A DNA stretch of 64,000 bases from Streptomyces sp. NBC_01288 (lineage in GTDB: Bacteria; Actinomycetota; Actinomycetes; Streptomycetales; Streptomycetaceae). The stretch lies in assembly GCF_035982055.1 (NCBI RefSeq), contig NZ_CP108427.1, forward strand, positions 5,517,001 to 5,581,000, given 5' to 3'. The first letter of the stretch is position 1, and the number at the start of each line of letters is the position of its first letter. Of the stretch, positions 1 to 64,000 are shown in pieces. Below the pieces are notes generated by a model. The model made no database searches, had not been told where the DNA came from, and saw nothing but the letters and a program-made list of their open reading frames with translations. The position numbers and the translations under genes were made by a program.

Positions 1-310
1 CCGCCAGCCCCAGACTCATCGACCCTACGGCGGCCAGAACCAGGGCGACGAGGAGAACCGGTCGGGGACCGCGCCGGACGATGGCCCGCCCGGCGAACGG
101 CAGCACGATCAACGCGGCCACGGCGAAGACGGCGAGTACGAGACCCGCCGTCATGGCCCCCAGTCCCCGCACCTGCGCCACATAGACGTACAGGTAGGGG
201 ACCGTGAAGCCGAGCCCGAACGCGCTGAGTGCGTTACCCACGTGGATCCGGCGCATCGCTGCGCCCATCGCCCTGGTCACGGTCACCTCAATCAGGTAGT
301 TGGTCGCCAT
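1..310 (-). CDS. MFS transporter, N-terminal part (runs off the window)
   Basis: The minus strand is open from an ATG at 310 to the window edge. The roughly 103 visible residues begin MATNYLIEV and contain two or three hydrophobic segments, with the loop AGRAIVRRGPRP between helices 2 and 3. That loop resembles motif A of the major facilitator superfamily. The product would be an inner-membrane exporter or importer; the substrate cannot be told. It is divergent from the MarR gene at 400, the usual arrangement for a MarR-controlled drug or metabolite efflux pump. Internal ATG codons, for example at 268, are alternative starts. The family call is fairly safe; the efflux role is inference. Confidence 0.75.
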   Translation of the reverse strand, partial: MATNYLIEVTVTRAMGAAMRRIHVGNALSAFGLGFTVPYLYVYVAQVRGLGAMTAGLVLAVFAVAALIVLPFAGRAIVRRGPRPVLLVALVLAAVGSMSLGLA

Positions 311-340
311 CGGTACTTCTTAGTACCGAAGACTTCGAAG
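311..340. promoter_or_regulatory. Inverted repeats, candidate MarR operator
   Basis: In the 89-base gap between the divergent MFS and MarR genes lies the inverted repeat CGGTAC-N6-GTACCG (311-328), closely followed by the palindrome CTTCGAAG (333-340). MarR proteins bind such short palindromes between themselves and the pump they control. Binding here is inferred from position and symmetry only. Confidence 0.45.
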
Positions 341-399
341 CTAAACAGTACATCTAGAAGGACTTCAACGCCAAGCGACCCCGTGCGATACTGACGCCC

Positions 400-930
400 A
401 TGGGCGAACCGACACTCGACGAGCAGATCGCCGCCTACCAGCGCGAGTTCAAGGACCTCGACCCCCAGGTCGAAAAGATCGTCTCGGCCCTGGGCCGCCT
501 GAACCGCCGCATGAACGTCGCCTACGGCCGCCAGACCGCGAACCTCGGCATGAGCAGCGCCGAGTGGGAGGTCCTCAAGGCGCTCGTCCTCGCCGGCGCC
601 CCCTATCGGATGGGCCCGAGCGACCTCGCCAAGCGCCTCGGCCTCACGCCGGCCGCGATGACCCACAGGATCGACCGCATGGTCGCCGAGGGCCTGGTCA
701 CCAGAGAGCGGGACGAGTCCAACCGCGTCCGCGTGATCGTGGAGCTGACGCCCGAGGGTCGCGGCAAGTGGCTGGAGGCGATGCGCATGGCGACGGTCTT
801 CGAGGAGGACCTCCTCCAGGACCTCTCCCCGGTGGAGCGCACAGTCCTCGGCGAGGTCCTGACCCGCCTGCTGCGCAGGGTGGAGCACGCCCAGCCGGAC
901 GCCGGCGGCCGGCTCAGCGACCTCGAATAA
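400..930 (+). CDS. MarR-family transcriptional regulator
   Basis: This 176-residue protein matches the usual MarR length. Its winged-helix DNA-binding core lies at about residues 50-115. It contains SSAEWEVLKAL, the recognition helix region LAKRLGLTPAAMTHRIDRM, and a wing with the typical basic DESNRVRV segment. Flanking helices form the dimer interface. The protein probably represses itself and the divergent MFS gene through the palindromes at 311-340 and releases DNA on binding a small ligand. The ATG at 400 fits the family N-terminus. The stop is followed directly by the rRNA promoter region, so no downstream partner is visible. Confidence 0.85.
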   Translation: MGEPTLDEQIAAYQREFKDLDPQVEKIVSALGRLNRRMNVAYGRQTANLGMSSAEWEVLKALVLAGAPYRMGPSDLAKRLGLTPAAMTHRIDRMVAEGLVTRERDESNRVRVIVELTPEGRGKWLEAMRMATVFEEDLLQDLSPVERTVLGEVLTRLLRRVEHAQPDAGGRLSDLE

Positions 931-936
931 AAGATC

Positions 937-979
937 TTGACAGAGGGTGCTTGACAGTCCCCTGCTCGATCCGTAAAGT
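937..979 (+). promoter_or_regulatory. rRNA operon promoter (upstream-most)
   Basis: TTGACA at 951-956 is followed after 17 bases by TAAAGT at 974-979, a near-consensus vegetative sigma promoter. A second TTGACA lies at 937-942. It sits about 620 bases ahead of the 16S gene, as expected for the first of several tandem rrn promoters in Streptomyces. Confidence 0.75.
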
Positions 980-1597
980 TCTTCGGGTTGCCGCCGAGCC
1001 GTAACGGTTCTCCGGCAGCACCTCCGCCGCGACAGCGGCAACCCAAACCAACCGCACGATCTCCCAACGGGATTGATTTCGGCGTGCCCGAATTCAATTC
1101 GATTTGGGCTCGGCTGTTGTTCGATCAGGTCACTGGGCCTCGATTGGAACTCCGCCGGGGGAATCGGCTAAGGTTTGAGACGTCGGAACGGCCCAACGGC
1201 CGGGAAGGCAGCCCACTCTGACTGGGAATCAGGCCCGAAAGGATCTGGTAGAGTCGGAACCGCCGGAAAGGGAAACGCGGAAGCGGAAACCTGGAAAGCA
1301 CCGAGGAAATCGGAACCGGAAACGGTCTGATAGAGTCGGAAACGCAAGACCGAAGGGAAAAGCACGGAGGAAAGCCCGAGAGGGTGAGTACAAAGGAAGC
1401 GTCCGTTCCTTGAGAACTCAACAGCGTGCCAAAAATCAACGCCAGATATGTTGATACCCCGTCTCCAGCTCATCATCACGATGGTTGGGGCGAGGTTCCT
1501 TTGAAGAAAACATACAGCGAGGACGCTGTGAACGGTCGGGCTTATTCCGCCTGACTGTTCCGCTCTCGTGTATGTGATCCCGATTACGGGAAAACAT
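980..1597 (+). promoter_or_regulatory. rRNA leader with additional tandem promoters
   Basis: This stretch has no gene. It holds further likely promoters: TAAGGT at 1169-1174, and two copies of the sequence TAGAGTCGGAA, with -10-like TAGAGT at 1249-1254 and 1331-1336. Each copy follows a similar GGATCTGG or GGTCTGA context, so the two look duplicated. Downstream is the conserved Streptomyces rrn leader (CTTGAGAACTCAACAGCGTGC, around 1409-1430), presumed to take part in processing and antitermination. Multiple rrn promoters are established for this genus; the exact start points here are inferred. Confidence 0.6.
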
Positions 1598-6560
<4,963 letters not shown>

Positions 6561-6650
6561 CAGTTGCTCGCGTCCACTGTGTTGGTTCTGAAACCACGAA
6601 CAACCCCATTGCCATGGTCACGGTGATGGTGCGGTTGTCTGTTTCATAGT
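6561..6650 (+). other. 23S-5S spacer
   Basis: The spacer of about 90 bases carries the 3' arm of the pre-23S processing stem (6567-6581). No tRNA or other gene is seen in it. Confidence 0.8.
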
Positions 6651-6768
6651 GTTTCGGTGGTCATAGCGTGAGGGAAACGCCCGGTTACATTCCGAACCCG
6701 GAAGCTAAGCCTTACAGCGCCGATGGTACTGCAGGGGGGACCCTGTGGGAGAGTAGGACGCCGCCGAA
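6651..6768 (+). rRNA. rrf: 5S ribosomal RNA
   Basis: The 118-base sequence begins GTTTCGGTGGTCATAGCG and contains the conserved CCGAACCCGGAAGCTAAG block. Its 3' end, GGACGCCGCCGAAC, pairs with the start to form helix I. It closes the rRNA operon in the normal order. Confidence 0.96.
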
Positions 6769-6778
6769 CAAATATTGC

Positions 6779-6816
6779 GAAAACCCCCGTACCGTTTATT
6801 CGGTACGGGGGTTTTC
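6779..6816 (+). terminator. rRNA operon terminator
   Basis: A perfect 16-base-pair hairpin with a six-base TTTATT loop (arms 6779-6794 and 6801-6816) ends in GTTTTC. It lies 10 bases after 5S and is a textbook factor-independent terminator. Confidence 0.95.
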
Positions 6817-6840
6817 TGCGTTTCGGCTACCGTGACTGGC

Positions 6841-7386
6841 ATGAACTACAAGATCCGTTCGATACGCGCCGACGAGTGGGCCGCGGCGAAGGAGCTGCGG
6901 CTCGTCGCCTTGCAGGATCCCGTCGCGCACCTTGCCTTCCTGGAGACCTACGACACGGCGCTGGCCCGGCCGGACTCCTTCTATCAGGAGCGGGCCGTAG
7001 GGGCTGCCGAAGGTGCTGAGAAGGCTCAGCAGGTCATTGCGGAGGGGCCGGACGGGGAGTGGGTCGGGACGGCGACCGTGCTGCTTGAGGAGGCCGGGAC
7101 GGTCGACTGGGCCGGCTTTGCGGTCGAGCGGAAGCAGGGGCACATCGTCGGGGTGTTCGTGCGGCCGGAGGTGCGGGGCATCGGGTTGACCGAGGTGCTC
7201 TTCGACGCTGCGCTGGAGTGGGCCTGGGGGCGTGGGGTCGAGCGGGTGCGGCTCATCGTGCACGAGGACAACGAGCGGGCCCGGCGGTTCTACGGCAAGG
7301 CAGGCTTCATACCCACGGGCGTCGTCGTGCCGTTGGGCGGGAACGCGGACGAGCGTGAGCTGGAGATGGCGGTCGAGCGGCCGTAG
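6841..7386 (+). CDS. GNAT-family N-acetyltransferase
   Basis: This 181-residue protein has the acetyl-CoA-binding motif A, with GVFVRPEVRGIGLTEVLF around residue 100-117. A motif B-like end, EDNERARRFYGKAGF, is typical of small-molecule or protein acetyltransferases. The frame stays open back to 6775, but that would place the start inside the rRNA terminator, so the ATG at 6841 is chosen. No strong ribosome site precedes it, and the message may be leaderless or weakly translated. The substrate is unknown. It stands alone between the rRNA operon and the convergent secretion-like operon. Confidence 0.8.
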   Translation: MNYKIRSIRADEWAAAKELRLVALQDPVAHLAFLETYDTALARPDSFYQERAVGAAEGAEKAQQVIAEGPDGEWVGTATVLLEEAGTVDWAGFAVERKQGHIVGVFVRPEVRGIGLTEVLFDAALEWAWGRGVERVRLIVHEDNERARRFYGKAGFIPTGVVVPLGGNADERELEMAVERP

Positions 7387-7416
7387 CCGTGGCTGTGGGC
7401 GCCGTAAGTCCTGTTG

Positions 7417-8865
7417 CTAGACCGGTAGTTCGTGATGGGGCCAGCGGGCCCTGGCCTGTTCTCTGGAGCGGAGGAGGGCCAGGGTCGGCAGGCCTCGGTC
7501 CGCGCCCGTGGCGAGGAGTTCGGGGAGTTGGGGGAGCGGGGCCACGGCGGCGACGTCGTCCAGGACAAGCGTCATTGGTGGGTCGAGGCGACCGGCCGAT
7601 GACCGTTCGGCCATGTGCCGGCCGCGCTCGACCACGCTTGATGCGAGGGCGGTGAGGAGAGGCATCGCGCCCGGGTTCGTACGGGGGTCCTCGATGGATT
7701 CACCGACCAGATAAAGCGTGCCCCCTTCGTTCGCGAAGGAATCCAAGGAGAGGGCGTCAGTTCTGTTGGGTGTGCAGGCTTCGCGGATGTTGACCGTGAA
7801 GAGGGAGGACAGTGCGCGGGTCGTCAACTCCTGGGCGATGTCCCGGCGTTCGGGGTGGGACGTGAGTGCGGCTTCGAGTTCGCCCGCCGCACCGGGGGCT
7901 GCCTTGGGGTTGGTGCGGAGGATTCTCACCGCGTCCTGGATCTGGGTGCCCTGGGACCAGCGGTGGACGTGGCGGATGGTGCGGCCGTCGATGGCGGCGG
8001 CGTGCAGGTAGCTGCGGAGGAGCGTTTCGGCTGTGTCCGCCACCGCCTGGTCGATCTTTGCCGTGGGTCTTACCGGGGTGAGGAGGGCGGCGGCTCTCTT
8101 TACCGCTGTTGGTTTGTCCTCGCAGCCCGTTGTGGGGGACCAGTGGAGGCGGGCCGGGGTGTCGCAGAGGTGGGTGGGGTCGTAGAGGAGGACCGGGCCG
8201 AGTTTGGCTCTGGCGTCCTTTGTGTCCTGCCAGATGGCGGGGTTGGACGTGACTACCAGGGCTGGGCCTTCCGCGTCCCTTACGGCTTGGGTGGCGGTGG
8301 ATTGGCGGCTTTCCGCCGTCGCCAGAAAGACTTTTTCCCACCCACCCACCCGTTCACCGTTGGACAGAGAAGTTGAGGAGACCGGTGCAGGTGGCGCCTG
8401 TTCCAGGAGGACCGTCGGCTGCGGTTGTTGTGGTGGTTCCGGGCGTTGTATCGGTACCTCGTGGGGCTCCGGTGAAGGCGGGACGACCAGTCCCGCCGCC
8501 CGAGTTCTTGCCCGTACAGCCCGCCATCTCGCCAGCGTGCCCATCACGAACACCGTCAGGACGACCAGGATCATCAACTCGCCGATGAACAGGCCCCAGA
8601 AGAGGCCGTAGCCGGAGAACTCGGCGGGTGGGGACTGGGGCCAGGCGCCGGTGATGTCGTGGGGCTGGGCGATCAGGTGGCGCATGGCCATCGGGGTGCG
8701 GGCGAAGGTCACGCCGGTCGGCCAGCTGCCCTTGGAGAACAGGGCGGCCAGGCCGGTGGCCGACCAGACCAGCAACGTCATGCCGATGAGGAACGCGAGC
8801 AGGCTCACCAACAGGCCGTCGGGGATGCCCCCTTGGCGCTCGCGTCCACCGTCGTCCGGTCTCAT
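7417..8865 (-). CDS. VirD4/TraG-like protein with degenerate P-loop
   Basis: This 482-residue protein is the last gene of a six-gene minus-strand operon. Two N-terminal membrane helices (about 17-43 and 86-110) are followed by a Pro-rich linker and a cytoplasmic domain. That domain resembles the TraG/VirD4 coupling ATPase: it has a TSNPAIWQDTKDARAKLGPV segment and a Walker B-like LVLDD near residue 440, followed by APLPQLPELLATGADRGL. Where the P-loop should be, around residues 181-193, the sequence is LATAESRQSTATQ with no GKS/GKT. The C-terminus stops soon after the SREQARARW region, shorter than typical coupling proteins. It may be a non-catalytic partner of the VirB4-like ATPase upstream. 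The family assignment is by motif layout. Confidence 0.7.
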   Translation of the reverse strand: MRPDDGGRERQGGIPDGLLVSLLAFLIGMTLLVWSATGLAALFSKGSWPTGVTFARTPMAMRHLIAQPHDITGAWPQSPPAEFSGYGLFWGLFIGELMILVVLTVFVMGTLARWRAVRARTRAAGLVVPPSPEPHEVPIQRPEPPQQPQPTVLLEQAPPAPVSSTSLSNGERVGGWEKVFLATAESRQSTATQAVRDAEGPALVVTSNPAIWQDTKDARAKLGPVLLYDPTHLCDTPARLHWSPTTGCEDKPTAVKRAAALLTPVRPTAKIDQAVADTAETLLRSYLHAAAIDGRTIRHVHRWSQGTQIQDAVRILRTNPKAAPGAAGELEAALTSHPERRDIAQELTTRALSSLFTVNIREACTPNRTDALSLDSFANEGGTLYLVGESIEDPRTNPGAMPLLTALASSVVERGRHMAERSSAGRLDPPMTLVLDDVAAVAPLPQLPELLATGADRGLPTLALLRSREQARARWPHHELPV

Positions 8866-8881
8866 GTCATGCCACCGCCGT

Positions 8882-10315
8882 TCACGCCACCGTGGACTCG
8901 GAGGAGCCGTCGAGATCGCTCAACTGTTGTTCCATGAAGGCCGCCGCGCGTTCCTCGGCCTCCAACTCGGCGGCGCGAAGGGCGTCGTCGGTCACTTCCT
9001 GGTCGTGTTCGCGGGAGGACTGGGTCATCGCGCGGTCGGTGAAGACGAGGGGGCGTTCCGTCTCGGTGATCAGGTGTTTGACCACCTGGACGTTGCCGTT
9101 GACGTCCCAGACCGCGATGCCGGGGGTGAGGGTGGGGATGATCTCCACCGCCCAGCGTGGCAAGCCCAACACCCGCCCGGTTGCCCGGGCTTCGTCCGCT
9201 TTTTGGGCGTAGATCGTTCGTGTCGAGGCCATTTTGAGGATCGCCGCGGCTTCCTTTGCCGCGGCTCCGTCGACGACGTCCGACAGGTGGTGGACCACCG
9301 CCACGAACGACAGGCCCAGGCGGCGGCCGAACTTCAGCAGGCGCTGGAAGAGTTGGGCCACGAAGGGGCTGTTGATGATGTGCCAGGCCTCCTCGACGAG
9401 GAAGATGCGCTTCTTCCGGTCGGGGCGGATCCAGGTGTGTTCCAGCCAGACGCCGACGATCGCCATCAGGATGGGCATGGCGATGGAGTTGCGGTCGATG
9501 TGGGACAGGTCGAAGACGATCAGCGGGGCGTCGAGGTCGATGCCCACCGTCGTCGGGCCGTCGAACATGCCTCGCAGGTCGCCGTCGACCAGGCGGTCGA
9601 TGACGAGGGCGACGTCCAGGCCCCAGGCCCGTACGTCGTCTATGGCGACGTTCATCGCCTCGGCCGACTCCGGTTCGGGGTGGCGCAGTTGCTCGACGAT
9701 GTCCATGAGGACCGGCTGGCGTTCGACGATCGTCTCGTTGACGTAGGCGTGCGCCACCTTGAGCGCGAAGCCGGAGCGTTCGTCGAGGCCGTGGCCCATC
9801 GCCACCTCGATGATCGTTCGGAGCAGGGCGAGTTGGCCCGTCGTCGTGATCGCCGGGTCGAGCGGGTTGAGGCGGATTCCCATGTCCAGGGCGGCGGTCG
9901 GGTCCAGGCGGATAGGGGTTATTCCCAACTCCTCCGCGATCAGGTTCCATTCGCCGACGCCGTCCTCGCCCTGGGCGTCCAGGACGACCACCTGGCGGTC
10001 GCGGAAGCGCAGTTGGCGTAGGACGTACGTCTTCTCCAGGGCCGACTTGCCGTTGCCGGACTCGCCGAGCACCAGCCAGTGGGGGGCGGGGAGTTGCTGG
10101 CCGTAGAGCTGGAAGGGGTCGTAGATGTAGCCCTTGCCGGAGTAGACCTCGCGGCCGATGATGACGCCCGAGTCGCCGAGGCCGGGGGCGGCCGTCGGCA
10201 GGTAGACCGCCTGGGCCTGGCCTGTCGACGTGCGGACGGGGAGGCGGGTGGACTCGATCTTTCCGAAGAGGAAGGACGTGAAGGCGTCGGTGAGGACGGA
10301 CAGCGGATCCCGCAT
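8882..10315 (-). CDS. VirB4/TraC-like transfer ATPase
   Basis: This 477-residue cytoplasmic ATPase has Walker A GESGNGKS at residues 84-91. A Walker B with catalytic Glu (FLVEEAW) follows around residue 290, and then a RecA-type sensor region (SFVAVVHHLSD). This is the C-terminal ATPase domain layout of VirB4/TraC proteins, which power type IV secretion and conjugation channels. The usual large N-terminal VirB4 domain is missing here. The preceding SCO6880-family gene may supply it as a separate chain, which is an inference. It starts at ATG 10315, 7 bases after the upstream stop, and ends 16 bases before the TraG-like gene, so the genes are surely co-transcribed. Confidence 0.85.
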   Translation of the reverse strand: MRDPLSVLTDAFTSFLFGKIESTRLPVRTSTGQAQAVYLPTAAPGLGDSGVIIGREVYSGKGYIYDPFQLYGQQLPAPHWLVLGESGNGKSALEKTYVLRQLRFRDRQVVVLDAQGEDGVGEWNLIAEELGITPIRLDPTAALDMGIRLNPLDPAITTTGQLALLRTIIEVAMGHGLDERSGFALKVAHAYVNETIVERQPVLMDIVEQLRHPEPESAEAMNVAIDDVRAWGLDVALVIDRLVDGDLRGMFDGPTTVGIDLDAPLIVFDLSHIDRNSIAMPILMAIVGVWLEHTWIRPDRKKRIFLVEEAWHIINSPFVAQLFQRLLKFGRRLGLSFVAVVHHLSDVVDGAAAKEAAAILKMASTRTIYAQKADEARATGRVLGLPRWAVEIIPTLTPGIAVWDVNGNVQVVKHLITETERPLVFTDRAMTQSSREHDQEVTDDALRAAELEAEERAAAFMEQQLSDLDGSSESTVA

Positions 10316-10322
10316 CTGAGCC

Positions 10323-11882
10323 CTACCTCCGGATGCCGGTGGCGAACGGCAGTGTGTTCACAAACGCGCGGTGGTGTTCGCGGTCGCACCACTCCAGCTT
10401 CAGATACGACTTGCCCGCGGACGCCCTTATCGTGCGCTTGTCGCGCGCGAGGGCCTCGGGGTTGCGGGAGGAGACGGTGATGTAGCCGACCAGGTTCACT
10501 CCGGCCGCGCCGCTCGCCAGGTCCTCGCCGCGCTGGTCCATGCGGCCGTGGGCGGCGACGTCGCGGGGGTCGACGGTGCGGTTCATCTTGGCGGCGCGGG
10601 AGGCGTCGGCCTCGTCGTTCGTCTTCTCGGTCAGCATGCGTTCGATGGCGACCTCGGTGGGTTCGAGGTCCATCGTGACGGCGACCGTGCGGATCACGTC
10701 CGGGGTGTGGACGAGGAGCGGGGCAAGGAAGTTGACACCCACCGGGGTCATCGGCCACTCCTTCACCCAGGCCGTGGCGTGGCACCACGGTTCGCGGGTC
10801 GACGACTCACGGGTCTTCGCCTGGAGGAACGTCGGTTCCATGGCGTCGAGTTCGGCCGGCCAGGCGTTGCGCTTCGTCATCGCCTGGAGGTGGTCGATGG
10901 GGTGGTCCGGGTCGTACATGGAGTGGATGAGCGAGGCGAGCCGGCCCTGGCCGAGCGGCTGCCGTACGCGGATGTCGGCTTCCTGGAGACGGGAGCAGAT
11001 GTCCGTCAACTCGCGCGCCATGACGACCGCGAGGCCCGCGTCCCGGTCGAGCTTGCGGCCCGCGTGCGGGCGGGACGCGCGGGCCATCGCGTGGGCCTCG
11101 GCGGAGAGTTCGCGGGTGAAGTGCATGCAGGCGACGAGGTAGGCGCGGTGCTGCTCGCTGCTGGTGGACACCATCGACTGGAGTTGGTCGTACGACTGTT
11201 GCAGCCAGGTCAGTGACTTCTCGTCGCCGCGCTGGGCGACGTCCTTGGCGTGCGCGTCCGGGTCGGCGGGGAGGGTGCGGGCGAGCATCTGGATGCGGGT
11301 GACGAAGCCGTCGCCGTTCGCCACGTGCTTGAGGAGCGTGCCGAAGCGGTCGACGAGGGCCTCCTGGTCCTCGCTGTCGCGCAGGCCGACGCCCGGGCCC
11401 TCGATCTCGATCGCGGCGGTGACCGTACGGCGGTCGGCGTGCAGGAGTACGGCGATCTCGTCCGGGCCGAAGGGGGCGGCCAGCCAGTTGATGCGGCCGA
11501 TCCCGGGCGGCGGGCCGACCTCGACCTCGCGGCCGTCGAGGTGGACGCCGGCCTCCACGACGGAGGAGCGGTACGTCGTGCCGTTGCGCAGGGTCCGCTT
11601 GTAACTGCGGTTGATCTCGAACCACTTGTAGAACGTGCGGCGCTTGTACGGGACGTAGACCGCCATCAGCGCGAGCATCGGGAAGCCCGTCAGCAGCACG
11701 ATGCGCAGGGACAGGACGGGGACGAGGAGTCCGCTCATCATGCCGAGGAACGCGCCCACGATGATGAGCGCGATCTCGCCGGTCTCGCGATTCTTGCCGA
11801 CGATCGCGTTCGGCCGGGCACGGCCGATGAGATAGGTCCGGCGGGGCGTGATCGGATGGGACAGGTGGGCCTCTGTCGTCAA
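10323..11882 (-). CDS. SCO6880-family protein (transfer apparatus)
   Basis: This 519-residue protein has two adjacent membrane helices near residues 37-75, followed by a large soluble domain. I recognise it as the actinobacterial SCO6880 family, which is found next to VirB4-like ATPases. By position it would act as the N-terminal partner of the ATPase or as an inner-membrane anchor. Translation starts at TTG 11882, whose TTGA overlaps the TGA of the upstream gene, with a GGAGGTGA ribosome site nine bases ahead. The overlap indicates translational coupling. No enzymatic motif was seen. Confidence 0.75.
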   Translation of the reverse strand: MTTEAHLSHPITPRRTYLIGRARPNAIVGKNRETGEIALIIVGAFLGMMSGLLVPVLSLRIVLLTGFPMLALMAVYVPYKRRTFYKWFEINRSYKRTLRNGTTYRSSVVEAGVHLDGREVEVGPPPGIGRINWLAAPFGPDEIAVLLHADRRTVTAAIEIEGPGVGLRDSEDQEALVDRFGTLLKHVANGDGFVTRIQMLARTLPADPDAHAKDVAQRGDEKSLTWLQQSYDQLQSMVSTSSEQHRAYLVACMHFTRELSAEAHAMARASRPHAGRKLDRDAGLAVVMARELTDICSRLQEADIRVRQPLGQGRLASLIHSMYDPDHPIDHLQAMTKRNAWPAELDAMEPTFLQAKTRESSTREPWCHATAWVKEWPMTPVGVNFLAPLLVHTPDVIRTVAVTMDLEPTEVAIERMLTEKTNDEADASRAAKMNRTVDPRDVAAHGRMDQRGEDLASGAAGVNLVGYITVSSRNPEALARDKRTIRASAGKSYLKLEWCDREHHRAFVNTLPFATGIRR

Positions 11883-13198
11883 CGCCCTTCACCTCCCGTG
11901 CGGTTGTTGCGGGCGTGCGGGGTGTTCGCCGGGCTCTGGCGGGGTGCGGGCGCGGCGGAGGGGGCTGCTCCGCCGCCGCCGCTCGACGGGCGGCTGCTGT
12001 GGGCCGCGACGCCGCCGGAGATCGGGTTGGACGGGCGGGCGCCGCCGCCGGACGAGGACTGGCCGCCCCCGCCTCCGCCGTCGTTCGCGCGGGAGCTGTG
12101 GGTCTTGATGCCCTGGGCGACCATGGTGGCCGGGGAGCTGATGACCGCGGCGGCCTTGCCTTCGGCGCCCTGCATGATGCGGTTGCTGCGGCCGCCGGCG
12201 ATCTCGTCGCCGAAGCCGGGGACGAAGCGGTAGATCATCGCGCTGGCGAAGATGGCGAGCAGGATGATCGCGAGGCCGGAGACTACGGCGGAGAACGAGT
12301 CCGGGCCGTCGGCGGTGGACAGCGCGCCGGCCAGGCCGAGCACGATCACGATGACCGGTTTGACCAGGATCACCGCGATCATGATGCCGGCCCAGCGGCG
12401 GACGTGGCCCCACAGGTTCTTGTCGACGAGGCCCGCGTAGACGACGGTGCCGAGGAGGGCGCCGACGTAGAGGAGGGCTGCGCGGATGACGAGCTCCAGC
12501 CAGAGGACGCCGGCGGCGAGGATCGACACCAGGGAGACCACGATCAGCATGATCGGGCCGCCGCCGATGTTGTTGCCCTTGGCGAGGGCGCCGGAGAAGT
12601 TGCCGAAGAAGGTGTCCGTCTGGTTGCCGGTGGTTTTCGCGAGGACCTCTGTGATGCCGTCCGTGGCGGAGACGACGGTGTACAGGATCAGGGGGGTGAA
12701 CGCGGAGGCGATGACCGTGAGCCAGAGGAAGCCGATGGCTTCGGAGATCGCGGTGGTGAGGGGGACGCCTCGGACCGCGCGCTTCGCTACCGCGAGGAGC
12801 CACAGGAGAAGGGTGAGGATCGTGGACGCGGCGAAGACGACGGCGTACTGCTGAAGGAACCTGGGGTTCGTGAAGTCGACGTTCGCTGTCTCTTTGACGG
12901 CGTCGCTGAGCTTGTCGATGGTCCAGGAGGCGGCTTCGGCGCAGCCCTTTCCGAGGGAGGAGAGGGGGTCGAGGGTGTCGGTGGTGCTGGGGGTGGTGGT
13001 CCCGGAACCGGCGCCGGCCTTGCCGTTCTCGCAGATGTCCTTGGCGTCGGCGACGAGCAGCCTGCAATCCGCCTTCCCGGAGGGTGAGGGGGACGGCGTG
13101 GGGGCTGCGACGGCGCGGGTGGCCAGCAGTACGGCGGTGGTCTGTACGGCGGTGAGGGCGGCCGCGACCTTGAGTACGCGACCCGATTTACCGGGCAT
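11879..13198 (-). CDS. TrbL/VirB6-like polytopic membrane protein
   Basis: This 439-residue protein has a cleavable-looking signal peptide (MPGKSGRVLK then a hydrophobic stretch ending AVAA near residue 31). A Cys-containing loop and at least six membrane helices from about residue 110 to 330 follow. The long Gly/Ser/Pro-rich tail is probably cytoplasmic or disordered. Topology and operon position match TrbL/VirB6, the inner-membrane channel component of type IV secretion. The frame extends to 13264, but the ATG at 13198 gives the sensible signal peptide and overlaps the upstream gene by only 11 bases. Confidence 0.75.
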   Translation of the reverse strand: MPGKSGRVLKVAAALTAVQTTAVLLATRAVAAPTPSPSPSGKADCRLLVADAKDICENGKAGAGSGTTTPSTTDTLDPLSSLGKGCAEAASWTIDKLSDAVKETANVDFTNPRFLQQYAVVFAASTILTLLLWLLAVAKRAVRGVPLTTAISEAIGFLWLTVIASAFTPLILYTVVSATDGITEVLAKTTGNQTDTFFGNFSGALAKGNNIGGGPIMLIVVSLVSILAAGVLWLELVIRAALLYVGALLGTVVYAGLVDKNLWGHVRRWAGIMIAVILVKPVIVIVLGLAGALSTADGPDSFSAVVSGLAIILLAIFASAMIYRFVPGFGDEIAGGRSNRIMQGAEGKAAAVISSPATMVAQGIKTHSSRANDGGGGGGQSSSGGGARPSNPISGGVAAHSSRPSSGGGGAAPSAAPAPRQSPANTPHARNNRTGGEGR

Positions 13199-14033
13199 AG
13201 GTGAACCCTCCGTACTCCTGGACGGCCTTGGCCATGGCGTCGGCGGTCGATGCCTTGTTGTCACCGGGGACAGGGGCCGGGCCGTCCTTCTGGGAGAAGC
13301 TGTCGGCTTTCCAGTCGGTGTCGGCCCAGCGCAGGTGGAGCGTCAGGGTGAACCAGTCGCTGGTCACCGGGTTGGTCGAGGCCGTGCCGGCGGTGCCGTA
13401 CAGCCCGGTGCACCAGACCTCCACCGTCGCCGCGGTGTCCGAGTAGCTCGTGACCTTGGTGCCGATGGGCACGGTGCGGGAGACGTAGGTGTTGCCCGAG
13501 GTCGCGTTGCCGTTCTCGTCCAGGCCGAGCTTGCTCAGGAAGTCCTTGGAGTAGGCCTGGTCGAGGCTGTTCTCCAGCGCGGTCTGCTTGTCTGCGGCGA
13601 AGACCTGCTGCACGATCTCCGCCCGCCGGGCCGGCTTGAGGATGTCGGCCGAGACGAGCACCGTCGCGTAGTTGGTCGCCGCGCTCTCCGCGCCCTGCTG
13701 GTCGTGCGCGAACCCGGCCGGGATCCCGCTCGCCTTCGACTGCACGGGCTTCGTCCCCGTCGCCGCCGTGGACGCGGCATCCGGCTTCGAACCGCTCGAC
13801 GTGGTGCCGTTGTTCGAGGCCGACGTGCCGTCGCCGCGGTTGGCGAAGGCGATGGCGGCGATGAGGAGGACGACGACTGCGACGACCGTCACCAGGCTTT
13901 TGGAGGAGGAGGATCTGCCGCCGCGGCGGGCGCCGCCGTAGATGTCGCCGCCGGTTCCCTGGGGGAGGCGGGTGCGGGTCTGGCCGGTGCCGCCGTAACC
14001 GCCGGAGGTCTCGTGCTCGTCTCCGGGACTCAT
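13188..14033 (-). CDS. VirB8-like bitopic membrane protein (putative)
   Basis: This 281-residue protein has a disordered Gly/Thr-rich cytoplasmic N-terminus, one membrane helix at about residues 46-64, a Ser/Thr/Ala linker, and an extracellular domain of about 180 residues. The single-pass layout, the size of the outer domain and the operon context suggest a VirB8/TcpC-like NTF2-fold assembly factor. Sequence alone does not prove this. The start at ATG 14033 is chosen over an upstream in-frame ATG at 14141 because the extra residues look like random out-of-gene sequence. Confidence 0.65.
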   Translation of the reverse strand: MSPGDEHETSGGYGGTGQTRTRLPQGTGGDIYGGARRGGRSSSSKSLVTVVAVVVLLIAAIAFANRGDGTSASNNGTTSSGSKPDAASTAATGTKPVQSKASGIPAGFAHDQQGAESAATNYATVLVSADILKPARRAEIVQQVFAADKQTALENSLDQAYSKDFLSKLGLDENGNATSGNTYVSRTVPIGTKVTSYSDTAATVEVWCTGLYGTAGTASTNPVTSDWFTLTLHLRWADTDWKADSFSQKDGPAPVPGDNKASTADAMAKAVQEYGGFTYAR

Positions 14034-14213
14034 GCCGGGTACGCCCCTTCGCCGTCGTCCAGAAACATCTGGAAGTACGACGGTAGCCGTGCTGGTTCCC
14101 GCGCGGGCGCGGAGTGGTGACTCGACATCAGGGAAACGCAACCTCAGCCGGTGGGCACGACGGGCGGGGGAGTGGATGGGTGGGGAGACGGGGAGGGGGC
14201 TCCGGTCGGACGG

Positions 14214-14522
14214 CTACACGGCCATGCCGTACACGATGGTGAAGAGGGTGCCGAGGGAGCCGATGATGAAGACGCCGGTCAGGCCGGCGACGATGAGTCC
14301 CTTGCCCTGTTCCGCGCTGAAGGTGTCGCGGAGCGCCGTCGCGCCGATGCGCTGTTTGGCCGCACCCCATACGGCGATACCGAGGCAGAGCAGGATGGCG
14401 ACCGCCATCACGACCTCGATCATCACCTTCGCCTCGTTACCCAGGCTGCCGAAGGGGCCCCAGTCCGGAGCGATCCCCCCGATGATGGTGTTGATGTCTC
14501 CCTTGTCGGCCGCGAAGAGCAT
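14214..14522 (-). CDS. Small two-helix membrane protein, VirB2/TrbC-like
   Basis: This protein of about 102 residues has membrane helices near 34-53 and 75-97 separated by a basic loop (AAKQRIG). Size and topology fit the pilin-like VirB2/TrbC component, and it is the first gene of the operon. ATG 14522 lies 11 bases after AGGGG. A GTG at 14531 is possible but sits too close to that site. There is no clear signal peptidase site, so a mature pilin is not shown. The gap to the next gene (14034-14213, 180 bases) is the largest within the operon and shows nothing clear. Confidence 0.7.
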   Translation of the reverse strand: MLFAADKGDINTIIGGIAPDWGPFGSLGNEAKVMIEVVMAVAILLCLGIAVWGAAKQRIGATALRDTFSAEQGKGLIVAGLTGVFIIGSLGTLFTIVYGMAV

Positions 14523-14779
14523 GTAAGTCACCGCCCCTGGTGGGTAGTTCCGCGTCCCCTGCAGGTGCGCAGAGGTCAGGCATCATTGTCGCCGACAAAG
14601 ACGCCGTCGGATGTCGACTTGGCGTCATTGATTGGCGGGTTTCGTACGAATACCCCGTACGGTCACTCTGTGTATCACGGTAGGTAACGCCGGGCAACGA
14701 TTCTGGAGCGGAACCTGTCCGTGGTTCGGTCGTTAGCCCCTGATTACTCGCTTTGGTTCGCGTTGATGTTCTCATGATG

Positions 14780-14810
14780 AACGGGCCGCGGCTGGATGCC
14801 GCGGCCCGTT
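14780..14810 (-). terminator. Terminator after the first S53 peptidase gene
   Basis: A perfect 13-base-pair GC-rich hairpin, AACGGGCCGCGGC / GCCGCGGCCCGTT, has the five-base loop TGGAT. It lies about 85 bases beyond the S53 stop at 14895. An almost identical hairpin follows the second S53 gene (16507-16537). No long T-run follows, which is common in Streptomyces. Confidence 0.8.
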
Positions 14811-14894
14811 CTCTCGTGCCAGGTGTGGCCCCCACGACCCACTGTGGCACGTCATGTGACGGAGGATCAGCTCAGGGTGGGGGGCAGGTCACCG

Positions 14895-16211
14895 TCAGTT
14901 GGCGAAGGCCGAGATGCCCTCCGGGGTGCCCCAGCCGGTCGGGCCGTCGTAGCCGGTCTCGGCGGTGCAGAAGTACGCCGTCGAGCAGGAGCCGTTGTAG
15001 CCGCTGGTGACGTCGTTGAGGGACGAGGTGCCCGCGTAGTCGTAGGGGTACTGCGCGGGGTAGGTGCCGCTGGCCGGGGTGCCGGCCAGGGCGTAGACGC
15101 CGGCGATGATCGGCGCGGAGACGCTGGTGCCGCCGAAGGTGTACCAGCCGGCGGTGACGCCGTAGGAGTCGTAGACCGAGACTCCGGTGGCGGGGTCGGC
15201 GACCGCGGAGACGTCGGACTCCATGCGCTTGGTGCAGCCGGTGTCGGTCTGCCAGGTGGGCTTGGCGTCGTAGGAGGAGCAGCCGGAGCCGGTGCCCTCG
15301 GTGCTGGAGGTGCGCCAGACGGACTCGGTCCAGCCGCGGGTGGTGGAGGACGATGTGGAGAGGGCGGTGCCGCCGACTGCCGTCACGTACTGGGACGTTG
15401 CCGGGTACTCGGCGCCGTAGGCGCTGTCACCGGAGGAGACGGTGATGGCCACGCCCGCGTGCTTGTAGTACGAGGTGTCGTACGTCGTCTGGGAGGAGGA
15501 CTCGGAGCCGCCGTAGGAGTTCGAGACGAACTTGGCGCCCAGGGTCACGGCCTCGTTCTCGGCGGTGCCGAGGTTGGCGTAGCTGGCGCTGGTGGCCTCG
15601 ACGAGGGTGATGTTGCACAGCGGGCAGATCGCGCTCGCCATGTCGAGGTCGAGGGAGATCTCCTCGGACCAACCCGCGTCGCTGGAGGGCAGCGAGGTCG
15701 TCGAGCCGGTCTGACTGACCTTCTTGAAGCAGCCGTTGGCCGTCGTGCAGGCCGAAAGGCCGTAGTACGAACGGTAGGTGGCGAGGTCGGCCTCGGCGTT
15801 CGGGTCGTTGTACGCGTCGACGATCGCGATCGTCTCGCCGGAGCCGTTGGAGGCGGCGGCGGAGGTCAGGCCGTAGGCGGACCGGAGGTTGGTCGGGCTG
15901 TAGCCGGAGGGGGTCGACGCGTCGGCCGCCTTGGGGGTGATGCCGGTCTTCGCGGCCTGGGCCTTCTGGAAGGCGGTGAGGCCGCCGGTGACGCGGTAGG
16001 ACTTGCAGGTGAGGTCGCCCGTGTGCTTGGGGGTCGCACAGGGGGTGGCGGCGTACGTCACCTTCGTGGAGGTGGTGGCGCTCGCCGCGGCGTCCGCCTG
16101 TACGGCGGTGCCGAGGCCGGTGAAGACGAGTGCGGCCGTGGCTATGACGACGGACCCTGTGCGGCGCCATCTACCGTGCGTGTGGGGGGAGTTGGGGGTC
16201 GTGGTACGCAA
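14895..16211 (-). CDS. Secreted S53-family (sedolisin) serine peptidase, copy 1
   Basis: This 438-residue protein has an N-terminal signal peptide. The serine-carboxyl peptidase motifs are present: the Glu/Asp pair in EEISLDLD (E-x3-D), the oxyanion-side SNSYGGSES, and the nucleophile in FGGTSVSAPIIAG. A C-terminal calcium-binding region (DVTSG ... GYDGPTGWGTPEG) follows. The pro-domain is very short for an S53 enzyme. Translation starts at TTG 16211, seven bases after a GGAGG. The paralog at 16628 has the identical arrangement, and the alternative starts upstream lack a ribosome site. It is an extracellular acid-type endopeptidase by family. Confidence 0.9.
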   Translation of the reverse strand: MRTTTPNSPHTHGRWRRTGSVVIATAALVFTGLGTAVQADAAASATTSTKVTYAATPCATPKHTGDLTCKSYRVTGGLTAFQKAQAAKTGITPKAADASTPSGYSPTNLRSAYGLTSAAASNGSGETIAIVDAYNDPNAEADLATYRSYYGLSACTTANGCFKKVSQTGSTTSLPSSDAGWSEEISLDLDMASAICPLCNITLVEATSASYANLGTAENEAVTLGAKFVSNSYGGSESSSQTTYDTSYYKHAGVAITVSSGDSAYGAEYPATSQYVTAVGGTALSTSSSTTRGWTESVWRTSSTEGTGSGCSSYDAKPTWQTDTGCTKRMESDVSAVADPATGVSVYDSYGVTAGWYTFGGTSVSAPIIAGVYALAGTPASGTYPAQYPYDYAGTSSLNDVTSGYNGSCSTAYFCTAETGYDGPTGWGTPEGISAFAN

Positions 16212-16307
16212 GGTGCAGCCTCCTGAGTCGGTGGAACAGGGGCGGTGCGGGTGCGTGTCGCCGGTGCGGTTTCCCCGGCGGTGGGGGGCGGCCCGCGATG
16301 ACGATCC

Positions 16308-16330
16308 CTTGTTGAGTACGCGACAACAAG
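16308..16330. promoter_or_regulatory. Inverted repeat upstream of S53 copy 1
   Basis: CTTGTTG-N9-CAACAAG lies about 97-119 bases before the TTG start. The same repeat, at nearly the same distance (95-117), precedes the paralog. Conservation within otherwise diverged upstream DNA suggests an operator for a shared regulator, which is inference. Confidence 0.6.
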
Positions 16331-16506
16331 AGGCTGCTGGAATCCTGACCTCCGTATTGCCGAACGGGGTCTGGGCCTTACGTTCCGATGGCTGTCCGAT
16401 GGCCATCGGGTGGCGCCCGCTTGACCCAACTCACAGTATTTCCATGGTGTTTCCACTGGTCACGCAGTCGCTTAGCACACGGACGCATGAGGTGTGGGGC
16501 ATGGCG

Positions 16507-16537
16507 AACGGGCCGCGGCTGGTTGCCGCGGCCCGTT
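16507..16537 (-). terminator. Terminator after the second S53 peptidase gene
   Basis: The 13-base-pair hairpin has the same stem as 14780-14810 and the loop TGGTT. It is 91 bases after the stop at 16628. The rest of the 416-base gap (16212-16627) holds the promoter and operator of copy 1. Confidence 0.8.
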
Positions 16538-16627
16538 GCCATTCGCTCCGCCGAGGGGACCCCACGTCCCCCTCTGCCGGCGGCTCCCCGTGACCCGACG
16601 GGGAGGTTCTCGCGGAGTGGAGTGCGG

Positions 16628-17989
16628 TCAGCCGGTGAAGGCGGACACGCCCTCCGGGGTGCCCCAGCCGGTCGGCCCGTCGTAGCCCGAGCCGGCGGTG
16701 CAGAAGTAACTCGTCGAGCAGGAGCCGTTGTTGCCGCTCGTCACGTCGTTCAGGGCGGAGGTGCCGGCCGCGGCGTAGGGGTACGACGCCGGGTAGTCGC
16801 TGCTGCCGGGGGTGCCGGCGAGGGCGTAGACGCTCGCGATGATCGGGGAGGAGGCGCTGGTGCCGCCGTAGGTGCCCCAGCCGGTGCCGTCGTCGCCGTA
16901 GGTGTCGTAGACCGAGACGCCGGTGGCGGGGTCGGCGACCGCGGAGACGTCGGAGATCATGCGCTTGGTGCAGCCGGTGTCGGTCTGCCACGTGGGCTTC
17001 GCGTCGTACGCGGAGCAGCCGGAGCCGGTGCCTTCGGTGCTGCTGGTCTTCCAGACGGACTCGGTCCAGCCGCGGCTGTTCGAGGAGGTCTTGAGGGCGG
17101 TGCCGCCGACCGAGGTGACGTAGCGGGAGCCGGCCGGGTACTCGGCGCCGTAGGCCTCGTCGCCCGCGCTGGCGGTGATGGCGACGCCCGCGTGCTTGTA
17201 GTACGAGGTGTCGTACGACGTGTCGGAGGAGGACTCCGAGCCGCCGTAGGAGTTGGAGACGAACTTCGCGCCCAGCTTCACGGCCTCGTTCACCGCGGTG
17301 CCGAGGTTGGCGTCGCTCGCCGACTTGGCCTCGACCAGGAGGATGTTGCAGTTCGGGCAGGTCGCGCTGACCATGTCGAGGTCGAGGGACTCCTCTCCGG
17401 CCCAGCCGCTGTCGGCGGTCGGGAGGGAGGTCGTCGAGCCGGTCTGACTGACCTTGGTGAAGCAGCCGTTGGCGACCGTGCAGGCCGAGAGGCCGTAGTA
17501 CGAGCGGTAGGTGGCCAGGTCGGCGGCGGCGTTCGGGTCGTCGTAGGCGTCGACGATCGCGACGGTCTCGCCGGAGCCGCTGGAGGAGGCGGCGGAGGCC
17601 AGGCCGTAGGCGGACTGGATGTCCGAGGGGCCGTAGCCGGTGGGGTCGTCCGAGGCGGCCTTCGGGGAGATGGTCCTGGGCGTGACGCCCTTCAGCGCGG
17701 CCTGCTTCTCCATGAAGGCGGTGGTGCCGCCGGTCACACGGAGGGCGTTACAGGCGGCGAAGCCCTTCTTCGGGGTCGCGGCGCAGCCGATCTTCGTGTA
17801 CTGCACGTGGGCCTTGGCGACCTGCGCGGCGATCGTCTTGGCGGTCGCCTTGTGGGGGGTGGTGGCGGCGCTCGCGTGGGCCGCGGTGCCGAGTCCGGCG
17901 AGCAGGAGCGCGGTGGTCGCGGCGGCGGCGGTGCCGAGTCTGCGCCAGTTGCCGCGTATGTGGGGGGAATTGGGGGGTGACGTACGCAA
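16628..17989 (-). CDS. Secreted S53-family (sedolisin) serine peptidase, copy 2
   Basis: This 453-residue protein is a close paralog of the product at 14895. It has the same signal-peptide region, the Glu/Asp motif GEESLDLD, SNSYGGSES, and the nucleophile motif GGTSASSPIIAS. The same calcium-site ending (SGNNGS ... GYDGPTGWGTPEG) follows. Its pro-region is about 25 residues longer and Lys-rich. The start is TTG 17989 with GGAGG seven bases ahead. The gene, its hairpin terminator and its upstream inverted repeat are all matched in copy 1, which points to one tandem duplication of the whole unit. An extracellular peptidase is expected. Confidence 0.9.
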   Translation of the reverse strand: MRTSPPNSPHIRGNWRRLGTAAAATTALLLAGLGTAAHASAATTPHKATAKTIAAQVAKAHVQYTKIGCAATPKKGFAACNALRVTGGTTAFMEKQAALKGVTPRTISPKAASDDPTGYGPSDIQSAYGLASAASSSGSGETVAIVDAYDDPNAAADLATYRSYYGLSACTVANGCFTKVSQTGSTTSLPTADSGWAGEESLDLDMVSATCPNCNILLVEAKSASDANLGTAVNEAVKLGAKFVSNSYGGSESSSDTSYDTSYYKHAGVAITASAGDEAYGAEYPAGSRYVTSVGGTALKTSSNSRGWTESVWKTSSTEGTGSGCSAYDAKPTWQTDTGCTKRMISDVSAVADPATGVSVYDTYGDDGTGWGTYGGTSASSPIIASVYALAGTPGSSDYPASYPYAAAGTSALNDVTSGNNGSCSTSYFCTAGSGYDGPTGWGTPEGVSAFTG

Positions 17990-18083
17990 CGTACAGCCTC
18001 CAGAGAGAGGTTGGCAGAGGCCTGCGGGTGGGGGGTCCACCGGTGAGGTTCCCGGTGGGGGCGGCGGCCCGCGATGACCATCT

Positions 18084-18106
18084 CTTGTTGAGTACGTGAC
18101 AACAAG
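18084..18106. promoter_or_regulatory. Inverted repeat upstream of S53 copy 2
   Basis: CTTGTTG-AGTACGTGA-CAACAAG differs from the copy-1 site only in one central base. It is placed 95-117 bases before the start. It is a candidate operator; the binding protein is unknown. Confidence 0.6.
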
Positions 18107-18308
18107 GTGGGTTCCGGAATTCTGACTTCCGCGTTACTCAAGGGGGTTGGGGGATTGCTGATCAGTGGCTGCGGGATGGGGTGGGGATGGCTCGGGCTTG
18201 ACTCTCTCCACGGGAACTTCACAGCGGGACGCGCGTTGACTGGGGTTGCCTGCCGGGTTCGGGGTGGGTGGTTCGGTTGTTGCGGGGTGCGGGTGGGTGG
18301 GGGCTGGG

Positions 18309-18361
18309 CGCGCCCGCGCGGCGGAACCGCATATCGACACAGTCCCGCGCCTCTGAGGGGG
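18309..18361. repeat. Streptomyces interspersed intergenic repeat
   Basis: The element has a GCGCGGCGGAACCGC palindromic core, then ATATCGACA and CCCGCGCCTCTGAGGGGG. Further copies lie at 23831-24041. It is a frequent intergenic element in Streptomyces genomes (recollection). It is in the 409-base gap 17990-18398, which otherwise shows only the S53 upstream region. Confidence 0.75.
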
Positions 18362-18398
18362 TTGCTCTGAACCGGCGCCAAGTGGTCGCCGTTCGCTG

Positions 18399-18995
18399 CT
18401 AGTTCTCGCGGGGTGTCAAACCGTTCAGCAAGTGGTGGATCAGGGCGGGGATGTCGGCTACCGCTGCCTCTGGGGTGAGGGTGCCCTGGGCTGCGAAGGA
18501 GGCTGTGCCGTGGAGGGCGGCGCCGATGACCAGGGCGATGGTCCAGGGGGTGCCGGGGATCATCTCGCCGCGTTCCTGGGCGTCGATGACGATCTGTACG
18601 AACTGGTTGGTCGTGCCGTCCACCGCCGCACGGAGCTGCTCGGAGATGTCCGCGTCGTGCTTGCGGGAGTACATGACCTCCACCAACTCGGCGTTCGAGA
18701 CCGCGAAGTGGACGTAGGTCCTGGCCAGTTCGGTGAGGCGGGCTTCGAGGGGGAGGTCGGGGCTGTCCGCGGCGGTCAGGTCTCTCGCCATGCGCTCGAA
18801 GCCGGTCAGGGCCAAGGCGTCCACCAGGGCCTGCTTGTCCTTGAAGTGGCGGCCGGGGGCCGCGTGGCTCACGCCGACGTCGCGGGCCAGTTCGCGCAGG
18901 GACAGTGCGGCCACCCCCTTCTCCAGCAGGGTGCGCTCCGCGCTCGCGAGCAGGGCGGAGCGCAGGTCTCCGTGGTGATAGGGGCGTACAGGCAT
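18399..18995 (-). CDS. TetR-family transcriptional regulator
   Basis: This 198-residue protein has an N-terminal TetR helix-turn-helix. It reads RSALLASAERTLLEKG, then LSLRELARDVGVSHAAPGRH, where the second helix contacts DNA and the HF motif closes the domain at about residue 55. The all-helical ligand-binding domain fits the family length. It is divergent from the short-chain dehydrogenase at 19095 and presumably represses it and itself. ATG 18995 is preferred over ATG 19004 because it keeps the start clear of the inverted repeat at 19001-19026. Confidence 0.85.
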   Translation of the reverse strand: MPVRPYHHGDLRSALLASAERTLLEKGVAALSLRELARDVGVSHAAPGRHFKDKQALVDALALTGFERMARDLTAADSPDLPLEARLTELARTYVHFAVSNAELVEVMYSRKHDADISEQLRAAVDGTTNQFVQIVIDAQERGEMIPGTPWTIALVIGAALHGTASFAAQGTLTPEAAVADIPALIHHLLNGLTPREN

Positions 18996-19000
18996 ACGAA

Positions 19001-19068
19001 GCATCGTATCCCGATGTTGTCGATGCCGACATTGTTGTCACCGTCACCATTGTTGTCATTGACAGCAT
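19001..19068. promoter_or_regulatory. TetR/SDR divergent control region
   Basis: GCATCG and CGATGC form an inverted repeat across 19001-19026. TGTTGTCATTGACAGCA at 19051-19067 is a second near-palindrome, and CATTGTTG-like words recur several times. One or both are probable TetR operators overlapping the promoters. Confidence 0.45.
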
Positions 19069-19094
19069 TGTTGGCGTTGCCTACATTGGGAGGC

Positions 19095-20036
19095 ATGGAC
19101 AACACGGACAGGACCATCGGCAGCAGCAAGGGCAAGAGCAAGGTCAAGTGGGGTGTCGGGCGGATTCCTGATCTCTCCGGGCGTACCGCCGTCGTCACCG
19201 GGGCCAACAGCGGGATCGGGTTCGCGGCCGCCGCCGAGCTGGCCCGTGCGGGCGCGCACGTCGTGTTCGCCGTGCGGGACCTTGAGCGGGGGCGGGCCGC
19301 GGCGGCCAAGGTGAGCGGGAGCACGGAGGTGCGGCGGCTGGATCTCGCGGATCTGGCGTCCGTGCGGGAGTTCGCCGAGGGCTGGGACCGGCCGCTCGAC
19401 CTGCTCGTCAACAACGCCGGCGTGATGATGCTCCCCGAGCGGCGGACGCGCGACGGCTTCGAGATGCAGCTCGGCACGAACCACCTGGGCCACTTCGCCC
19501 TCACGAACCTGCTGCTGCCGCACATCACCGACCGGGTGGTGACCGTCTCCTCCGGCGCGCACCGGATGGGCGACGGCATCATCCACTTCGAGAACCTGAA
19601 CCTGGACGGGATCTACAGCCCGCAGCGCGCGTACTCCCAGTCCAAGCTCGCCAACCTGCTCTTCACGCTCGAACTCCAGCGCAGGCTCACGGAGTCGGGC
19701 TCACGCGTCCGCTCCCTCGCGGCCCACCCGGGCTGGGCGGCGACCAACCTCCAGAGCCATACGGCGAACCCGGTCTCGCGCGTCCTCATGGCCGCGGGCA
19801 ACAAGGTCCTCGCCCAGGACGACAAGGGCGGCGCCCTGCCGACGCTCTTCGTGGCGACCCAGGATCTTCCGGGCGCGAGTTTCGCCGGCCCGAGCGGGCC
19901 GATGGAGATGCGCGGGGCGCCGACGCTGGTGGGGCGGAGCCCGGCGGCGAGTGACGTGGAGGCGGCGGAGCGGTTGTGGGAGGCGTCGGAGGGGCTTACG
20001 GGAGTGGTGTTCCCGCTGGTGAGTGCCGCGCGCTAA
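19095..20036 (+). CDS. Short-chain dehydrogenase/reductase
   Basis: This 313-residue protein has the classical SDR Rossmann fold: cofactor motif TGANSGIG near residue 36, NNAG near 108, and the catalytic Ser (VTVSSGAH) and Tyr-Lys (YSQSK). An Arg after the first beta-alpha unit (VFAVRDLERG) suggests NADP(H). Length and the LGTNHLGHFALT motif resemble the retinol-dehydrogenase-like or WW-oxidoreductase-like subgroup. ATG 19095 is preceded by GGGAGG. The substrate is unknown. It is controlled, by position, by the divergent TetR, and its stop overlaps the stop of the convergent VOC gene. Confidence 0.88.
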   Translation: MDNTDRTIGSSKGKSKVKWGVGRIPDLSGRTAVVTGANSGIGFAAAAELARAGAHVVFAVRDLERGRAAAAKVSGSTEVRRLDLADLASVREFAEGWDRPLDLLVNNAGVMMLPERRTRDGFEMQLGTNHLGHFALTNLLLPHITDRVVTVSSGAHRMGDGIIHFENLNLDGIYSPQRAYSQSKLANLLFTLELQRRLTESGSRVRSLAAHPGWAATNLQSHTANPVSRVLMAAGNKVLAQDDKGGALPTLFVATQDLPGASFAGPSGPMEMRGAPTLVGRSPAASDVEAAERLWEASEGLTGVVFPLVSAAR

Positions 20037-20416
20037 CTCCAGGTGCGCGCACGGGTGTTGAAGACCTCGGGGTCGCTGTGCACCGGCAGGACGCAGAGCA
20101 GGTGGCCGCCGGGGGCGCGCAGCACTCGGCACTCCAGCCAGCGGGCGGTCTCGGTCGCGCCGAGGGTGAGCAGGCGGGCCGTTTCCGCCTCCACGTCGTC
20201 GGTCTCGATGTCGATGTGGAAGCGCGGGTCGGGGTCGTCGATGGCCTGAATCGCCGTGACCAGGCCGGGAATTGCCTCGTGGAGCGTTGTGAACTGCTCC
20301 TCTCCGGGGACCGGTTCCGCCGGGGTGCCGAGTGCCGCCGACCAGAAGGCCGCCGCGGCGGCGGCCTCCGGGCCCGGGGTGTCGATCAGGAGGGCGTAGA
20401 CGCGGCTTCTATGCAT
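20033..20416 (-). CDS. VOC (glyoxalase/bleomycin-resistance fold) protein
   Basis: This 127-residue protein has the beta-alpha-beta-beta-beta repeat of the vicinal-oxygen-chelate superfamily. It begins VYALLIDTPG ... FWSAALG, and its second half has RFHIDIETDDVEAE and ends LRAPGGHLLCVLPV. It is probably a small metal-dependent enzyme or binding protein with no assigned substrate. The ATG at 20416 overlaps the end of the upstream DUF397-like gene by 8 bases, so the two are coupled. Confidence 0.8.
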   Translation of the reverse strand: MHRSRVYALLIDTPGPEAAAAAAFWSAALGTPAEPVPGEEQFTTLHEAIPGLVTAIQAIDDPDPRFHIDIETDDVEAETARLLTLGATETARWLECRVLRAPGGHLLCVLPVHSDPEVFNTRARTWS

Positions 20417-20759
20417 CCGGAGTCCCCGGAGTCCCCGGAGTCCCCGGAGTCCCCGGAGTATTCGGTGCATCCGGCCCGAGTTCCTTGATTTCCGGGGGTG
20501 TTGGGTCCGTCGTGTCCTCCACGCCCTCCACTCCCTCCACGAAGTGGTCGAACTCGCCTGCCTGTACGCCGAGTACGAAGGCGTCCCACTTGCGGCGGTT
20601 GGTGGTGACGACGTTCTCCGGGTCGCTGGTCTCGCGGATGTAGACCGGGGCCTCGCCGTCGTCGCCCGGGCCGAAGGCGAGCTCGATCCAGGGGCCGGGG
20701 CCCGTCGCGTCCGGCGGGGCGGCTCGTTCCCAGGTGAGGTCGGGGGGGATGTCAGACAC
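20409..20759 (-). CDS. DUF397-like protein with a Pro-Gly-Thr repeat tail
   Basis: This 116-residue protein resembles DUF397 in its IRETSDPENVV ... KWDAFVLGVQAGEFD region. DUF397 members are small actinobacterial proteins often paired with Xre regulators; none is adjacent here. The last 20 residues are a Gly-Thr-Pro repeat encoded by a perfect 9-base tandem repeat, unlike other members. The start is GTG 20759 with GAAGGA upstream, giving MSDIPPDLTW. Function is unknown. Confidence 0.7.
   Translation of the reverse strand: MSDIPPDLTWERAAPPDATGPGPWIELAFGPGDDGEAPVYIRETSDPENVVTTNRRKWDAFVLGVQAGEFDHFVEGVEGVEDTTDPTPPEIKELGPDAPNTPGTPGTPGTPGTPDA
20417..20460. repeat. 9-bp tandem repeat (about five copies)
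   Basis: The unit CCGGAGTCC is repeated nearly five times without error inside the DUF397-like gene. It encodes (Gly-Thr-Pro)n on the minus strand. Copy number could vary by slippage without shifting the frame. Confidence 0.9.
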
Positions 20760-20949
20760 GGGGGGTTTCCTTCGTCGGGTGCCGGGGAGACGACGAGTAT
20801 CGCGCAGGAGAGGCGGGAGGGACGGACGGACAGTACGGTGGACAGACCGCCGGACCAAACGTCGACCTGAGCGCGAACGCGCTGTTCACAGCGAAATTTC
20901 AGTAAACGTCGACGTCCTTTCTCACCTTTGTGGGACAGAGTGGGGCCCG

Positions 20950-21735
20950 ATGAAGCGCAGCTCACGCATCTCCCGTTCCGCTCGCCTCGCGGGCAACCGT
21001 AGGTACGCGCTGTTCGTCGCCGTGGTGACGCTGGCACTGACCTCCGCCTCTGTGGCGACCGCCGACGACGGCCCCGGGCCCTTCGGTGTGACCACCGTGA
21101 CCGAGGTGAGCAAGCAGAGCGTGCGGGTCGGCGCCCTGTTCGGGGCGGCCCATGCCACCAGCCTCGCCGGGGGGCACCACTGCACCGCGTCCGTGGTGCA
21201 CAGCGCGGGGCACAACCTCATCGTCAGCGCGGCCCACTGTCTGGACGGTGACCCCGGCGACGTGTTCGTCCCCGGTTACCGGGACGGCAAGGCGCCGTAC
21301 GGGGTGTGGAAGGTCGAGAAGCGGTTCCTGCCGGACGGGTGGGCCAAGGGGCAGGCCGAGGACAGCGACATCGGGTTCGCCACGCTCGTCGAGGTCGGCG
21401 GCAAGAACATCGAGGACGTGGTCGGGGCCGACCGGTTCACGACCGGGACGGCGACCGGGGCCACGGCGGTGACGATCACCGGGTATCCCTCCGCGACCGA
21501 CCAGCCCATCAGCTGCACGAACAAGCCCACCCAGCACAGCGGCACCCAGCAGCGCATCGACTGCCCCGGCTTCACCGGCGGCACCAGTGGCAGTCCCTGG
21601 ATCAACGGGGACCAGCAGGTCGTGGGTGTCATCGGCGGGCATGAGCAGGGCGGGCTGACACCGGACATCTCGTACAGCGTCGTGTTCGGGAAAGAGGCGG
21701 CCGAGTTGTACAAGGACGCGACGACCGACCCGTAG
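20950..21735 (+). CDS. Secreted S1-family trypsin-like serine protease
   Basis: This 261-residue protein has a signal peptide of about 38 residues (basic start, hydrophobic core, cut near VATA-DD). The catalytic triad reads His96 in SAAHC, Asp140 in DSDIGF and Ser213 in GGTSGSPW. Cys pairs (HHC ... AHC, SCT ... DCP) fit extracellular disulfides. There is no long pro-domain, unlike the streptogrisins. It is probably exported by Sec and active outside the cell. It is likely monocistronic. The ATG follows a GTGGGACAGAGTGGGG leader. Confidence 0.88.
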   Translation: MKRSSRISRSARLAGNRRYALFVAVVTLALTSASVATADDGPGPFGVTTVTEVSKQSVRVGALFGAAHATSLAGGHHCTASVVHSAGHNLIVSAAHCLDGDPGDVFVPGYRDGKAPYGVWKVEKRFLPDGWAKGQAEDSDIGFATLVEVGGKNIEDVVGADRFTTGTATGATAVTITGYPSATDQPISCTNKPTQHSGTQQRIDCPGFTGGTSGSPWINGDQQVVGVIGGHEQGGLTPDISYSVVFGKEAAELYKDATTDP

Positions 21736-21832
21736 TGGGGCGGTTGGCCCGCGGTCGTACGACTCGCCCGTAATGCGGTGCTGTAAGGCGCGGTGTGCGG
21801 TGGGTGTGACTCGCTGAATACGCGTCAGATGT

Positions 21833-21860
21833 GGTGGAAGCACGGCGAAATGCCGCCACC
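21833..21860 (+). other. Leader hairpin before the NlpC/P60 gene
   Basis: GGTGG/CCACC encloses a GGC-GAAA-TGCC stem-loop about 50-77 bases before the GTG start. It could be part of a structured 5' leader. It does not clearly match the cyclic-di-AMP riboswitch known ahead of other Streptomyces cell-wall hydrolase genes. Confidence 0.4.
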
Positions 21861-21909
21861 CTGCCCCGAAATGGCCTTGAACAGGGCTGACATGGGGGAG
21901 GGTTGAGCC

Positions 21910-22911
21910 GTGCGAAAAGTATGGGTGGCCGGTGGGGTCGCGGCTGGGCTCGGGCTCAGCTTTGTGATGCTGCTCGTCGTCGGGGTCTACCTCGTCGCCG
22001 GGAACCTCGTGAACGGGGCCGGTGGCGGGAGCGTCGCGCTCGCCAAGGGCGCGGTGCCGACGGCGTACTCGGCGCTCGTGCAGAAGTGGGGCAACCTCTG
22101 CCCCGCCCTCAACCCCGCGCTGCTCGCCGCCCAGCTGTACCAGGAGAGCGGGTTCAACCCGAACGCGAAGAGCCCGGCGAAGGCCGAGGGGATAGCGCAG
22201 TTCATCCCCGGGACCTGGGCCACGCACGGGATCGACGCCAACGGCGACGGCGTACGCAACGTATGGGATCCGAATGACGCGATCCCGTCGGCCGCGACCT
22301 ACGACTGCGAGCTCGCCAAGTACGTGAAGGACGTGCCGGGGAACCAGACCGCGAACATGCTCGCCTCGTACAACGCGGGGGCGTACGCGGTCATCAAGTA
22401 CGGGGGCGTGCCGCCGTACTCCGAGACCAAGAACTACGTGAAGACGATCACGACGCTCTCGCAGAGCTTCGCCGCGCCCGTCAGCCGGGTCGATCCCTCC
22501 GAGCAGGCCGCGACCGCCATCACCTACGCCCAGACCAAGCTCGGCACGCCGTATCTGTGGGGCGGTAACGGCACCGCCGACCAGGACGGGCGGTTCGACT
22601 GCTCGGGGCTGACCAAGGCCGCGTTCGCCCAGGCGGGGATCACGCTGCCGCGCGTCGCGAACGATCAGTACAACGCGGGACCGCATCCGCAGCGGGCCGA
22701 ATTGCTTCCGGGAGATCTGGTGTTCTTCTCGGACGACCTCACCAATTCCCGGGCCATCCGGCATGTGGGGATTTATGTCGGCGGCGGGTACATGATCGAC
22801 GCGCCCCGGACGGGTGCTGTGATCCGATTCGACCCCATTGACACCCCTGATTACTTCGGCGCCACCCGGGTCACCGAAGATGGCGCGAAAGCGCTCCCCA
22901 CGACGGTGTGA
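21910..22911 (+). CDS. Secreted lytic transglycosylase / NlpC-P60 endopeptidase
   Basis: This 333-residue two-domain peptidoglycan hydrolase has an N-terminal signal-anchor (residues about 5-35). An SLT lysozyme-like domain follows (AAQLYQESGFNP with catalytic Glu, then EGIAQFIPGTW and MLASYNAGAYAV). The C-terminal NlpC/P60 domain has the Cys in FDCSGLTKAAF, the His in RHVGIYVGGG and the usual LLPGDLVFF. It would cut both glycan strands and stem peptides outside the membrane. The start is GTG 21910 after GGGGGAGGG. By position it may be the counterpart of SCO4132, next to the secretion-like cluster in S. coelicolor (from memory). Confidence 0.9.
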   Translation: MRKVWVAGGVAAGLGLSFVMLLVVGVYLVAGNLVNGAGGGSVALAKGAVPTAYSALVQKWGNLCPALNPALLAAQLYQESGFNPNAKSPAKAEGIAQFIPGTWATHGIDANGDGVRNVWDPNDAIPSAATYDCELAKYVKDVPGNQTANMLASYNAGAYAVIKYGGVPPYSETKNYVKTITTLSQSFAAPVSRVDPSEQAATAITYAQTKLGTPYLWGGNGTADQDGRFDCSGLTKAAFAQAGITLPRVANDQYNAGPHPQRAELLPGDLVFFSDDLTNSRAIRHVGIYVGGGYMIDAPRTGAVIRFDPIDTPDYFGATRVTEDGAKALPTTV

Positions 22912-23077
22912 ACCGAGCGTGAACCCACCCCCTGAGCTGCGGCGATGAGTCTCTCTTCGATAACGTCTGAGTGATCATTCGGTGGAGGGTGGAACGTATT
23001 AACCGGGACCGTGCGTTCCTGTTCAGTAATGCGCACGAGAGGTGCGCCCGGAACTACGACGAAGGAGCCGCAGCACC

Positions 23078-23785
23078 ATGGCTGTACTCGCCGAATCCGG
23101 GTCGAATCCCGACGTCGATCTGCTCTACGACATCAATGGGCTCGCCAAGGACGCACCGCACTGGTTCGACCGCGGCATGGAGTTCGTCGGGGAGTACGGG
23201 TTGCTCGTCGCGATGGTGCTGCTCGTGGTGGGGTGCTGGTGGTCCGTGCGGCGGCGTGGGGGCGAGGACTCCGCGTCGTCCGTGGCCGCGCTGGTGTGGG
23301 CGCCGCTCGCCGCTTCGCTCGCCGTCCTCGTGAACGTGCCCATCCGCGGGTTCGTGGAGCGGCCCCGGCCGTTCCTCGACCACACCGGGCTCGATGTGCT
23401 GATCTCCGGGAAGACCGACTACTCGTTCGTGAGCGATCACGCGACCATCACCATGGCGATGGGGGTCGCGCTGTTCGTCGCGGATCGGCGGTTCGGGGTG
23501 GTCGGGATCGGGCTCGCGCTGCTCGAAGGGTTCTGCCGGGTCTACATGGGCGTGCACTATCCGACCGACGTGATCGGTGGGTTCGCGCTGGGTACGGCTG
23601 TCGCTCTGCTTCTGTCGCCGGTTGCCATGGCTCTGCTCACGCCGGTGCTCAAGGCGGTTGAGGGGTCGGCGTGGGGTGGGTGGGTGGTTCGGTCGGCCGG
23701 TGCGCGGGGGGTGGGGCGGGATGCCTTGATTCCGGGGGCTCGTAGCGAGTCGTCCGGTACCGAGGAGCGGGACCTCGCTGCGTAA
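23078..23785 (+). CDS. PAP2-family membrane phosphatase
   Basis: This 235-residue polytopic protein carries the acid phosphatase signature. It reads RGFVERPRP (motif 1), YSFVSDHAT (motif 2, with the catalytic-helper His) and RVYMGVHYPTDV (motif 3 with nucleophile His). Such proteins remove phosphate from lipid carriers such as undecaprenyl pyrophosphate. ATG 23078 follows GAAGGAG by seven bases. The Lys-x6-Arg of motif 1 is only partly kept. It probably supports cell-wall lipid recycling, next to the hydrolase gene. Confidence 0.85.
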   Translation: MAVLAESGSNPDVDLLYDINGLAKDAPHWFDRGMEFVGEYGLLVAMVLLVVGCWWSVRRRGGEDSASSVAALVWAPLAASLAVLVNVPIRGFVERPRPFLDHTGLDVLISGKTDYSFVSDHATITMAMGVALFVADRRFGVVGIGLALLEGFCRVYMGVHYPTDVIGGFALGTAVALLLSPVAMALLTPVLKAVEGSAWGGWVVRSAGARGVGRDALIPGARSESSGTEERDLAA

Positions 23786-23830
23786 GGCTCCGCCTGGGGG
23801 TCGGTTCGTTGGCTGCGGGTGCGTTGTGGC

Positions 23831-24041
23831 TGGTCGCGCAGTTCCCCGCGCCCCTGAGGGGGTTGGGGTGGGGCGGGGTGACGGGGTACGGGTGGCTTGT
23901 CGCGCTCGCGCGGCGGAGCCGCGGATGGATACAGCCCCGCGCCCCTTAGGGGGTTGTCGAACCGTGGCTGACTTCTTCCCCCTGGGTGGTCGCGCCCGCG
24001 CGGCGGAGCCGCGGATGGATACGGTCCCGCGCCCCTGGGGG
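23831..24041. repeat. Three copies of the interspersed intergenic repeat
   Basis: Copies at 23831-23862 (short form), 23899-23953 and 23988-24041 share the core CGCGGCGGAGCCGCGGATGG and the tail CCCGCGCCCCT-GGGG. They fill the 300-base gap between two convergent genes. No protein gene is seen. Confidence 0.8.
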
Positions 24042-24085
24042 TGTTGCCGGACCGGAGCCGATTTCGCACCCTTGCTCAGCCCCGC

Positions 24086-25666
24086 CTACAACCCCTGCGG
24101 GTACGTGAAGAAGTGGGTCGGGTCGTACTGCTTCTTCAGGGTTGCCAGGCGGGTGGACGCGTCGCCGTAGTACGCCTTGCGCCAGTTGGTGAGAGTCGGG
24201 TCTGTGTAGTTCTGGTAGGCCGCGCCGGAGGCGTAGGGCTTCATGGCGTTGTGGAAGGACGTCAGCCAGGACTGGGCTGATGTGCCGGCCGTGCCGGAGG
24301 GCCAGGAGACTATGTACTGGGCCAGGATGCGGGAGCGGCGGTGGACGAAGGCCGTTGCCGTGGGGGAGACGCGGTTGACCGCGCCGCCGAGGGCCGTCAG
24401 GGCGATGTCGCCGGAGTTGCCGCGGACCGCCTTCATCTGGTTGAGCATCGTCTGGATGCCCGTGGCCGAGATCGAGCGGTCGAAGAAGTCGGAGCGGCCC
24501 ACGTAGGTCTCCCGCGCCAGCGCGCCCTGCGGGGAACGGCCCGGGGTCGAGCCCGGCAGGTGGCACTGGGCGTCCGTCGAGAAGGACGTGCAGCCCGCGT
24601 ACGCCTCCATCGACTCCTCGTACGTGTGCCGCTTCAGCGAGACGCTCGACGCGTTGCCGCCGACCAGGTGGGCCAGCTTGTCGACCGCGTTCTGGAGTTC
24701 GTTGTAGGTGCCGAGGGAGAAGGCCGCGACCGAGACGCGGGGCGTGCCGCCGGGTGTGTTCGTCAGGTGGCAGGACGACCAGATCTCGTCGGGCTGGTCC
24801 GGGCCCCACTCCTGCCAGGCCTTCACCACGGCCGCCGCCATCGACGACGGCCAGGTCAGATAGCCCGATACGGCCTGGGGCGCGGGGTGGGTCTTGAACT
24901 GGAGCTCCGTCACCACGCCGAAGTTGCCGTTGCCCGCGCCGCGCAGCGCCCAGAACAGGTCTTTGTTCTCAGTGGAGTTGGCGACCAGCTGCTTGCCGTC
25001 CGCCGTGATCAGCGTGGCCTGCGTGAGGCTGTCGCAGGTCAGGCCGTACGCCCGGGAGACCACGCCGTGGCCGCCGCCCAGGGTGAGGCCGGAGACGCCG
25101 ACCGTCGGGCAGGAACCGGCGGGGATCGTGACGCCCTTCGCGGCGAGGCCCCGGTACACGTCGATCAGCTTGGCGCCGGCGCCGACGACCGCGGAGGAAC
25201 CGCTCGCCCGGATCTTGTTCAGCTTCGACACGTCGAGGATGAGGCGGCCGTCGCCGGAGGAGTAGCCGGCGTAGGAGTGGCCGCCGTTGCGGATCGCGAC
25301 GCGGATGTTGTGGGCGCGGGCGTAGGAGAGGACCGAGCGGATGTCGTCGGGGTTCGCGACGTACGCCACCGCGGCCGGCTTCAGGGCGTCGAAGCGGGTG
25401 TTGTAGAGCTGGTGGGCCGTCTTCCAGGAGGCGTCACCGGGGCGGACCAGGGTGCCGTCCAGCTCACGGGCCAGGGCGGCCCAGTTGGCCGCGGCGGCTG
25501 CGGTGGTGGTGCGCAGGCCGGTCGTGCCGGTCGTGCCTGTCGAGCTGGAGGCGTTGGTCGCCGTGGCGGTCGGGGCACCGCCGCCGGTGTTCTTGCCGTT
25601 GCACGCGGTGGTCGCGACCGCCGCTATCGCGGCCACGCCGCCGCCTATGAACGAACGCCGTTCCAT
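24086..25666 (-). CDS. Secreted FAD-linked oxidase (BBE-type)
   Basis: This 526-residue protein starts with a twin-arginine-type signal (MERRSFIGGG) and a possible weak lipobox (TTAC). The FAD-binding PCMH domain has His in RNGGHSYAGYS, and a Cys in YGLTCDSLTQA suggests bicovalent flavin as in berberine-bridge and sugar oxidases. The C-terminal BBE domain ends YGDASTRLATLKKQYDPTHF. It probably oxidises a sugar or alcohol outside the cell, making peroxide. ATG 25666 has AGGAGG upstream. It is monocistronic. Confidence 0.88.
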   Translation of the reverse strand: MERRSFIGGGVAAIAAVATTACNGKNTGGGAPTATATNASSSTGTTGTTGLRTTTAAAAANWAALARELDGTLVRPGDASWKTAHQLYNTRFDALKPAAVAYVANPDDIRSVLSYARAHNIRVAIRNGGHSYAGYSSGDGRLILDVSKLNKIRASGSSAVVGAGAKLIDVYRGLAAKGVTIPAGSCPTVGVSGLTLGGGHGVVSRAYGLTCDSLTQATLITADGKQLVANSTENKDLFWALRGAGNGNFGVVTELQFKTHPAPQAVSGYLTWPSSMAAAVVKAWQEWGPDQPDEIWSSCHLTNTPGGTPRVSVAAFSLGTYNELQNAVDKLAHLVGGNASSVSLKRHTYEESMEAYAGCTSFSTDAQCHLPGSTPGRSPQGALARETYVGRSDFFDRSISATGIQTMLNQMKAVRGNSGDIALTALGGAVNRVSPTATAFVHRRSRILAQYIVSWPSGTAGTSAQSWLTSFHNAMKPYASGAAYQNYTDPTLTNWRKAYYGDASTRLATLKKQYDPTHFFTYPQGL

Positions 25667-25731
25667 TTCGCCTCCTGTGGGGTTCCGTCAAGTGAGATAC
25701 GGGCCGGACCCCACAAGTTCTCGTGCGCATG

Positions 25732-25911
25732 TCACAGGTTCGGAACAGGCGGATGCCCCGCGGCATCCGTCCTGGCCTGGCTTCTCGCCCGTCTCGCCGG
25801 ACCCCGCCAGCCGCAGACGCAGCGGGCGAAGCAGAAGGGACCCTGTTCGACCGTCGTCGTGTGATGTTCGGGATGTACGGGGGGAGCCTGTCGTTCGTCC
25901 TGCTGCGCCAC
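25732..25911 (-). CDS. Small zinc-ribbon-like protein (hypothetical)
   Basis: The 59-residue frame from GTG 25911 contains FCFARCVCGWRGPARRARSQA, a Cys/Trp-rich motif of a type seen in small Streptomyces proteins. It would coordinate a metal if real. The ribosome site is weak, and an in-frame TTG at 25920 is possible. The opposite strand also has an open frame here. I judge the minus strand more likely because of the cysteine motif. The rest of the gap 25667-26068 shows no other gene. Confidence 0.5.
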   Translation of the reverse strand: MAQQDERQAPPVHPEHHTTTVEQGPFCFARCVCGWRGPARRARSQARTDAAGHPPVPNL

Positions 25912-26068
25912 ATCGACCAAGGTACCGAGCCCGGGTAAAGCGCTCGTATGGCGGTCGCGCGACGGTCATAGGGCGGTTGTACGGCCGCCACAACGCGTGA
26001 CGGGCCCATCCACCCGTCGTTAAGCGGAACGACAGGGCCCGTGACGACGTACGGGGGTACGGCAGGCT

Positions 26069-26911
26069 ATGGAGCGGCAGCAGAGGCGCGCGGGCGGGGC
26101 GGTCGTCGCGGCGGGGCTCATGGTCGGGGTCTGTGTCGGCACCGGTGGATGCGGCGCCGGTGACGGGGTGGCGACCGCGGACGCGCGCGGCGGCGGTGAC
26201 GCGGTCGCGGTGGTGCGGCGCGCCGCCGACTCCCTTGCGGCGGCGGGGAGTTCACAGGCCCGTACGTCCATGGAGATGGCCACCGGCGGCACCCGCGTGA
26301 CCATCCGCGGCGAGGGCGTCTACGACTTCCGCCGCCAGCTCGGCCGGCTGAAGGTGCAGCTCCCGCAGGACCCGGCCGGCGCCAGTGAGCACCGGCCGAT
26401 CACCGAACTCCTCGCGCCGGGCGCCCTGTTCATGAAGAACCGGGGCGCCGGGGTGCCCGCCGACAAATGGGTACGGGTCGACACCGGGACGCTGACCGAC
26501 GGCAACCTCGTGACCGGCGGCGCCACCGACCCGTACGCCGCCGCCGAGTTGCTGCGCGGGACGACTACGGCGACGGATCTGGGGAAGACGGAGGTGGCCG
26601 GGGCCTCCGTGCGTCACTATCGGGGGGTCGCCGATCTCGCCGTCGCCGCGCGGAGCGCGTCAGCGGGGAACGAGGCGGCTCTGCGGTCGGCGGCGAAAGG
26701 GTTCGCCACCGCCCGCGTGCCCTTCGACGTCTACCTCGACGACCAGGGGCGCGTCCGCAAGCTGGGGCAGCGGTTCAGCTTCGTCAACGGGCAGCGCCAC
26801 AACCCGGTGGCGGTCACCTCGACGACGTTGCTGTACGACTTCGGGGCCCCCGTGGACGTACGACTTCCGGCGTCGAAGGACATCTACGCCGGGCAGATCG
26901 CCGAGAAGTGA
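26069..26911 (+). CDS. Probable exported lipoprotein
   Basis: This 280-residue protein has a hydrophobic N-terminus ending in a weak lipobox (TGG-Cys28). A domain rich in beta-strand-forming segments (TRVTIRGEGVYDFRR ... VPFDVYLDDQGRVRKL) resembles the LolA/LprG-like fold of actinobacterial lipoproteins that carry lipids. It is expected to be anchored on the outer face of the membrane. ATG 26069 lacks a strong ribosome site. It has no operon partner. Function is unproven. Confidence 0.7.
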   Translation: MERQQRRAGGAVVAAGLMVGVCVGTGGCGAGDGVATADARGGGDAVAVVRRAADSLAAAGSSQARTSMEMATGGTRVTIRGEGVYDFRRQLGRLKVQLPQDPAGASEHRPITELLAPGALFMKNRGAGVPADKWVRVDTGTLTDGNLVTGGATDPYAAAELLRGTTTATDLGKTEVAGASVRHYRGVADLAVAARSASAGNEAALRSAAKGFATARVPFDVYLDDQGRVRKLGQRFSFVNGQRHNPVAVTSTTLLYDFGAPVDVRLPASKDIYAGQIAEK

Positions 26912-27018
26912 CCTGAAACGGTCGGTGTGGGTCGGGGTGAGGACTAGCCCGTCCGTGCCATGCGCGTTGTGTAGACCGCTCCCTACTCTAGGAAGTCGGT
27001 GTCGGCAGAGAAGAGGTG

Positions 27019-27195
27019 ATGCACGTGGCTCCGGTCGGCGGTACGGCAGTTCAGGACCACGTGGCCCTCGCCGAGATCGAGCTGTGCGGAGACCTGATCA
27101 TCGCGGCCTCGGCCGCCGAGGACCGGCTCAGCCTGGAGAGCATCGACGAGGTGCTGAAGGTCGCCGAGGAACGGGACATCCCCGACAGGCCCTAG
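27019..27195 (+). CDS. Small conserved-looking protein beside csoR
   Basis: This 58-residue protein begins MHVAPVGGTAVQDHVALAEI and ends EERDIPDRP, with a Leu/Glu-rich helix between. ATG 27019 follows AGAAGAGGTG, and codon use has G/C in nearly every third position, so it is very likely real despite its size. Its last four bases overlap the end of the convergent csoR gene. I know no function. A link to csoR is suggested only by proximity. Confidence 0.75.
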   Translation: MHVAPVGGTAVQDHVALAEIELCGDLIIAASAAEDRLSLESIDEVLKVAEERDIPDRP

Positions 27196-27566
27196 GTGCG
27201 GAGGAGTCGGGCGATCGCCTTCGTCGCCTCGTCGACCTTCGCGTCGATCTCCTCGCCGCCCTTGATCGCCGCGTCGGCGACGCAGTGCCGCAGGTGCTCC
27301 TCCAGGAGTTGCAGCGCGAACGACTGCAAGGCCTTCGTGGAGGCGGACACCTGGGTGAGTATGTCGATGCAGTAGACGTCCTCGTCGACCATGCGTTGCA
27401 GGCCGCGGACCTGGCCCTCGATCCGGCGCAGGCGTTTGAGGTGCTCGTCCTTCTGGTGGTGGTAACCGTGCGTGACCGGTTCCTGGGTCACCTCGTCGAC
27501 CGGCTCGCGCGTCGGTTCGGAGGGCGCTGCCGCCGCGCCGGCCTCGGTGGTCGTCATCGCGTCCAT
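27192..27566 (-). CDS. csoR: CsoR-family copper-sensing repressor
   Basis: This 124-residue all-helical repressor is preceded by an acidic, His-containing N-terminal extension. The Cu(I) ligands are visible: Cys in DVYCIDIL, and His and Cys in EEHLRHC. RRIEGQVRGLQRMV forms the DNA-binding helix-1 region. Copper binding releases it from DNA. ATG 27566 has GGAGG five bases upstream. Its own operator is the palindrome at 27581-27601, just ahead of the start, so autorepression is very likely. No copper exporter lies next to it, so the targets must be elsewhere. Confidence 0.9.
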   Translation of the reverse strand: MDAMTTTEAGAAAAPSEPTREPVDEVTQEPVTHGYHHQKDEHLKRLRRIEGQVRGLQRMVDEDVYCIDILTQVSASTKALQSFALQLLEEHLRHCVADAAIKGGEEIDAKVDEATKAIARLLRT

Positions 27567-27580
27567 CGCGTCCTCCAGAC

Positions 27581-27601
27581 ATATACCCCTAGTGGGTATA
27601 T
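27581..27601. promoter_or_regulatory. CsoR operator
   Basis: ATATACCC-CTAGT-GGGTATAT is an almost perfect palindrome of the G/C-tract type bound by CsoR (TACCCnnnnnGGGTA). It is 15 bases before the csoR start codon. Confidence 0.88.
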
Positions 27602-27702
27602 CGTAACGAACTTTGCTGGGTATAGGGCCCTTGGTACGCCCCCGTGCGGATCACTGTGCCTGATGGGCGACACTGGGGGACGGCCCATTAGCCGTGGCCG
27701 GA

Positions 27703-27719
27703 TGATGCACTTAGCATCA
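27703..27719. promoter_or_regulatory. Short inverted repeat before the DUF47/PiT operon
   Basis: TGATGC-ACTTA-GCATCA lies 36 bases ahead of the GTG at 27755. It could be an operator; no PHO box was found in this gap. Confidence 0.35.
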
Positions 27720-27754
27720 GCCTGACCGAAACCCATGCATCCCGAGGACCCCTT

Positions 27755-28375
27755 GTGCGCTTTCGTCTGACCCCCAGGGAGACGAGCTTCTACGACATGT
27801 TCGCCGCGTCCGCGGACAACATCGTCACGGGCTCGAAACTCCTCATGGAACTGCTCGGGGCGGACACCGCCGGCCGGGCCGAGATCGCAGAGCGTATGCG
27901 GGCCGCGGAACACGCCGGTGACGATGCCACGCACGCGATCTTCCATCAGCTGAACTCCTCCTTCATCACGCCCTTCGACCGCGAGGACATCTACAACCTC
28001 GCTTCCTGCCTCGACGACATCATGGACTTCATGGAGGAGGCCGTCGACCTGGTCGTCCTCTACAACGTGGAGGAACTGCCCAAGGGCGTCGAGCAGCAGA
28101 TCGAGGTGCTGGCGCGGGCGGCGGAGCTCACCGCCGAGGCCATGCCCAACCTGCGCACGATGGACAACCTCACCGAGTACTGGATCGAGGTCAACCGGCT
28201 GGAGAACCAGGCCGACCAGATCCACCGCAAGCTGCTGGCCATGCTCTTCAACGGCAAGTACGAGGCCATCGAGGTGCTGAAGCTCAAGCAGATCGTGGAT
28301 GTGCTGGAGGAAGCGGCGGACGCGTTCGAGCACGTGGCGAACACGGTGGAGACCATCGCCGTCAAGGAGTCCTGA
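27755..28375 (+). CDS. DUF47 (PhoU-like) protein, partner of PiT transporter
   Basis: This 206-residue helical protein of the DUF47/PhoU-like family has the features LTPRETSFYDMFAASADNI and the conserved central FDREDIYNLASCLDDIMDF, whose Asp/Glu residues bind metal in PhoU-type proteins. Such proteins accompany and tune low-affinity PiT phosphate transporters. The start is GTG 27755. It is separated by 7 bases from the transporter gene, so the two form an operon. By memory it corresponds to SCO4137. Confidence 0.88.
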   Translation: MRFRLTPRETSFYDMFAASADNIVTGSKLLMELLGADTAGRAEIAERMRAAEHAGDDATHAIFHQLNSSFITPFDREDIYNLASCLDDIMDFMEEAVDLVVLYNVEELPKGVEQQIEVLARAAELTAEAMPNLRTMDNLTEYWIEVNRLENQADQIHRKLLAMLFNGKYEAIEVLKLKQIVDVLEEAADAFEHVANTVETIAVKES

Positions 28376-28382
28376 CCTCTCC

Positions 28383-29381
28383 ATGGACACCTTCGCTCTG
28401 GTCGTGACCATTCTGGTCGCGCTCTTTTTCACGTACACGAACGGTTTCCACGACTCCGCGAACGCCATCGCTACGTCGGTCTCGACCCGGGCGCTGACTC
28501 CGCGCGCGGCGCTCGCCATGGCCGCCGTGATGAATCTCGCGGGTGCTTTTCTCGGTTCCGGGGTCGCCAAGACGGTGAGTGAGGGGCTGATCGAGACGCC
28601 CGAGGGGTCGAAGGGGATGGGGATCCTCTTCGCGGCGTTGATCGGCGCGATCACCTGGAACCTGGTCACCTGGTACTTCGGGCTGCCGTCGTCGTCCTCG
28701 CACGCGTTGTTCGGCGGGATGGTGGGGGCCGCGCTCGCGGGCGGTACGGACGTCATCTGGCACGGGGTCGTCGACAAGGTCGTCGTGCCGATGTTCGTGT
28801 CGCCGGTGGTCGGTCTGGTCGGCGGTTATCTGGTGATGACGGCGATCATGTGGATCTTCCGGCGGGCCAATCCGCACAAGGCGAAGCGGGGATTCCGTAT
28901 CGCTCAGACCGTCTCGGCCGCGGGGATGGCGCTCGGGCACGGTCTTCAGGACGCGCAGAAGACCATGGGCATCGTGGTGATGGCCCTGGTGATTTCCGGC
29001 CACTCGACCTACGGCGATCCGATTCCGGTCTGGGTGAAGATCGTCTGCGCGTTGATGCTGTCGTTGGGGACGTACGCGGGCGGGTGGCGGATCATGCGGA
29101 CGCTGGGGCGGAAGATCATCGAGCTGGATCCGCCGCAGGGGTTCGCGGCGGAGACGACCGGTGCGGCGATCATGTTCACCACGGCGTATCTCTTCAAGGC
29201 GCCGGTGTCGACGACGCATGTCATCACCTCGGCGATCATGGGTGTCGGGGCGACGAAGCGGGTCAAGGCCGTTCGGTGGGGTGTTGCCAAGAACATCGTG
29301 ATGGGGTGGTTCATCACGATGCCGGCGGCGGCGATTGTGGCGGCGCTGGCGTTCTGGGTTGTGGACCTGGCTGTTCTGTAG
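28383..29381 (+). CDS. pit: PiT-family inorganic phosphate transporter
   Basis: This 332-residue integral membrane protein has the inverted-repeat PiT signatures. The first is TNGFHDSANAIATSVSTRAL near residue 19; the second-half equivalent is GLQDAQKTMGIV. GLPSSSSHALFGG and APVSTTHVITSAI contribute to the phosphate/metal path. It imports metal-phosphate with protons at low affinity, complementing the ABC-type Pst system encoded just downstream on the other strand. ATG 28383 follows the DUF47 stop by 7 bases. It corresponds to pitH1 (SCO4138) from memory. Confidence 0.92.
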   Translation: MDTFALVVTILVALFFTYTNGFHDSANAIATSVSTRALTPRAALAMAAVMNLAGAFLGSGVAKTVSEGLIETPEGSKGMGILFAALIGAITWNLVTWYFGLPSSSSHALFGGMVGAALAGGTDVIWHGVVDKVVVPMFVSPVVGLVGGYLVMTAIMWIFRRANPHKAKRGFRIAQTVSAAGMALGHGLQDAQKTMGIVVMALVISGHSTYGDPIPVWVKIVCALMLSLGTYAGGWRIMRTLGRKIIELDPPQGFAAETTGAAIMFTTAYLFKAPVSTTHVITSAIMGVGATKRVKAVRWGVAKNIVMGWFITMPAAAIVAALAFWVVDLAVL

Positions 29382-29428
29382 GCGCCGTGCCGCTGTATGC
29401 CGGGGGCTTCGCCCCCTGGCCCCCCGTT

Positions 29429-29750
29429 CCCACCCACCCACCCGTTTACGGTGGGTCAAGAGGTGGGCGATTCAAGACACCTGACTCAAGTCGCTTGAAA
29501 CGGTCACCTCTCGGCCGACCGTAAACAGGTGGGCGGGTGGGAAAGTACGGGCGTGCACTCCCACTGACCCGCGCCAAGAAGCTAGGCCGTCAGGTGACCC
29601 CGGGTGTCTTGAATCGGTCACCTCTCGGCCGACCGCAAACGGGTGGGCGGGTGGGAAAGCGGGAACGCGCACCCCCACTCGCCCGCGCAAACGAACGGCC
29701 CCCGAGGGGGCACCTCTCGGCCCACCGAGTCGGGTGGGTGGGTGGGCAGG
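29429..29750. repeat. Intergenic repeat cluster (114-bp spacing)
   Basis: Two copies of an 80-base block (29494-29573 and 29608-29688) share TCACCTCTCGGCCGACCG and GGTGGGCGGGTGGGAAAG. A shorter third copy is at 29710-29750. An inverted fragment (CCCACCCACCCACCCGTTTACGG) lies at 29430-29452. They occupy most of the 476-base gap between pit and pstB. Open frames here have no ribosome site and look incidental. Confidence 0.75.
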
Positions 29751-29765
29751 CAACGTAAGACGAAC

Positions 29766-29844
29766 GGGCCCGCCCCCGGGAGCCAGGGGCGGGCCCTTTT
29801 CGGCCTCGCGGTGGCACCGCCATGCAGCACCGCGAGGGGTTTTT
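29766..29844. terminator. Paired hairpin terminators between pit and pstB
   Basis: GGGCCCGCCCC / GGGGCGGGCCC (29766-29796) is followed by TTTT. CCTCGCGGTG / CACCGCGAGG (29804-29837) is followed by GGTTTTT. Both suit plus-strand termination. Being in a convergent gap, they probably also end pstB transcripts. Confidence 0.8.
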
Positions 29845-29857
29845 GGCGCGCCGGTGT

Positions 29858-30634
29858 CTAGCCGAAGCGGCCCGAGATGTAGTCCTCCGTGGCCTGGACC
29901 GACGGGTTGGAGAAGATGCGCTCCGTGTCGTCGATCTCGATCAGGCGGCCGGGCTGGCCGACCGCCGCGAGGTTGAAGAAGGCCGTGCGGTCCGAGACGC
30001 GGGCCGCCTGCTGCATGTTGTGCGTCACGATGACGATCGTGAAGCGTTCCTTCAGCTCGCCGATCAGGTCCTCGATGGCCAGGGTCGAGATGGGGTCCAG
30101 GGCCGAGCAGGGCTCGTCCATGAGGAGGACCTTCGGTTCGACCGCGATCGCCCGCGCGATGCACAGGCGCTGCTGCTGGCCGCCCGACAGGCCCGAACCC
30201 GGCTTGTTCAGGCGGTCCTTGACCTCGTTCCAGAGGTTCGCGCCCTTGAGGGACTTCTCCACCACGTCCGACAGCTCGCTCTTCTTGTAGCTGCCGTTCA
30301 GGCGCAGGCCCGCCGCCACGTTGTCGAAGATCGACATCGTCGGGAACGGGTTCGGCCGCTGGAAGACCATGCCGATCTCGCGGCGGACCGACACCGGGTC
30401 GATACCGTGGCCGTAGAGGTCCTCGTCGTCCAGGAGGACCTTGCCCTCGACGCGGCCGCCGGACGTGACCTCGTGCATACGGTTGAGCGTGCGCAGGAAC
30501 GTCGACTTGCCGCAGCCGGAGGGGCCGATGAAGGCCGTCACCGAACGGGGCTCGACCGTCATCGAGATGTCTTCGATCGCCTTGTGTGAGCCGTAGAAAG
30601 CGGTGAGCCCGCTTACGTCGATTCGCTTGGACAT
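29858..30634 (-). CDS. pstB: Phosphate ABC transporter ATP-binding protein PstB
   Basis: This 258-residue ATPase has Walker [10 protein letters not shown] near residue 37, the Q-loop VFQRPNPFP characteristic of PstB, signature [15 protein letters not shown], and Walker [14 protein letters not shown]. The switch His lies in [13 protein letters not shown]. It powers high-affinity phosphate uptake with PstC, PstA and PstS. It is the last gene of the pst operon, 71 bases after pstA, with GGAAG ahead of ATG 30634. The gap before it carries a partial interspersed repeat. Confidence 0.96.
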
Positions 30635-30678
30635 GACTGCTTCACTTCCAAAAGTCTCTGTGTCGCCGGAGGGGCCCC

Positions 30679-30704
30679 GCGCGGCGGTAGCCGCATATCG
30701 ATGC
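30679..30704. repeat. Partial interspersed repeat between pstA and pstB
   Basis: GCGCGGCGG-TAGCCGCATATCGA matches the palindromic core of the elements at 18309 and 23899. It sits directly after the pstA stop, inside the operon. Confidence 0.6.
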
Positions 30705-30705
30705 T

Positions 30706-31767
30706 TTAGCGACCGGTCTTGGGGGCCTTCCAGCGGGCGATGCCGCGGGCCACCAGGTTGAGGATCATCACGAAGGCGATCAGGGTGAGCGAGGCCGCCC
30801 AGGCGCGGTCGTAGGCCGCTCCGGCGCCCGCGCTCTGCGCGAACTGCTGGTAGATGTACAGCGGCAGCGACGCCTGGGCCCCGTGGAACGGGTCGTTGTT
30901 GATGAACGGGTTGCCGAACACCAGCAGCAGGACGGGCGCGGTCTCGCCGGCGATACGGGCGACCGCCAGCATGATGCCGGTGGTGATGCCGCCGATCGCG
31001 GTGGGGAGGACGACCTTGAGGATCGTGCGCCACTTCGGGATGCCGAGGGCGAGGGAGGCCTCGCGCAGCTCGTTCGGGACGAGCTTCAGCATCTCCTCGG
31101 TGGAGCGGACCACGACCGGCATCATCAGGATGGCCAGGGCGCAGGAACCGGCGAAGCCGAAGGGCTCCATGTCCCACATGAGCATCAGGGACAGGATGAA
31201 CAGACCCGCGACGATCGACGGGATGCCCGTCATGACGTCGACGAAGAACGTGACCCACTTGGAGAGGGCGCCGCGTCCGTACTCGACCAGGTAGATCGCG
31301 GTGAGCACACCGATCGGGGCGCCGATCAGGGTGGCGAGGCCGACCTGCTCCAGGCTGCCGATGATGGCGTGGTAGATGCCGCCGCCGGGCTCGGAGTCGG
31401 CGACGACGCCCATCGAGTGGGTCAGGAAGTAGATGTTCAGGACCTTCACGCCGCGCGAGATCGTCGTCCACAGGAGGGAGACGAGCGGGATGACGGCGAG
31501 GATGAACGCGACCCAGACCAGGCTGGTCGCGATCCGGTCCTTGGCCTGGCGGGTGCCCTCGATGCGCGAGGCGATGACGTACGTACCGACGACGAAGAGG
31601 ATCGCCGCGATCAGGCCCCACTGGACCTTGCTGTCGAGGCTGCCGACCAGTCCGATGAGGACGGCCAGGACGATCGACCCGCCGGCGATCGCGTACGGCG
31701 ACCACTTCGGGAGGGTGGCGCCCTGGAGGGTGCTCGCGGGCTTTTCCGCTACGGCTGCGTTGCTCAT
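30706..31767 (-). CDS. pstA: Phosphate ABC transporter permease PstA
   Basis: This 353-residue membrane protein has an N-terminal extension with two helices. The usual six-helix permease core follows, with the coupling motif [21 protein letters not shown] and [17 protein letters not shown], typical of PstA. It forms the channel with PstC. ATG 31767 overlaps the pstC stop in ATGA, showing translational coupling. Confidence 0.95.
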
Positions 31768-32774
31768 GCGTTGGCCCCCGAGTACTCCGCGCGGCGGGCG
31801 ATGATGAGCCGGGCCGCACCGTTGACCAGCAGGGTGATGACGAACAGGACGAGACCGGACGCGATGAGCGCGTCCCGGCCGTCCGCCGACGCCTCGCTGA
31901 ACTTGCTGGCGATGTTCTGGGCGAAGGTTCCGCCGCCCGGGTTGAGCAGGCTGGCGTGGATGATGAAGTCGGGCGAGAGCACGGTGGCGACGGCCATCGT
32001 CTCGCCGAGCGCGCGGCCGAGGCCGAGCATCGAGGCGGAGATCACGCCGGAGCGGCCGAAGGGGATCACCGCCATGCGGATGACCTCCCAGCGGGTGGCA
32101 CCGAGGGCGAGGGCCGCCTCCTCGATCATCTGCGGGGCCTGGCGGAAGACCTCGCGGCTCACGTTGGTGATGATCGGCAGGATCATGATCGCCAGCAGGA
32201 TGCCGACGGTGAGCATCGAGCGGGGGGCGCCTTCGTCCCAGGAGAAGATCCCGGTCCAGCCGAGGTAGTCGTTCAGCCACCCGAAGAGCCCGACCATGTG
32301 CGGTACGAGGATCAGGGCGCCCCACAGGCCGTACACGATGGACGGTACGGCGGCCAGCAGGTCGATCACGTAGGAGACCGGGCCGCGGAGCTTGCGCGGG
32401 GCGTAGTGCGTGGTGAACAGGGCGATGGCGACCGCGATCGGGACCGCGATGACCATGGCGATGATCGAGGACACCACCGTGCCGAACGCCAGGACGGCGA
32501 TGCCGAACTTCGGCGGCAACAGGTTGGTGTTCCACTCGAAGGTGGTGAGGAAGTTCGCGTGGTCCTTGCTGATCGCGAGGGAGGCGCGATAGGTGAGGAA
32601 GACCGCGATCGCGGCCATGATCACCAACAGCAGGATGCCCGACCCGCGGGAGAGACCGAGGAAGATCCGGTCACCGGGTCGGGTGGCGCCGCGGGCCGTG
32701 CGCTTCTGCACGGCGGCCGAGGGTGCTGGGGTGGGAGGCGGTGCCTCTGCGGGGTTCTTGGTCGATATGTCCAT
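31764..32774 (-). CDS. pstC: Phosphate ABC transporter permease PstC
   Basis: This 336-residue membrane protein has six helices and PstC motifs: PSIVYGLWG, then [17 protein letters not shown] as the loop that contacts PstB, and [13 protein letters not shown]. The N-terminal 40 residues are Pro/Ala-rich and cytoplasmic. The start is ATG 32774 with CGGAGAAA upstream. It is separated from pstS by 108 bases containing a strong hairpin, so it is probably expressed at a lower level than pstS. Confidence 0.95.
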
Positions 32775-32839
32775 CGGGTTTCTCCGGTCTGCGGGTCCAC
32801 ACGTGCGGTGTGGGGTCCGTGGCGGCGGTGCACCGGACG

Positions 32840-32875
32840 GTGCGGCCGGGTCCCTGGTCCGGGACCCGGCCGCAC
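32840..32875 (-). terminator. Attenuator hairpin between pstS and pstC
   Basis: GTGCGGCCGGGTCCC / GGGACCCGGCCGCAC forms a perfect 15-base-pair stem with a six-base loop, starting 7 bases after the pstS stop. Partial termination or RNA stabilisation here would give more PstS than permease, as is usual for binding-protein genes. Confidence 0.85.
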
Positions 32876-32882
32876 ACTCGGA

Positions 32883-34013
32883 CTAGCTGATGCTCGCGAT
32901 GGTGCTGCGAACCTTGGTGATGATCGCGTCGGGGATCGGCGCGTAGTCGATGGTGCTGAGGACCTTCTGGCCCTCCTCGCTGGCGATGTAGGTGAGGAAC
33001 GCCTTCGTCGCGGGCAGCGTGGCGGCCTTGTTGCCCTTGTCGCAGACGATCTCGTACGTCACCAGGGTGATCGGGTACGCGCCCTCGGCCTTGGTGTTGT
33101 AGTTCAGCTTGAGCGACAGGTCGGAGCCGGTGCCGACGACCTTGGCGTCGGCGATGTCCTTGGTGGCGCTGTCGGTGCTGGGCGCGACCGGGGCGGCGGC
33201 ACCGGTGTCGATGCTGACGGCCTTGACGCCGTCACCGACGTAGGAGAGCTCGAAGTAGCCGATGGCACCCGAGGTCGCCTTGACCTGCTGGGCGACGCCC
33301 GCGGAGCCGGCCGCGGACTGGCCGCCCTTGGCCTGCCAGGCCTTGCCGCCGGAGTACTTCCAGTTGGCGGCGGTGGTGGCGATCAGGTACTTGGTGAAGT
33401 TGTCCGTGGTGCCGGACTCGTCCGAGCGGTGGAACGCCTGGATCTTGAGGTCGGGCAGCGTGGCGGACGGGTTCAGCTTCTTGATCGCCGCGTCGTTCCA
33501 CTTGGTGATCTTGCTGTCGAAGATCTTGGCGAGCGTCGGGGCGTCCAGGACCAGGTTGTCGACACCCGGGACGTTGTAGCCGAGCGCGATCGGGCCGCCG
33601 ACCATCGGGAGGTCGATGCCCTGGCCGCCGGAGCAGACCTGCTTGGAGGCGGTGACCTCTTCGGGCTTCAGCGCGGAGTCGGAACCGGCGAAGGCCAGCT
33701 GACCCTGGTTGAAGGAGGTGACGCCGGCGCCGGAGCCGCCGCCCTTGTAGTTGATCTGGACACCGCAGGCCTGGCTGAACGCCTTCACCCACGCGTCGAT
33801 CGCGTTCTTCTGCGCGGAGGAGCCGTCGGCCAGCAGCTGCTGGCCCTTCTTCGCGGCGCCGCAGTTGGCGGAGCTGGCGTTGGCCGCCGAGGAGCTGGTG
33901 CTGCTCGAAGAGCCGCCGTTGTCGTCCGAGCCGCACGCCGTGAGGGCCAGGGCGCCGGAGACCGCGAGAGCACCGAGGGTGAGGGCCCGCCGGTTCATGC
34001 GCTGAAGCTTCAC
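32883..34013 (-). CDS. pstS: Phosphate-binding lipoprotein PstS
   Basis: This 376-residue protein has a lipoprotein signal with lipobox LTAC (Cys27), followed by a Ser/Gly linker. The periplasmic-binding-protein fold carries phosphate-contacting motifs LADGSSAQ, FAGSDSAL and FHRSDESGTTDNF. It captures phosphate outside the membrane for PstCAB. The start at ATG 34013 lies about 140 bases after the PHO box at 34154-34175. The large copy number expected of PstS agrees with the attenuator that follows. Confidence 0.96.
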   Translation of the reverse strand: MKLQRMNRRALTLGALAVSGALALTACGSDDNGGSSSSTSSSAANASSANCGAAKKGQQLLADGSSAQKNAIDAWVKAFSQACGVQINYKGGGSGAGVTSFNQGQLAFAGSDSALKPEEVTASKQVCSGGQGIDLPMVGGPIALGYNVPGVDNLVLDAPTLAKIFDSKITKWNDAAIKKLNPSATLPDLKIQAFHRSDESGTTDNFTKYLIATTAANWKYSGGKAWQAKGGQSAAGSAGVAQQVKATSGAIGYFELSYVGDGVKAVSIDTGAAAPVAPSTDSATKDIADAKVVGTGSDLSLKLNYNTKAEGAYPITLVTYEIVCDKGNKAATLPATKAFLTYIASEEGQKVLSTIDYAPIPDAIITKVRSTIASIS

Positions 34014-34153
34014 TTGAAAGAGTTCCTTCCGAGAGCCGCCGTCCTGAATTACGGCGGCGTGCGAAGACGGGGTGACACGGGTGGCGACCCCCAGGTCGCG
34101 GCTCGCATCGCGTAAGGCCGAAATTAGGCAGAACAGGTGAAGGCGCCTATGGG

Positions 34154-34175
34154 CATAAGTGAACGGAGGGTGAAC
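34154..34175 (-). promoter_or_regulatory. PHO box (PhoP binding site) for pst
   Basis: On the minus strand two 11-base direct repeats are adjacent: GTTCACCCTCC (34165-34175) and GTTCACTTATG (34154-34164). They fit the Streptomyces PhoP unit GTTCACC-like consensus. The site lies upstream of pstS and would activate it under phosphate limitation. No other element was seen in the rest of the 418-base gap 34014-34431 apart from the upstream region of the next gene. Confidence 0.85.
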
Positions 34176-34431
34176 CCCTGTGGGCGGTGCGGTTAGGTCA
34201 CGGAACGCTCACGTCGAGGACACGGGCTGGTTCCGGACTATGCCAGGTGTGGAGCGGTCCCCGGCGTCTCCACGAGGGGCGGTCCCTCGGCCGGGTGAGG
34301 GACCTGCCGTGGCCGCCCGTTCGCAACGTAACGCGAGGTGGGCGGGACGGCACCGCGGGACGGCGAGCGTATTTCGCCGGCCTCGCGGTGCCGTGGGCAC
34401 GTAGGTTCACGGCGTTCTCGGAGGTGAGGCC

Positions 34432-35061
34432 GTGGCCACGTACGGCACGCTGTTGATTCCCCTGCCGCTCGACCGGGCGGCCCCCGTTCTGCGCGAGGTC
34501 CGCGTGGCCGCCTACGCGGCGCCCGCCGGGCCGGGATTCTGCCTCGTCCATCCGGACCGGTTCATCGACGGCAACGGTGTCTTCTCGGTCGCCGGGCCGG
34601 TCGGCGCCGCCTTGGGCGTTCCGGTGCTGGCCGCCTTCCAGTACGACGGCGACCGGCTGGAGCTGGAGGTCTGGCGGGACGGAGTCCGTGCCTACCGCTA
34701 CGACTCCTGGCCGGGCGTCCAGGACGACGAGCCCGCCGACGGCACCCCCGCGGACGCGGACCCCGCCGTGTTCCTGGACTTCGCCGCCGGTCCCGTGGAC
34801 GGGTACCGGCTGGCCTGCGCGCTCGCGGACACCCCGCTGGACGAGAGGGACATGGACGTCGACGGGGAGCCGGGGTACGTCTGGGCGCAGGGCCTGCACT
34901 GGGACGTGCTGGCGGCGCTCGGCCACCCGGACCGGGTGATCGGCCGCGCACAGCGGGACCACTGCCACTTCAAGCGCGCGCCGCGGGTGCTCGCGGAGCT
35001 GCTGGAGAGCGGAGAACTCGTCGTCGTCGGCACGGCCGAAAGCCGCGACGACACCCCGTAG
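34432..35061 (+). CDS. Hypothetical protein
   Basis: I do not recognise this 209-residue soluble, acidic protein. It begins MATYGTLLIPLPLDRAA, has no signal peptide or membrane helix, and has Asp/Pro-rich middle sequence. A conserved-looking block, GLHWDVLAALGHPDRVIGRA, lies near residue 155. The start is GTG 34432 with a strong GGAGGTGAGG. It is divergent from pstS and convergent with the nudix gene. The PHO box region is shared upstream, so phosphate control is possible but unproven. Confidence 0.75.
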   Translation: MATYGTLLIPLPLDRAAPVLREVRVAAYAAPAGPGFCLVHPDRFIDGNGVFSVAGPVGAALGVPVLAAFQYDGDRLELEVWRDGVRAYRYDSWPGVQDDEPADGTPADADPAVFLDFAAGPVDGYRLACALADTPLDERDMDVDGEPGYVWAQGLHWDVLAALGHPDRVIGRAQRDHCHFKRAPRVLAELLESGELVVVGTAESRDDTP

Positions 35062-35073
35062 TCGAGCCGAGCC

Positions 35074-35514
35074 TCAGTCGAGAGGGTCCTCGTCCGTGCC
35101 GACCGCGATCAGCACGAGGGAGATCAGGTCGCGGTCCCGCTCGTAGGTGAGTCGCCGTTGGGCCTCGGCCGGCCGGAGCCAGAGCAGCGTGTTCACCTCG
35201 TCGTTGGGCGCGAAGGCTCCGTCGGTCACCTCGGCCGCCCAGTAGCGGACCTCTTTGGGGCGCCCGTGGTGGTCGGTGTAGTGGGCCGACGGGAGTCTCG
35301 TCCCCAGCCTGCACGTGTAGCCGGTCTCTTCGAGCACCTCGCGCCGGGCCGCGTCCTCGAAGGTCTCGCCCCGCTTGAGCTTGCCCTTGGGCCACGACCA
35401 GTCGTCCCACTTGGGCCGGTGGACCAGCGCCAGTTCGAGGTCTCCGGCGGACCGGTGGCGCCACAGGACGCAGCCCGCTGCCTGGACGATGGTGTCGTTC
35501 GTGGAGGAAGTCAC
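35074..35514 (-). CDS. Nudix hydrolase (MutT-like)
   Basis: This 146-residue Nudix domain has a complete Nudix box: G in GKLKRGE, then REVLEETG, whose Glu residues bind Mg2+. WDDWSWPKGK is typical of diadenosine-polyphosphate or nucleotide hydrolases. It lies upstream of CHAD and ppk in the same orientation on the minus strand but is transcribed after them. By memory it matches SCO4143. The start is GTG 35514. A role in nucleotide or polyphosphate turnover is plausible. Confidence 0.88.
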   Translation of the reverse strand: MTSSTNDTIVQAAGCVLWRHRSAGDLELALVHRPKWDDWSWPKGKLKRGETFEDAARREVLEETGYTCRLGTRLPSAHYTDHHGRPKEVRYWAAEVTDGAFAPNDEVNTLLWLRPAEAQRRLTYERDRDLISLVLIAVGTDEDPLD

Positions 35515-35568
35515 TGGTGGTTCACCGTCTCCTCTGCGCGGGGGTGGTGCGCGGCTCTGCTCAGGGCG

Positions 35569-36681
35569 TCAGGGCGTGCCCACCGCCTGTTTCTGCCACG
35601 ACTGATGGAAGGCGAAGCGGGCCGCCTCCACCTCGTGGCGCTGGTCGGCGTGGAGCACGCCGAGCGCGTACGCGGTCGCCGGGGCGATGCGCGGGGTGCG
35701 GGCCGCCGACGCGGCCGCCGCGGCGGCCTCCGAGGCGTCCCGGTGCAGATTGAGGGCCTGGCCGGCCGTCAGCAGGCGTACGTCCATCGGCGCGCCGTCC
35801 GCGTGCAGGACCTCACCGGCGTAGCGGTGCAGGCGCAGCAGCAGCCGGACCTGGTGCCAGGGGCCGTCCTGGGGGTGCGGGGCGGGGTCGGGGGAGAGGC
35901 CGTGGATGAGGGCCTCGGCGTTGTACGGGTGCCCGGCGGTGACCAGGGGCAGCGCGGTGACCGCGTCGGTGAGGCGCTCCCCGGCGGCGGCGGCCAGCGC
36001 GCGCAGGTCGGTGCCGGCCGCGGCCGGGGTCAGCGGGACCTCGCTGGCCAGCACGGCGACCTTGTCGGCGACCGCGTGGAAGCGGGAGGAGCCGAGGGCC
36101 TGGAGGGCGGTGGAGTGGGCCCGGGTCCGGGCCAGGGTGAGCTGGCGCTCCAGCAGGGCACCGGCCTTGGCCGCGCCCACGGTGAGGTTGCCGCGCTCGG
36201 CGGTGGCGGTCGGGGACGTGGCCGGTCCGCGGCCGACGGCTGTGGCGGGTGCCGGGACGCCCCGGCCCGCGCCGGTGATCCGGCCGCCGACCGCCGAGGC
36301 CACCGACTGGGCGGGGAACGCCGTGGAACCCGACAGCCGGTGCAGGGCCAGCAGGAGCCGCTCCAGGCGGGCCGCGCACGCGTGCTCCAGGGCCAACGTG
36401 CCGGACAGCCATGCCAGTTCGGGGCGCATCGCCTCGGACCAGTCGGCGTCCAGCAGCGGACGGAAGGTGTGCAGGGTGCCGCTGATCCGGCGGGCCGAGT
36501 GGCGCAGGGCGCGCGCCGCGTCGACGGAGTCCTCGGTGCCGTTCTGCCCGTTGCCGGTCTCCCGGTGCAGCCGCAGGGCGCGGAGGAACTCGGTGGCCTG
36601 GCCGCGCAGGTAGCCCGCGAGGGCGTCACCTGTCACGGCCCGGGCCGTGGGATCCGTCGGGTCAAGGTGTTGCTGTGCCAC
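35569..36681 (-). CDS. CHAD-domain protein
   Basis: This 370-residue protein is nearly all helix, with the CHAD features: regularly spaced basic residues and His ([31 protein letters not shown]) that form a positively charged surface for binding polyphosphate. Long Ala-rich and Gly/Pro loops interrupt the helices. The start is GTG 36681, which overlaps the ppk end by 20 bases, so it is co-expressed with polyphosphate kinase. It probably binds polyphosphate granules. Confidence 0.85.
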
Positions 36682-39022
36682 GCCGGCGCCTCCGGGCGTC
36701 TATGAGCATCTCCTGGACGTTGCGCAGTGGTTGGCCCTCCGCGTCGGTCGCGTGCCGGGTCCACTCGCCGTCCGGGCCCAGGTGCCAGGAGGAAGTGGTG
36801 TCCGACATGCCGGTTTCCAGCAGCCGGCTGATCGAGGCGCGGTGGGCCGGGTCGGTGACCCTGACGAGGGCCTCGATCCGACGGTCGAGGTTGCGGTGCA
36901 TCATGTCGGCGCTGCCGATCCACACCTCGGGCTCGCCTCCGTTGCCGAAGCCGAAGACGCGGGAGTGTTCGAGGAAGCGGCCGAGGATGGACCGTACGCG
37001 GATGTTCTCGGACAGGCCGGGGACGCCGGGCCGGACCGCGCAGATGCCGCGGACCCACACGTCGACCGGGACGCCCGCCTGGGACGCGCGGTACAGCGAG
37101 TCGATGATCGCCTCGTCCACCATCGAGTTGACCTTGATGCGGATGAACGCGGGGCGCCCGGCACGGTGGTGCTGGACCTCCTTGTTGATCCGGGCGATCA
37201 GGCCGTCGCGCAGGGACTTGGGGGCGACCAGCAGGCGGCGGTAGGTCTCGCGGCGCGAGTAGCCGGACAGCCGGTTGAAGAGGTCCGAGAGGTCGGCGCC
37301 GACCTGCGGGTCCGCCGTCAGCAGCCCGAGGTCCTCGTACAGGCGGGCCGTCTTCGGGTGGTAGTTGCCGGTGCCGACGTGGCTGTAGCGGCGCAGCAGG
37401 TCGCCCTCCTGGCGGACCACGAGCGACAGCTTGCAGTGCGTCTTGAGACCGACCAGGCCGTAGACGACATGGCAGCCCGCCTCCTCCAGCTTGCGCGCCC
37501 ACTTGATGTTGGCGTGCTCGTCGAAGCGGGCCTTGATCTCGACCAGGACGAGGACCTGCTTGCCGGCCTCGGCCGCCTCTATGAGCGCGTCGACGATCGG
37601 GGAGTCGCCCGAGGTGCGGTACAGGGTCTGCTTGATCGCGAGGACGTCGTCGTCGTTCGCCGCCTGCTCCAGGAACCGCTGGACGGACGTGGAGAACGAG
37701 TCGTACGGGTGGTGCAGCAGCACGTCCCGGTTGCGCAGGGCGGCGAAGATGTCGGGCGCGGACGCGGACTCGACCTCGGCGAGGTCGCGGTGGGTGCCCG
37801 CGATGAACTTCGGGTACTTCAGCTCGGGCCGGTCCAGGCCGCCGATCCGGAACAGGCCGGTCAGGTCGAGGGGACCCGGCAGCGGGTACACCTCGGCCTC
37901 GCTGATCTTCAGCTCGCGCACCAGCAGGTCGAGCACCTCGCGGTCGATGGACTCCTCGACCTCCAAGCGCACCGGCGGCCCGAAGCGGCGCCGCATGAGC
38001 TCCTTCTCCAGGGCCTGGAGCAGGTTCTCGGCGTCGTCCTCCTCGACTTCGAGATCCTCGTTGCGGGTCAGCCGGAACGCGTGGTGCTCCAGGATCTCCA
38101 TGCCCGGGAAGAGTTCCTCCAGATGGGCGGCGATGACGTCCTCCAGGGGGACGTACCGGCCCGGGGAGGACTCCAGGAAGCGGGAGAGCAGCGGCGGCAC
38201 CTTGACGCGCGCGAAGTGGCGGTGGCCGGTGACCGGGTTCCGTACGACGACCGCGAGGTTCAGCGAGAGGCCCGAGATGTACGGGAAGGGGTGCGCGGGG
38301 TCGACCGCCAGCGGGGTCAGCACCGGGAAGATCTGGTGCCGGAACAGCGTGAAGAGGCGGGCCTGCTCCTTCTCCGTCAGCTCGTTCCAGCGGACCAGGT
38401 GGATGCCCTCCTCGGCCAGCGCGGGGGCGATGTCCTCGTGATAGCAGGCGGCGTGCCGGGCCATGAGCTCGCGCGAGCGGGCCCAGATCATCTCCAGCAC
38501 CTCGCGCGGCTGGAGACCGGACGCGGAGCGGGTGGCGACACCGGTGGCGATACGGCGCTTCAGGCCGGCCACCCGGACCATGAAGAACTCGTCCAGGTTG
38601 CTGGCGAAGATCGCGAGGAAGTTCGCCCGCTCCAGCAGGGGCGTGTTCGGGTCCTCGGCCAGCTCCAGGACCCGCTCGTTGAACGCGAGCCAGCTGCGCT
38701 CCCGGTCCAGGAAGCGGCCCTGCGGCAGCTGGGGCCCGTCGTACGGCGACTCCTCGTACTCGTCGAGGTCGGCGTCGATGTCGGGTTCCAGATCGGAGAC
38801 CGCCGCCGACACGGTGTGCGGGCGGTGGGCGGCTATGGAGCCCACGGAGGGCTGCGCGTGCTGAACCTGGGCCTGGGCGTTGGGCTGGCTGCTCATGTGC
38901 CCATTGTTCCGCGCCACCGGTGATACAGGCGCGTCGGACAGCGCCGGAAGGAGCGGGACGACGGCCCCGTTGCTCCCGTTCACCTCGGGAGGCGGCGAAG
39001 GCTCTGGCACGACGGGCTTCAT
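36662..39022 (-). CDS. ppk: Polyphosphate kinase (PPK1)
   Basis: This 786-residue enzyme transfers the terminal phosphate of ATP to polyphosphate. A disordered N-terminal stretch of about 95 residues precedes the PPK1 core, which starts at [19 protein letters not shown]. The autophosphorylated His lies in [11 protein letters not shown], and later motifs include [17 protein letters not shown] and [20 protein letters not shown] 39022 is used here; ATG 38896 (MSSQPNAQ) is an alternative, and neither has a strong ribosome site. It forms an operon with the CHAD gene. A candidate PHO half-site lies upstream. Confidence 0.96.
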
Positions 39023-39111
39023 TCGCCGAGCGTCGCAAGCCCGTCTGAACCGTTGGTTACGGCGACATGGCGTGCGGGATATCGGGGGGCGGCTCCCGGA
39101 CGTCCACGGCG

Positions 39112-39133
39112 CGGAAATGAACGTAACGGATGC
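39112..39133 (-). promoter_or_regulatory. Possible PHO box upstream of ppk
   Basis: On the minus strand GTTCATTTCCG (39112-39122) fits one PhoP repeat unit. The adjoining 11 bases (GCATCCGTTAC) match poorly. PhoP control of ppk is known in S. lividans, which makes a real site plausible. It lies about 90 bases ahead of ATG 39022. Confidence 0.4.
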
Positions 39134-39161
39134 CTGGGAGCCGCGGGGAGGTGGGTTCCGG

Positions 39162-40106
39162 TCAGGCCGTGCGGCGCCTGAGGAGGGTGAAGGCGGCGGC
39201 GAGGACGAGGGCGGTGACGGCGAGGACGATGCCGGTCTCCACGAGCTGGAGGGGCCAGAAGTGGGAGGCGGGGTGGTACTCGCTGTAGAAGCCAGTGACG
39301 TCGTGGGCCTTGAGGCACGCCGTGCTGTCGCGGCACATCGGGTCGGCGATGTGGGCGCCGGTGGAGGTGACGGCGCCGCCGTCGCCGTAGAGGACGTTCC
39401 GCGGTGTCTCGTAGTCGGCGCCGGTGCTGGTCGCCCAGGGCCAGAGGTGCGGGCGGGCGAAGCCGAGGGTGGTGAGGGCGAGTGCGGTGGCGGCGAACCC
39501 GAGGCCGATCGAGGTCAGGAGGCGGCGCTGGAGCAGGCCCGCGAGGGCGCCGACGGCGAGGCCGAGCAGGGGGTAGGCGATGCCGAGGGTGCCGTTGGGG
39601 ATGAAGGTCTCCGCGTTCCACCAGCTCCAGGTGATCGGCACCTGGTGGGCGTCGTACAGCAGCCGGTGCAGCAGGACGAGGACGGTGGAGCCGGTGGCGA
39701 TGAGCGCGGCGGGCACGGCGAGGGTGGTGGCGAGCCAGCGGGTCGGGGTGAGGGACTGCGTCCAGGCGAGTCGCGCGGTGCCGTTCTCCAGCTCGCGGCC
39801 GACGACCGCGCCCGCCAGAGCGGTGGCGAAGTACGGGATGACGCCGATCAGGAACTCGGCGCCCGCGTAGGCCAGGTGGTAGTTGGTGATCGCGGCGCTC
39901 CAGTCGCACCCGTGGGCGCCGCACTTGCGCTTCCAGTCGGCCGCGGCGGCGTTCCCTCCGGGACCGTAGGCCCACAGCAGGGCACCGGCGGCGACGGTGA
40001 AGAGCACCGCCCAGACGATCAGGACGCCGCGCTGCAACCGCAGGACCGCGTGGACGGGGCCGGCCGCACGGGTGCGGGCCGTCGGGGCGGTGGCCAGGGC
40101 GGTCAT
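39162..40106 (-). CDS. ABC transporter permease, paralog 3
   Basis: This 314-residue protein has about six membrane helices and a conserved block [23 protein letters not shown] shared with the next two genes. It has an external Cys-containing loop ([10 protein letters not shown]) and a [10 protein letters not shown] segment. It belongs to the ABC-2-like permeases of Streptomyces GntR-ABC operons. It overlaps the preceding gene in ATGA. It is the last gene of the five-gene GntR operon. The substrate is unknown. Confidence 0.8.
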
Positions 40107-40858
40107 ACGGCGGCTCCCTTGATGTTCGTACGGCGGCCGAGCAGGGTGAAGGCTGCCGCGAGGGCGAGTGCGGTGAGAGCGAGGAGTACGGCCGTCGCCG
40201 TGAGCTGGACCGGCCAGAAGTGGCGGTCCGGCCAGATGTCGTCCCAGGTGCGGCCGAAGAAGTAGCGGGCCGCGTAGGTGACGGCGGCGGCCACCGCGAG
40301 CGCGGGCAGTGCGCGGCCGAGGGCGACTCCGGCGAGGGTGCCGGCGGCCAGGGCGAAGAGGACCAGGGCGACGGACATCGGGCCGGCCGGGACGAGGACG
40401 CGGTCCCAGGACCAGTTGGTGACCAGGACGTCCTGGTCGGTGGTCCAGACCCAGGCGAAGACCAGGCCGAGCAGGGTGCTGCCGGCGGTCAACGGCAGCG
40501 CCGCCGCGGTGAGTTTGGCGGTCAGCCAGCGGGCCGGGGTGACGGACTGGGTCCAGGCGAGGCGGGCCGTGCCGGACTCCAGCTCGCGGCCGATCAGCGC
40601 GGAACCCGTCCAGGCGGCCACGGCTGTGGAGACGTAACTGAGCACATCGCCAAGGAAGTTCATGACGTTGTTGACGTCGGTGAGGACGAAGTACTGGTCG
40701 ACGGGGTGCCGTTCGGCGGGCGCCCGGAACAGGTGCACCCAGAGCAGCGCGCCCACGGCGAGCAGCAGGAACGCGCCCCAGAGGGTCAACGCCGGTCGGT
40801 GCAGCCGCAGTACGGCGCGCTGCGGTCGGGCGGTGGGGCTCAGGGCCAGGGTGGTCAT
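40103..40858 (-). CDS. ABC transporter permease, paralog 2
   Basis: This 251-residue protein is a shorter relative of its two neighbours, with the shared [23 protein letters not shown] block and about six helices. It lacks the large external loop with the TSTGAHI segment. ATG 40858 overlaps the upstream stop by four bases. The frame is open far upstream, but that region is coding in another frame, so this start is chosen. Three different permeases with one ATPase suggest alternative or hetero-oligomeric complexes. Confidence 0.8.
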   Translation of the reverse strand: MTTLALSPTARPQRAVLRLHRPALTLWGAFLLLAVGALLWVHLFRAPAERHPVDQYFVLTDVNNVMNFLGDVLSYVSTAVAAWTGSALIGRELESGTARLAWTQSVTPARWLTAKLTAAALPLTAGSTLLGLVFAWVWTTDQDVLVTNWSWDRVLVPAGPMSVALVLFALAAGTLAGVALGRALPALAVAAAVTYAARYFFGRTWDDIWPDRHFWPVQLTATAVLLALTALALAAAFTLLGRRTNIKGAAV

Positions 40859-41880
40859 ACGGCGGCTGCCTTGCGTGCGGGCGCCGACGGGCCGGTCTGG
40901 CGCTTGAGGAGTCGGAACGCGGCCACGGCCAGGGCGGCGGTGACGGCGAGGATGATCGCGGTCGCGGTCAACTGGAGCGGCCAGTAGTGGGATTGGGGGT
41001 GGTAGTCGTTGTAGTAGCCGACGGCGTCGAGCTTGGCGTAGACAGCCTGGCAGCCGCTGTTGGTGATGGCACCGCACTGCGGGTTGGCGATGTGGGCGCC
41101 GGTGGAGGTGACCAGGCCCTGGTCGACGACGATGCCGGAGCCCTGCGGGACGCTGTTCTTGAGGCTGCTGAGCTTGGTGACGGTGGGCCAGAGGTACGGC
41201 GTCGCGATGGCCATGACGCTCCACAGGAGCCCCGTGCCGCACAGCGAACCGACCAGTGAGGCAAGGGAGTTGTGCTTGAGCAGGCCGAAGAGGGCGCCGA
41301 TCGCCAGGGCGGCCAGGGCCAGGGCGGCGGTGGCCGGGCCGTTGGCGGCGTAGGTGCCGACGTCGTACCAGCTCTTGGCCGAGTCGAGACGGCCCTGGCC
41401 CGTCGACCAGGCCCAGTGGTGCAGCCCGACGAGCACGGCGGAGCCGACGGTGACGAGTACGGCCGGCAGGGCGAGCTTGGCGGCGAGCCAGCGGGCCGGC
41501 GAGACCGACTGGGTCCACGCCAACTGCGCGGTGCCGTGCTCCAGTTCGCGACTGGTCAGCGTGGCACCGGACCAGCCGGCGATCAGGACGGGGACGCCGA
41601 CGACGGCGAAGGTCGCGTACGTGTACCAGTCCTTGTAGCGGGCGACCGCGCTCGGGTCGTACACGCAACCGCCCGACTCGCAGGCGTGGTACTGCTTCCA
41701 GCCCTCCACCGCCGCGTCGGTGAGCGGCCCGCCGACCCACAGCAGCAGCCCGCCGAGGACGAGCACGAACAGGACCCAGGCGACCAGGGCGGGCCGGTGC
41801 AGGCGGATCAGCCAGCGGAGCAGATGCGGCGAGGATCCGGCCTGGCGTCCGGTGACCGGCGGTGTGGCGAGGGCGGTCAT
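40855..41880 (-). CDS. ABC transporter permease, paralog 1
   Basis: This 341-residue membrane protein is the first of three tandem permease paralogs. It contains TSRELEHGTAQLAWTQSVSPARWLAAKLALP, the block common to all three, and a cysteine pair (CESGGC) in the first outer loop. It also has [13 protein letters not shown], as in paralog 3. It is separated from the ATPase gene by 139 bases. It works with the ATPase at 42020. Confidence 0.8.
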   Translation of the reverse strand: MTALATPPVTGRQAGSSPHLLRWLIRLHRPALVAWVLFVLVLGGLLLWVGGPLTDAAVEGWKQYHACESGGCVYDPSAVARYKDWYTYATFAVVGVPVLIAGWSGATLTSRELEHGTAQLAWTQSVSPARWLAAKLALPAVLVTVGSAVLVGLHHWAWSTGQGRLDSAKSWYDVGTYAANGPATAALALAALAIGALFGLLKHNSLASLVGSLCGTGLLWSVMAIATPYLWPTVTKLSSLKNSVPQGSGIVVDQGLVTSTGAHIANPQCGAITNSGCQAVYAKLDAVGYYNDYHPQSHYWPLQLTATAIILAVTAALAVAAFRLLKRQTGPSAPARKAAAV

Positions 41881-41934
41881 GCGGCGGTCTCCGGAGCGTT
41901 GGGGATGGGTGGGTGCTGGAGGCTGTGGGTAAAA

Positions 41935-41965
41935 CTAACCACTCTCACGGCGCTTGAATGGTTAG
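41935..41965 (-). promoter_or_regulatory. AT-rich inverted repeat between ATPase and permeases
   Basis: CTAACCA (41935-41941) and TGGTTAG (41959-41965) flank 17 bases. Read on the minus strand, the second arm is followed by TTTT. It may be a weak terminator or a second operator inside the operon. Confidence 0.4.
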
Positions 41966-42019
41966 AAAAGAGCACAGCCTTCCGAGGGCGCAGGGGCGCC
42001 GGGGGTGTCGCGAGGGCGG

Positions 42020-42901
42020 TCACGCGACGGATTCCGGGGTCTTGGTGCCGCCGGCTTCGGGGTTGCGCAGATAGGAGAGGACCAGCTCCTCCAGTGAAGG
42101 GGTGCTGGTGCGCCAGTCGGTGTCGAGGGTGCTCGACGGGCGGACCAGGGCGCTGAGTTGGCGGCCGGTGGTGCGCGACTCGACGACCGTGTGCGGGGCG
42201 AGGACCGCGTGCGCGGGCGCGGACACATGGACGTGCGCGGCGAGCAGCTCGTCGATCTCCCCGGCGAGCCGGACCCGGCCGCCGCCGATCAGCAGCAGGT
42301 GGTCGCAGGAGTCCTCCAGTTCGGCCACCACGTGCGAGGACATCACGATCGTGGTGCCGGACTCGGCGGCCCGCGCCATCAGGAGGCCCATCATCTCGTG
42401 CCGGGCCAGCGGGTCCAGGTCGGCCATCGGCTCGTCCAGCAGCAGCAGTTCGGGCCGCTTGGCCAGCGCCAGGGCGAGGGCGACGCGGGTGCACTGGCCG
42501 CCGGAGAGGGTGCGGATGCGGGACTTCGGGTTCAAGTCCCCGTCGTCCACGATGCGTTGGGCGACGGAGGGGTCCCAGCGGTCGGTGTTCAGGTCGGCGC
42601 CCATGCGCAGCGTCTCGGCGACGGTGAGCTGCGGGTAGAGGGGCTTGTCCTGCGCGACGTAGGCGACCCGCTCGCGGGCCGCGCCCGGCGCCGTGCCGAG
42701 GACGGATATCGCGCCCTCGGTCGGGGCGAGCAGCCCGGCGGCGAGTGCGAGGAGCGTGGACTTGCCCGCGCCGTTCGGTCCCACGACCGCGCAGACACGT
42801 CCGGCGGGCAGTCGGAAGGCGCAGTCCCGCAGGGCCCACCCTCCCCGCCGGCCGAACCGCTTGCCGAGAGCGGCGGCCTCTATCGCGGCGGTGCCTGTCA
42901 T
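42020..42901 (-). CDS. ABC transporter ATP-binding protein (YtrB-like)
   Basis: This 293-residue ATPase has Walker A GPNGAGKST at residues 41-49, a Q-loop near VAYVAQDKPLYPQ, signature TLSGGQCTRVALALALA and Walker B LLLLDEPMADLDP. The switch His lies in SSHVVAELED. A C-terminal extension of about 70 residues is typical of the YtrB/drug-export type. ATG 42901 overlaps the GntR stop in TGATG. It energises the three permeases downstream. Confidence 0.92.
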   Translation of the reverse strand: MTGTAAIEAAALGKRFGRRGGWALRDCAFRLPAGRVCAVVGPNGAGKSTLLALAAGLLAPTEGAISVLGTAPGAARERVAYVAQDKPLYPQLTVAETLRMGADLNTDRWDPSVAQRIVDDGDLNPKSRIRTLSGGQCTRVALALALAKRPELLLLDEPMADLDPLARHEMMGLLMARAAESGTTIVMSSHVVAELEDSCDHLLLIGGGRVRLAGEIDELLAAHVHVSAPAHAVLAPHTVVESRTTGRQLSALVRPSSTLDTDWRTSTPSLEELVLSYLRNPEAGGTKTPESVA

Positions 42902-43284
42902 CAGTCTTCTCCTTGGAAGTGCTTTTCGAGTACGGCGGTGAAGAGCGCGGCGACGTCGTCCCGGCCCAGGCCGGCCTCCTGGGCCCGCGCGGCCCAGTCG
43001 TCGAGCTCTAACCGCAGCGGCGAGTCGGCGGGCGTGATGCTCAGCCCCTTGCGGATGAAGGTGCCGAGTCCGCGCCGGGCCTCGACCAGTCCCTCACGCT
43101 CCAGCTCGCGGTAGGCCTTCAGGACGGTGTTCGGGTTGATGGCCGTGGCCTCGACGACCTCGCGGGCCGTCGGCAGCTTGTCGCCGGGCTCCAGCATTCC
43201 CAGGCGCAGTGCCTGCTTGGTCTGCTGGACGATCTGTACATAGGTGGCCACGCCGCTGTGCCGGTCGATGCGGTACTCGACCAC
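42901..43284 (-). CDS. GntR-family regulator, YtrA subfamily
   Basis: This 127-residue protein has a short GntR winged helix and a small C-terminal dimer domain, the size of the YtrA subgroup that controls adjacent ABC genes. DNA-binding motifs are YVQIVQQTKQALRLG, KLPTAREVVEATAINPNTVLKAYRELEREG and GLGTFI. The start is GTG 43284, right beside a perfect 16-base-pair palindrome. It very probably represses its own operon until cell-envelope stress or antibiotic appears, which is inference from the family. Confidence 0.9.
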   Translation of the reverse strand: MVEYRIDRHSGVATYVQIVQQTKQALRLGMLEPGDKLPTAREVVEATAINPNTVLKAYRELEREGLVEARRGLGTFIRKGLSITPADSPLRLELDDWAARAQEAGLGRDDVAALFTAVLEKHFQGED

Positions 43285-43291
43285 TGGGTTC

Positions 43292-43329
43292 CACCACCCT
43301 TTCACTAATTGAGTAGTGAAAGGGTGGTG
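43292..43329. promoter_or_regulatory. YtrA/GntR operator, perfect 16-bp palindrome
   Basis: CACCACCCTTTCACTA (43292-43307) and TAGTGAAAGGGTGGTG (43314-43329) are exact complements around ATTGAG. The site lies 8 bases before the GntR start and about 80 before the divergent sigma factor. It is unusually long for an operator. Confidence 0.85.
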
Positions 43330-43407
43330 CAAGGGGGCTGAGAAAGTCAAGTGAGATCGATGTGCCGGTCCGTGAACCGATCGGCGGGGCTCGTGCGATG
43401 AGGAGAC

Positions 43408-43950
43408 GTGAGCGATACGGGAAGCGACGGGGAGCTGCTGCGGGCCATCGCGGCGGACGGCGACCGGCGCGCGTTCGAGGAGCTGTACCGGCGGTACGCG
43501 CCCTGGCTGACCGCGCGGCTGCGCGGCCGCTGCGCCGACGCCGGGATGGTCGACGACGTCGTACAGGAGACGTTTCTCGCGGTGTGGCGGGGCAGTGCGC
43601 GCTACCGCGAGGACGGCGATGTGGCCGGGTGGCTGTGGCGGATCGGGTCGCGGCGGCTGATCGACGTGCTGCGCGGCGACGGGGCGCGCGGCCGGCTGCG
43701 GCAGGCGCTGGCGCGGCTCCGGCACAGGGACGAGGCGTCGGCGGAGGAGCGCGTGCTCGCGGGGGTGGAGCACGGGGATCTCGCCGGCGCCCTGGTCCGG
43801 CTCTCGCCGGAGCTGCGGGCGGTCCTCCAGGCCACCGTGATCGACGGGCTGACCACCCGGGAGGCCGCCGTGCTGCTGGGCATCCCCGCCGGCACGGTCA
43901 AGACACGGGCCATGCGGGCCCGTAAGCAACTGCGGGAGGAGCTGGCATGA
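43408..43950 (+). CDS. ECF-type RNA polymerase sigma factor
   Basis: This 180-residue protein has sigma region 2 (FEELYRRYAPWLTARLRGR ... VQETFLAVWRG) and region 4 (LSPELRAVLQATVIDGLTTR, then AAVLLGIPAGTVKTRAMRAR), with no region 3, as in ECF sigmas. The start is GTG 43408 after GAGGAGAC. It overlaps the anti-sigma gene in ATGA, the standard sigma/anti-sigma pair. Downstream ABC genes are likely part of the same regulon or operon. Confidence 0.93.
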   Translation: MSDTGSDGELLRAIAADGDRRAFEELYRRYAPWLTARLRGRCADAGMVDDVVQETFLAVWRGSARYREDGDVAGWLWRIGSRRLIDVLRGDGARGRLRQALARLRHRDEASAEERVLAGVEHGDLAGALVRLSPELRAVLQATVIDGLTTREAAVLLGIPAGTVKTRAMRARKQLREELA

Positions 43951-44786
43951 CCTGGCATGTGGCCGAAGACGACGTACGCGCCTATGCGCGGGGCGAGTTG
44001 GCACCGCCCATGCTCTGGTCCGCCGACACCCACCTCGCCCGGTGCGCCGAGTGCCGGGCCCTGTTGGCGTCCGTCACCGACCCGGTGGCCCTCGACGCGG
44101 GCTGGGAACGCCTCGACGCCGAACTCGACGCCCCCAGAAGGGGGTTGGTGGAATCCCTGCTCGTCCGGATCGGCGTGGCCGACCACACGGCACGGCTGCT
44201 CGCGGCGACACCGGTGCTGCGCCGCTCGTGGTTCGGCGCGGTGGCCCTGCTGCTCGTGATGACGGTCCTGATGACCGACGCCTCGAACGTCGCGGCACCC
44301 GACGTCTTCCTCGCCCTCGCCCCGCTGCTGCCGCTCGCGGGCGTGGCGATGGCGTACGGCCCGGTGCTCGACCCGACCTACGAGATGACCGTCGTGGCCC
44401 CGATGCACGGCTTCAAACTGCTCATGATCCGCACAACCGCCGTACTGGTGGCGGGACTTGGCCTGAACGGCCTCGCGACCCTGGCCCTGCCCGGATACGG
44501 CCTCGCCGCCCTGGCCTGGCTGCTCCCCGCGCTCGCCCTCACCTCGACGAGCCTCGCGCTGACCCCGCGCCTGGGCCCGGTCCTCGCGCCGGGTGTGGTC
44601 GGCGTGGCCTGGACCGCCCTGCTGGTGACGGCCCACGAGCGGGCGACGCACGGCGGCACGCTCGCCCCGTTCACCGCGACCGGCCAGACGGTGGCCGCGG
44701 CGGTGGCGGTCCTCGCCGCGGGCCTCCTCTACCTGGCCCGCGACCGCTTCGACACGAAGACCCCGGGCTTCCGCCCAACAGCCTGA
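43947..44786 (+). CDS. Zinc-finger transmembrane anti-sigma factor
   Basis: This 279-residue protein has an N-terminal ZAS zinc-binding motif (HLARCAEC, i.e. His-x3-Cys-x2-Cys) that would hold the ECF sigma. About six membrane helices follow in residues 95-270, many more than the single helix of classical members. It is coupled to the sigma gene by ATGA. The multi-helix part may sense the membrane, or itself resemble an ABC permease, since it precedes an ABC ATPase by 64 bases. Confidence 0.85.
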   Translation: MTWHVAEDDVRAYARGELAPPMLWSADTHLARCAECRALLASVTDPVALDAGWERLDAELDAPRRGLVESLLVRIGVADHTARLLAATPVLRRSWFGAVALLLVMTVLMTDASNVAAPDVFLALAPLLPLAGVAMAYGPVLDPTYEMTVVAPMHGFKLLMIRTTAVLVAGLGLNGLATLALPGYGLAALAWLLPALALTSTSLALTPRLGPVLAPGVVGVAWTALLVTAHERATHGGTLAPFTATGQTVAAAVAVLAAGLLYLARDRFDTKTPGFRPTA

Positions 44787-44850
44787 ATTTCGCTACGACT
44801 TGCTGAATTTCGCTACGACGACGACTACGACTTCCTGACTGGAGTACGTC

Positions 44851-45711
44851 ATGACCACCACCGTCTCCGCGGCCGGGCTCAGCCTGCGCTACGGCCTGAC
44901 GACCGCCCTCGACGACGTGTCGCTGCGGCTCACCGAAGGCGTCACCGGCCTGCTCGGCCCCAACGGGGCCGGAAAGACGACCCTGTTGAGGGTGCTGGCC
45001 ACCGCGGTCCCCGCCGACGAGGGCGCGTTCACCGTCCTCGGTCACGACCCCCGCACGCCCGCCGGCCGTCAGGAGACCCGGCGCGTGCTCGGCTACCTCC
45101 CGCAGACACCGGGCTTCCACCCCGACTTCACGGCCTTCGACTTCGTCGACTACGTCGCGATCCTCAAGGAGTTGACCGACCGCACCGCCCGCCACAACGA
45201 GGTACGGCGCGTGCTCGCCGAGGTCGACCTGTCGGACGTACGCGGCAAGCGCATCAAGAAGCTGTCCGGCGGTATGCGCCAGCGGGTCGCGCTCGCGGCG
45301 GCGCTGGTGGGCGACCCGGGTTTCCTGGTCCTGGACGAGCCGACGGTCGGCCTGGACCCCGAACAGCGCATGCGCTTCAGGGAGTTGATCGCCCGCGCGG
45401 GGGAGGGGCGAACGGTTCTCCTGTCCACCCACCAGACCGAGGACGTGGCGATGCTCTGCCACCGCGTCGTCGTGATGGCCGTCGGCCGGGTCCGCTTCGA
45501 CGGCACCCCGGCCGAACTCACCGCACGGGCCGCGGGCCGCGTGTGGAGCAGCTCGGAACGCGACCCCGACGCGAAGGCGGGCTGGCGCACCGGCCTGGGC
45601 GTCTTCCGCAACGTGGGCGACCCGCCGCCCGGCGCCGAACTCGTCGAACCCACCCTGGAGGACGGCTACTTGCTCACCCTCGACGGCATGCACGCGGAGG
45701 CGACGGCATGA
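44851..45711 (+). CDS. ABC transporter ATP-binding protein
   Basis: This 286-residue ATPase has Walker A GPNGAGKTT at residues 36-44, signature KLSGGMRQRVALAAALVGD and Walker B FLVLDEPTVGLDP. The switch His lies in STHQTEDVAML. It is of the ABC-2 exporter type. It is followed by two membrane proteins with overlapping starts, and preceded by the sigma/anti-sigma pair. The leader before it (44787-44850) has a direct repeat of GAATTTCGCTACGAC. Confidence 0.92.
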   Translation: MTTTVSAAGLSLRYGLTTALDDVSLRLTEGVTGLLGPNGAGKTTLLRVLATAVPADEGAFTVLGHDPRTPAGRQETRRVLGYLPQTPGFHPDFTAFDFVDYVAILKELTDRTARHNEVRRVLAEVDLSDVRGKRIKKLSGGMRQRVALAAALVGDPGFLVLDEPTVGLDPEQRMRFRELIARAGEGRTVLLSTHQTEDVAMLCHRVVVMAVGRVRFDGTPAELTARAAGRVWSSSERDPDAKAGWRTGLGVFRNVGDPPPGAELVEPTLEDGYLLTLDGMHAEATA

Positions 45712-47240
45712 GCACCGTACTGACCCTGACCCCCGCCGAGACGAGCACGGCACCGGCCCGCCAGTCCTGGCAGGCGATCTTCGCCCTGGCCCGCTTCGAG
45801 TCCCGCAAACTCCTCCTCCGTATCCCGGTGCTGTTCATGCTGGCGGCCTACGTCGCCTGGATCGTGTGGCGCACCAAGGGCGCCTGGTACGGCTACCCGG
45901 CCCTCCAGGACGTCGACCGCGAAACCCAGACGGGCCCGCTGCTGGTCGGCTTCGCGGTCCTGCTCTGCGTCAACCAGGCCGTGCTGCGCTCCCGACGGCA
46001 CGACACGGAGCGGCTGTTCGGGGTCGTGGCCCTCGAACCGTGGCGCCGTACGGCAGCCCACGCGCTGTCGATCCTGCCGGTGACCGGACTCGTCGCGCTG
46101 GGCGTGGCGGCCCAGTTCGGCTGGCAGGCGGTCAAGTCGACGGCGGTGGGCAACGGTTCGGTGGGTGAGCTGCTGGTGGGCCCCCTGTGCGTGCTGCTGT
46201 GCGGGGCGATCGGCCTGCTGATGGCGAGGCTGGTGCCGAAGCCGTTCGCGATCCCGGTGGCCGCGGTGCTGCTCCTCGTGATGTCCGTCCTCGCGCCGGT
46301 CTCGTTCGGCGGCGGCGGTGCCTCGACCTGGCTGACCCCGGTCGTGGGCGTGGCGAGCACCAAGACGATCCCCTCCGACCTGATCGGCCGCCCGGCCGTC
46401 TCGCACTCCCTCTACCTGACGGGCCTGGCGCTGGCCCTCGCCCTGCTGGCGGTACTGATCAGCAAGGGCCGCACGAAGACGTCGACGGCGGTACTGGCGG
46501 GCTCGCTGGCCGGAGCGGTCGCGCTCGGCATGGTCGGCGGGATCGGCCAGGCGGCTGGCGTCCCGTCGGAGACGGTCGCGGCCCGCACCGTGGCCACGCT
46601 CACCCCGCAGAAGGTCGAGTCCTGCGTCCGGCACGGCCGTTCGACGTACTGCGCGTTCCCCGAGTGGGGCCCCAGGACGGCGACATGGGCCGACGTCACG
46701 GACCACGTCCAGTCCCTCGCGGGCGGCACCGCCCAGACCCAGAAGCTCCTCGTACGGCAACGGGTCGAGGCCCGCTACGGCATGGATGGCGACGGAGCGA
46801 TCGACCCGTCCACCGCGCCGAACCAGGTCACCGTGCGCACGATGTGGGGCGGGCCCCGGACGCCGGAATTCTCGGCCGCGGTCGCCTCCGTACTGGTCCT
46901 CGGGAACGAGAAGGCCGGCGGTGACGTGTGCGACGGCCGCATGGTCACCATCATGTGGCTGGCCCTGGGCTGGACGTCCGACCCGGTGACCGAGCTCCGC
47001 GCGGTCCGCCTGAGCGACACCGTGACCGGCTCCTCCGTCGTCCTGTCGCCGACCAACGGAATGACCATGACGGCCGGACAGACCAGCGTCGTAAGGGAGT
47101 TGCTCGCCGCGGGCCCGTCCACGGTCACCCCGAAGGTGAAGGCGCACTGGGCCGAACTGACTTCTCCGAAGGTGACGACGGCAAAGGTCGCTCAGCTGCT
47201 GGGCGTCAAGGCTCCCGGTGGGGCCGACAAGTGCGAGTGA
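45708..47240 (+). CDS. ABC exporter permease with C-terminal extracytoplasmic domain
   Basis: This 510-residue protein has about six membrane helices in the first 320 residues. A soluble region of about 190 residues with two cysteines (VESCVRHGRSTYCAF) follows and is probably outside. The overlap ATGA with the ATPase gene shows that they act together. The domain has no recognised family. The substrate is unknown. Confidence 0.8.
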   Translation: MSTVLTLTPAETSTAPARQSWQAIFALARFESRKLLLRIPVLFMLAAYVAWIVWRTKGAWYGYPALQDVDRETQTGPLLVGFAVLLCVNQAVLRSRRHDTERLFGVVALEPWRRTAAHALSILPVTGLVALGVAAQFGWQAVKSTAVGNGSVGELLVGPLCVLLCGAIGLLMARLVPKPFAIPVAAVLLLVMSVLAPVSFGGGGASTWLTPVVGVASTKTIPSDLIGRPAVSHSLYLTGLALALALLAVLISKGRTKTSTAVLAGSLAGAVALGMVGGIGQAAGVPSETVAARTVATLTPQKVESCVRHGRSTYCAFPEWGPRTATWADVTDHVQSLAGGTAQTQKLLVRQRVEARYGMDGDGAIDPSTAPNQVTVRTMWGGPRTPEFSAAVASVLVLGNEKAGGDVCDGRMVTIMWLALGWTSDPVTELRAVRLSDTVTGSSVVLSPTNGMTMTAGQTSVVRELLAAGPSTVTPKVKAHWAELTSPKVTTAKVAQLLGVKAPGGADKCE

Positions 47241-47962
47241 TGACGAGGGAGAGCGGGGAGACAGAGCGGGCGGACGCCCAACGGCCCTCTACAGCAAGGG
47301 TGTTGACGCAGCTGATCCACCCGGTCCTGCGCGCCCTCCCGGTACGGGCGCTGGGCGTGACCGCAGCGGTGGCCCTACTGATCGCGGCCCTGCCCCGCCT
47401 CCTCGCGGACGAACCGGACCCGTGGTCCGCACTCGTCGCCCTGCGCGCCGCCGCCCTCACCTTCGCCCTGGGCCTGGCCTTCGTCCTCGACGACCCGACC
47501 CGCGACCTGACGTCCTCGGTACCGACCCGCCGCATCCTCCGCACGACCCTGCGGGTGGCACTGGTGGCCCCGTTCGCGGCGGCCTGGTGGACAGCGGCGG
47601 TCCTGCTGATCCCGTCGAAGATCCGCCCTCCGGTGGGCGACATGACCCTGGAGGCGGCGGCAGCGGCGGTCCTCTCCCTCGCGGCAGCGGGGGCGGCCCT
47701 CCGCTTCACGGCCGAGCCGGAACCGGGCCAGCGCGTGGCCGCCGGTTTCCTGGTCATCGCCCTGGTGTCGCGCGTGGCCCTGCCGAACGACTGGGGGATG
47801 TACGTCTCCCCGACGGAGAAACCGTGGGGGGTGGGGCACGACCACTGGGCGATGGTGCTGGTGGGGGCGGCCCTGGTATGGGCGGCGTGCGGACCGGAAC
47901 CGCTGAAGCGCAGGCGGCTGATTCCCATCCGGTCGGCAGGGTCCGGCGTGTCCGGCGTCTGA
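47240..47962 (+). CDS. Integral membrane protein of the ABC operon
   Basis: This 240-residue protein has about six membrane helices and charged loops (LLADEPDPW; DDPTRDLTSSVPTRRI). It overlaps the upstream stop in GTGATGA; ATG 47240 or GTG 47237 can serve as start. It is probably the second permease subunit of the exporter. No family motif is recognised. Confidence 0.75.
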   Translation: MTRESGETERADAQRPSTARVLTQLIHPVLRALPVRALGVTAAVALLIAALPRLLADEPDPWSALVALRAAALTFALGLAFVLDDPTRDLTSSVPTRRILRTTLRVALVAPFAAAWWTAAVLLIPSKIRPPVGDMTLEAAAAAVLSLAAAGAALRFTAEPEPGQRVAAGFLVIALVSRVALPNDWGMYVSPTEKPWGVGHDHWAMVLVGAALVWAACGPEPLKRRRLIPIRSAGSGVSGV

Positions 47963-47974
47963 GGACGAGGCGGT

Positions 47975-48169
47975 TCAGGGTCCGGGGTTCTCCTTCAGGG
48001 CTTCTACGAAGGTGGTGAAGGTGGGGGTGGGCAAGGTGAGGGTGGCTCGGGCCGGGGTTTTGGAGTCCCTGATGGCTATGTGCGGGTGACGATGGGCGAC
48101 CTCCACGCAGGCGTCGCCCTGGCCGCCCCCGGAGAACGATGACTTCTGCCATATGCCAGGGGTGATCAT
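47975..48169 (-). CDS. DUF397 small protein
   Basis: This 64-residue protein has the DUF397 pattern: WQKSSFSGGGQGDACVEVAH, then AIRDSKTP, and a final W/F-containing helix (TFVEALKENPG). DUF397 genes follow Xre/DUF5753 regulators all over Streptomyces, and the best-known pair works like an antitoxin or developmental switch. ATG 48169 has GAAGGAG seven bases upstream and follows the regulator stop by 4 bases. Confidence 0.88.
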   Translation of the reverse strand: MITPGIWQKSSFSGGGQGDACVEVAHRHPHIAIRDSKTPARATLTLPTPTFTTFVEALKENPGP

Positions 48170-48173
48170 GCGG

Positions 48174-49025
48174 TCACAGCTCCTTCGCCAGCCTGTGGAT
48201 GAAGTCACGCGAACGCTCGGGCTCAAGTGACACCGCCTCCACCCTACGGAAGAGGGCTCGATAGCGATTGAGCTGGGCCTCGGAGTCAATGAAAACGGGG
48301 CCGTTGGGGCCGTCACGTACGACCGTGTCCAACTGCGGGACGGCACCGCCCGCGTACACCATGGCGCTTCCGGCCCCGCCGAAGCCGTTCAGATCGAAGG
48401 GGATGACACGCACGGTGACGTGGTGGGCTTCGGAGAGTTCCAGGACACGGGTGAGTTGGGCCCGCGCCGTGATCTGGTCGCCGACCCGGATACGCAGGGC
48501 CGCCTCGTGGATCAACGTCTCGTACGGGATCGGGTCGGGGCGCTCGATGATGGTCCTGCGCCTCATCCGGTGTTCCACCCAGCTCTCCACCTCGCTCTCC
48601 GGGAACTCCGGGTTCACGTAGGAGAAGAGGGCCCGGGCGTAGTCCTCGGTCTGTAGAAGGCCCGGGATGTGCAGGAAGTCCACGTCCCATCGGCAGCTGG
48701 CATGGTGCTCCAGCTCGGCCAGGTCGAGGAACGGGGTGGGCAGCGAACCTCGATACTCCTCCCACCAACCGCGGGTCCGGTCGGTCGCCATGACGACGAG
48801 GGCGTCGATGAACTCCTCATCCGTGGCTGCATAGTTGGCCGCCAACCGACGCAGCCGCTTTTCACTGACGCCGGCGAGGGCCGCCTCGATCTGACTGATC
48901 TGCGCGGAACTCACTCCGAGCAGCGCTGCTCCCTCGCGGGCCGCGAGACCTGCCGCGTCGCGGAGTCTGCGCAACTCGACCGCCAGGCGCATCTGACGTG
49001 CCGTTGGCTCGCGCCTCAATGCCAC
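48174..49025 (-). CDS. Xre-family regulator with DUF5753 domain
   Basis: This 283-residue protein has an N-terminal helix-turn-helix (ELRRLRDAAGLAAREGAALLGVSSAQISQIEAA). A DUF5753 domain from about residue 100 carries the usual HIPGLLQTEDYARAL and the ending FIDSEAQLNRYRALFRRVE. The start is GTG 49025 with GGGAGGA six bases ahead. It is in an operon with the DUF397 gene and divergent from a damaged anti-sigma-like ATPase gene, an arrangement common in the genus. Confidence 0.9.
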   Translation of the reverse strand: MALRREPTARQMRLAVELRRLRDAAGLAAREGAALLGVSSAQISQIEAALAGVSEKRLRRLAANYAATDEEFIDALVVMATDRTRGWWEEYRGSLPTPFLDLAELEHHASCRWDVDFLHIPGLLQTEDYARALFSYVNPEFPESEVESWVEHRMRRRTIIERPDPIPYETLIHEAALRIRVGDQITARAQLTRVLELSEAHHVTVRVIPFDLNGFGGAGSAMVYAGGAVPQLDTVVRDGPNGPVFIDSEAQLNRYRALFRRVEAVSLEPERSRDFIHRLAKEL

Positions 49026-49258
49026 GACTGTTCCTCCCAACGCGCCGGTGGGCGCGACTCGTTCGGGGGTCAGATTACGCGACCGGCTTGCAAAACTTAA
49101 AATGCTAGGTCTACCGTCGGTGATGCGACGCACACACTGCGGCAATCCCGGGGCACCGGAAGCGCACCACTCCGTCCTGCCAGCACGGCTGCGGCAAGCC
49201 ACCGCCCGCGGCACCCCGCAGTCCTCCGAAACCCCCATCACCGAAGCGGAGTTGACGC

Positions 49259-49673
49259 ATGCCCGAAAACCCGCCCGTGCCCTGGGAAGTACTGCCTCTA
49301 CGTCCCGAACGACCTGCGCGCCGTCACCGTCAGCCGTCGCACCCTCCGGCTGATCCTCACCGTGCACGGACTGATCCGGCTGGCCGACACCGCCGAACTC
49401 CTCGCGACGGAGCTGGTCGCCAACGCCGTACGGCACACGAAGGGGCCCGCCGCCCTGCGGGTGGGCTGGCCGGCGGGGGTGCTGCGGCTCGGTGCCTGGG
49501 ACGCCGATCCCGAACCGCCGGAGCCGCCAAGGCCGTTGGAGGAACTCGGCGACGCGGAGGACGGGCGCGGTCTCGCGCTGGTCCGGGTCTGTGCCGATCA
49601 GTGGGGCTGGCAGCCGTTGTCCCGGCACGGCAGGCGGGGGAAGCTCGTGTGGTGCGAGCTCGCTGCGGCTTGA
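49259..49673 (+). pseudogene. Anti-sigma-like ATP-binding protein, frameshifted
   Basis: Two frames together give a normal HATPase_c anti-sigma-type protein. The first reads MPENPPVPWE from ATG 49259. The second continues YCLYVPNDLRAVTVSRRTLR, then LADTAELLATELVANAVRH and ends ELAAA. Joining them needs loss of one base near 49288, in the run GGGAAGT. As written, translation from 49259 leaves the family sequence after ten codons. Only an internal GTG such as 49362 would make the 103-residue C-terminal part. Either a mutation or a sequencing error explains it. The partner would be the divergent Xre gene. Confidence 0.65.
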
Positions 49674-49740
49674 GGAGTCTTCGACGTTGAGTGGCGGGCG
49701 GGGCGCTCAGTGCCAGGGGGGTAGGGGGAGTGAGCCGTAG

Positions 49741-49773
49741 AAGTGTGACACTCCAGTGGAAAGTGTCACACTT
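49741..49773. terminator. Bidirectional terminator hairpin (AGTGTGACACT type)
   Basis: AAGTGTGACACT and AGTGTCACACTT form a 12-base-pair stem with a nine-base loop between the convergent ATPase fragment and mshD genes. The same stem sequence recurs at 61095-61141. Confidence 0.8.
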
Positions 49774-49841
49774 TCGCGGGGAGGGTCCCCTCCGGCGGGG
49801 ACGGGCAAAGGGCCGCACCGCCCGAGCAGGCGCAGCGAACC

Positions 49842-50771
49842 CTACGACTCCGAGCGGTACATCAGGTCCGTCTCGTACGTCGTGAATCCCAGCCGCTCGT
49901 ACACCGACACCGCCGCCTTGTTGTCCGCGTCGACGTACAGCATCGCCGTAGGAAGCCCCTGCGAGGCCAGGTGCCGTAGCCCGATCGTCGTCAACGCCTT
50001 GCCCAGCCCCCCACCCTGCGCCCCCGGCAGCACCCCGACGACGTAGACCTCACCGAGCTGCTCCTGCTCGTGGACCTTGGTCCAGTGGAAGCCCACCAGC
50101 TCCCCGCCCCGTTCCGCCAGGAAGAACCCCTCGGGGTCGAACCACGCCTCGGACTTACGGTCGTCCAGGTCGCCCTGGGTGAGGGAACCCTGCTCGGGGT
50201 GGTGGGCGAAGGCCGCGGCGTTCACGGCGAGCCATGCCGCGTCGTCGACGCCGGGGACGAAGGTCCGTACGGTCACGCCCTCCGCGAGCACCGGATCCGG
50301 CAACTCCAGGTCGGTCAACGGCCGCCGCAGCTGCCGGAGTTCACGGAACATCGTGAGCCCGAGAACCTGCGCGAGATGACGCGCGGCGGCATGCCCACCG
50401 TGCGCCCACACCCGGAGCCGTTTCCCCGACGCGGCCAGCAGCGCGGCGCCGAGCGCCCGCCCGTGACCGTGCCCCCGGTGGGAGGGGTGGACGACGAGTT
50501 CGGCGGCCGGCGCCTCCACCGGATCGGTGTCCTCCAGCTGCGCGTAGCCCACGAGTTCGGCGCCCAGGGTCAGCAGCAGATGCGAGACCCCGTCCCGCTC
50601 ACCCCCGCGGATCCGCAACCGACCCTGCTCGGACACCGCCTGCTGCCCGTCGACGCGGGCGGCCTCGGCGATCAGCGCGAGGACGGCCTCCGCCTGGTCC
50701 GGGGTGAGCGCGGAGTACGTCTCGATGGAACGGGAGCCGGGCGCGGGCCGTACGGTGTCGTCGCTGGTCAT
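49842..50771 (-). CDS. mshD: Mycothiol synthase MshD
   Basis: This 309-residue protein has two GNAT domains. The first has HPSHRGHGHGRALGAALL; the second, catalytic, has VGVLPGAQGGGLGKALTT and ends YVDADNKAAVSVYERLGF. It acetylates Cys-GlcN-Ins to give mycothiol, the main actinobacterial thiol. ATG 50771 gives MTSDDTVRP; an earlier in-frame start would add unlikely sequence. It is monocistronic, with a hairpin after the stop. Confidence 0.92.
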   Translation of the reverse strand: MTSDDTVRPAPGSRSIETYSALTPDQAEAVLALIAEAARVDGQQAVSEQGRLRIRGGERDGVSHLLLTLGAELVGYAQLEDTDPVEAPAAELVVHPSHRGHGHGRALGAALLAASGKRLRVWAHGGHAAARHLAQVLGLTMFRELRQLRRPLTDLELPDPVLAEGVTVRTFVPGVDDAAWLAVNAAAFAHHPEQGSLTQGDLDDRKSEAWFDPEGFFLAERGGELVGFHWTKVHEQEQLGEVYVVGVLPGAQGGGLGKALTTIGLRHLASQGLPTAMLYVDADNKAAVSVYERLGFTTYETDLMYRSES

Positions 50772-50917
50772 GGGTATGAGGGTAAGCCGATCCCCCCGCA
50801 AAGTGGCGGCAAAGAAGAAACCAGGATGTAACCAAGAACCCCCTGTCACGCTACGCGCGTTGACCCTAGGCTGCGCCGGAACGTGGTGACCTTCTCAGCC
50901 GACACACAGGGGGGCTC

Positions 50918-52747
50918 ATGCCAGCCACAACCCAGCCGAACCGCCCGCGCAGACGCCGTACCGCCGCACTCCTCGCCGCCACGGTGAGCCTGGCCACGGC
51001 GGGTGCGCTGGCCGCGGCACTCCCCGCCGACGCGCACGGCAACCCGACCGGAAAGGGAAGCGGAAGCGGCCACGGCCACAGCTCCAAGCCCAGCCGCTAC
51101 CAGGACGTTCAACTCCTCTCCTTCAACGACCTGCACGGCAACCTGGAGCCCCCGTCCGGTTCCTCCGGCCGCGTCGCCGAACTCCAGCCGGACGGCACGA
51201 CGAAGACGATCGACGCGGGCGGCGTCGAGTACCTCGCGACGCATCTGCGCGACGCCCGCAAGGGCAACCCGTACTCGATCACCGCGGCCGGCGGCGACAT
51301 GGTCGGCGCGTCCCCGCTGATCTCGGGCCTGTTCCACGACGAGCCGACGATCGAGGCCCTCAACAAGCTTGATCTGGACGTCACTTCGGTCGGCAACCAC
51401 GAGTTCGACGAGGGCGCGAAGGAGCTGGCGCGGCTCCAGAACGGCGGCTGCCACCCCACCGACGGCTGCTACGCGGACAAGAAGTTCAAGGGCGCCGACT
51501 TCCCCTACCTCGCGGCCAACGTCCTCGACGAGAAGACCAAGAAGCCGATCCTGAAGCCCTATTGGGTGTGGAAGAAGAACGGCGTCAAGGTCGGCTTCAT
51601 CGGCGTGACCCTGGAGGGCACCCCGGGCATCGTCTCCGCGGACGGCGTCAAGGGCCTCCAGTTCAAGGACGAGGTCGAGACGATCAACAAGTACGCCAAG
51701 GAGCTCCAGAAGCAGGGCGTCAAGTCGATCGTCGCGCTGATCCACGAGGGCGGCTTCCCGGCCTCCGCGTCGTACAACTACGACTGCGACGCGTCCGGTT
51801 CGGGCTCCGGCATCTCCGGCCCGATCGTCGACATCGCGAAGAACGTCACCCCGGCGGTGGACGCGCTCGTCACCGGCCACACGCACAACGCGTACGTCTG
51901 CACGATCGACGACCCAAGTGGCAAGCCCCGTATGGTCACTTCGGCGGCCTCCTTCGGCCGCCTCTACACGGACACCACGCTGACGTACGACCGTAAGACG
52001 GGCGACATCGCGCGTACGGCGGTCAAGTCGGCGAACCACGTGGTCACCCGGACCGTGCCCAAGGCCGCCGACATGACCTCCCTGATCGGCAAGTGGAACA
52101 CCCTCGCGGCCCCCATCGGCAACCGCGCGATCGGCTACATCGCCGGGGACGTCAACAACACCGGCACCGAGTCCCCGATGGGCGACCTCATCGCGGACGC
52201 CCAACTCGCCTACGGCAAGCGGCTGGACCCGGAGACCGACCTCGCGCTGATGAACCCGGGCGGGGTGCGGGCGGGGCTGACCTACAAGGCCACCGGTGCC
52301 GAGGGCGACGGCGTGGTGACGTACGCCGAGGGCTTCACGGTGCAGCCGTTCGCGAACACGGTGAACCTCCAGGACTTCACCGGCGCCCAGGTGATCCAGG
52401 CGCTCAAGGAACAGGTGAGCGGCACGAACACGGCGGCGCCGAAGGTGCTCCAGGTGTCGTCCGGGCTGACGTACACGCTGGACCTGACGAAGACGGGCGC
52501 GGACCGGGTGGTCACGGACTCGATCAGGCTCAACGGTTCCGCGATCGACCCGGCGGCCACGTACCGCGTCGCGACGAACAGCTTCCTCGCGGGCGGCGGT
52601 GACGGCTTCACGACGCTGGGGCAGGGCACGGGCGACCTGGTCGGCACGGACGACCTGACCGCGCTGGCGGACTACCTGACGGCGAACTCGTCGGCCACCG
52701 GCCCGCTGGTGCCCCCGGCGGCGAACCGGATCACGATCGTCCAGTAA
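50918..52747 (+). CDS. Secreted 5'-nucleotidase / UshA-like phosphoesterase
   Basis: This 609-residue protein has a Tat-type signal (RPRRRRTAALLAA ... ADA) and a calcineurin-like metallophosphatase domain. Dimetal motifs are LSFNDLHGN, GGDMVGASP, VGNHEFDEG and VTGHTHNAY. The 5_nucleotid_C domain binds the substrate (MNPGGVRAGL ... NSFLAGGGDGF). It hydrolyses extracellular nucleotides to nucleosides and phosphate, complementing the Pst and Pit uptake genes. ATG 50918 follows AGGGGGGC. It is monocistronic with a strong terminator. Confidence 0.93.
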   Translation: MPATTQPNRPRRRRTAALLAATVSLATAGALAAALPADAHGNPTGKGSGSGHGHSSKPSRYQDVQLLSFNDLHGNLEPPSGSSGRVAELQPDGTTKTIDAGGVEYLATHLRDARKGNPYSITAAGGDMVGASPLISGLFHDEPTIEALNKLDLDVTSVGNHEFDEGAKELARLQNGGCHPTDGCYADKKFKGADFPYLAANVLDEKTKKPILKPYWVWKKNGVKVGFIGVTLEGTPGIVSADGVKGLQFKDEVETINKYAKELQKQGVKSIVALIHEGGFPASASYNYDCDASGSGSGISGPIVDIAKNVTPAVDALVTGHTHNAYVCTIDDPSGKPRMVTSAASFGRLYTDTTLTYDRKTGDIARTAVKSANHVVTRTVPKAADMTSLIGKWNTLAAPIGNRAIGYIAGDVNNTGTESPMGDLIADAQLAYGKRLDPETDLALMNPGGVRAGLTYKATGAEGDGVVTYAEGFTVQPFANTVNLQDFTGAQVIQALKEQVSGTNTAAPKVLQVSSGLTYTLDLTKTGADRVVTDSIRLNGSAIDPAATYRVATNSFLAGGGDGFTTLGQGTGDLVGTDDLTALADYLTANSSATGPLVPPAANRITIVQ

Positions 52748-52770
52748 CAGTCAGCAGCTTTTCCCTGCTC

Positions 52771-52807
52771 AGGGGCCCGGTGCCGCGTAGGTCGGCACCG
52801 GGCCCCT
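52771..52807 (+). terminator. Terminator of the 5'-nucleotidase gene
   Basis: AGGGGCCCGGTGCCG / CGGCACCGGGCCCCT forms a 15-base-pair stem with a seven-base loop, followed by TACTGTTTT. It separates the nucleotidase from the peptide array. Confidence 0.93.
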
Positions 52808-53011
52808 TACTGTTTTCCCGTTTTAAATTCTGTGTAAGAGCGGGTTCAGTTCCGCAAAGTCCATAAGAATCTTCCACAGGGATTGCTCAGGAAGGTCTAA
52901 GCGAAAAAGTCTTTTCCTGCGTCAGAAGTCCAGTAGTGTTTTCCATGTCGAAAGCGAACAGCGCAAACGACAAGAAGACGCAAGAGAACGCAAGAGACGA
53001 AGGAGAGCACG
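52808..53011 (+). promoter_or_regulatory. AT-rich region upstream of the peptide array
   Basis: This 204-base stretch is much richer in A+T than its surroundings (for example GTTTTAAATTCTGTG and GCGAAAAAGTCTTTTCC). The promoter of the array must lie here; TAGTGT at 52932-52937 is one candidate -10 element, but no confident -35 is seen. An ATG at 52945 opens a frame that reads out of phase through the first peptide gene and is judged incidental. Confidence 0.5.
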
Positions 53012-53128
53012 ATGAGCTTCCACAAGATCGCCCCGGTGAAGAAGGCCCCCAAGCCCGCCCCGGCGCCCAAGAAGGCCCCGAAGAAGCACGCCCCGGCCCC
53101 GAAGCGCCGCCCGGTCGGCCACAAGTAG
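53012..53128 (+). CDS. Cationic Lys/Pro/Ala-rich peptide, array copy 1
   Basis: This 38-residue peptide begins MSFHKIAPVKKAPKPAPAPK and ends KRRPVGHK. It has ten Lys, two Arg, three His, nine Pro and no acidic residue. There is no signal peptide, membrane helix, Cys, Thr or lanthipeptide-like core. GAAGGAG lies six bases before the ATG, and every codon ends in G or C, so translation is strongly supported. I recognise no family. The composition resembles histone H1 or HU tails and Pro-rich cationic peptides. It is the first of five tandem paralogs. Confidence 0.85.
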   Translation: MSFHKIAPVKKAPKPAPAPKKAPKKHAPAPKRRPVGHK

Positions 53129-53186
53129 CCCGTCCGACCAGCCGCGATAAACCACGGATAAGAATTCCCAGGGAGGGAAATAAACC

Positions 53187-53303
53187 ATGAGCTTCAACAA
53201 GATTCACCCCATCAGGCAGACCCGCAAGCCCGCCCCGGCCCCCAAGAAGCCGGCGCCGAAGAAGCCCGCCCCGAAGCGTCGCCCGGTCGACCACAAGGGC
53301 TGA
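53187..53303 (+). CDS. Cationic Lys/Pro/Ala-rich peptide, array copy 2 (divergent)
   Basis: This 38-residue peptide begins MSFNKIHPIRQTRKPAPAPK and ends KRRPVDHKG. It is the most divergent member: His4 becomes Asn, the VKK start becomes IRQ, and it has a single Asp. GGGAGGG precedes the ATG by seven bases. It keeps the Lys-Pro-Ala core and basic end of the others. It lies 58 bases after copy 1. Function is unknown. Confidence 0.83.
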   Translation: MSFNKIHPIRQTRKPAPAPKKPAPKKPAPKRRPVDHKG

Positions 53304-53422
53304 CAGAGAATTTACAGACGTAATTCAGAAGTAGTTCAAAGGCAATTGCAGCAGATCGGTAGAGGAACTGTTGCAGAACCGCAGCAGAGCCGGCAGCAGC
53401 CGCGACGGAGAGGGACACAGAC

Positions 53423-53542
53423 ATGAGCTTCCACAAGATCGCCCCGGTGAAGAAGGCCCCCAAGCCCGCCCCGGCCCCGAAGAAGAAGCCCGCGAAGAAG
53501 CCGGCGGCGGCCCCGAAGCGCCGCCCCGTGGGCCACAAGTAA
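53423..53542 (+). CDS. Cationic Lys/Pro/Ala-rich peptide, array copy 3
   Basis: This 39-residue peptide shares its first 21 residues with copy 1 (MSFHKIAPVKKAPKPAPAPK). Its middle is KKPAKKPAAAPK, and it ends KRRPVGHK. A GGAGAGGG ribosome site precedes it. The 119-base spacer before it contains CAG-rich words and no frame. It is probably co-transcribed with its neighbours. Function is unknown. Confidence 0.85.
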   Translation: MSFHKIAPVKKAPKPAPAPKKKPAKKPAAAPKRRPVGHK

Positions 53543-53671
53543 GCCGCCGGCCCGGCCGTAGAAGACCCGCAGCACCCGCACCACTCAGAGCACCCGCAGC
53601 ACCACCCGCAGTACTCGCACCACTCCACAACTCGCCGCGGCTGAGCGGCACTTACCGGGAGGGACCCCACC

Positions 53672-53788
53672 ATGAGCTTCCACAAGATCGCCCCGGTCAA
53701 GAAGGCCCACAAGCCCGCTCCGGCGCCCAAGAAGGCCCCGAAGAAGCCGGCTCCGGCCCCGAAGCGTCGTCCGGTCGGCCACAAGTAA
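53672..53788 (+). CDS. Cationic Lys/Pro/Ala-rich peptide, array copy 4
   Basis: This 38-residue peptide is almost identical to copy 1, with Pro13 to His and a Pro in place of His26. It ends KRRPVGHK. The upstream spacer, ending CGGCACTTACCGGGAGGGAC, is nearly the same as that before copy 5, so gene and spacer were duplicated together. GGGAGGG is the ribosome site. Confidence 0.85.
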   Translation: MSFHKIAPVKKAHKPAPAPKKAPKKPAPAPKRRPVGHK

Positions 53789-53890
53789 GCCGCAGGGCAG
53801 GCCGTAGAAGACCCGCAGCACCCGCAGTACCACCCGCAGTACCCCACAACTCGCCGCACTACAGCGGCACTTACCGGGAGGGACCCCGCC

Positions 53891-54004
53891 ATGAGCTTCC
53901 ACAAGATCGTCCCCGTCAAGAAGAGCCACAAGCCCGCCCCGGCCCCCAAGAAGAAGGCGCCGAAGAAGCCCGCCCCGAAGCGCCCCGTCGGCCACAAGGG
54001 CTGA
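53891..54004 (+). CDS. Cationic Lys/Pro/Ala-rich peptide, array copy 5
   Basis: This 37-residue peptide begins MSFHKIVPVKKSHKPAPAPK and ends KRPVGHKG. One Arg is lost from the end motif and a Gly is added. It is the last copy, followed 13 bases later by a strong hairpin. The spacer before it holds imperfect repeats of ACCCGCAGT. Function is unknown. Confidence 0.85.
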   Translation: MSFHKIVPVKKSHKPAPAPKKKAPKKPAPKRPVGHKG

Positions 54005-54017
54005 TCCAGCACACCCT

Positions 54018-54067
54018 GAGGCGGGGCCACCGGTTAGCGAGCGAACTCGCTCCGGTGGCCCCGCCTC
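54018..54067 (+). terminator. Terminator after the peptide array
   Basis: GAGGCGGGGCCACCGG / CCGGTGGCCCCGCCTC forms a 16-base-pair stem. It is topped by an inner AGCGAG-CGAA-CTCGCT hairpin. It would stop or reduce transcription from the array into the ABC exporter gene at 54104. Confidence 0.88.
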
Positions 54068-54103
54068 GGCCATGACCAGCCCACGCTCTGAAGGGAGTTG
54101 ACC

Positions 54104-55963
54104 ATGAGGGAAGCCCGTGAGGCCTTCCGCCGTTTCTGGCCGCTGACCCGCGGTGACCGCAAGTGGCTCGCGGTGATCATCGCGTGTGTCGTGGTGTCGG
54201 CGCTCTCCGAGACCGCCGCGATCCTGCTGTTCGCGGACCTCACCGACAACGCCCTCAAGTCCGGTTCGCTGTCCGCCTTCTGGGGCCCGGCCGCGGCCTG
54301 GCTCGGTGTCGCCGCACTGGGCGCGCTCGTCGGCTACTTCGGCAACTCCCTCGCCACCTGGACCGCCGAACGCTTCGTCCTGCGCCTGCGCGCGAACGTC
54401 TTCCGGCACGTCCAGGACCTCCCGCCCCACTTCTTCCAGAAGCACCGCCAGGGCGACCTGGTCGAACGCCTCACCGGAGACGTCGAGGCCATCGAGCAGA
54501 TGGTCGTGTCCGGAGTCGTAGGCACGATCTCGGCGGCCTTCTCCGCGGTCTTCTACGCCTGCGCGGCCCTGTACCTCCGCTGGGACCTGGCCCTGGCCAC
54601 GTTCGTCCTCGCTCCCCTGTTCCTCATCGCCGCCCGCCGTTTCTCGGGCCGTATCAAGCAGGCCTCGACGGACGAGCGGGTCGCGGACGGCGCGATCACG
54701 TCCGTGGTGGCGGAGTCCCTCGGCAACGTGGTCCTCACCCAGGCGTACAACCGCCGCCGCGACGAGGAGAAGCGCCTCGACGTCGAAGCGCGCGCATGGA
54801 TGAAGGCGTCGGTGCGCGGCGCCCGCCTGAGCGAGATGTACGAGCAGTTCGTGGAGGTCGTAGAGACCCTCTGCGTCCTGTCGGTGATCGGCCTCGGCGT
54901 CTGGGAGATCTCCGCCGACCGCATGACCCTCGGCGCCCTCCTCGCCTTCGCGGCCTTCATCGGCTACCTGTACCCGCCCGTCCGCAACCTCGGCCAACTC
55001 GGCCTCACCCTCACCGCCGCCACGGCCGGCGCCGCCCGTATCAACGAGATCCTGGACGCCACCCCGTCCGTCGGCGACCCCAGCCAACCCGTCCCCGCCT
55101 GGCCCGTCCACGGCTGGGTCAGCTTCCACGGTGTGACCTTCGCCTACCCCGGCGCGACCCGGAACTCGGTCGACGAAGTCACCTTCAGGGCGGACCCGGG
55201 CGAGCTGGTGATCATCACCGGCGAGAGCGGGGCGGGCAAGTCCACGCTCTCCAAACTCCTCACCCGCTTCTACGACCCCTCGGCGGGCGTGATCTGCCTG
55301 GACGGCGTCCCCCTCCGCGACGTACCCCTCGAATTCCTGCGGGAGAACGTCGCGTTGCTCCCCCAGCAGACCCTCATCCTCAACGGCACGGTCCGCGAGA
55401 ACATCGAGTGCGGCCGCCCCGGCGCGACGGACGAGGAGATCGAACGGGCGGCGAGGTCGGCGGCGGCGCACGACTTCATCACCTCCCTCCCCGAGGGTTA
55501 CGACACCCAGATCGCCCCCGGCACGGCGGCCCTCTCCGGCGGTCAGCTCCAACGGATCGCGATCGCCCGGGCGATGCTCCGAGAGGCCCCGGTCCTGGTC
55601 CTGGACGAACCGACGGCCGGCCTCGACTCGGTGGCCGCCCGCCAGGTGATCCAGCCTCTACGCCGCCTGATGTCGGGCCGTACGACCATCATGATCACCC
55701 ACGACCTGAGCCTCGCCCCGGACGCGGACCGCATCCTGGTGGTGGAAGGCGGACGGTTGGTGGAGACGGGAACGCACGCGGAGTTGGTGGCAAGGGGCGG
55801 CGCGTACGCGCGACTTGCGGGTCCGCTCCCCGAAATGGCGATCACCGGAACGGGACGGCATCGTTCGCACCGCTCGCATCGTTCGGAGGACACGATGACC
55901 CTGCGCCAGGTCCCGCCGCAGGCACCGGACGAGACGATGATCCTGCGGCTTCCCCTCAAATAG
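54104..55963 (+). CDS. ABC exporter (fused membrane and ATPase domains)
   Basis: This 619-residue half-transporter has a six-helix exporter domain in residues 20-320. Its ATPase domain has Walker A GESGAGKST at 373-381, signature ALSGGQLQRIAIARAML and Walker B VLVLDEPTAGLD. The switch His lies in MITHDLSLAP. There is no C39 peptidase domain, so it would not cleave a leader. The tail has an unusual RHRSHRSHRS stretch and two TMxLR motifs. ATG 54104 has GAAGGGAG. It may export the peptides upstream, but substrate and link are inference. Confidence 0.9.
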   Translation: MREAREAFRRFWPLTRGDRKWLAVIIACVVVSALSETAAILLFADLTDNALKSGSLSAFWGPAAAWLGVAALGALVGYFGNSLATWTAERFVLRLRANVFRHVQDLPPHFFQKHRQGDLVERLTGDVEAIEQMVVSGVVGTISAAFSAVFYACAALYLRWDLALATFVLAPLFLIAARRFSGRIKQASTDERVADGAITSVVAESLGNVVLTQAYNRRRDEEKRLDVEARAWMKASVRGARLSEMYEQFVEVVETLCVLSVIGLGVWEISADRMTLGALLAFAAFIGYLYPPVRNLGQLGLTLTAATAGAARINEILDATPSVGDPSQPVPAWPVHGWVSFHGVTFAYPGATRNSVDEVTFRADPGELVIITGESGAGKSTLSKLLTRFYDPSAGVICLDGVPLRDVPLEFLRENVALLPQQTLILNGTVRENIECGRPGATDEEIERAARSAAAHDFITSLPEGYDTQIAPGTAALSGGQLQRIAIARAMLREAPVLVLDEPTAGLDSVAARQVIQPLRRLMSGRTTIMITHDLSLAPDADRILVVEGGRLVETGTHAELVARGGAYARLAGPLPEMAITGTGRHRSHRSHRSEDTMTLRQVPPQAPDETMILRLPLK

Positions 55964-55966
55964 GGA

Positions 55967-56725
55967 TCATGTAGAGGGAGTTGCACGGAGGCTGTACCCG
56001 AGCCCCCGCACGGTGTGGATGAGCCGCGGTTCGCCGCGGCTCTCCAGTTTCCGGCGCAGGTACATGACGTACACATCAAGGGTGTTGGACGCGGGCTCGA
56101 AGTCGAAGCCCCACACGTGCCGGTGGATCTGCGACCGGGTGAGCGCGGCACCCGGATGCCTCAACAGGTACTCCAGCAACAGGAATTCGGTCCGCGTGAG
56201 ATCGAGCGGCAGGCCGTCACGGGCGACGGTGCGGGTACGCAGGTCCATGACCAGATCCTGGAAGACGAGCCGTTCGAGCTCGGGCGGATGCTCGTCGGCG
56301 GCGTTCCGCTGGGCACCGCGCCGCAGCAACGCCCGTACACGCGCGAGGAGTTCCTCGACGGCGAACGGTTTCGAGAGGTAGTCGTCGGCACCGTTGTCGA
56401 GGGCGACGATCCGGTCGCCGACCGCGTCCCGCCCGGTGATCATCAGGATCGGCACGGTGGACCCGGAGGCACGGATACGCCGGGTGGCGGCGAGCCCGTC
56501 CAACTCTGGCATGGTGACGTCCATCAGCACGAGGTCCGGCGCGGAGGCATCATCCGGCACACCGAGGGACAGGCCGAGAGATACACCGAGAGATACGCCG
56601 AGCAGATCGAGCGCGGTACGGCCGTCTCCGGCGAGAACGGTCTCGTACCCCTCGAATCTGAGCAGCCGCCCAAGCCCTTCGCGTACGTCCACGTCGTCGT
56701 CGGCAAGCAGGATCTTCCGCGCCAT
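55967..56725 (-). CDS. OmpR-family response regulator with LGVS-repeat insert
   Basis: This 252-residue protein has a receiver domain with acidic pocket LLADDDVDVRE, phosphorylated Asp in LVLMDVTMPELDG, and the Thr/Lys switch (MITGRDA, YLSKPFAVEELL). A PhoB-type winged helix follows (LTRTEFLLLEYLL ... [13 protein letters not shown]). Between helix 2 and strand 3 sits a repetitive LGVSLGVSLGLSLGVPDD insert, absent from normal receivers. No kinase is adjacent; the nearest is the CssS-like kinase at 61146. It is convergent with the ABC exporter, with stops 3 bases apart. ATG 56725 is used. Confidence 0.9.
   Translation of the reverse strand: MARKILLADDDVDVREGLGRLLRFEGYETVLAGDGRTALDLLGVSLGVSLGLSLGVPDDASAPDLVLMDVTMPELDGLAATRRIRASGSTVPILMITGRDAVGDRIVALDNGADDYLSKPFAVEELLARVRALLRRGAQRNAADEHPPELERLVFQDLVMDLRTRTVARDGLPLDLTRTEFLLLEYLLRHPGAALTRSQIHRHVWGFDFEPASNTLDVYVMYLRRKLESRGEPRLIHTVRGLGYSLRATPST
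56558..56602. repeat. Short tandem repeat inside the response regulator
   Basis: Near-perfect 12-base units related to CACCGAGAGATA occur about four times and keep the reading frame. They encode the Leu-Gly-Val-Ser repeats in the receiver domain. Confidence 0.8.
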
Positions 56726-56769
56726 CTGAACACGGTGTGACGGGCGGCTGTGCTGGGGCTGGCAGGGGG

Positions 56770-57501
56770 TTATGCGTGGGCTAGGGCTCGGATGTAGCGC
56801 CGACGGAAGAGAGGGGCGAGGAGGGCGTAGGCGGCGAGGGGGGCGCAGAAGAGCAGGAGGAAGGGGTGGGGATCGCCGTCGGTGACGGCCTCCCACACCA
56901 CATACCCGATGGCGGCGAAGAGAACGAGCAGGGCCCCGGTGATCGCTCGCTCCCGGGCCTTGCGGTACGCGGCCCGCTCGCGGATGCGCACTTCGACCGC
57001 CGGGCGCCGCTCCCAGGTCATGCCCCGGTGCCGGGCGGCCGCGGTGTGCAGGCCGGCGACCTCGGCCCAGAGGTCCGGGAGCTGCCAGTCGTCGAGGTGG
57101 GGGAGGCGTGCCCTGCGGCCGTCGTTGTCGTAGAGGTAGGTCAACGACTTGACGTCGGCTCTGCGTTGGCCCGGATTGGTCTCTACGCGGAGATCGTAGA
57201 TGTCGTGCCAGGCCCACCTGCGCACGCGGAAGGCTCCGCGGGTGGAGACACCGTCGGTCCCTACGGTGGTGCGCCCCCGTCGCACGGTGAGAATCGCCCA
57301 GACACCCAGCAGCGCCATGAGCGCCACCGCGAGCAGCCTGTACCGGCCGGGGATGGTGTCGGGCCGCGCCATCTGAAGAGCGAAGTTCACTTGGACGATG
57401 CACAGGGCGGCGAACCTTCCCCGGGACATCTTTCTCCGCCTGCGGTACTCCCGCTCGACCCCACGTCCGTCGTCGCGGTCGTCCTCGTCGTCCCCGCCCA
57501 T
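56770..57501 (-). CDS. PH-domain-like membrane protein, paralog 1
   Basis: This 243-residue protein has an acidic N-terminus (MGGDDEDDRDDG), two membrane helices, and a PH-like module around residues 75-155. The module reads TTVGTDGVSTRGAFRVRRWA, then DIYDLRVE ... LTYLYDNDGRRARLPHLDDW. Two more helices follow near the end. The order membrane-PH-membrane is common for small actinobacterial PH proteins of unknown role. ATG 57501 has GGGGAGGG. It is followed, in the direction of transcription, by the response regulator gene. Confidence 0.75.
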   Translation of the reverse strand: MGGDDEDDRDDGRGVEREYRRRRKMSRGRFAALCIVQVNFALQMARPDTIPGRYRLLAVALMALLGVWAILTVRRGRTTVGTDGVSTRGAFRVRRWAWHDIYDLRVETNPGQRRADVKSLTYLYDNDGRRARLPHLDDWQLPDLWAEVAGLHTAAARHRGMTWERRPAVEVRIRERAAYRKARERAITGALLVLFAAIGYVVWEAVTDGDPHPFLLLFCAPLAAYALLAPLFRRRYIRALAHA

Positions 57502-57593
57502 CGACCCTCCCCAGAGCCTGTGTTGGGGGCGATCCTAAGGGCGGGAGCTGTGCCGGGCCGGGAGGGGGTGAGCCGGGGTTCGGTTCGCAGGGG

Positions 57594-58190
57594 CTACGCC
57601 AGGAACACGAACGCCGCGAACACGGCGATGAAGCCAGTGAGGCAGGCGAATTCCCAGGCTTTGCGGTGCCGTGCGCGCCGACGGATCAACGCTTCTGTCG
57701 CGGGCCTCGGCTCCCAGGTCGTGCCGTGGTGCAGGGCGGCCGTGGCGCGCAGGTCGGCGATCTCGGCGTGGAAGTCCGGGAGTTGCCAGTCGTCGACGTA
57801 AGGGAGGAGGAATCGGCGGCCCTGGACGTCGTAGAGATAGGTCAACCACTCGGATCCGTCCAGTTTCCCGGCGTGGTTGAGTTCGGGCCGGATGTCGTAG
57901 ACGGTGTGCCAGGTTCGCGTCACCGACCGCAGGGTTCCGCGCGCGGTGATTCCGTCGGTGCCCACGATCGTGCGTCCCCGCCATCGGAACAACAGCATCG
58001 CGGTGAGCGAACTCAGCAGGATCGTCACGATCGCTGTCCTGGACGGCACGCCGGCGACATCGGAGTCCGTCGTCAGCTGGAGGACACAGTTCGCGACGAT
58101 GACAGTCAGGGGGATGAGCCGCCGCCAGGACGACCGTCTTCGTCGGCCGTACTCCCGCTCGATGCCGCGCTCGTGCACGTCCTCGCCCAT
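57594..58190 (-). CDS. PH-domain-like membrane protein, paralog 2
   Basis: This 198-residue protein is a paralog of the product at 56770, with the same GIEREYGRRRRSSWRR start. The IVGTDGITARG ... YDIRPE and WLTYLYDVQGRRFLLPYVDDW blocks match. It has two helices early and one at the very end; the last helix of paralog 1 is missing. ATG 58190 follows GGGGGAG. It arose by tandem duplication. Function is unknown. Confidence 0.75.
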   Translation of the reverse strand: MGEDVHERGIEREYGRRRRSSWRRLIPLTVIVANCVLQLTTDSDVAGVPSRTAIVTILLSSLTAMLLFRWRGRTIVGTDGITARGTLRSVTRTWHTVYDIRPELNHAGKLDGSEWLTYLYDVQGRRFLLPYVDDWQLPDFHAEIADLRATAALHHGTTWEPRPATEALIRRRARHRKAWEFACLTGFIAVFAAFVFLA

Positions 58191-58302
58191 GACAACTCCC
58201 CCGTGTAGGACGGGTCGATGGTAGGCCGGGGAGCTGTGGGTGTCAGGAGGCGGACCGGGACCATGAAGGGCCCCGAGGTCAGTGGACGGGACCGGTCCGG
58301 GG

Positions 58303-58614
58303 TCACCGTTCGGGCTCCGGGATGCGTTCGCCGCGGCTGATGGCGATCCGGAGGGTGTCGCCGAGGGATTCGGACGCCCTGGTGAGTGCGAACCGTACGG
58401 CTCGTTCGCCGGCCTTCGGGTCGGCGAGTACGGCTTTGGCTCCGGCCAACACCTGTTCCCCGGATTCGAGTTGGGCCGCCTCGATGTCATCGGCGAGGAG
58501 GGAGAGCCGGCTGTCGTGGCTGTCGGCGCTGAGGTAACAGGGCTTGCCGTCGGGGGTGGTCCAGGGCAGCAACCGCAACTGCCGTTCGCCGTACGTGGTG
58601 TTGGGGATGGTCAT
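58303..58614 (-). CDS. Hypothetical protein next to Xre regulator
   Basis: This 103-residue protein begins MTIPNTTYGERQLRLLPWTT, with a helical, Ala/Glu-rich C-terminal part (LESGEQVLAGAKAVL). I recognise no domain, but similar proteins often sit divergent from Xre/DUF5753 genes in Streptomyces (recollection). The 238-base gap to the regulator (58615-58852) should hold both promoters. No other signal is clear there. Confidence 0.72.
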   Translation of the reverse strand: MTIPNTTYGERQLRLLPWTTPDGKPCYLSADSHDSRLSLLADDIEAAQLESGEQVLAGAKAVLADPKAGERAVRFALTRASESLGDTLRIAISRGERIPEPER

Positions 58615-58852
58615 GCCCGCACCGCCACTCCGTGGATACGGCGAGGCCCGACATCGATGCCGCGCACGAGTGCCATCAGTAGTAACTCCCAGATTCTTAC
58701 GACGCGTTCACTCATTCCGCTGCGCTCCTCTGTCCTGCCGAGTGTCCTGACGAGCGGTGATTACCGTTCGTACCTCGATGGTCACTGGTGCGGCGTACGC
58801 TGCGGAAGAGGGTTGGCGTTGTCTGCGGGCCCAGGCAACGGGGAGGGGTGAC

Positions 58853-59692
58853 GTGACCGAACAGGTTGACGCGGAGGGCGAGTCGGGGCGCGCGGTACTG
58901 GGACGGACGCTCCGGTATCTGCGCGAGAAGGCGGGAAAGTCACTCGGGCAGCTGGCCGAGGACACCGGCTACGACAAGAGCTACCTGAGCCGACTGGAGT
59001 CCGGGGAACGGCTGTCCAAGGTGACGGTCATGGAGGACCTGGACGTCTATTACGAGGCCGGTGAGCTGCTCGTCAGCCATTGGAAGGCGGCTCGGCTGGA
59101 CGCGTTCAAGGACCAGTACAAGAGGTTCATGGAGTTGGAGGCGACGGCGCGGGTGATGAGGGTGTTCACACCTGCGGTGCCGGGTCTCCTGCAGACAGAG
59201 GATTTCGCTCGCGAGGTGTTGTCTGGGGGCCAGACAACAGCAGACGCCGAGGAGATGGTCGAGGAGCAGGTAGCCGCACGGCTGGGACGGCAGTACGTGC
59301 TACGGCAGAAGCCCGCACCCGATGTCCGGATCATCATGGACGAGGTGGCGTTCCGGCGACCCGCTGCCAGCGCCCAGACCTGGCACGACCAGTTGCTTCA
59401 CCTGGAGACGGTCGCCACGTTGCCCAACGCGACCCTTCAAGTGCTGCCGTTTTCGGCGGGAGTTCATCACTACATGACGGGATCGCTGACCCTGCTCTGG
59501 CAAAAGAACGGCAGCGCCGTTGCTTACAAAGAGGGCGACGGATGCAGTCAGTTGGTTGAAGATCCGGACGATGTTCTGCGGCTCCGACTGTCCTACGATC
59601 GTCTTCGCGACCTGGCGTTGTCCCCACGGGACTCGCTGGTGTTCATCCGGGCTGTACTGAAGGAGCACAGACGTCATGACGCACACCCCTGA
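58853..59692 (+). CDS. Xre-family regulator with DUF5753 domain, second module
   Basis: This 279-residue protein has a helix-turn-helix near residue 14-70 (LGRTLRYLREKAGKSLGQLA, then YDKSYLSRLESGERL). Its DUF5753 domain reads VPGLLQTEDFAREVL ... LRLRLSYDRLRDLALSPRDS. The start is GTG 58853 with GGGAGGGG. It overlaps by 17 bases the first of two DUF397 genes and controls this small module. It is unrelated in detail to the regulator at 48174 but of the same architecture. Confidence 0.9.
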   Translation: MTEQVDAEGESGRAVLGRTLRYLREKAGKSLGQLAEDTGYDKSYLSRLESGERLSKVTVMEDLDVYYEAGELLVSHWKAARLDAFKDQYKRFMELEATARVMRVFTPAVPGLLQTEDFAREVLSGGQTTADAEEMVEEQVAARLGRQYVLRQKPAPDVRIIMDEVAFRRPAASAQTWHDQLLHLETVATLPNATLQVLPFSAGVHHYMTGSLTLLWQKNGSAVAYKEGDGCSQLVEDPDDVLRLRLSYDRLRDLALSPRDSLVFIRAVLKEHRRHDAHP

Positions 59693-59885
59693 CCTCAGCA
59701 CCGCTGCGTGGCGCAAGTCGAGCTACAGCCAAGGCGGAGCCAACGACTGCGTTGAGGTCGCCGACGGCTACACCGGTGTCGTCCCTGTCCGGGACAGCAA
59801 GACCCCGGCTAGCCGCGAGCTGGTCTTCTCGGCTGGGTCTTGGCTCGCGTTCGTGGAACTGGTTCGGGGCGGGGAGGGGGCATGA
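59676..59885 (+). CDS. DUF397 small protein, tandem copy A
   Basis: This 69-residue protein begins TPDLSTAAWRKSSYSQGGAN, then DCVEVAD and PVRDSKTP, and ends with a Trp-containing helix. This is the full DUF397 pattern. It overlaps the Xre gene by 17 bases and copy B by 4 bases (ATGA). Duplicate DUF397 genes after one regulator suggest diversification of partners. Confidence 0.88.
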   Translation: MTHTPDLSTAAWRKSSYSQGGANDCVEVADGYTGVVPVRDSKTPASRELVFSAGSWLAFVELVRGGEGA

Positions 59886-60103
59886 GGTCCGCCCCCGACC
59901 TCAGCACAGCCGCCTGGCACAAGTCGTCCTACAGCGACAGGGGTGGCACGAACTGCGTCGAGGTTGCCGACGGCCACACCGGGCTGGTCCCCGTCCGGGA
60001 CAGCAAGGCCCCCACCTCCCCGCCGTTGATCCTCGCCGCCGCGGCCTGGTCCGGGTTCGTGGACGGGGTCAAAGCCGGGGCGGCCGTGCGCACGTTCGGG
60101 TGA
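59882..60103 (+). CDS. DUF397 small protein, tandem copy B
   Basis: This 73-residue protein is a paralog of copy A, with LSTAAWHKSSYSDRGGTN, CVEVADGHTGLVPVRDSK and a diverged end. The start is ATG 59882, with GGGGAGGGGGC in the previous gene as ribosome site. It is the last gene of the regulator operon. Confidence 0.88.
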   Translation: MRSAPDLSTAAWHKSSYSDRGGTNCVEVADGHTGLVPVRDSKAPTSPPLILAAAAWSGFVDGVKAGAAVRTFG

Positions 60104-60251
60104 CGTGAGTCGAAAGGCCTGACGTTCGCCGCCGCGCCTCCCTCATCGTTGATCTTCCGGTCGAATGGACGGCCGGGAGACCAACCACCGAGAGGGAACG
60201 GACGAGCCGGTTATGGTCGTAGACACGACGCGTCGAAGGAGGGCGCCGGCC

Positions 60252-60602
60252 ATGACTGCTCACGTTGCTGAACCCGAGCCGTCCGTCCCGCCGATGCCCG
60301 AGCGGACGCCGAAGGCGCTGCTCAGGGCCATCGCGCAGCACACCCCCGAACTCCTCCCCGACTTCGACGCCCACTGGAAGTGGGCGATCGCCGACGCGTA
60401 CGACGTAGGTCCCGTGCCCGCGTTCATGGCCCGCTGGTGGGGTGAGTACGCCCTCGCCCGTGACCCCAGGCTGGACGCGCATGTCCGCGACCTCGAACAC
60501 CGTGCCGCGTACGAATGCATCGACATCGCCGAGGCCAAGGCCCTGCTCGAAGCGGCGGCGAAGATTCACTACCGGGTCCGAGACCTGGAGCCCGGCGAGT
60601 GA
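60252..60602 (+). CDS. DUF6247-family protein (putative antitoxin)
   Basis: This 116-residue protein begins MTAHVAEPEPSVPPMPERTP, contains LLPDFDAHWKWAIADAYD and FMARWWGEYALARDP, and ends ARIHYRVRDLEPGE-like (KIHYRVRDLEPGE). I recognise it as DUF6247 (recollection), usually paired with a small toxin-like gene. GAAGGAGGG precedes ATG 60252. It overlaps the following damaged gene in GTGA, so the two form one translational pair. Confidence 0.75.
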   Translation: MTAHVAEPEPSVPPMPERTPKALLRAIAQHTPELLPDFDAHWKWAIADAYDVGPVPAFMARWWGEYALARDPRLDAHVRDLEHRAAYECIDIAEAKALLEAAAKIHYRVRDLEPGE

Positions 60603-60865
60603 CCGATGGGTTCGTGAGGTCGCCATGGCAGGCGGACTGGCGAACCGATGCCCTCGCCACCATCGTCCTCGCGGTGCGAGCTGAACTGGTCGCCGCGAAG
60701 GATCCGTACTTCCGTGGCATCAATGCCGACGCCGGGTTACCCGAGAGCATGAGCGTCATGCCGGGCCGGTCCACCGAACCGAAGGGCCGCCACCTCTAGA
60801 TCGTGGTCGAAGAGGTCTTCTGGCGAGAACCTGAGCCTATCGCCCTGCCTCCGGCAGAGGAGTAG
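60599..60865 (+). pseudogene. Toxin-like partner gene, interrupted
   Basis: The frame from GTG 60599 gives 66 residues (MTDGFVRSPWQADWR ... GRSTEPKGRHL) and then meets TAG 60797-60799. The same frame continues after the stop as IVVEEVFWREPEPIAL up to TAG 60863. The part after the stop looks like the natural end of the protein, and the expected strand between KGRHL and IVVEEV seems deleted. It is probably inactive. The missing segment is inferred from remembered homologs. Confidence 0.55.
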
Positions 60866-61094
60866 CGATGGCGGAGACCCCAACTGGCCACCGAGCAACC
60901 GACGTTGGGGCGGTAGGTGAGCAGGTTGCGGAGTAAGTCGCCGCCGCGCGAGAGGTGCAGAGGGCTCTGACGCTCAGCCGAGTCCGGTGGGCCGTCCTGA
61001 AGCAAGGACGCCGCCGCGGCCTCGCCCGCGCCGAACAGGGCGTCGGAGAGGCGGAGCTGGTCGGCGCGGGGTAGCGGGACTTCTCGACCCCTCC
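60866..61094. other. Gene-free gap before cssS
   Basis: Two overlapping minus-strand frames are open here but lack ribosome sites and convincing codon use. No gene or site is recognised up to the terminator at 61095. Confidence 0.6.
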
Positions 61095-61141
61095 CCCGAA
61101 AAAGTGTGACACTTCGGCAAGAAGTGTCACACTTTTTCGGG
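61095..61141. terminator. Bidirectional terminator, perfect 20-bp stem
   Basis: CCCGAAAAAGTGTGACACTT (61095-61114) and AAGTGTCACACTTTTTCGGG (61122-61141) surround CGGCAAG. Runs of A and T inside the stem make it work in both directions, between a plus-strand pair and the convergent kinase gene. Confidence 0.92.
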
Positions 61142-61145
61142 CTAC

Positions 61146-62627
61146 CTACTGGGGGGAGGTGGAGCTTTCGGGCGGTGCAGTCGGCGCCCCCGGCATCCGT
61201 ACCGTCGCCACCGTCCCCCCACCCGGCGCGTGCGCCAACGTCACCTCTCCGCCCGCCTGTTGGACCGTGCGGGCGACGATCGACAGGCCCAACCCCGAGC
61301 CGGGCAGCGCCCGTGCACTCGGTGAACGCCAGAACCGGTCGAAGACGTGTGGGAGTTCGTCGGCGGGGATGCCGGGGCCGTGGTCGCGGACGGTGAGGAC
61401 GCCGTGGGTGAGCTGGACCTCGATCGTGCCGCCCTCGGGGCTGAACTTCACCGCGTTGTCGAGGATGTTGACGATCGCGCGTTCCAGGGCGGAGGGCTCC
61501 GACTGGACGTACCAGGACTGTACGTCGGCCGTGATCGTCAACTCCGGGCCGCGCAGGCGGGCTCGGCGCAGGGCGGATTCCACGGTGTCCTGGAGCGAGA
61601 CCACCTGGACGCGCTCACCCCGTTGGCCCTCCGAGCGGGACAACTCCTGCAAGTCGCCGATCAGGGACGCCAGTTCGGTCATCTGCGCCTTCACCGAGGC
61701 GAGCAGTGCCTTGCGGTCCGCCGGGGGGATCGGGCGGCCGGTCTCCTCGCTGCGGGTGAGGAGTTCGACGTTCGTGCGGAGGGAGGTGAGGGGGGTGCGG
61801 AGTTCGTGACCGGCGTCCGCGATGAGTTGTTGTTGCAGCTCGCGGGAGTTGGCGAGGGAGGTAGTCATGGAGTTGAAGGAGCGGGAGAGGCGGGCGATCT
61901 CGTCGTCGCTGTCCTCGTCCACGGGGATGCGGATGGCCAAGTCCTCGGTACGGGCCACGTGTTCGACGGCCTCGGTGAGTTTGTCGACGGGGCGGAGACC
62001 TGCGCGGGCGACAGCGAGGCCTGCGGCTCCGGCGCCGACGACTCCGATGCCGGAGACGAGGAGCAGGATCAGGGCCAGTTCGTTGAGCGTGTTCTGGGTG
62101 CCGTTGAGGGGTACCGCGACCAGGAGCCCGACATTGGGCCCGACAGCCCCGGAGGTCGTGGTGGTGGGGGACACGAAGCGCGTCATCACGCGTACCTCGT
62201 TGCCGTCCGTGTCCGTGCCGTTGCGGTAGTAGACCCGGTTCTCGATCGCGTTCTTGATCTCGTCCTTGTCGGCCTGGGTGACCTTGACCACTCCCGTGGA
62301 GTCACCTGAGACGCAGACCTTTCCTTTCTCCGTGACCACCTGGGAGTAGGAGTTCCGGACGATGAAACCGTTGTTGGTCTGCGGGACCGTCTCCGAACAG
62401 TTGAGGAGGGCGGACTGGACCTGCGGGATCTGACCGGGCCCCCTCATCGCCGACCTCTGCAGGTCGTTGTCCAACTGCTCGTACAACTTCCCCTGCACGA
62501 TGAACCAACAGGTCACCGAAACCGCCGCCACCCCGAACGCCACCGCCGCCGCGACCAGCATCGCCAGCCGTGACCGGATCGGCAGTGTCCGGAACCGGTG
62601 CAGGAACCGGTCGAGGACCTTCTTCAC
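61146..62627 (-). CDS. cssS: Sensor histidine kinase (CssS-like)
   Basis: This 493-residue protein has two membrane helices (near 22-41 and 185-205) flanking an outside sensor domain of about 140 residues, then a HAMP. The phospho-acceptor is His in [24 protein letters not shown]-binding N, G1 and G2 boxes follow ([30 protein letters not shown]). The start is GTG 62627, overlapping the regulator stop in GTGA. Gene order with an HtrA-like protease matches CssRS of S. lividans, the secretion-stress system (SCO4155, from memory). Confidence 0.9.
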
Positions 62628-63361
62628 TCCGCGCCACCCTGCCGCAGCACATACCCCACACCACGAACCGTGTGCACAAGCCGAGGCTCGCCCCCGGCTT
62701 CCGTCTTCCGGCGCAGGTACATCACGTACACATCAAGGGAGTTGGAGGACGGCTCGAAGTCGAAGCCCCAGACCGCCTTGAGGATCTGCTCGCGGGTGAG
62801 GACCTGCCGGGGATGCGCCAGGAACATCTCCAACAGCGTGAACTCCGTGCGGGTCAGCTCGACTTGGCGGCCGTTCCGCGTCACCTCACGGGTCGCGAGG
62901 TCCATGCGGAGGTCGGCGAAGGTGAGGGAGTCGTCCTCGGGGGCGTTCCCGGCGGCGGCTGCCGCCGCGTACGAGCTGCGGCGGAGCAACGCCCTTACCC
63001 GCGCGAAGAGTTCGTCGAGTTCGAAGGGCTTGACCAGGTAGTCGTCGGCGCCCGCGTCGAGGCCGGTGACGCGGTCGCCGACCGTGTCGCGGGCCGTCAG
63101 CATCAGGATCGGGGTCGTCGTGCCGGCGCCCCGCATCCGGCGGGCCGCCGTCAGGCCGTCCATGCGCGGCATCTGGATGTCGAGGACGACCAGGTCGGGC
63201 TGGTACGCGGTCGCCTTCTCCAGCGCGTCCGCGCCGTCGACGGCGACCTCGGTGTCGTACCCCTCGAACGCGAGGCTGCGCTGGAGTGCTTCGCGTACCG
63301 CCGGCTCGTCGTCGACGATCAGGATGCGCTGGGTGTCACGGTCGCCTTCGGCGGGGCTCAT
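62624..63361 (-). CDS. cssR: OmpR-family response regulator (CssR-like)
   Basis: This 245-residue protein has a receiver with [14 protein letters not shown], phospho-Asp in [13 protein letters not shown], Thr in LTARDT and Lys in [11 protein letters not shown]. An Ala-rich linker and a winged-helix domain ([20 protein letters not shown] ... [17 protein letters not shown]) follow. It is translationally coupled to the kinase. It shares a close C-terminal domain with the orphan regulator at 55967. It presumably activates the neighbouring protease gene when misfolded exported proteins build up. Confidence 0.92.
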
Positions 63362-63498
63362 GGCTGGATTCCTCGGGTGCGGTGGGACGGGGAGACAACG
63401 ATCGGCTGGTCGCAATCAGCCTCGCATGTTTCCCGGCCGGTGCGTGAAGAGGGGAGGAAGTGAGAAAAAGGGTGAGATCGGCTTCCCCTGTCTCCGGC

Positions 63499-63705
63499 TC
63501 AGCCTCGCATCGTCTGGAGGCGGTTCAGCGGCACCTTGCGGTGGTGCGGACGGGCCGCGCTGGTCCGCAGCCCCATCAGCTCCGGGACGGGTGCCACCTC
63601 GGGCGCCCGCGCCGCCGGCGCGTGCAGTTCGTACGCCACCCCGAGGGCCAGGCCGAGACCGGCCGCTCCGGTGTCGGTCACCGTGTGCGAAACCTGCTTG
63701 ATCAT
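63499..63705 (-). CDS. Small protein between the protease and cssR
   Basis: This 68-residue protein begins MIKQVSHTVTDTGAAGLGLA, with a short hydrophobic start, Ala/Pro-rich middle and basic end (HHRKVPLNRLQTMRG). GGGAG lies seven bases before ATG 63705. It lies between the HtrA-like gene and cssR in the same direction. I know no function; it may be a small secretion-stress component. Confidence 0.7.
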   Translation of the reverse strand: MIKQVSHTVTDTGAAGLGLALGVAYELHAPAARAPEVAPVPELMGLRTSAARPHHRKVPLNRLQTMRG

Positions 63706-63740
63706 GACGTACTCCCTACTTGGTTCGTGTGGGGCAGTGC

Positions 63741-64000
63741 TTAGCTGTCGGAACCGCCCGCCCGCAGCGAAGCCAGGTCCGCCTTGACGGTGTTGATCGG
63801 GATGGCGAAGCCGATGCCGATGTTTCCGGCCTCGGACGACGAGGACGAGGAGTCCGAACTGGACGAGTACATCGCGGAGTTGATGCCGATGATGTTGCCG
63901 TTCGCGTCGATCAGGGCGCCGCCGGAGTTGCCGGGGTTGAGGGCCGCGTCGGTCTGGATCGCCTTGTACGTCGTCGTGGACGAACCGGTGTCGCCGTTGA
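63741..64000 (-). CDS. HtrA-like serine protease, C-terminal part (runs off the window)
   Basis: The last 86 residues are visible. They hold the catalytic Ser in [14 protein letters not shown], followed by [13 protein letters not shown] and [17 protein letters not shown], the standard end of an HtrA/DegP protease domain. The protein stops soon afterwards with no PDZ domain, unlike typical DegP. It sits upstream of the CssRS-like genes in the same direction and is likely their target. The active-site His and Asp are outside the window. Confidence 0.9.

Follow-up and report, generated by a model that had tools for sequence, protein, structure and literature searches.

Tandem genes for short polycationic peptides beside an ABC exporter gene in Streptomyces: a candidate leaderless peptide export module

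Five tandem genes for short polycationic peptides precede the gene of an ABC exporter in Streptomyces sp. NBC_01288, and we consider it fairly probable, on the basis of sequence comparison, that the peptides are leaderless, are exported by this dedicated pump and act in the manner of leaderless bacteriocins. A pairing of short polycationic peptides with a matching ABC exporter is apparently undescribed in actinobacteria; no description of it was found among the matches listed in the open-licence PMC literature. The initial annotation had proposed three roles for the peptides (binding of nucleic acids or polyphosphate, an exported antimicrobial, or a signal). The genomic surroundings appear to favour the exported antimicrobial, because a co-inherited exporter gene follows the peptide genes; no evidence points to a signal. 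Given this pairing with an ABC export pump, the peptides are also more likely to be secreted than to be chromosome-binding proteins. The features that bear on this reading are purifying selection on the peptide frames, their adjacency to and co-inheritance with the exporter, the recurrence of other polycations beside the same exporter clade, an N-terminal signature, clade-specific acidic residues of the exporter, and a hairpin. The whole analysed stretch, 64,000 nucleotides from a genome of 10.56 Mb in a single contig, is referred to as the window.

Peptide genes in the window and across the genus

The peptide genes lie on the plus strand at positions 53012–53128 (copy 1, 38 aa), 53187–53303 (copy 2, 38 aa), 53423–53542 (copy 3, 39 aa), 53672–53788 (copy 4, 38 aa) and 53891–54004 (copy 5, 37 aa). 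As had been noted initially, they are five separate frames of 37–39 codons between 53012 and 54004; all start with ATG, and a purine-rich ribosome site is located 5' of each. Four copies start with MSFHKI and copy 2 with MSFNKI, the ends are of the RPVGHK or RPVDHK type (RPVDHKG in copy 2), and a KPAPAPKK core is common to all five. The start-to-start spacings of 175, 236, 249 and 219 bases agree with the suggestion that gene and spacer were duplicated as a unit. The remark that the peptides lack Cys, and all but one of them acidic residues, applies to the window, where the only acidic residue is in copy 2; it does not extend to the relatives, since Cys is present in 12 and an acidic residue in 33 of 70 distinct relatives. 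No family had been recognised, and copies 1, 2 and 5 indeed fit no Pfam or NCBIfam family; these three copies have no Pfam match at E 1, and thus no HU or H1 domain.

The profile of the five copies that had been proposed was run on related genomes. It matches the window copies 1 to 5 with E-values of 1.6e-19, 1.2e-18, 3.0e-19, 4.0e-20 and 2.0e-17, respectively, and yields matches in 41 of 295 genomes of the genus at E ≤ 0.01. The weakest of the 41 (genome G173) was discarded as a chance match, as no such peptide is encoded there. In a family-level sample of 150 genomes from 17 genera, the profile matched 9 genomes in 3 genera. The 70 distinct relatives are 36–50 aa long and have a net charge of +9 to +15. 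Their overall composition is K 25%, P 19% and A 15%, Trp or Tyr occurs in one peptide of 70, and no hydrophobic stretch or apparent signal peptide is seen in their composition and sequence. Positions M1, S2, F3, K5, P8 and V9 are near-invariant and R-P-(V/I) is a recurrent motif close to the C-terminus, so both ends are conserved, and the cationic middle is variable.

Among the 45 named loci, i.e. those fetched with the peptide profile, 16 contain one copy, 22 two, 4 three, one four and two five copies; loci at contig ends may be missing copies, and a further copy is possible in L172. Rows L010, L013, L016 and L037 were dropped from the locus set as short versions of L049, L052, L051 and L050, respectively. 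Streptomyces sp. NRRL F-525 and S. prunicolor, with five copies each, are the closest named relatives in this region; the first 320 aa of their exporters are 98.75% and 98.1% identical to that of the window. Copies 1 and 4 of S. prunicolor (L137, 4001–4117 and 4634–4750) are identical in amino acids, unlike copies 1 and 4 of the window, a possible sign of gene conversion among the tandem copies.

Selection on the frames was estimated by the Nei–Gojobori method, summed over position-matched copies. Against close relatives, five pairwise comparisons gave pN/pS of 0.26, 0.39, 0.30, 0.38 and 0.21. Among the window's own copies pN/pS is 0.33, with one of the ten copy pairs (2 vs 5) reaching 1.57. 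Codon usage varies synonymously at the conserved P8 (CCG 44, CCC 40, CCT 1; n = 85) and V9 (GTC 59, GTG 21). Judged by these substitution patterns, the five frames are real genes under purifying selection, and the conservation, within 0.21–0.39 against the close relatives, is not of the DNA only. A plasmid or phage origin was rejected, as tblastn with copy 4 gave no match in the collection of either kind.

Transcription signals, exporter and neighbouring genes

An alignment of 35 of 40 upstream regions (five of the 40, from L015, L027, L041, L045 and L050, were left out) delineates a conserved region at 52825–52959 on the plus strand, conservation spanning more than 100 nt. Within it lies a near-invariant core, TAGTGTTTTCCATGTCGAAAGCGAAC (52934–52959, plus strand), which, with at most three mismatches, occurs a single time in each of 34 genomes out of 295; these are all peptide-positive. 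We infer that this core comprises the −10 element and the transcript start. Further elements are seen at 52825–52933, namely a TAAATTCTGTGTGA-like one, an inverted CTGARAAT...TCTCAG and AGGTCTAAGC; they are likely binding sites of a putative regulator. A conserved upstream coding frame starting with ATGTCGAAAGCG was considered and rejected: over 37 loci, its phase with respect to peptide 1 is distributed 12/13/12, and it was therefore treated as a DNA or RNA motif.

Between the last peptide gene and the exporter, a strong G+C-rich hairpin with no T run is located at 54016–54069 (plus strand). The hairpin was found in 44 of the 44 loci folded. In an alignment of 16 of these loci, three with at least the 3' end trimmed, compensatory changes are observed at 6 of 15 pairs. 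It is probably a partial terminator or an mRNA-stabilising element. Rfam mir-3155 matches on both strands of the hairpin, with 28.6 and 25.9 bits where the gathering score is 70, were dismissed as a palindrome artefact.

The gene at 54104–55963 (plus strand) encodes an MsbA/ABCB-type ABC exporter of 619 aa, with the ABC_membrane and ABC_tran domains in one chain (PF00664, 142.5 bits; PF00005, 105.8 bits). Among proteins of solved structure, it is closest in sequence to ABCB proteins (e.g. P-glycoprotein) and to MsbA. It belongs to the same superfamily as these, and is set apart by a score under the curated MsbA cut-off (423.9 vs 602 bits) and by the clade-specific acidic residues described below. 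A C39 peptidase domain is absent from its Pfam scan. The C-terminal tail (55820–55960) contains a repeated (D/E)T(M/L)xLR motif (EDTMTLRQ and DETMILRLPLK in the window). A T(M/L)x(L/F)R tail is present in 26 of 43 exporters of the window type, referred to as family A, and in some relatives (L116, L123 and L121) a similar motif was seen by eye on the N-terminal side.

An exporter with at least 76% identity is encoded on the same strand directly 3' of the last peptide in 42 of the 45 named loci. The remaining three are L141 and L155, whose exporters have internal deletions, and L150, where a weak match (37.5%) spans 112 residues; in all, an exporter or what is left of one adjoins the peptides in 45 of 45. 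In the set of 295 genomes, the peptide is present in 41, an exporter at ≥ 74% in 43, and both in 38. The peptide-positive genomes without an exporter at that level are G255 (broken exporter), G169 (weak remnant) and G173, which has no peptide. Exporters without a profile match fall into two groups: G055, G064 and G165 have a divergent peptide missed by the profile, and G150 and G252 a peptide remnant, the exporter match in G252 being only 127 aa long. As the genomes are related, Fisher values for this co-inheritance and for the class-wide test below overstate significance. The exporter is broken and the peptides are intact in the decaying modules L141, L155 and L132, which may reflect recent decay or a function without the exporter. 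In L116 the peptide is reduced to a remnant, and L117 has a peptide remnant and a partial exporter match. Membership in a defence system was rejected, two peptides having no match and the exporter only general ATPase-type ones (best, mad3 at 1e-31).

A 5'-nucleotidase gene upstream of the peptides is present in the fetched flank of 34 of 45 named loci, some contigs being cut, and in one of them is on the other strand. The 5'-nucleotidase of the window is presumably the counterpart of SCO4152 of S. coelicolor, called PhoP-regulated in a review (PMC7866108). The response regulator gene at 55970–56728 has homologues in 26 of 45 named loci. Behind it, on the minus strand at 56773–58490, two similar membrane proteins are encoded, 45% identical over 190 aa, and homologues of either are found in 15 of 45 loci (both counts are flank-limited). 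The first of them (56773–57501, minus strand) has a weak bPH_6 match (24.1 bits vs a cut-off of 22). A PH-like gene adjoins the exporter in L149, L135 and L172. A PH-domain protein as a general partner was rejected: such genes occur near family A, but none was seen in five wider stretches inspected by eye from ORF starts.

Exporter relatives and peptide types in the class

Relatives of the exporter at further places are 61–88% identical over the part compared. A short cationic frame lies upstream in 16 of 19 loci of the first batch (remnants in L116 and L117, none in L131) and in 24 of 25 of the second, where the exception, L215, has less than 250 nt of contig before the exporter. The peptide bodies are wholly different between families, e.g. 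Pro/Lys (MSFKKLAPLPPKPK...) vs Arg/Gly/Asp/Tyr (L125, L207 and L223). The window's own genome contains a second module of the Pro/Lys type about 230 kb away (L120, G000:C1:5801400-5803800), in which the peptide MGLNKLAPLPKPKKQQLPPPPPKPRKKHQPKPLPKPLPGQDS (1699–1827) is encoded upstream of an exporter 72% identical to that of the window; the gene before it (L327, 2203–3330) appears to encode a FemX-type lipid II peptidyltransferase.

A class-wide profile was built from ten exporters, seven of them picked from earlier matches, and applied to 394 genomes; it matched 27 genomes and 11 of 137 genera at 32 places, 30 of them with loci. Upstream frames were evaluated by a strict criterion combining a length of 25–85 aa, a ribosome site, charge, third-position G+C and low complexity. 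By this criterion a polycationic frame is located upstream in 26 of the 30 module loci vs 2 of 57 control ABC_membrane domains, taken from three genomes, for which the 900 nt preceding the domain were searched. With the low-complexity condition omitted, the numbers are 29 of 30 and 7 of 57. Of the 30 module loci, 18 were newly inspected, and 16 of these pass the strict criterion. Among the strict misses, the peptide of L326 (MSLFSHLAPAKRHSKGKK...) is concealed in a longer GTG frame, that of L304 (MSHHHGRRHRRPKKKPF...) has a charge of only +3 and is on the strand opposite to the exporter, L312 has a Trp/His/Arg-rich cationic frame 166 nt downstream of the exporter's stop, and in L321 no peptide frame was found. 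Exporter loci without an intact peptide are L131, L116, L117 and L321. Further peptide types are poly-Arg (L310 and L313), Arg/Trp (L306 and L307) and Pro/Lys (L314–L320). The peptides upstream of the exporter in L306 and L307 are rich in Arg, Trp and Cys and end in GCRRRRRRRWCGGCRRRRWWGWGW and GCRRRRRWRRCCYVPVRWWGCC; to our eye, they recall Arg/Trp-rich antimicrobial peptides.

The N-termini were compared in 24 diverse peptides hand-picked from the inspected exporter loci. Positions 2–10 hold 69 hydrophobic residues vs 33.8 (sd 4.7) in shuffled sequences, and a hydrophobic-x-Pro motif is present in 18 of 24 peptides vs 5.2 in shuffles (maximum 10). On the exporter side, an acidic residue occupies each of the positions E131, D161 and E254 in all 43 family-A exporters and in all 7 relatives compared (three with 66–72% and four with 42–46% identity), and in none of 24 controls, which are the non-module part of 30 of the 63 loci from the three control genomes; for E36 the counts are 43 of 43, 7 of 7 and 0 of 23. 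MsbA is also acidic at the E36 position. When the exporter is aligned with MsbA, E36 lies in transmembrane helix 1 and E254 in helix 5 of the MsbA numbering. Family A is further marked by E244, E247, E251 and E268 (43, 38, 43 and 43 of 43; controls 0, 0, 1 and 0 of 24). In the class-wide loci the pattern holds in part, with E254 in 28 of 29 readable loci, E131 in 29 of 30, E36 in 24 of 30 and D161 in 23 of 30. The AlphaFold model of the exporter is weak (mean pLDDT 50.5, 15 sequences) and cannot place the four acidic residues.

Proposed module and alternative explanations

Adjacency, co-inheritance, the ratio of one pump per one to five peptides, the constant N-terminus with changing bodies, and the acidic positions favour the view that the peptides are cargo. 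A single conserved promoter would drive the one to five tandem genes for leaderless mini-peptides, and the strong hairpin would limit read-through, providing much peptide and less pump as a form of dose control. The exporter encoded downstream would carry the peptides out of the cell. It would recognise a short N-terminus with hydrophobic residues, MSFHKIAPV in the window and MxxxK(I/L/V)xP or similar in relatives, and acidic residues in its transmembrane domain would accommodate the polycationic tail. Once out of the cell, they might act on anionic targets, the leading guess being the envelopes of competitors, or else wall polymers of the producer itself.

The same gene order can be read in terms of leader peptides acting in cis. 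Ribosome stalling on the Lys/Pro/Arg-rich frames would then set read-through of the hairpin and switch on an ABC efflux pump; stretches of poly-Pro and poly-basic residues are known to slow ribosomes. A small frame followed by a hairpin and an ABC exporter is also the layout reported for BmrB of Bacillus subtilis, where leader-peptide attenuation controls BmrCD (PMC4191407). In family A the frame lies in cis upstream of the exporter, but this is not so in two distant relatives, L312 and L304, the cationic frame standing after the exporter's stop in the former and on the opposite strand in the latter. Nor was an antiterminator signal found: over 44 loci, the last peptide gene pairs with the 5' arm of the hairpin no better than codon shuffles do, as assessed by duplex energies only (mean z +0.34, one locus below −2), which speaks against an attenuator. 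The presence of between one and five full copies, every one with a separate ribosome site, and the conservation of both peptide ends while synonymous codons vary also argue against leader peptides, and we consider this explanation improbable. A role of the peptides as small partners or regulators of the exporter, and not as its cargo, seems to us similarly doubtful. Co-inheritance and the acidic transporter positions fit binding as well as transport, and 16 of the 45 named loci have a single copy; however, tandem arrays with as many as five copies for one exporter, and peptide bodies that are fully divergent between families, fit cargo better than a fixed interface.

It is unlikely, too, that the peptides are intracellular polycations binding DNA, RNA or polyphosphate in the way of H1/HU tails, with the exporter a mere neighbour. 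Their charge and the lack of a hydrophobic core are compatible with such a function, as is the 5'-nucleotidase next door, given that its S. coelicolor counterpart is called PhoP-regulated (PMC7866108). For a role with nucleic acids or polyphosphate as such, charge is the sole argument. Copies 1, 2 and 5 have no HU/H1 domain, the peptides are co-inherited with the exporter, unrelated polycations recur beside the same exporter clade in other loci and genera, and the nucleotidase adjoins the peptides less consistently than the exporter or its remains (34 vs 45 of 45 named loci).

Export as cargo invites comparison with leaderless bacteriocins. Aureocin A70 of Staphylococcus aureus (AurABCD with AurT) is a leaderless four-peptide bacteriocin secreted by an ABC transporter (PMC10941976). 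Like it, the window type combines several related, strongly cationic, unmodified small peptides with an ABC transporter, export being a prediction here; the aureocin peptides are reported to be highly hydrophobic and to kill (PMC10941976), whereas those of the window are hydrophilic Lys/Pro/Ala chains. Aureocin A53-like leaderless bacteriocins, arcanocin and arachnicin, are described in Actinomycetota including Streptomyces, as peptides without a leader whose clusters contain ABC transport genes and PH-domain proteins (PMC11580447). By that description they resemble our case in their host phylum, in a leaderless form that is putative here, and in the ABC transport genes. The passages on these clusters in PMC11580447 contain no Lys/Pro or poly-Arg peptide, and the PH-domain-like gene of the window is located beyond the response regulator on the other strand. 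In general, leaderless class II bacteriocins are small cationic peptides, often in tandem, with an ABC transporter in the cluster. The window family has such peptides and, in 45 of 45 named loci, an exporter or its remains with predicted export. By its Lys/Pro/Ala composition it lacks the hydrophobic, membrane-active (amphipathic) character of this class, and it is on this point that membership fails.

The evidence seems to us evenly balanced for a broader proposal, an actinobacterial system of unmodified polycationic mini-peptides of ribosomal origin, sharing only an N-terminal export signal of about ten residues and each served by a dedicated ABC exporter with extra acidic transmembrane residues. 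With the same reserve, its Lys/Pro/Ala, Pro/Lys, Arg/Gly/Tyr, poly-Arg and Arg/Trp peptides could be regarded as a gene-encoded polycation arsenal or an envelope-coating kit. The main non-helical kinds of antimicrobial peptides are Pro-rich, Gly/Arg-rich and Arg/Trp-rich. If the proposal is true, a module of two genes, detected in 11 of the 137 genera sampled from the class, exports polycations that resemble these kinds. Eleven peptides scanned against Pfam and NCBIfam are above no family cut-off, and family-based mining would therefore miss them. The module would then be a new source of peptides in a genus mined for antibiotics, and a test case of the way in which an ABC exporter reads a short N-terminus and lets a long polycation through.
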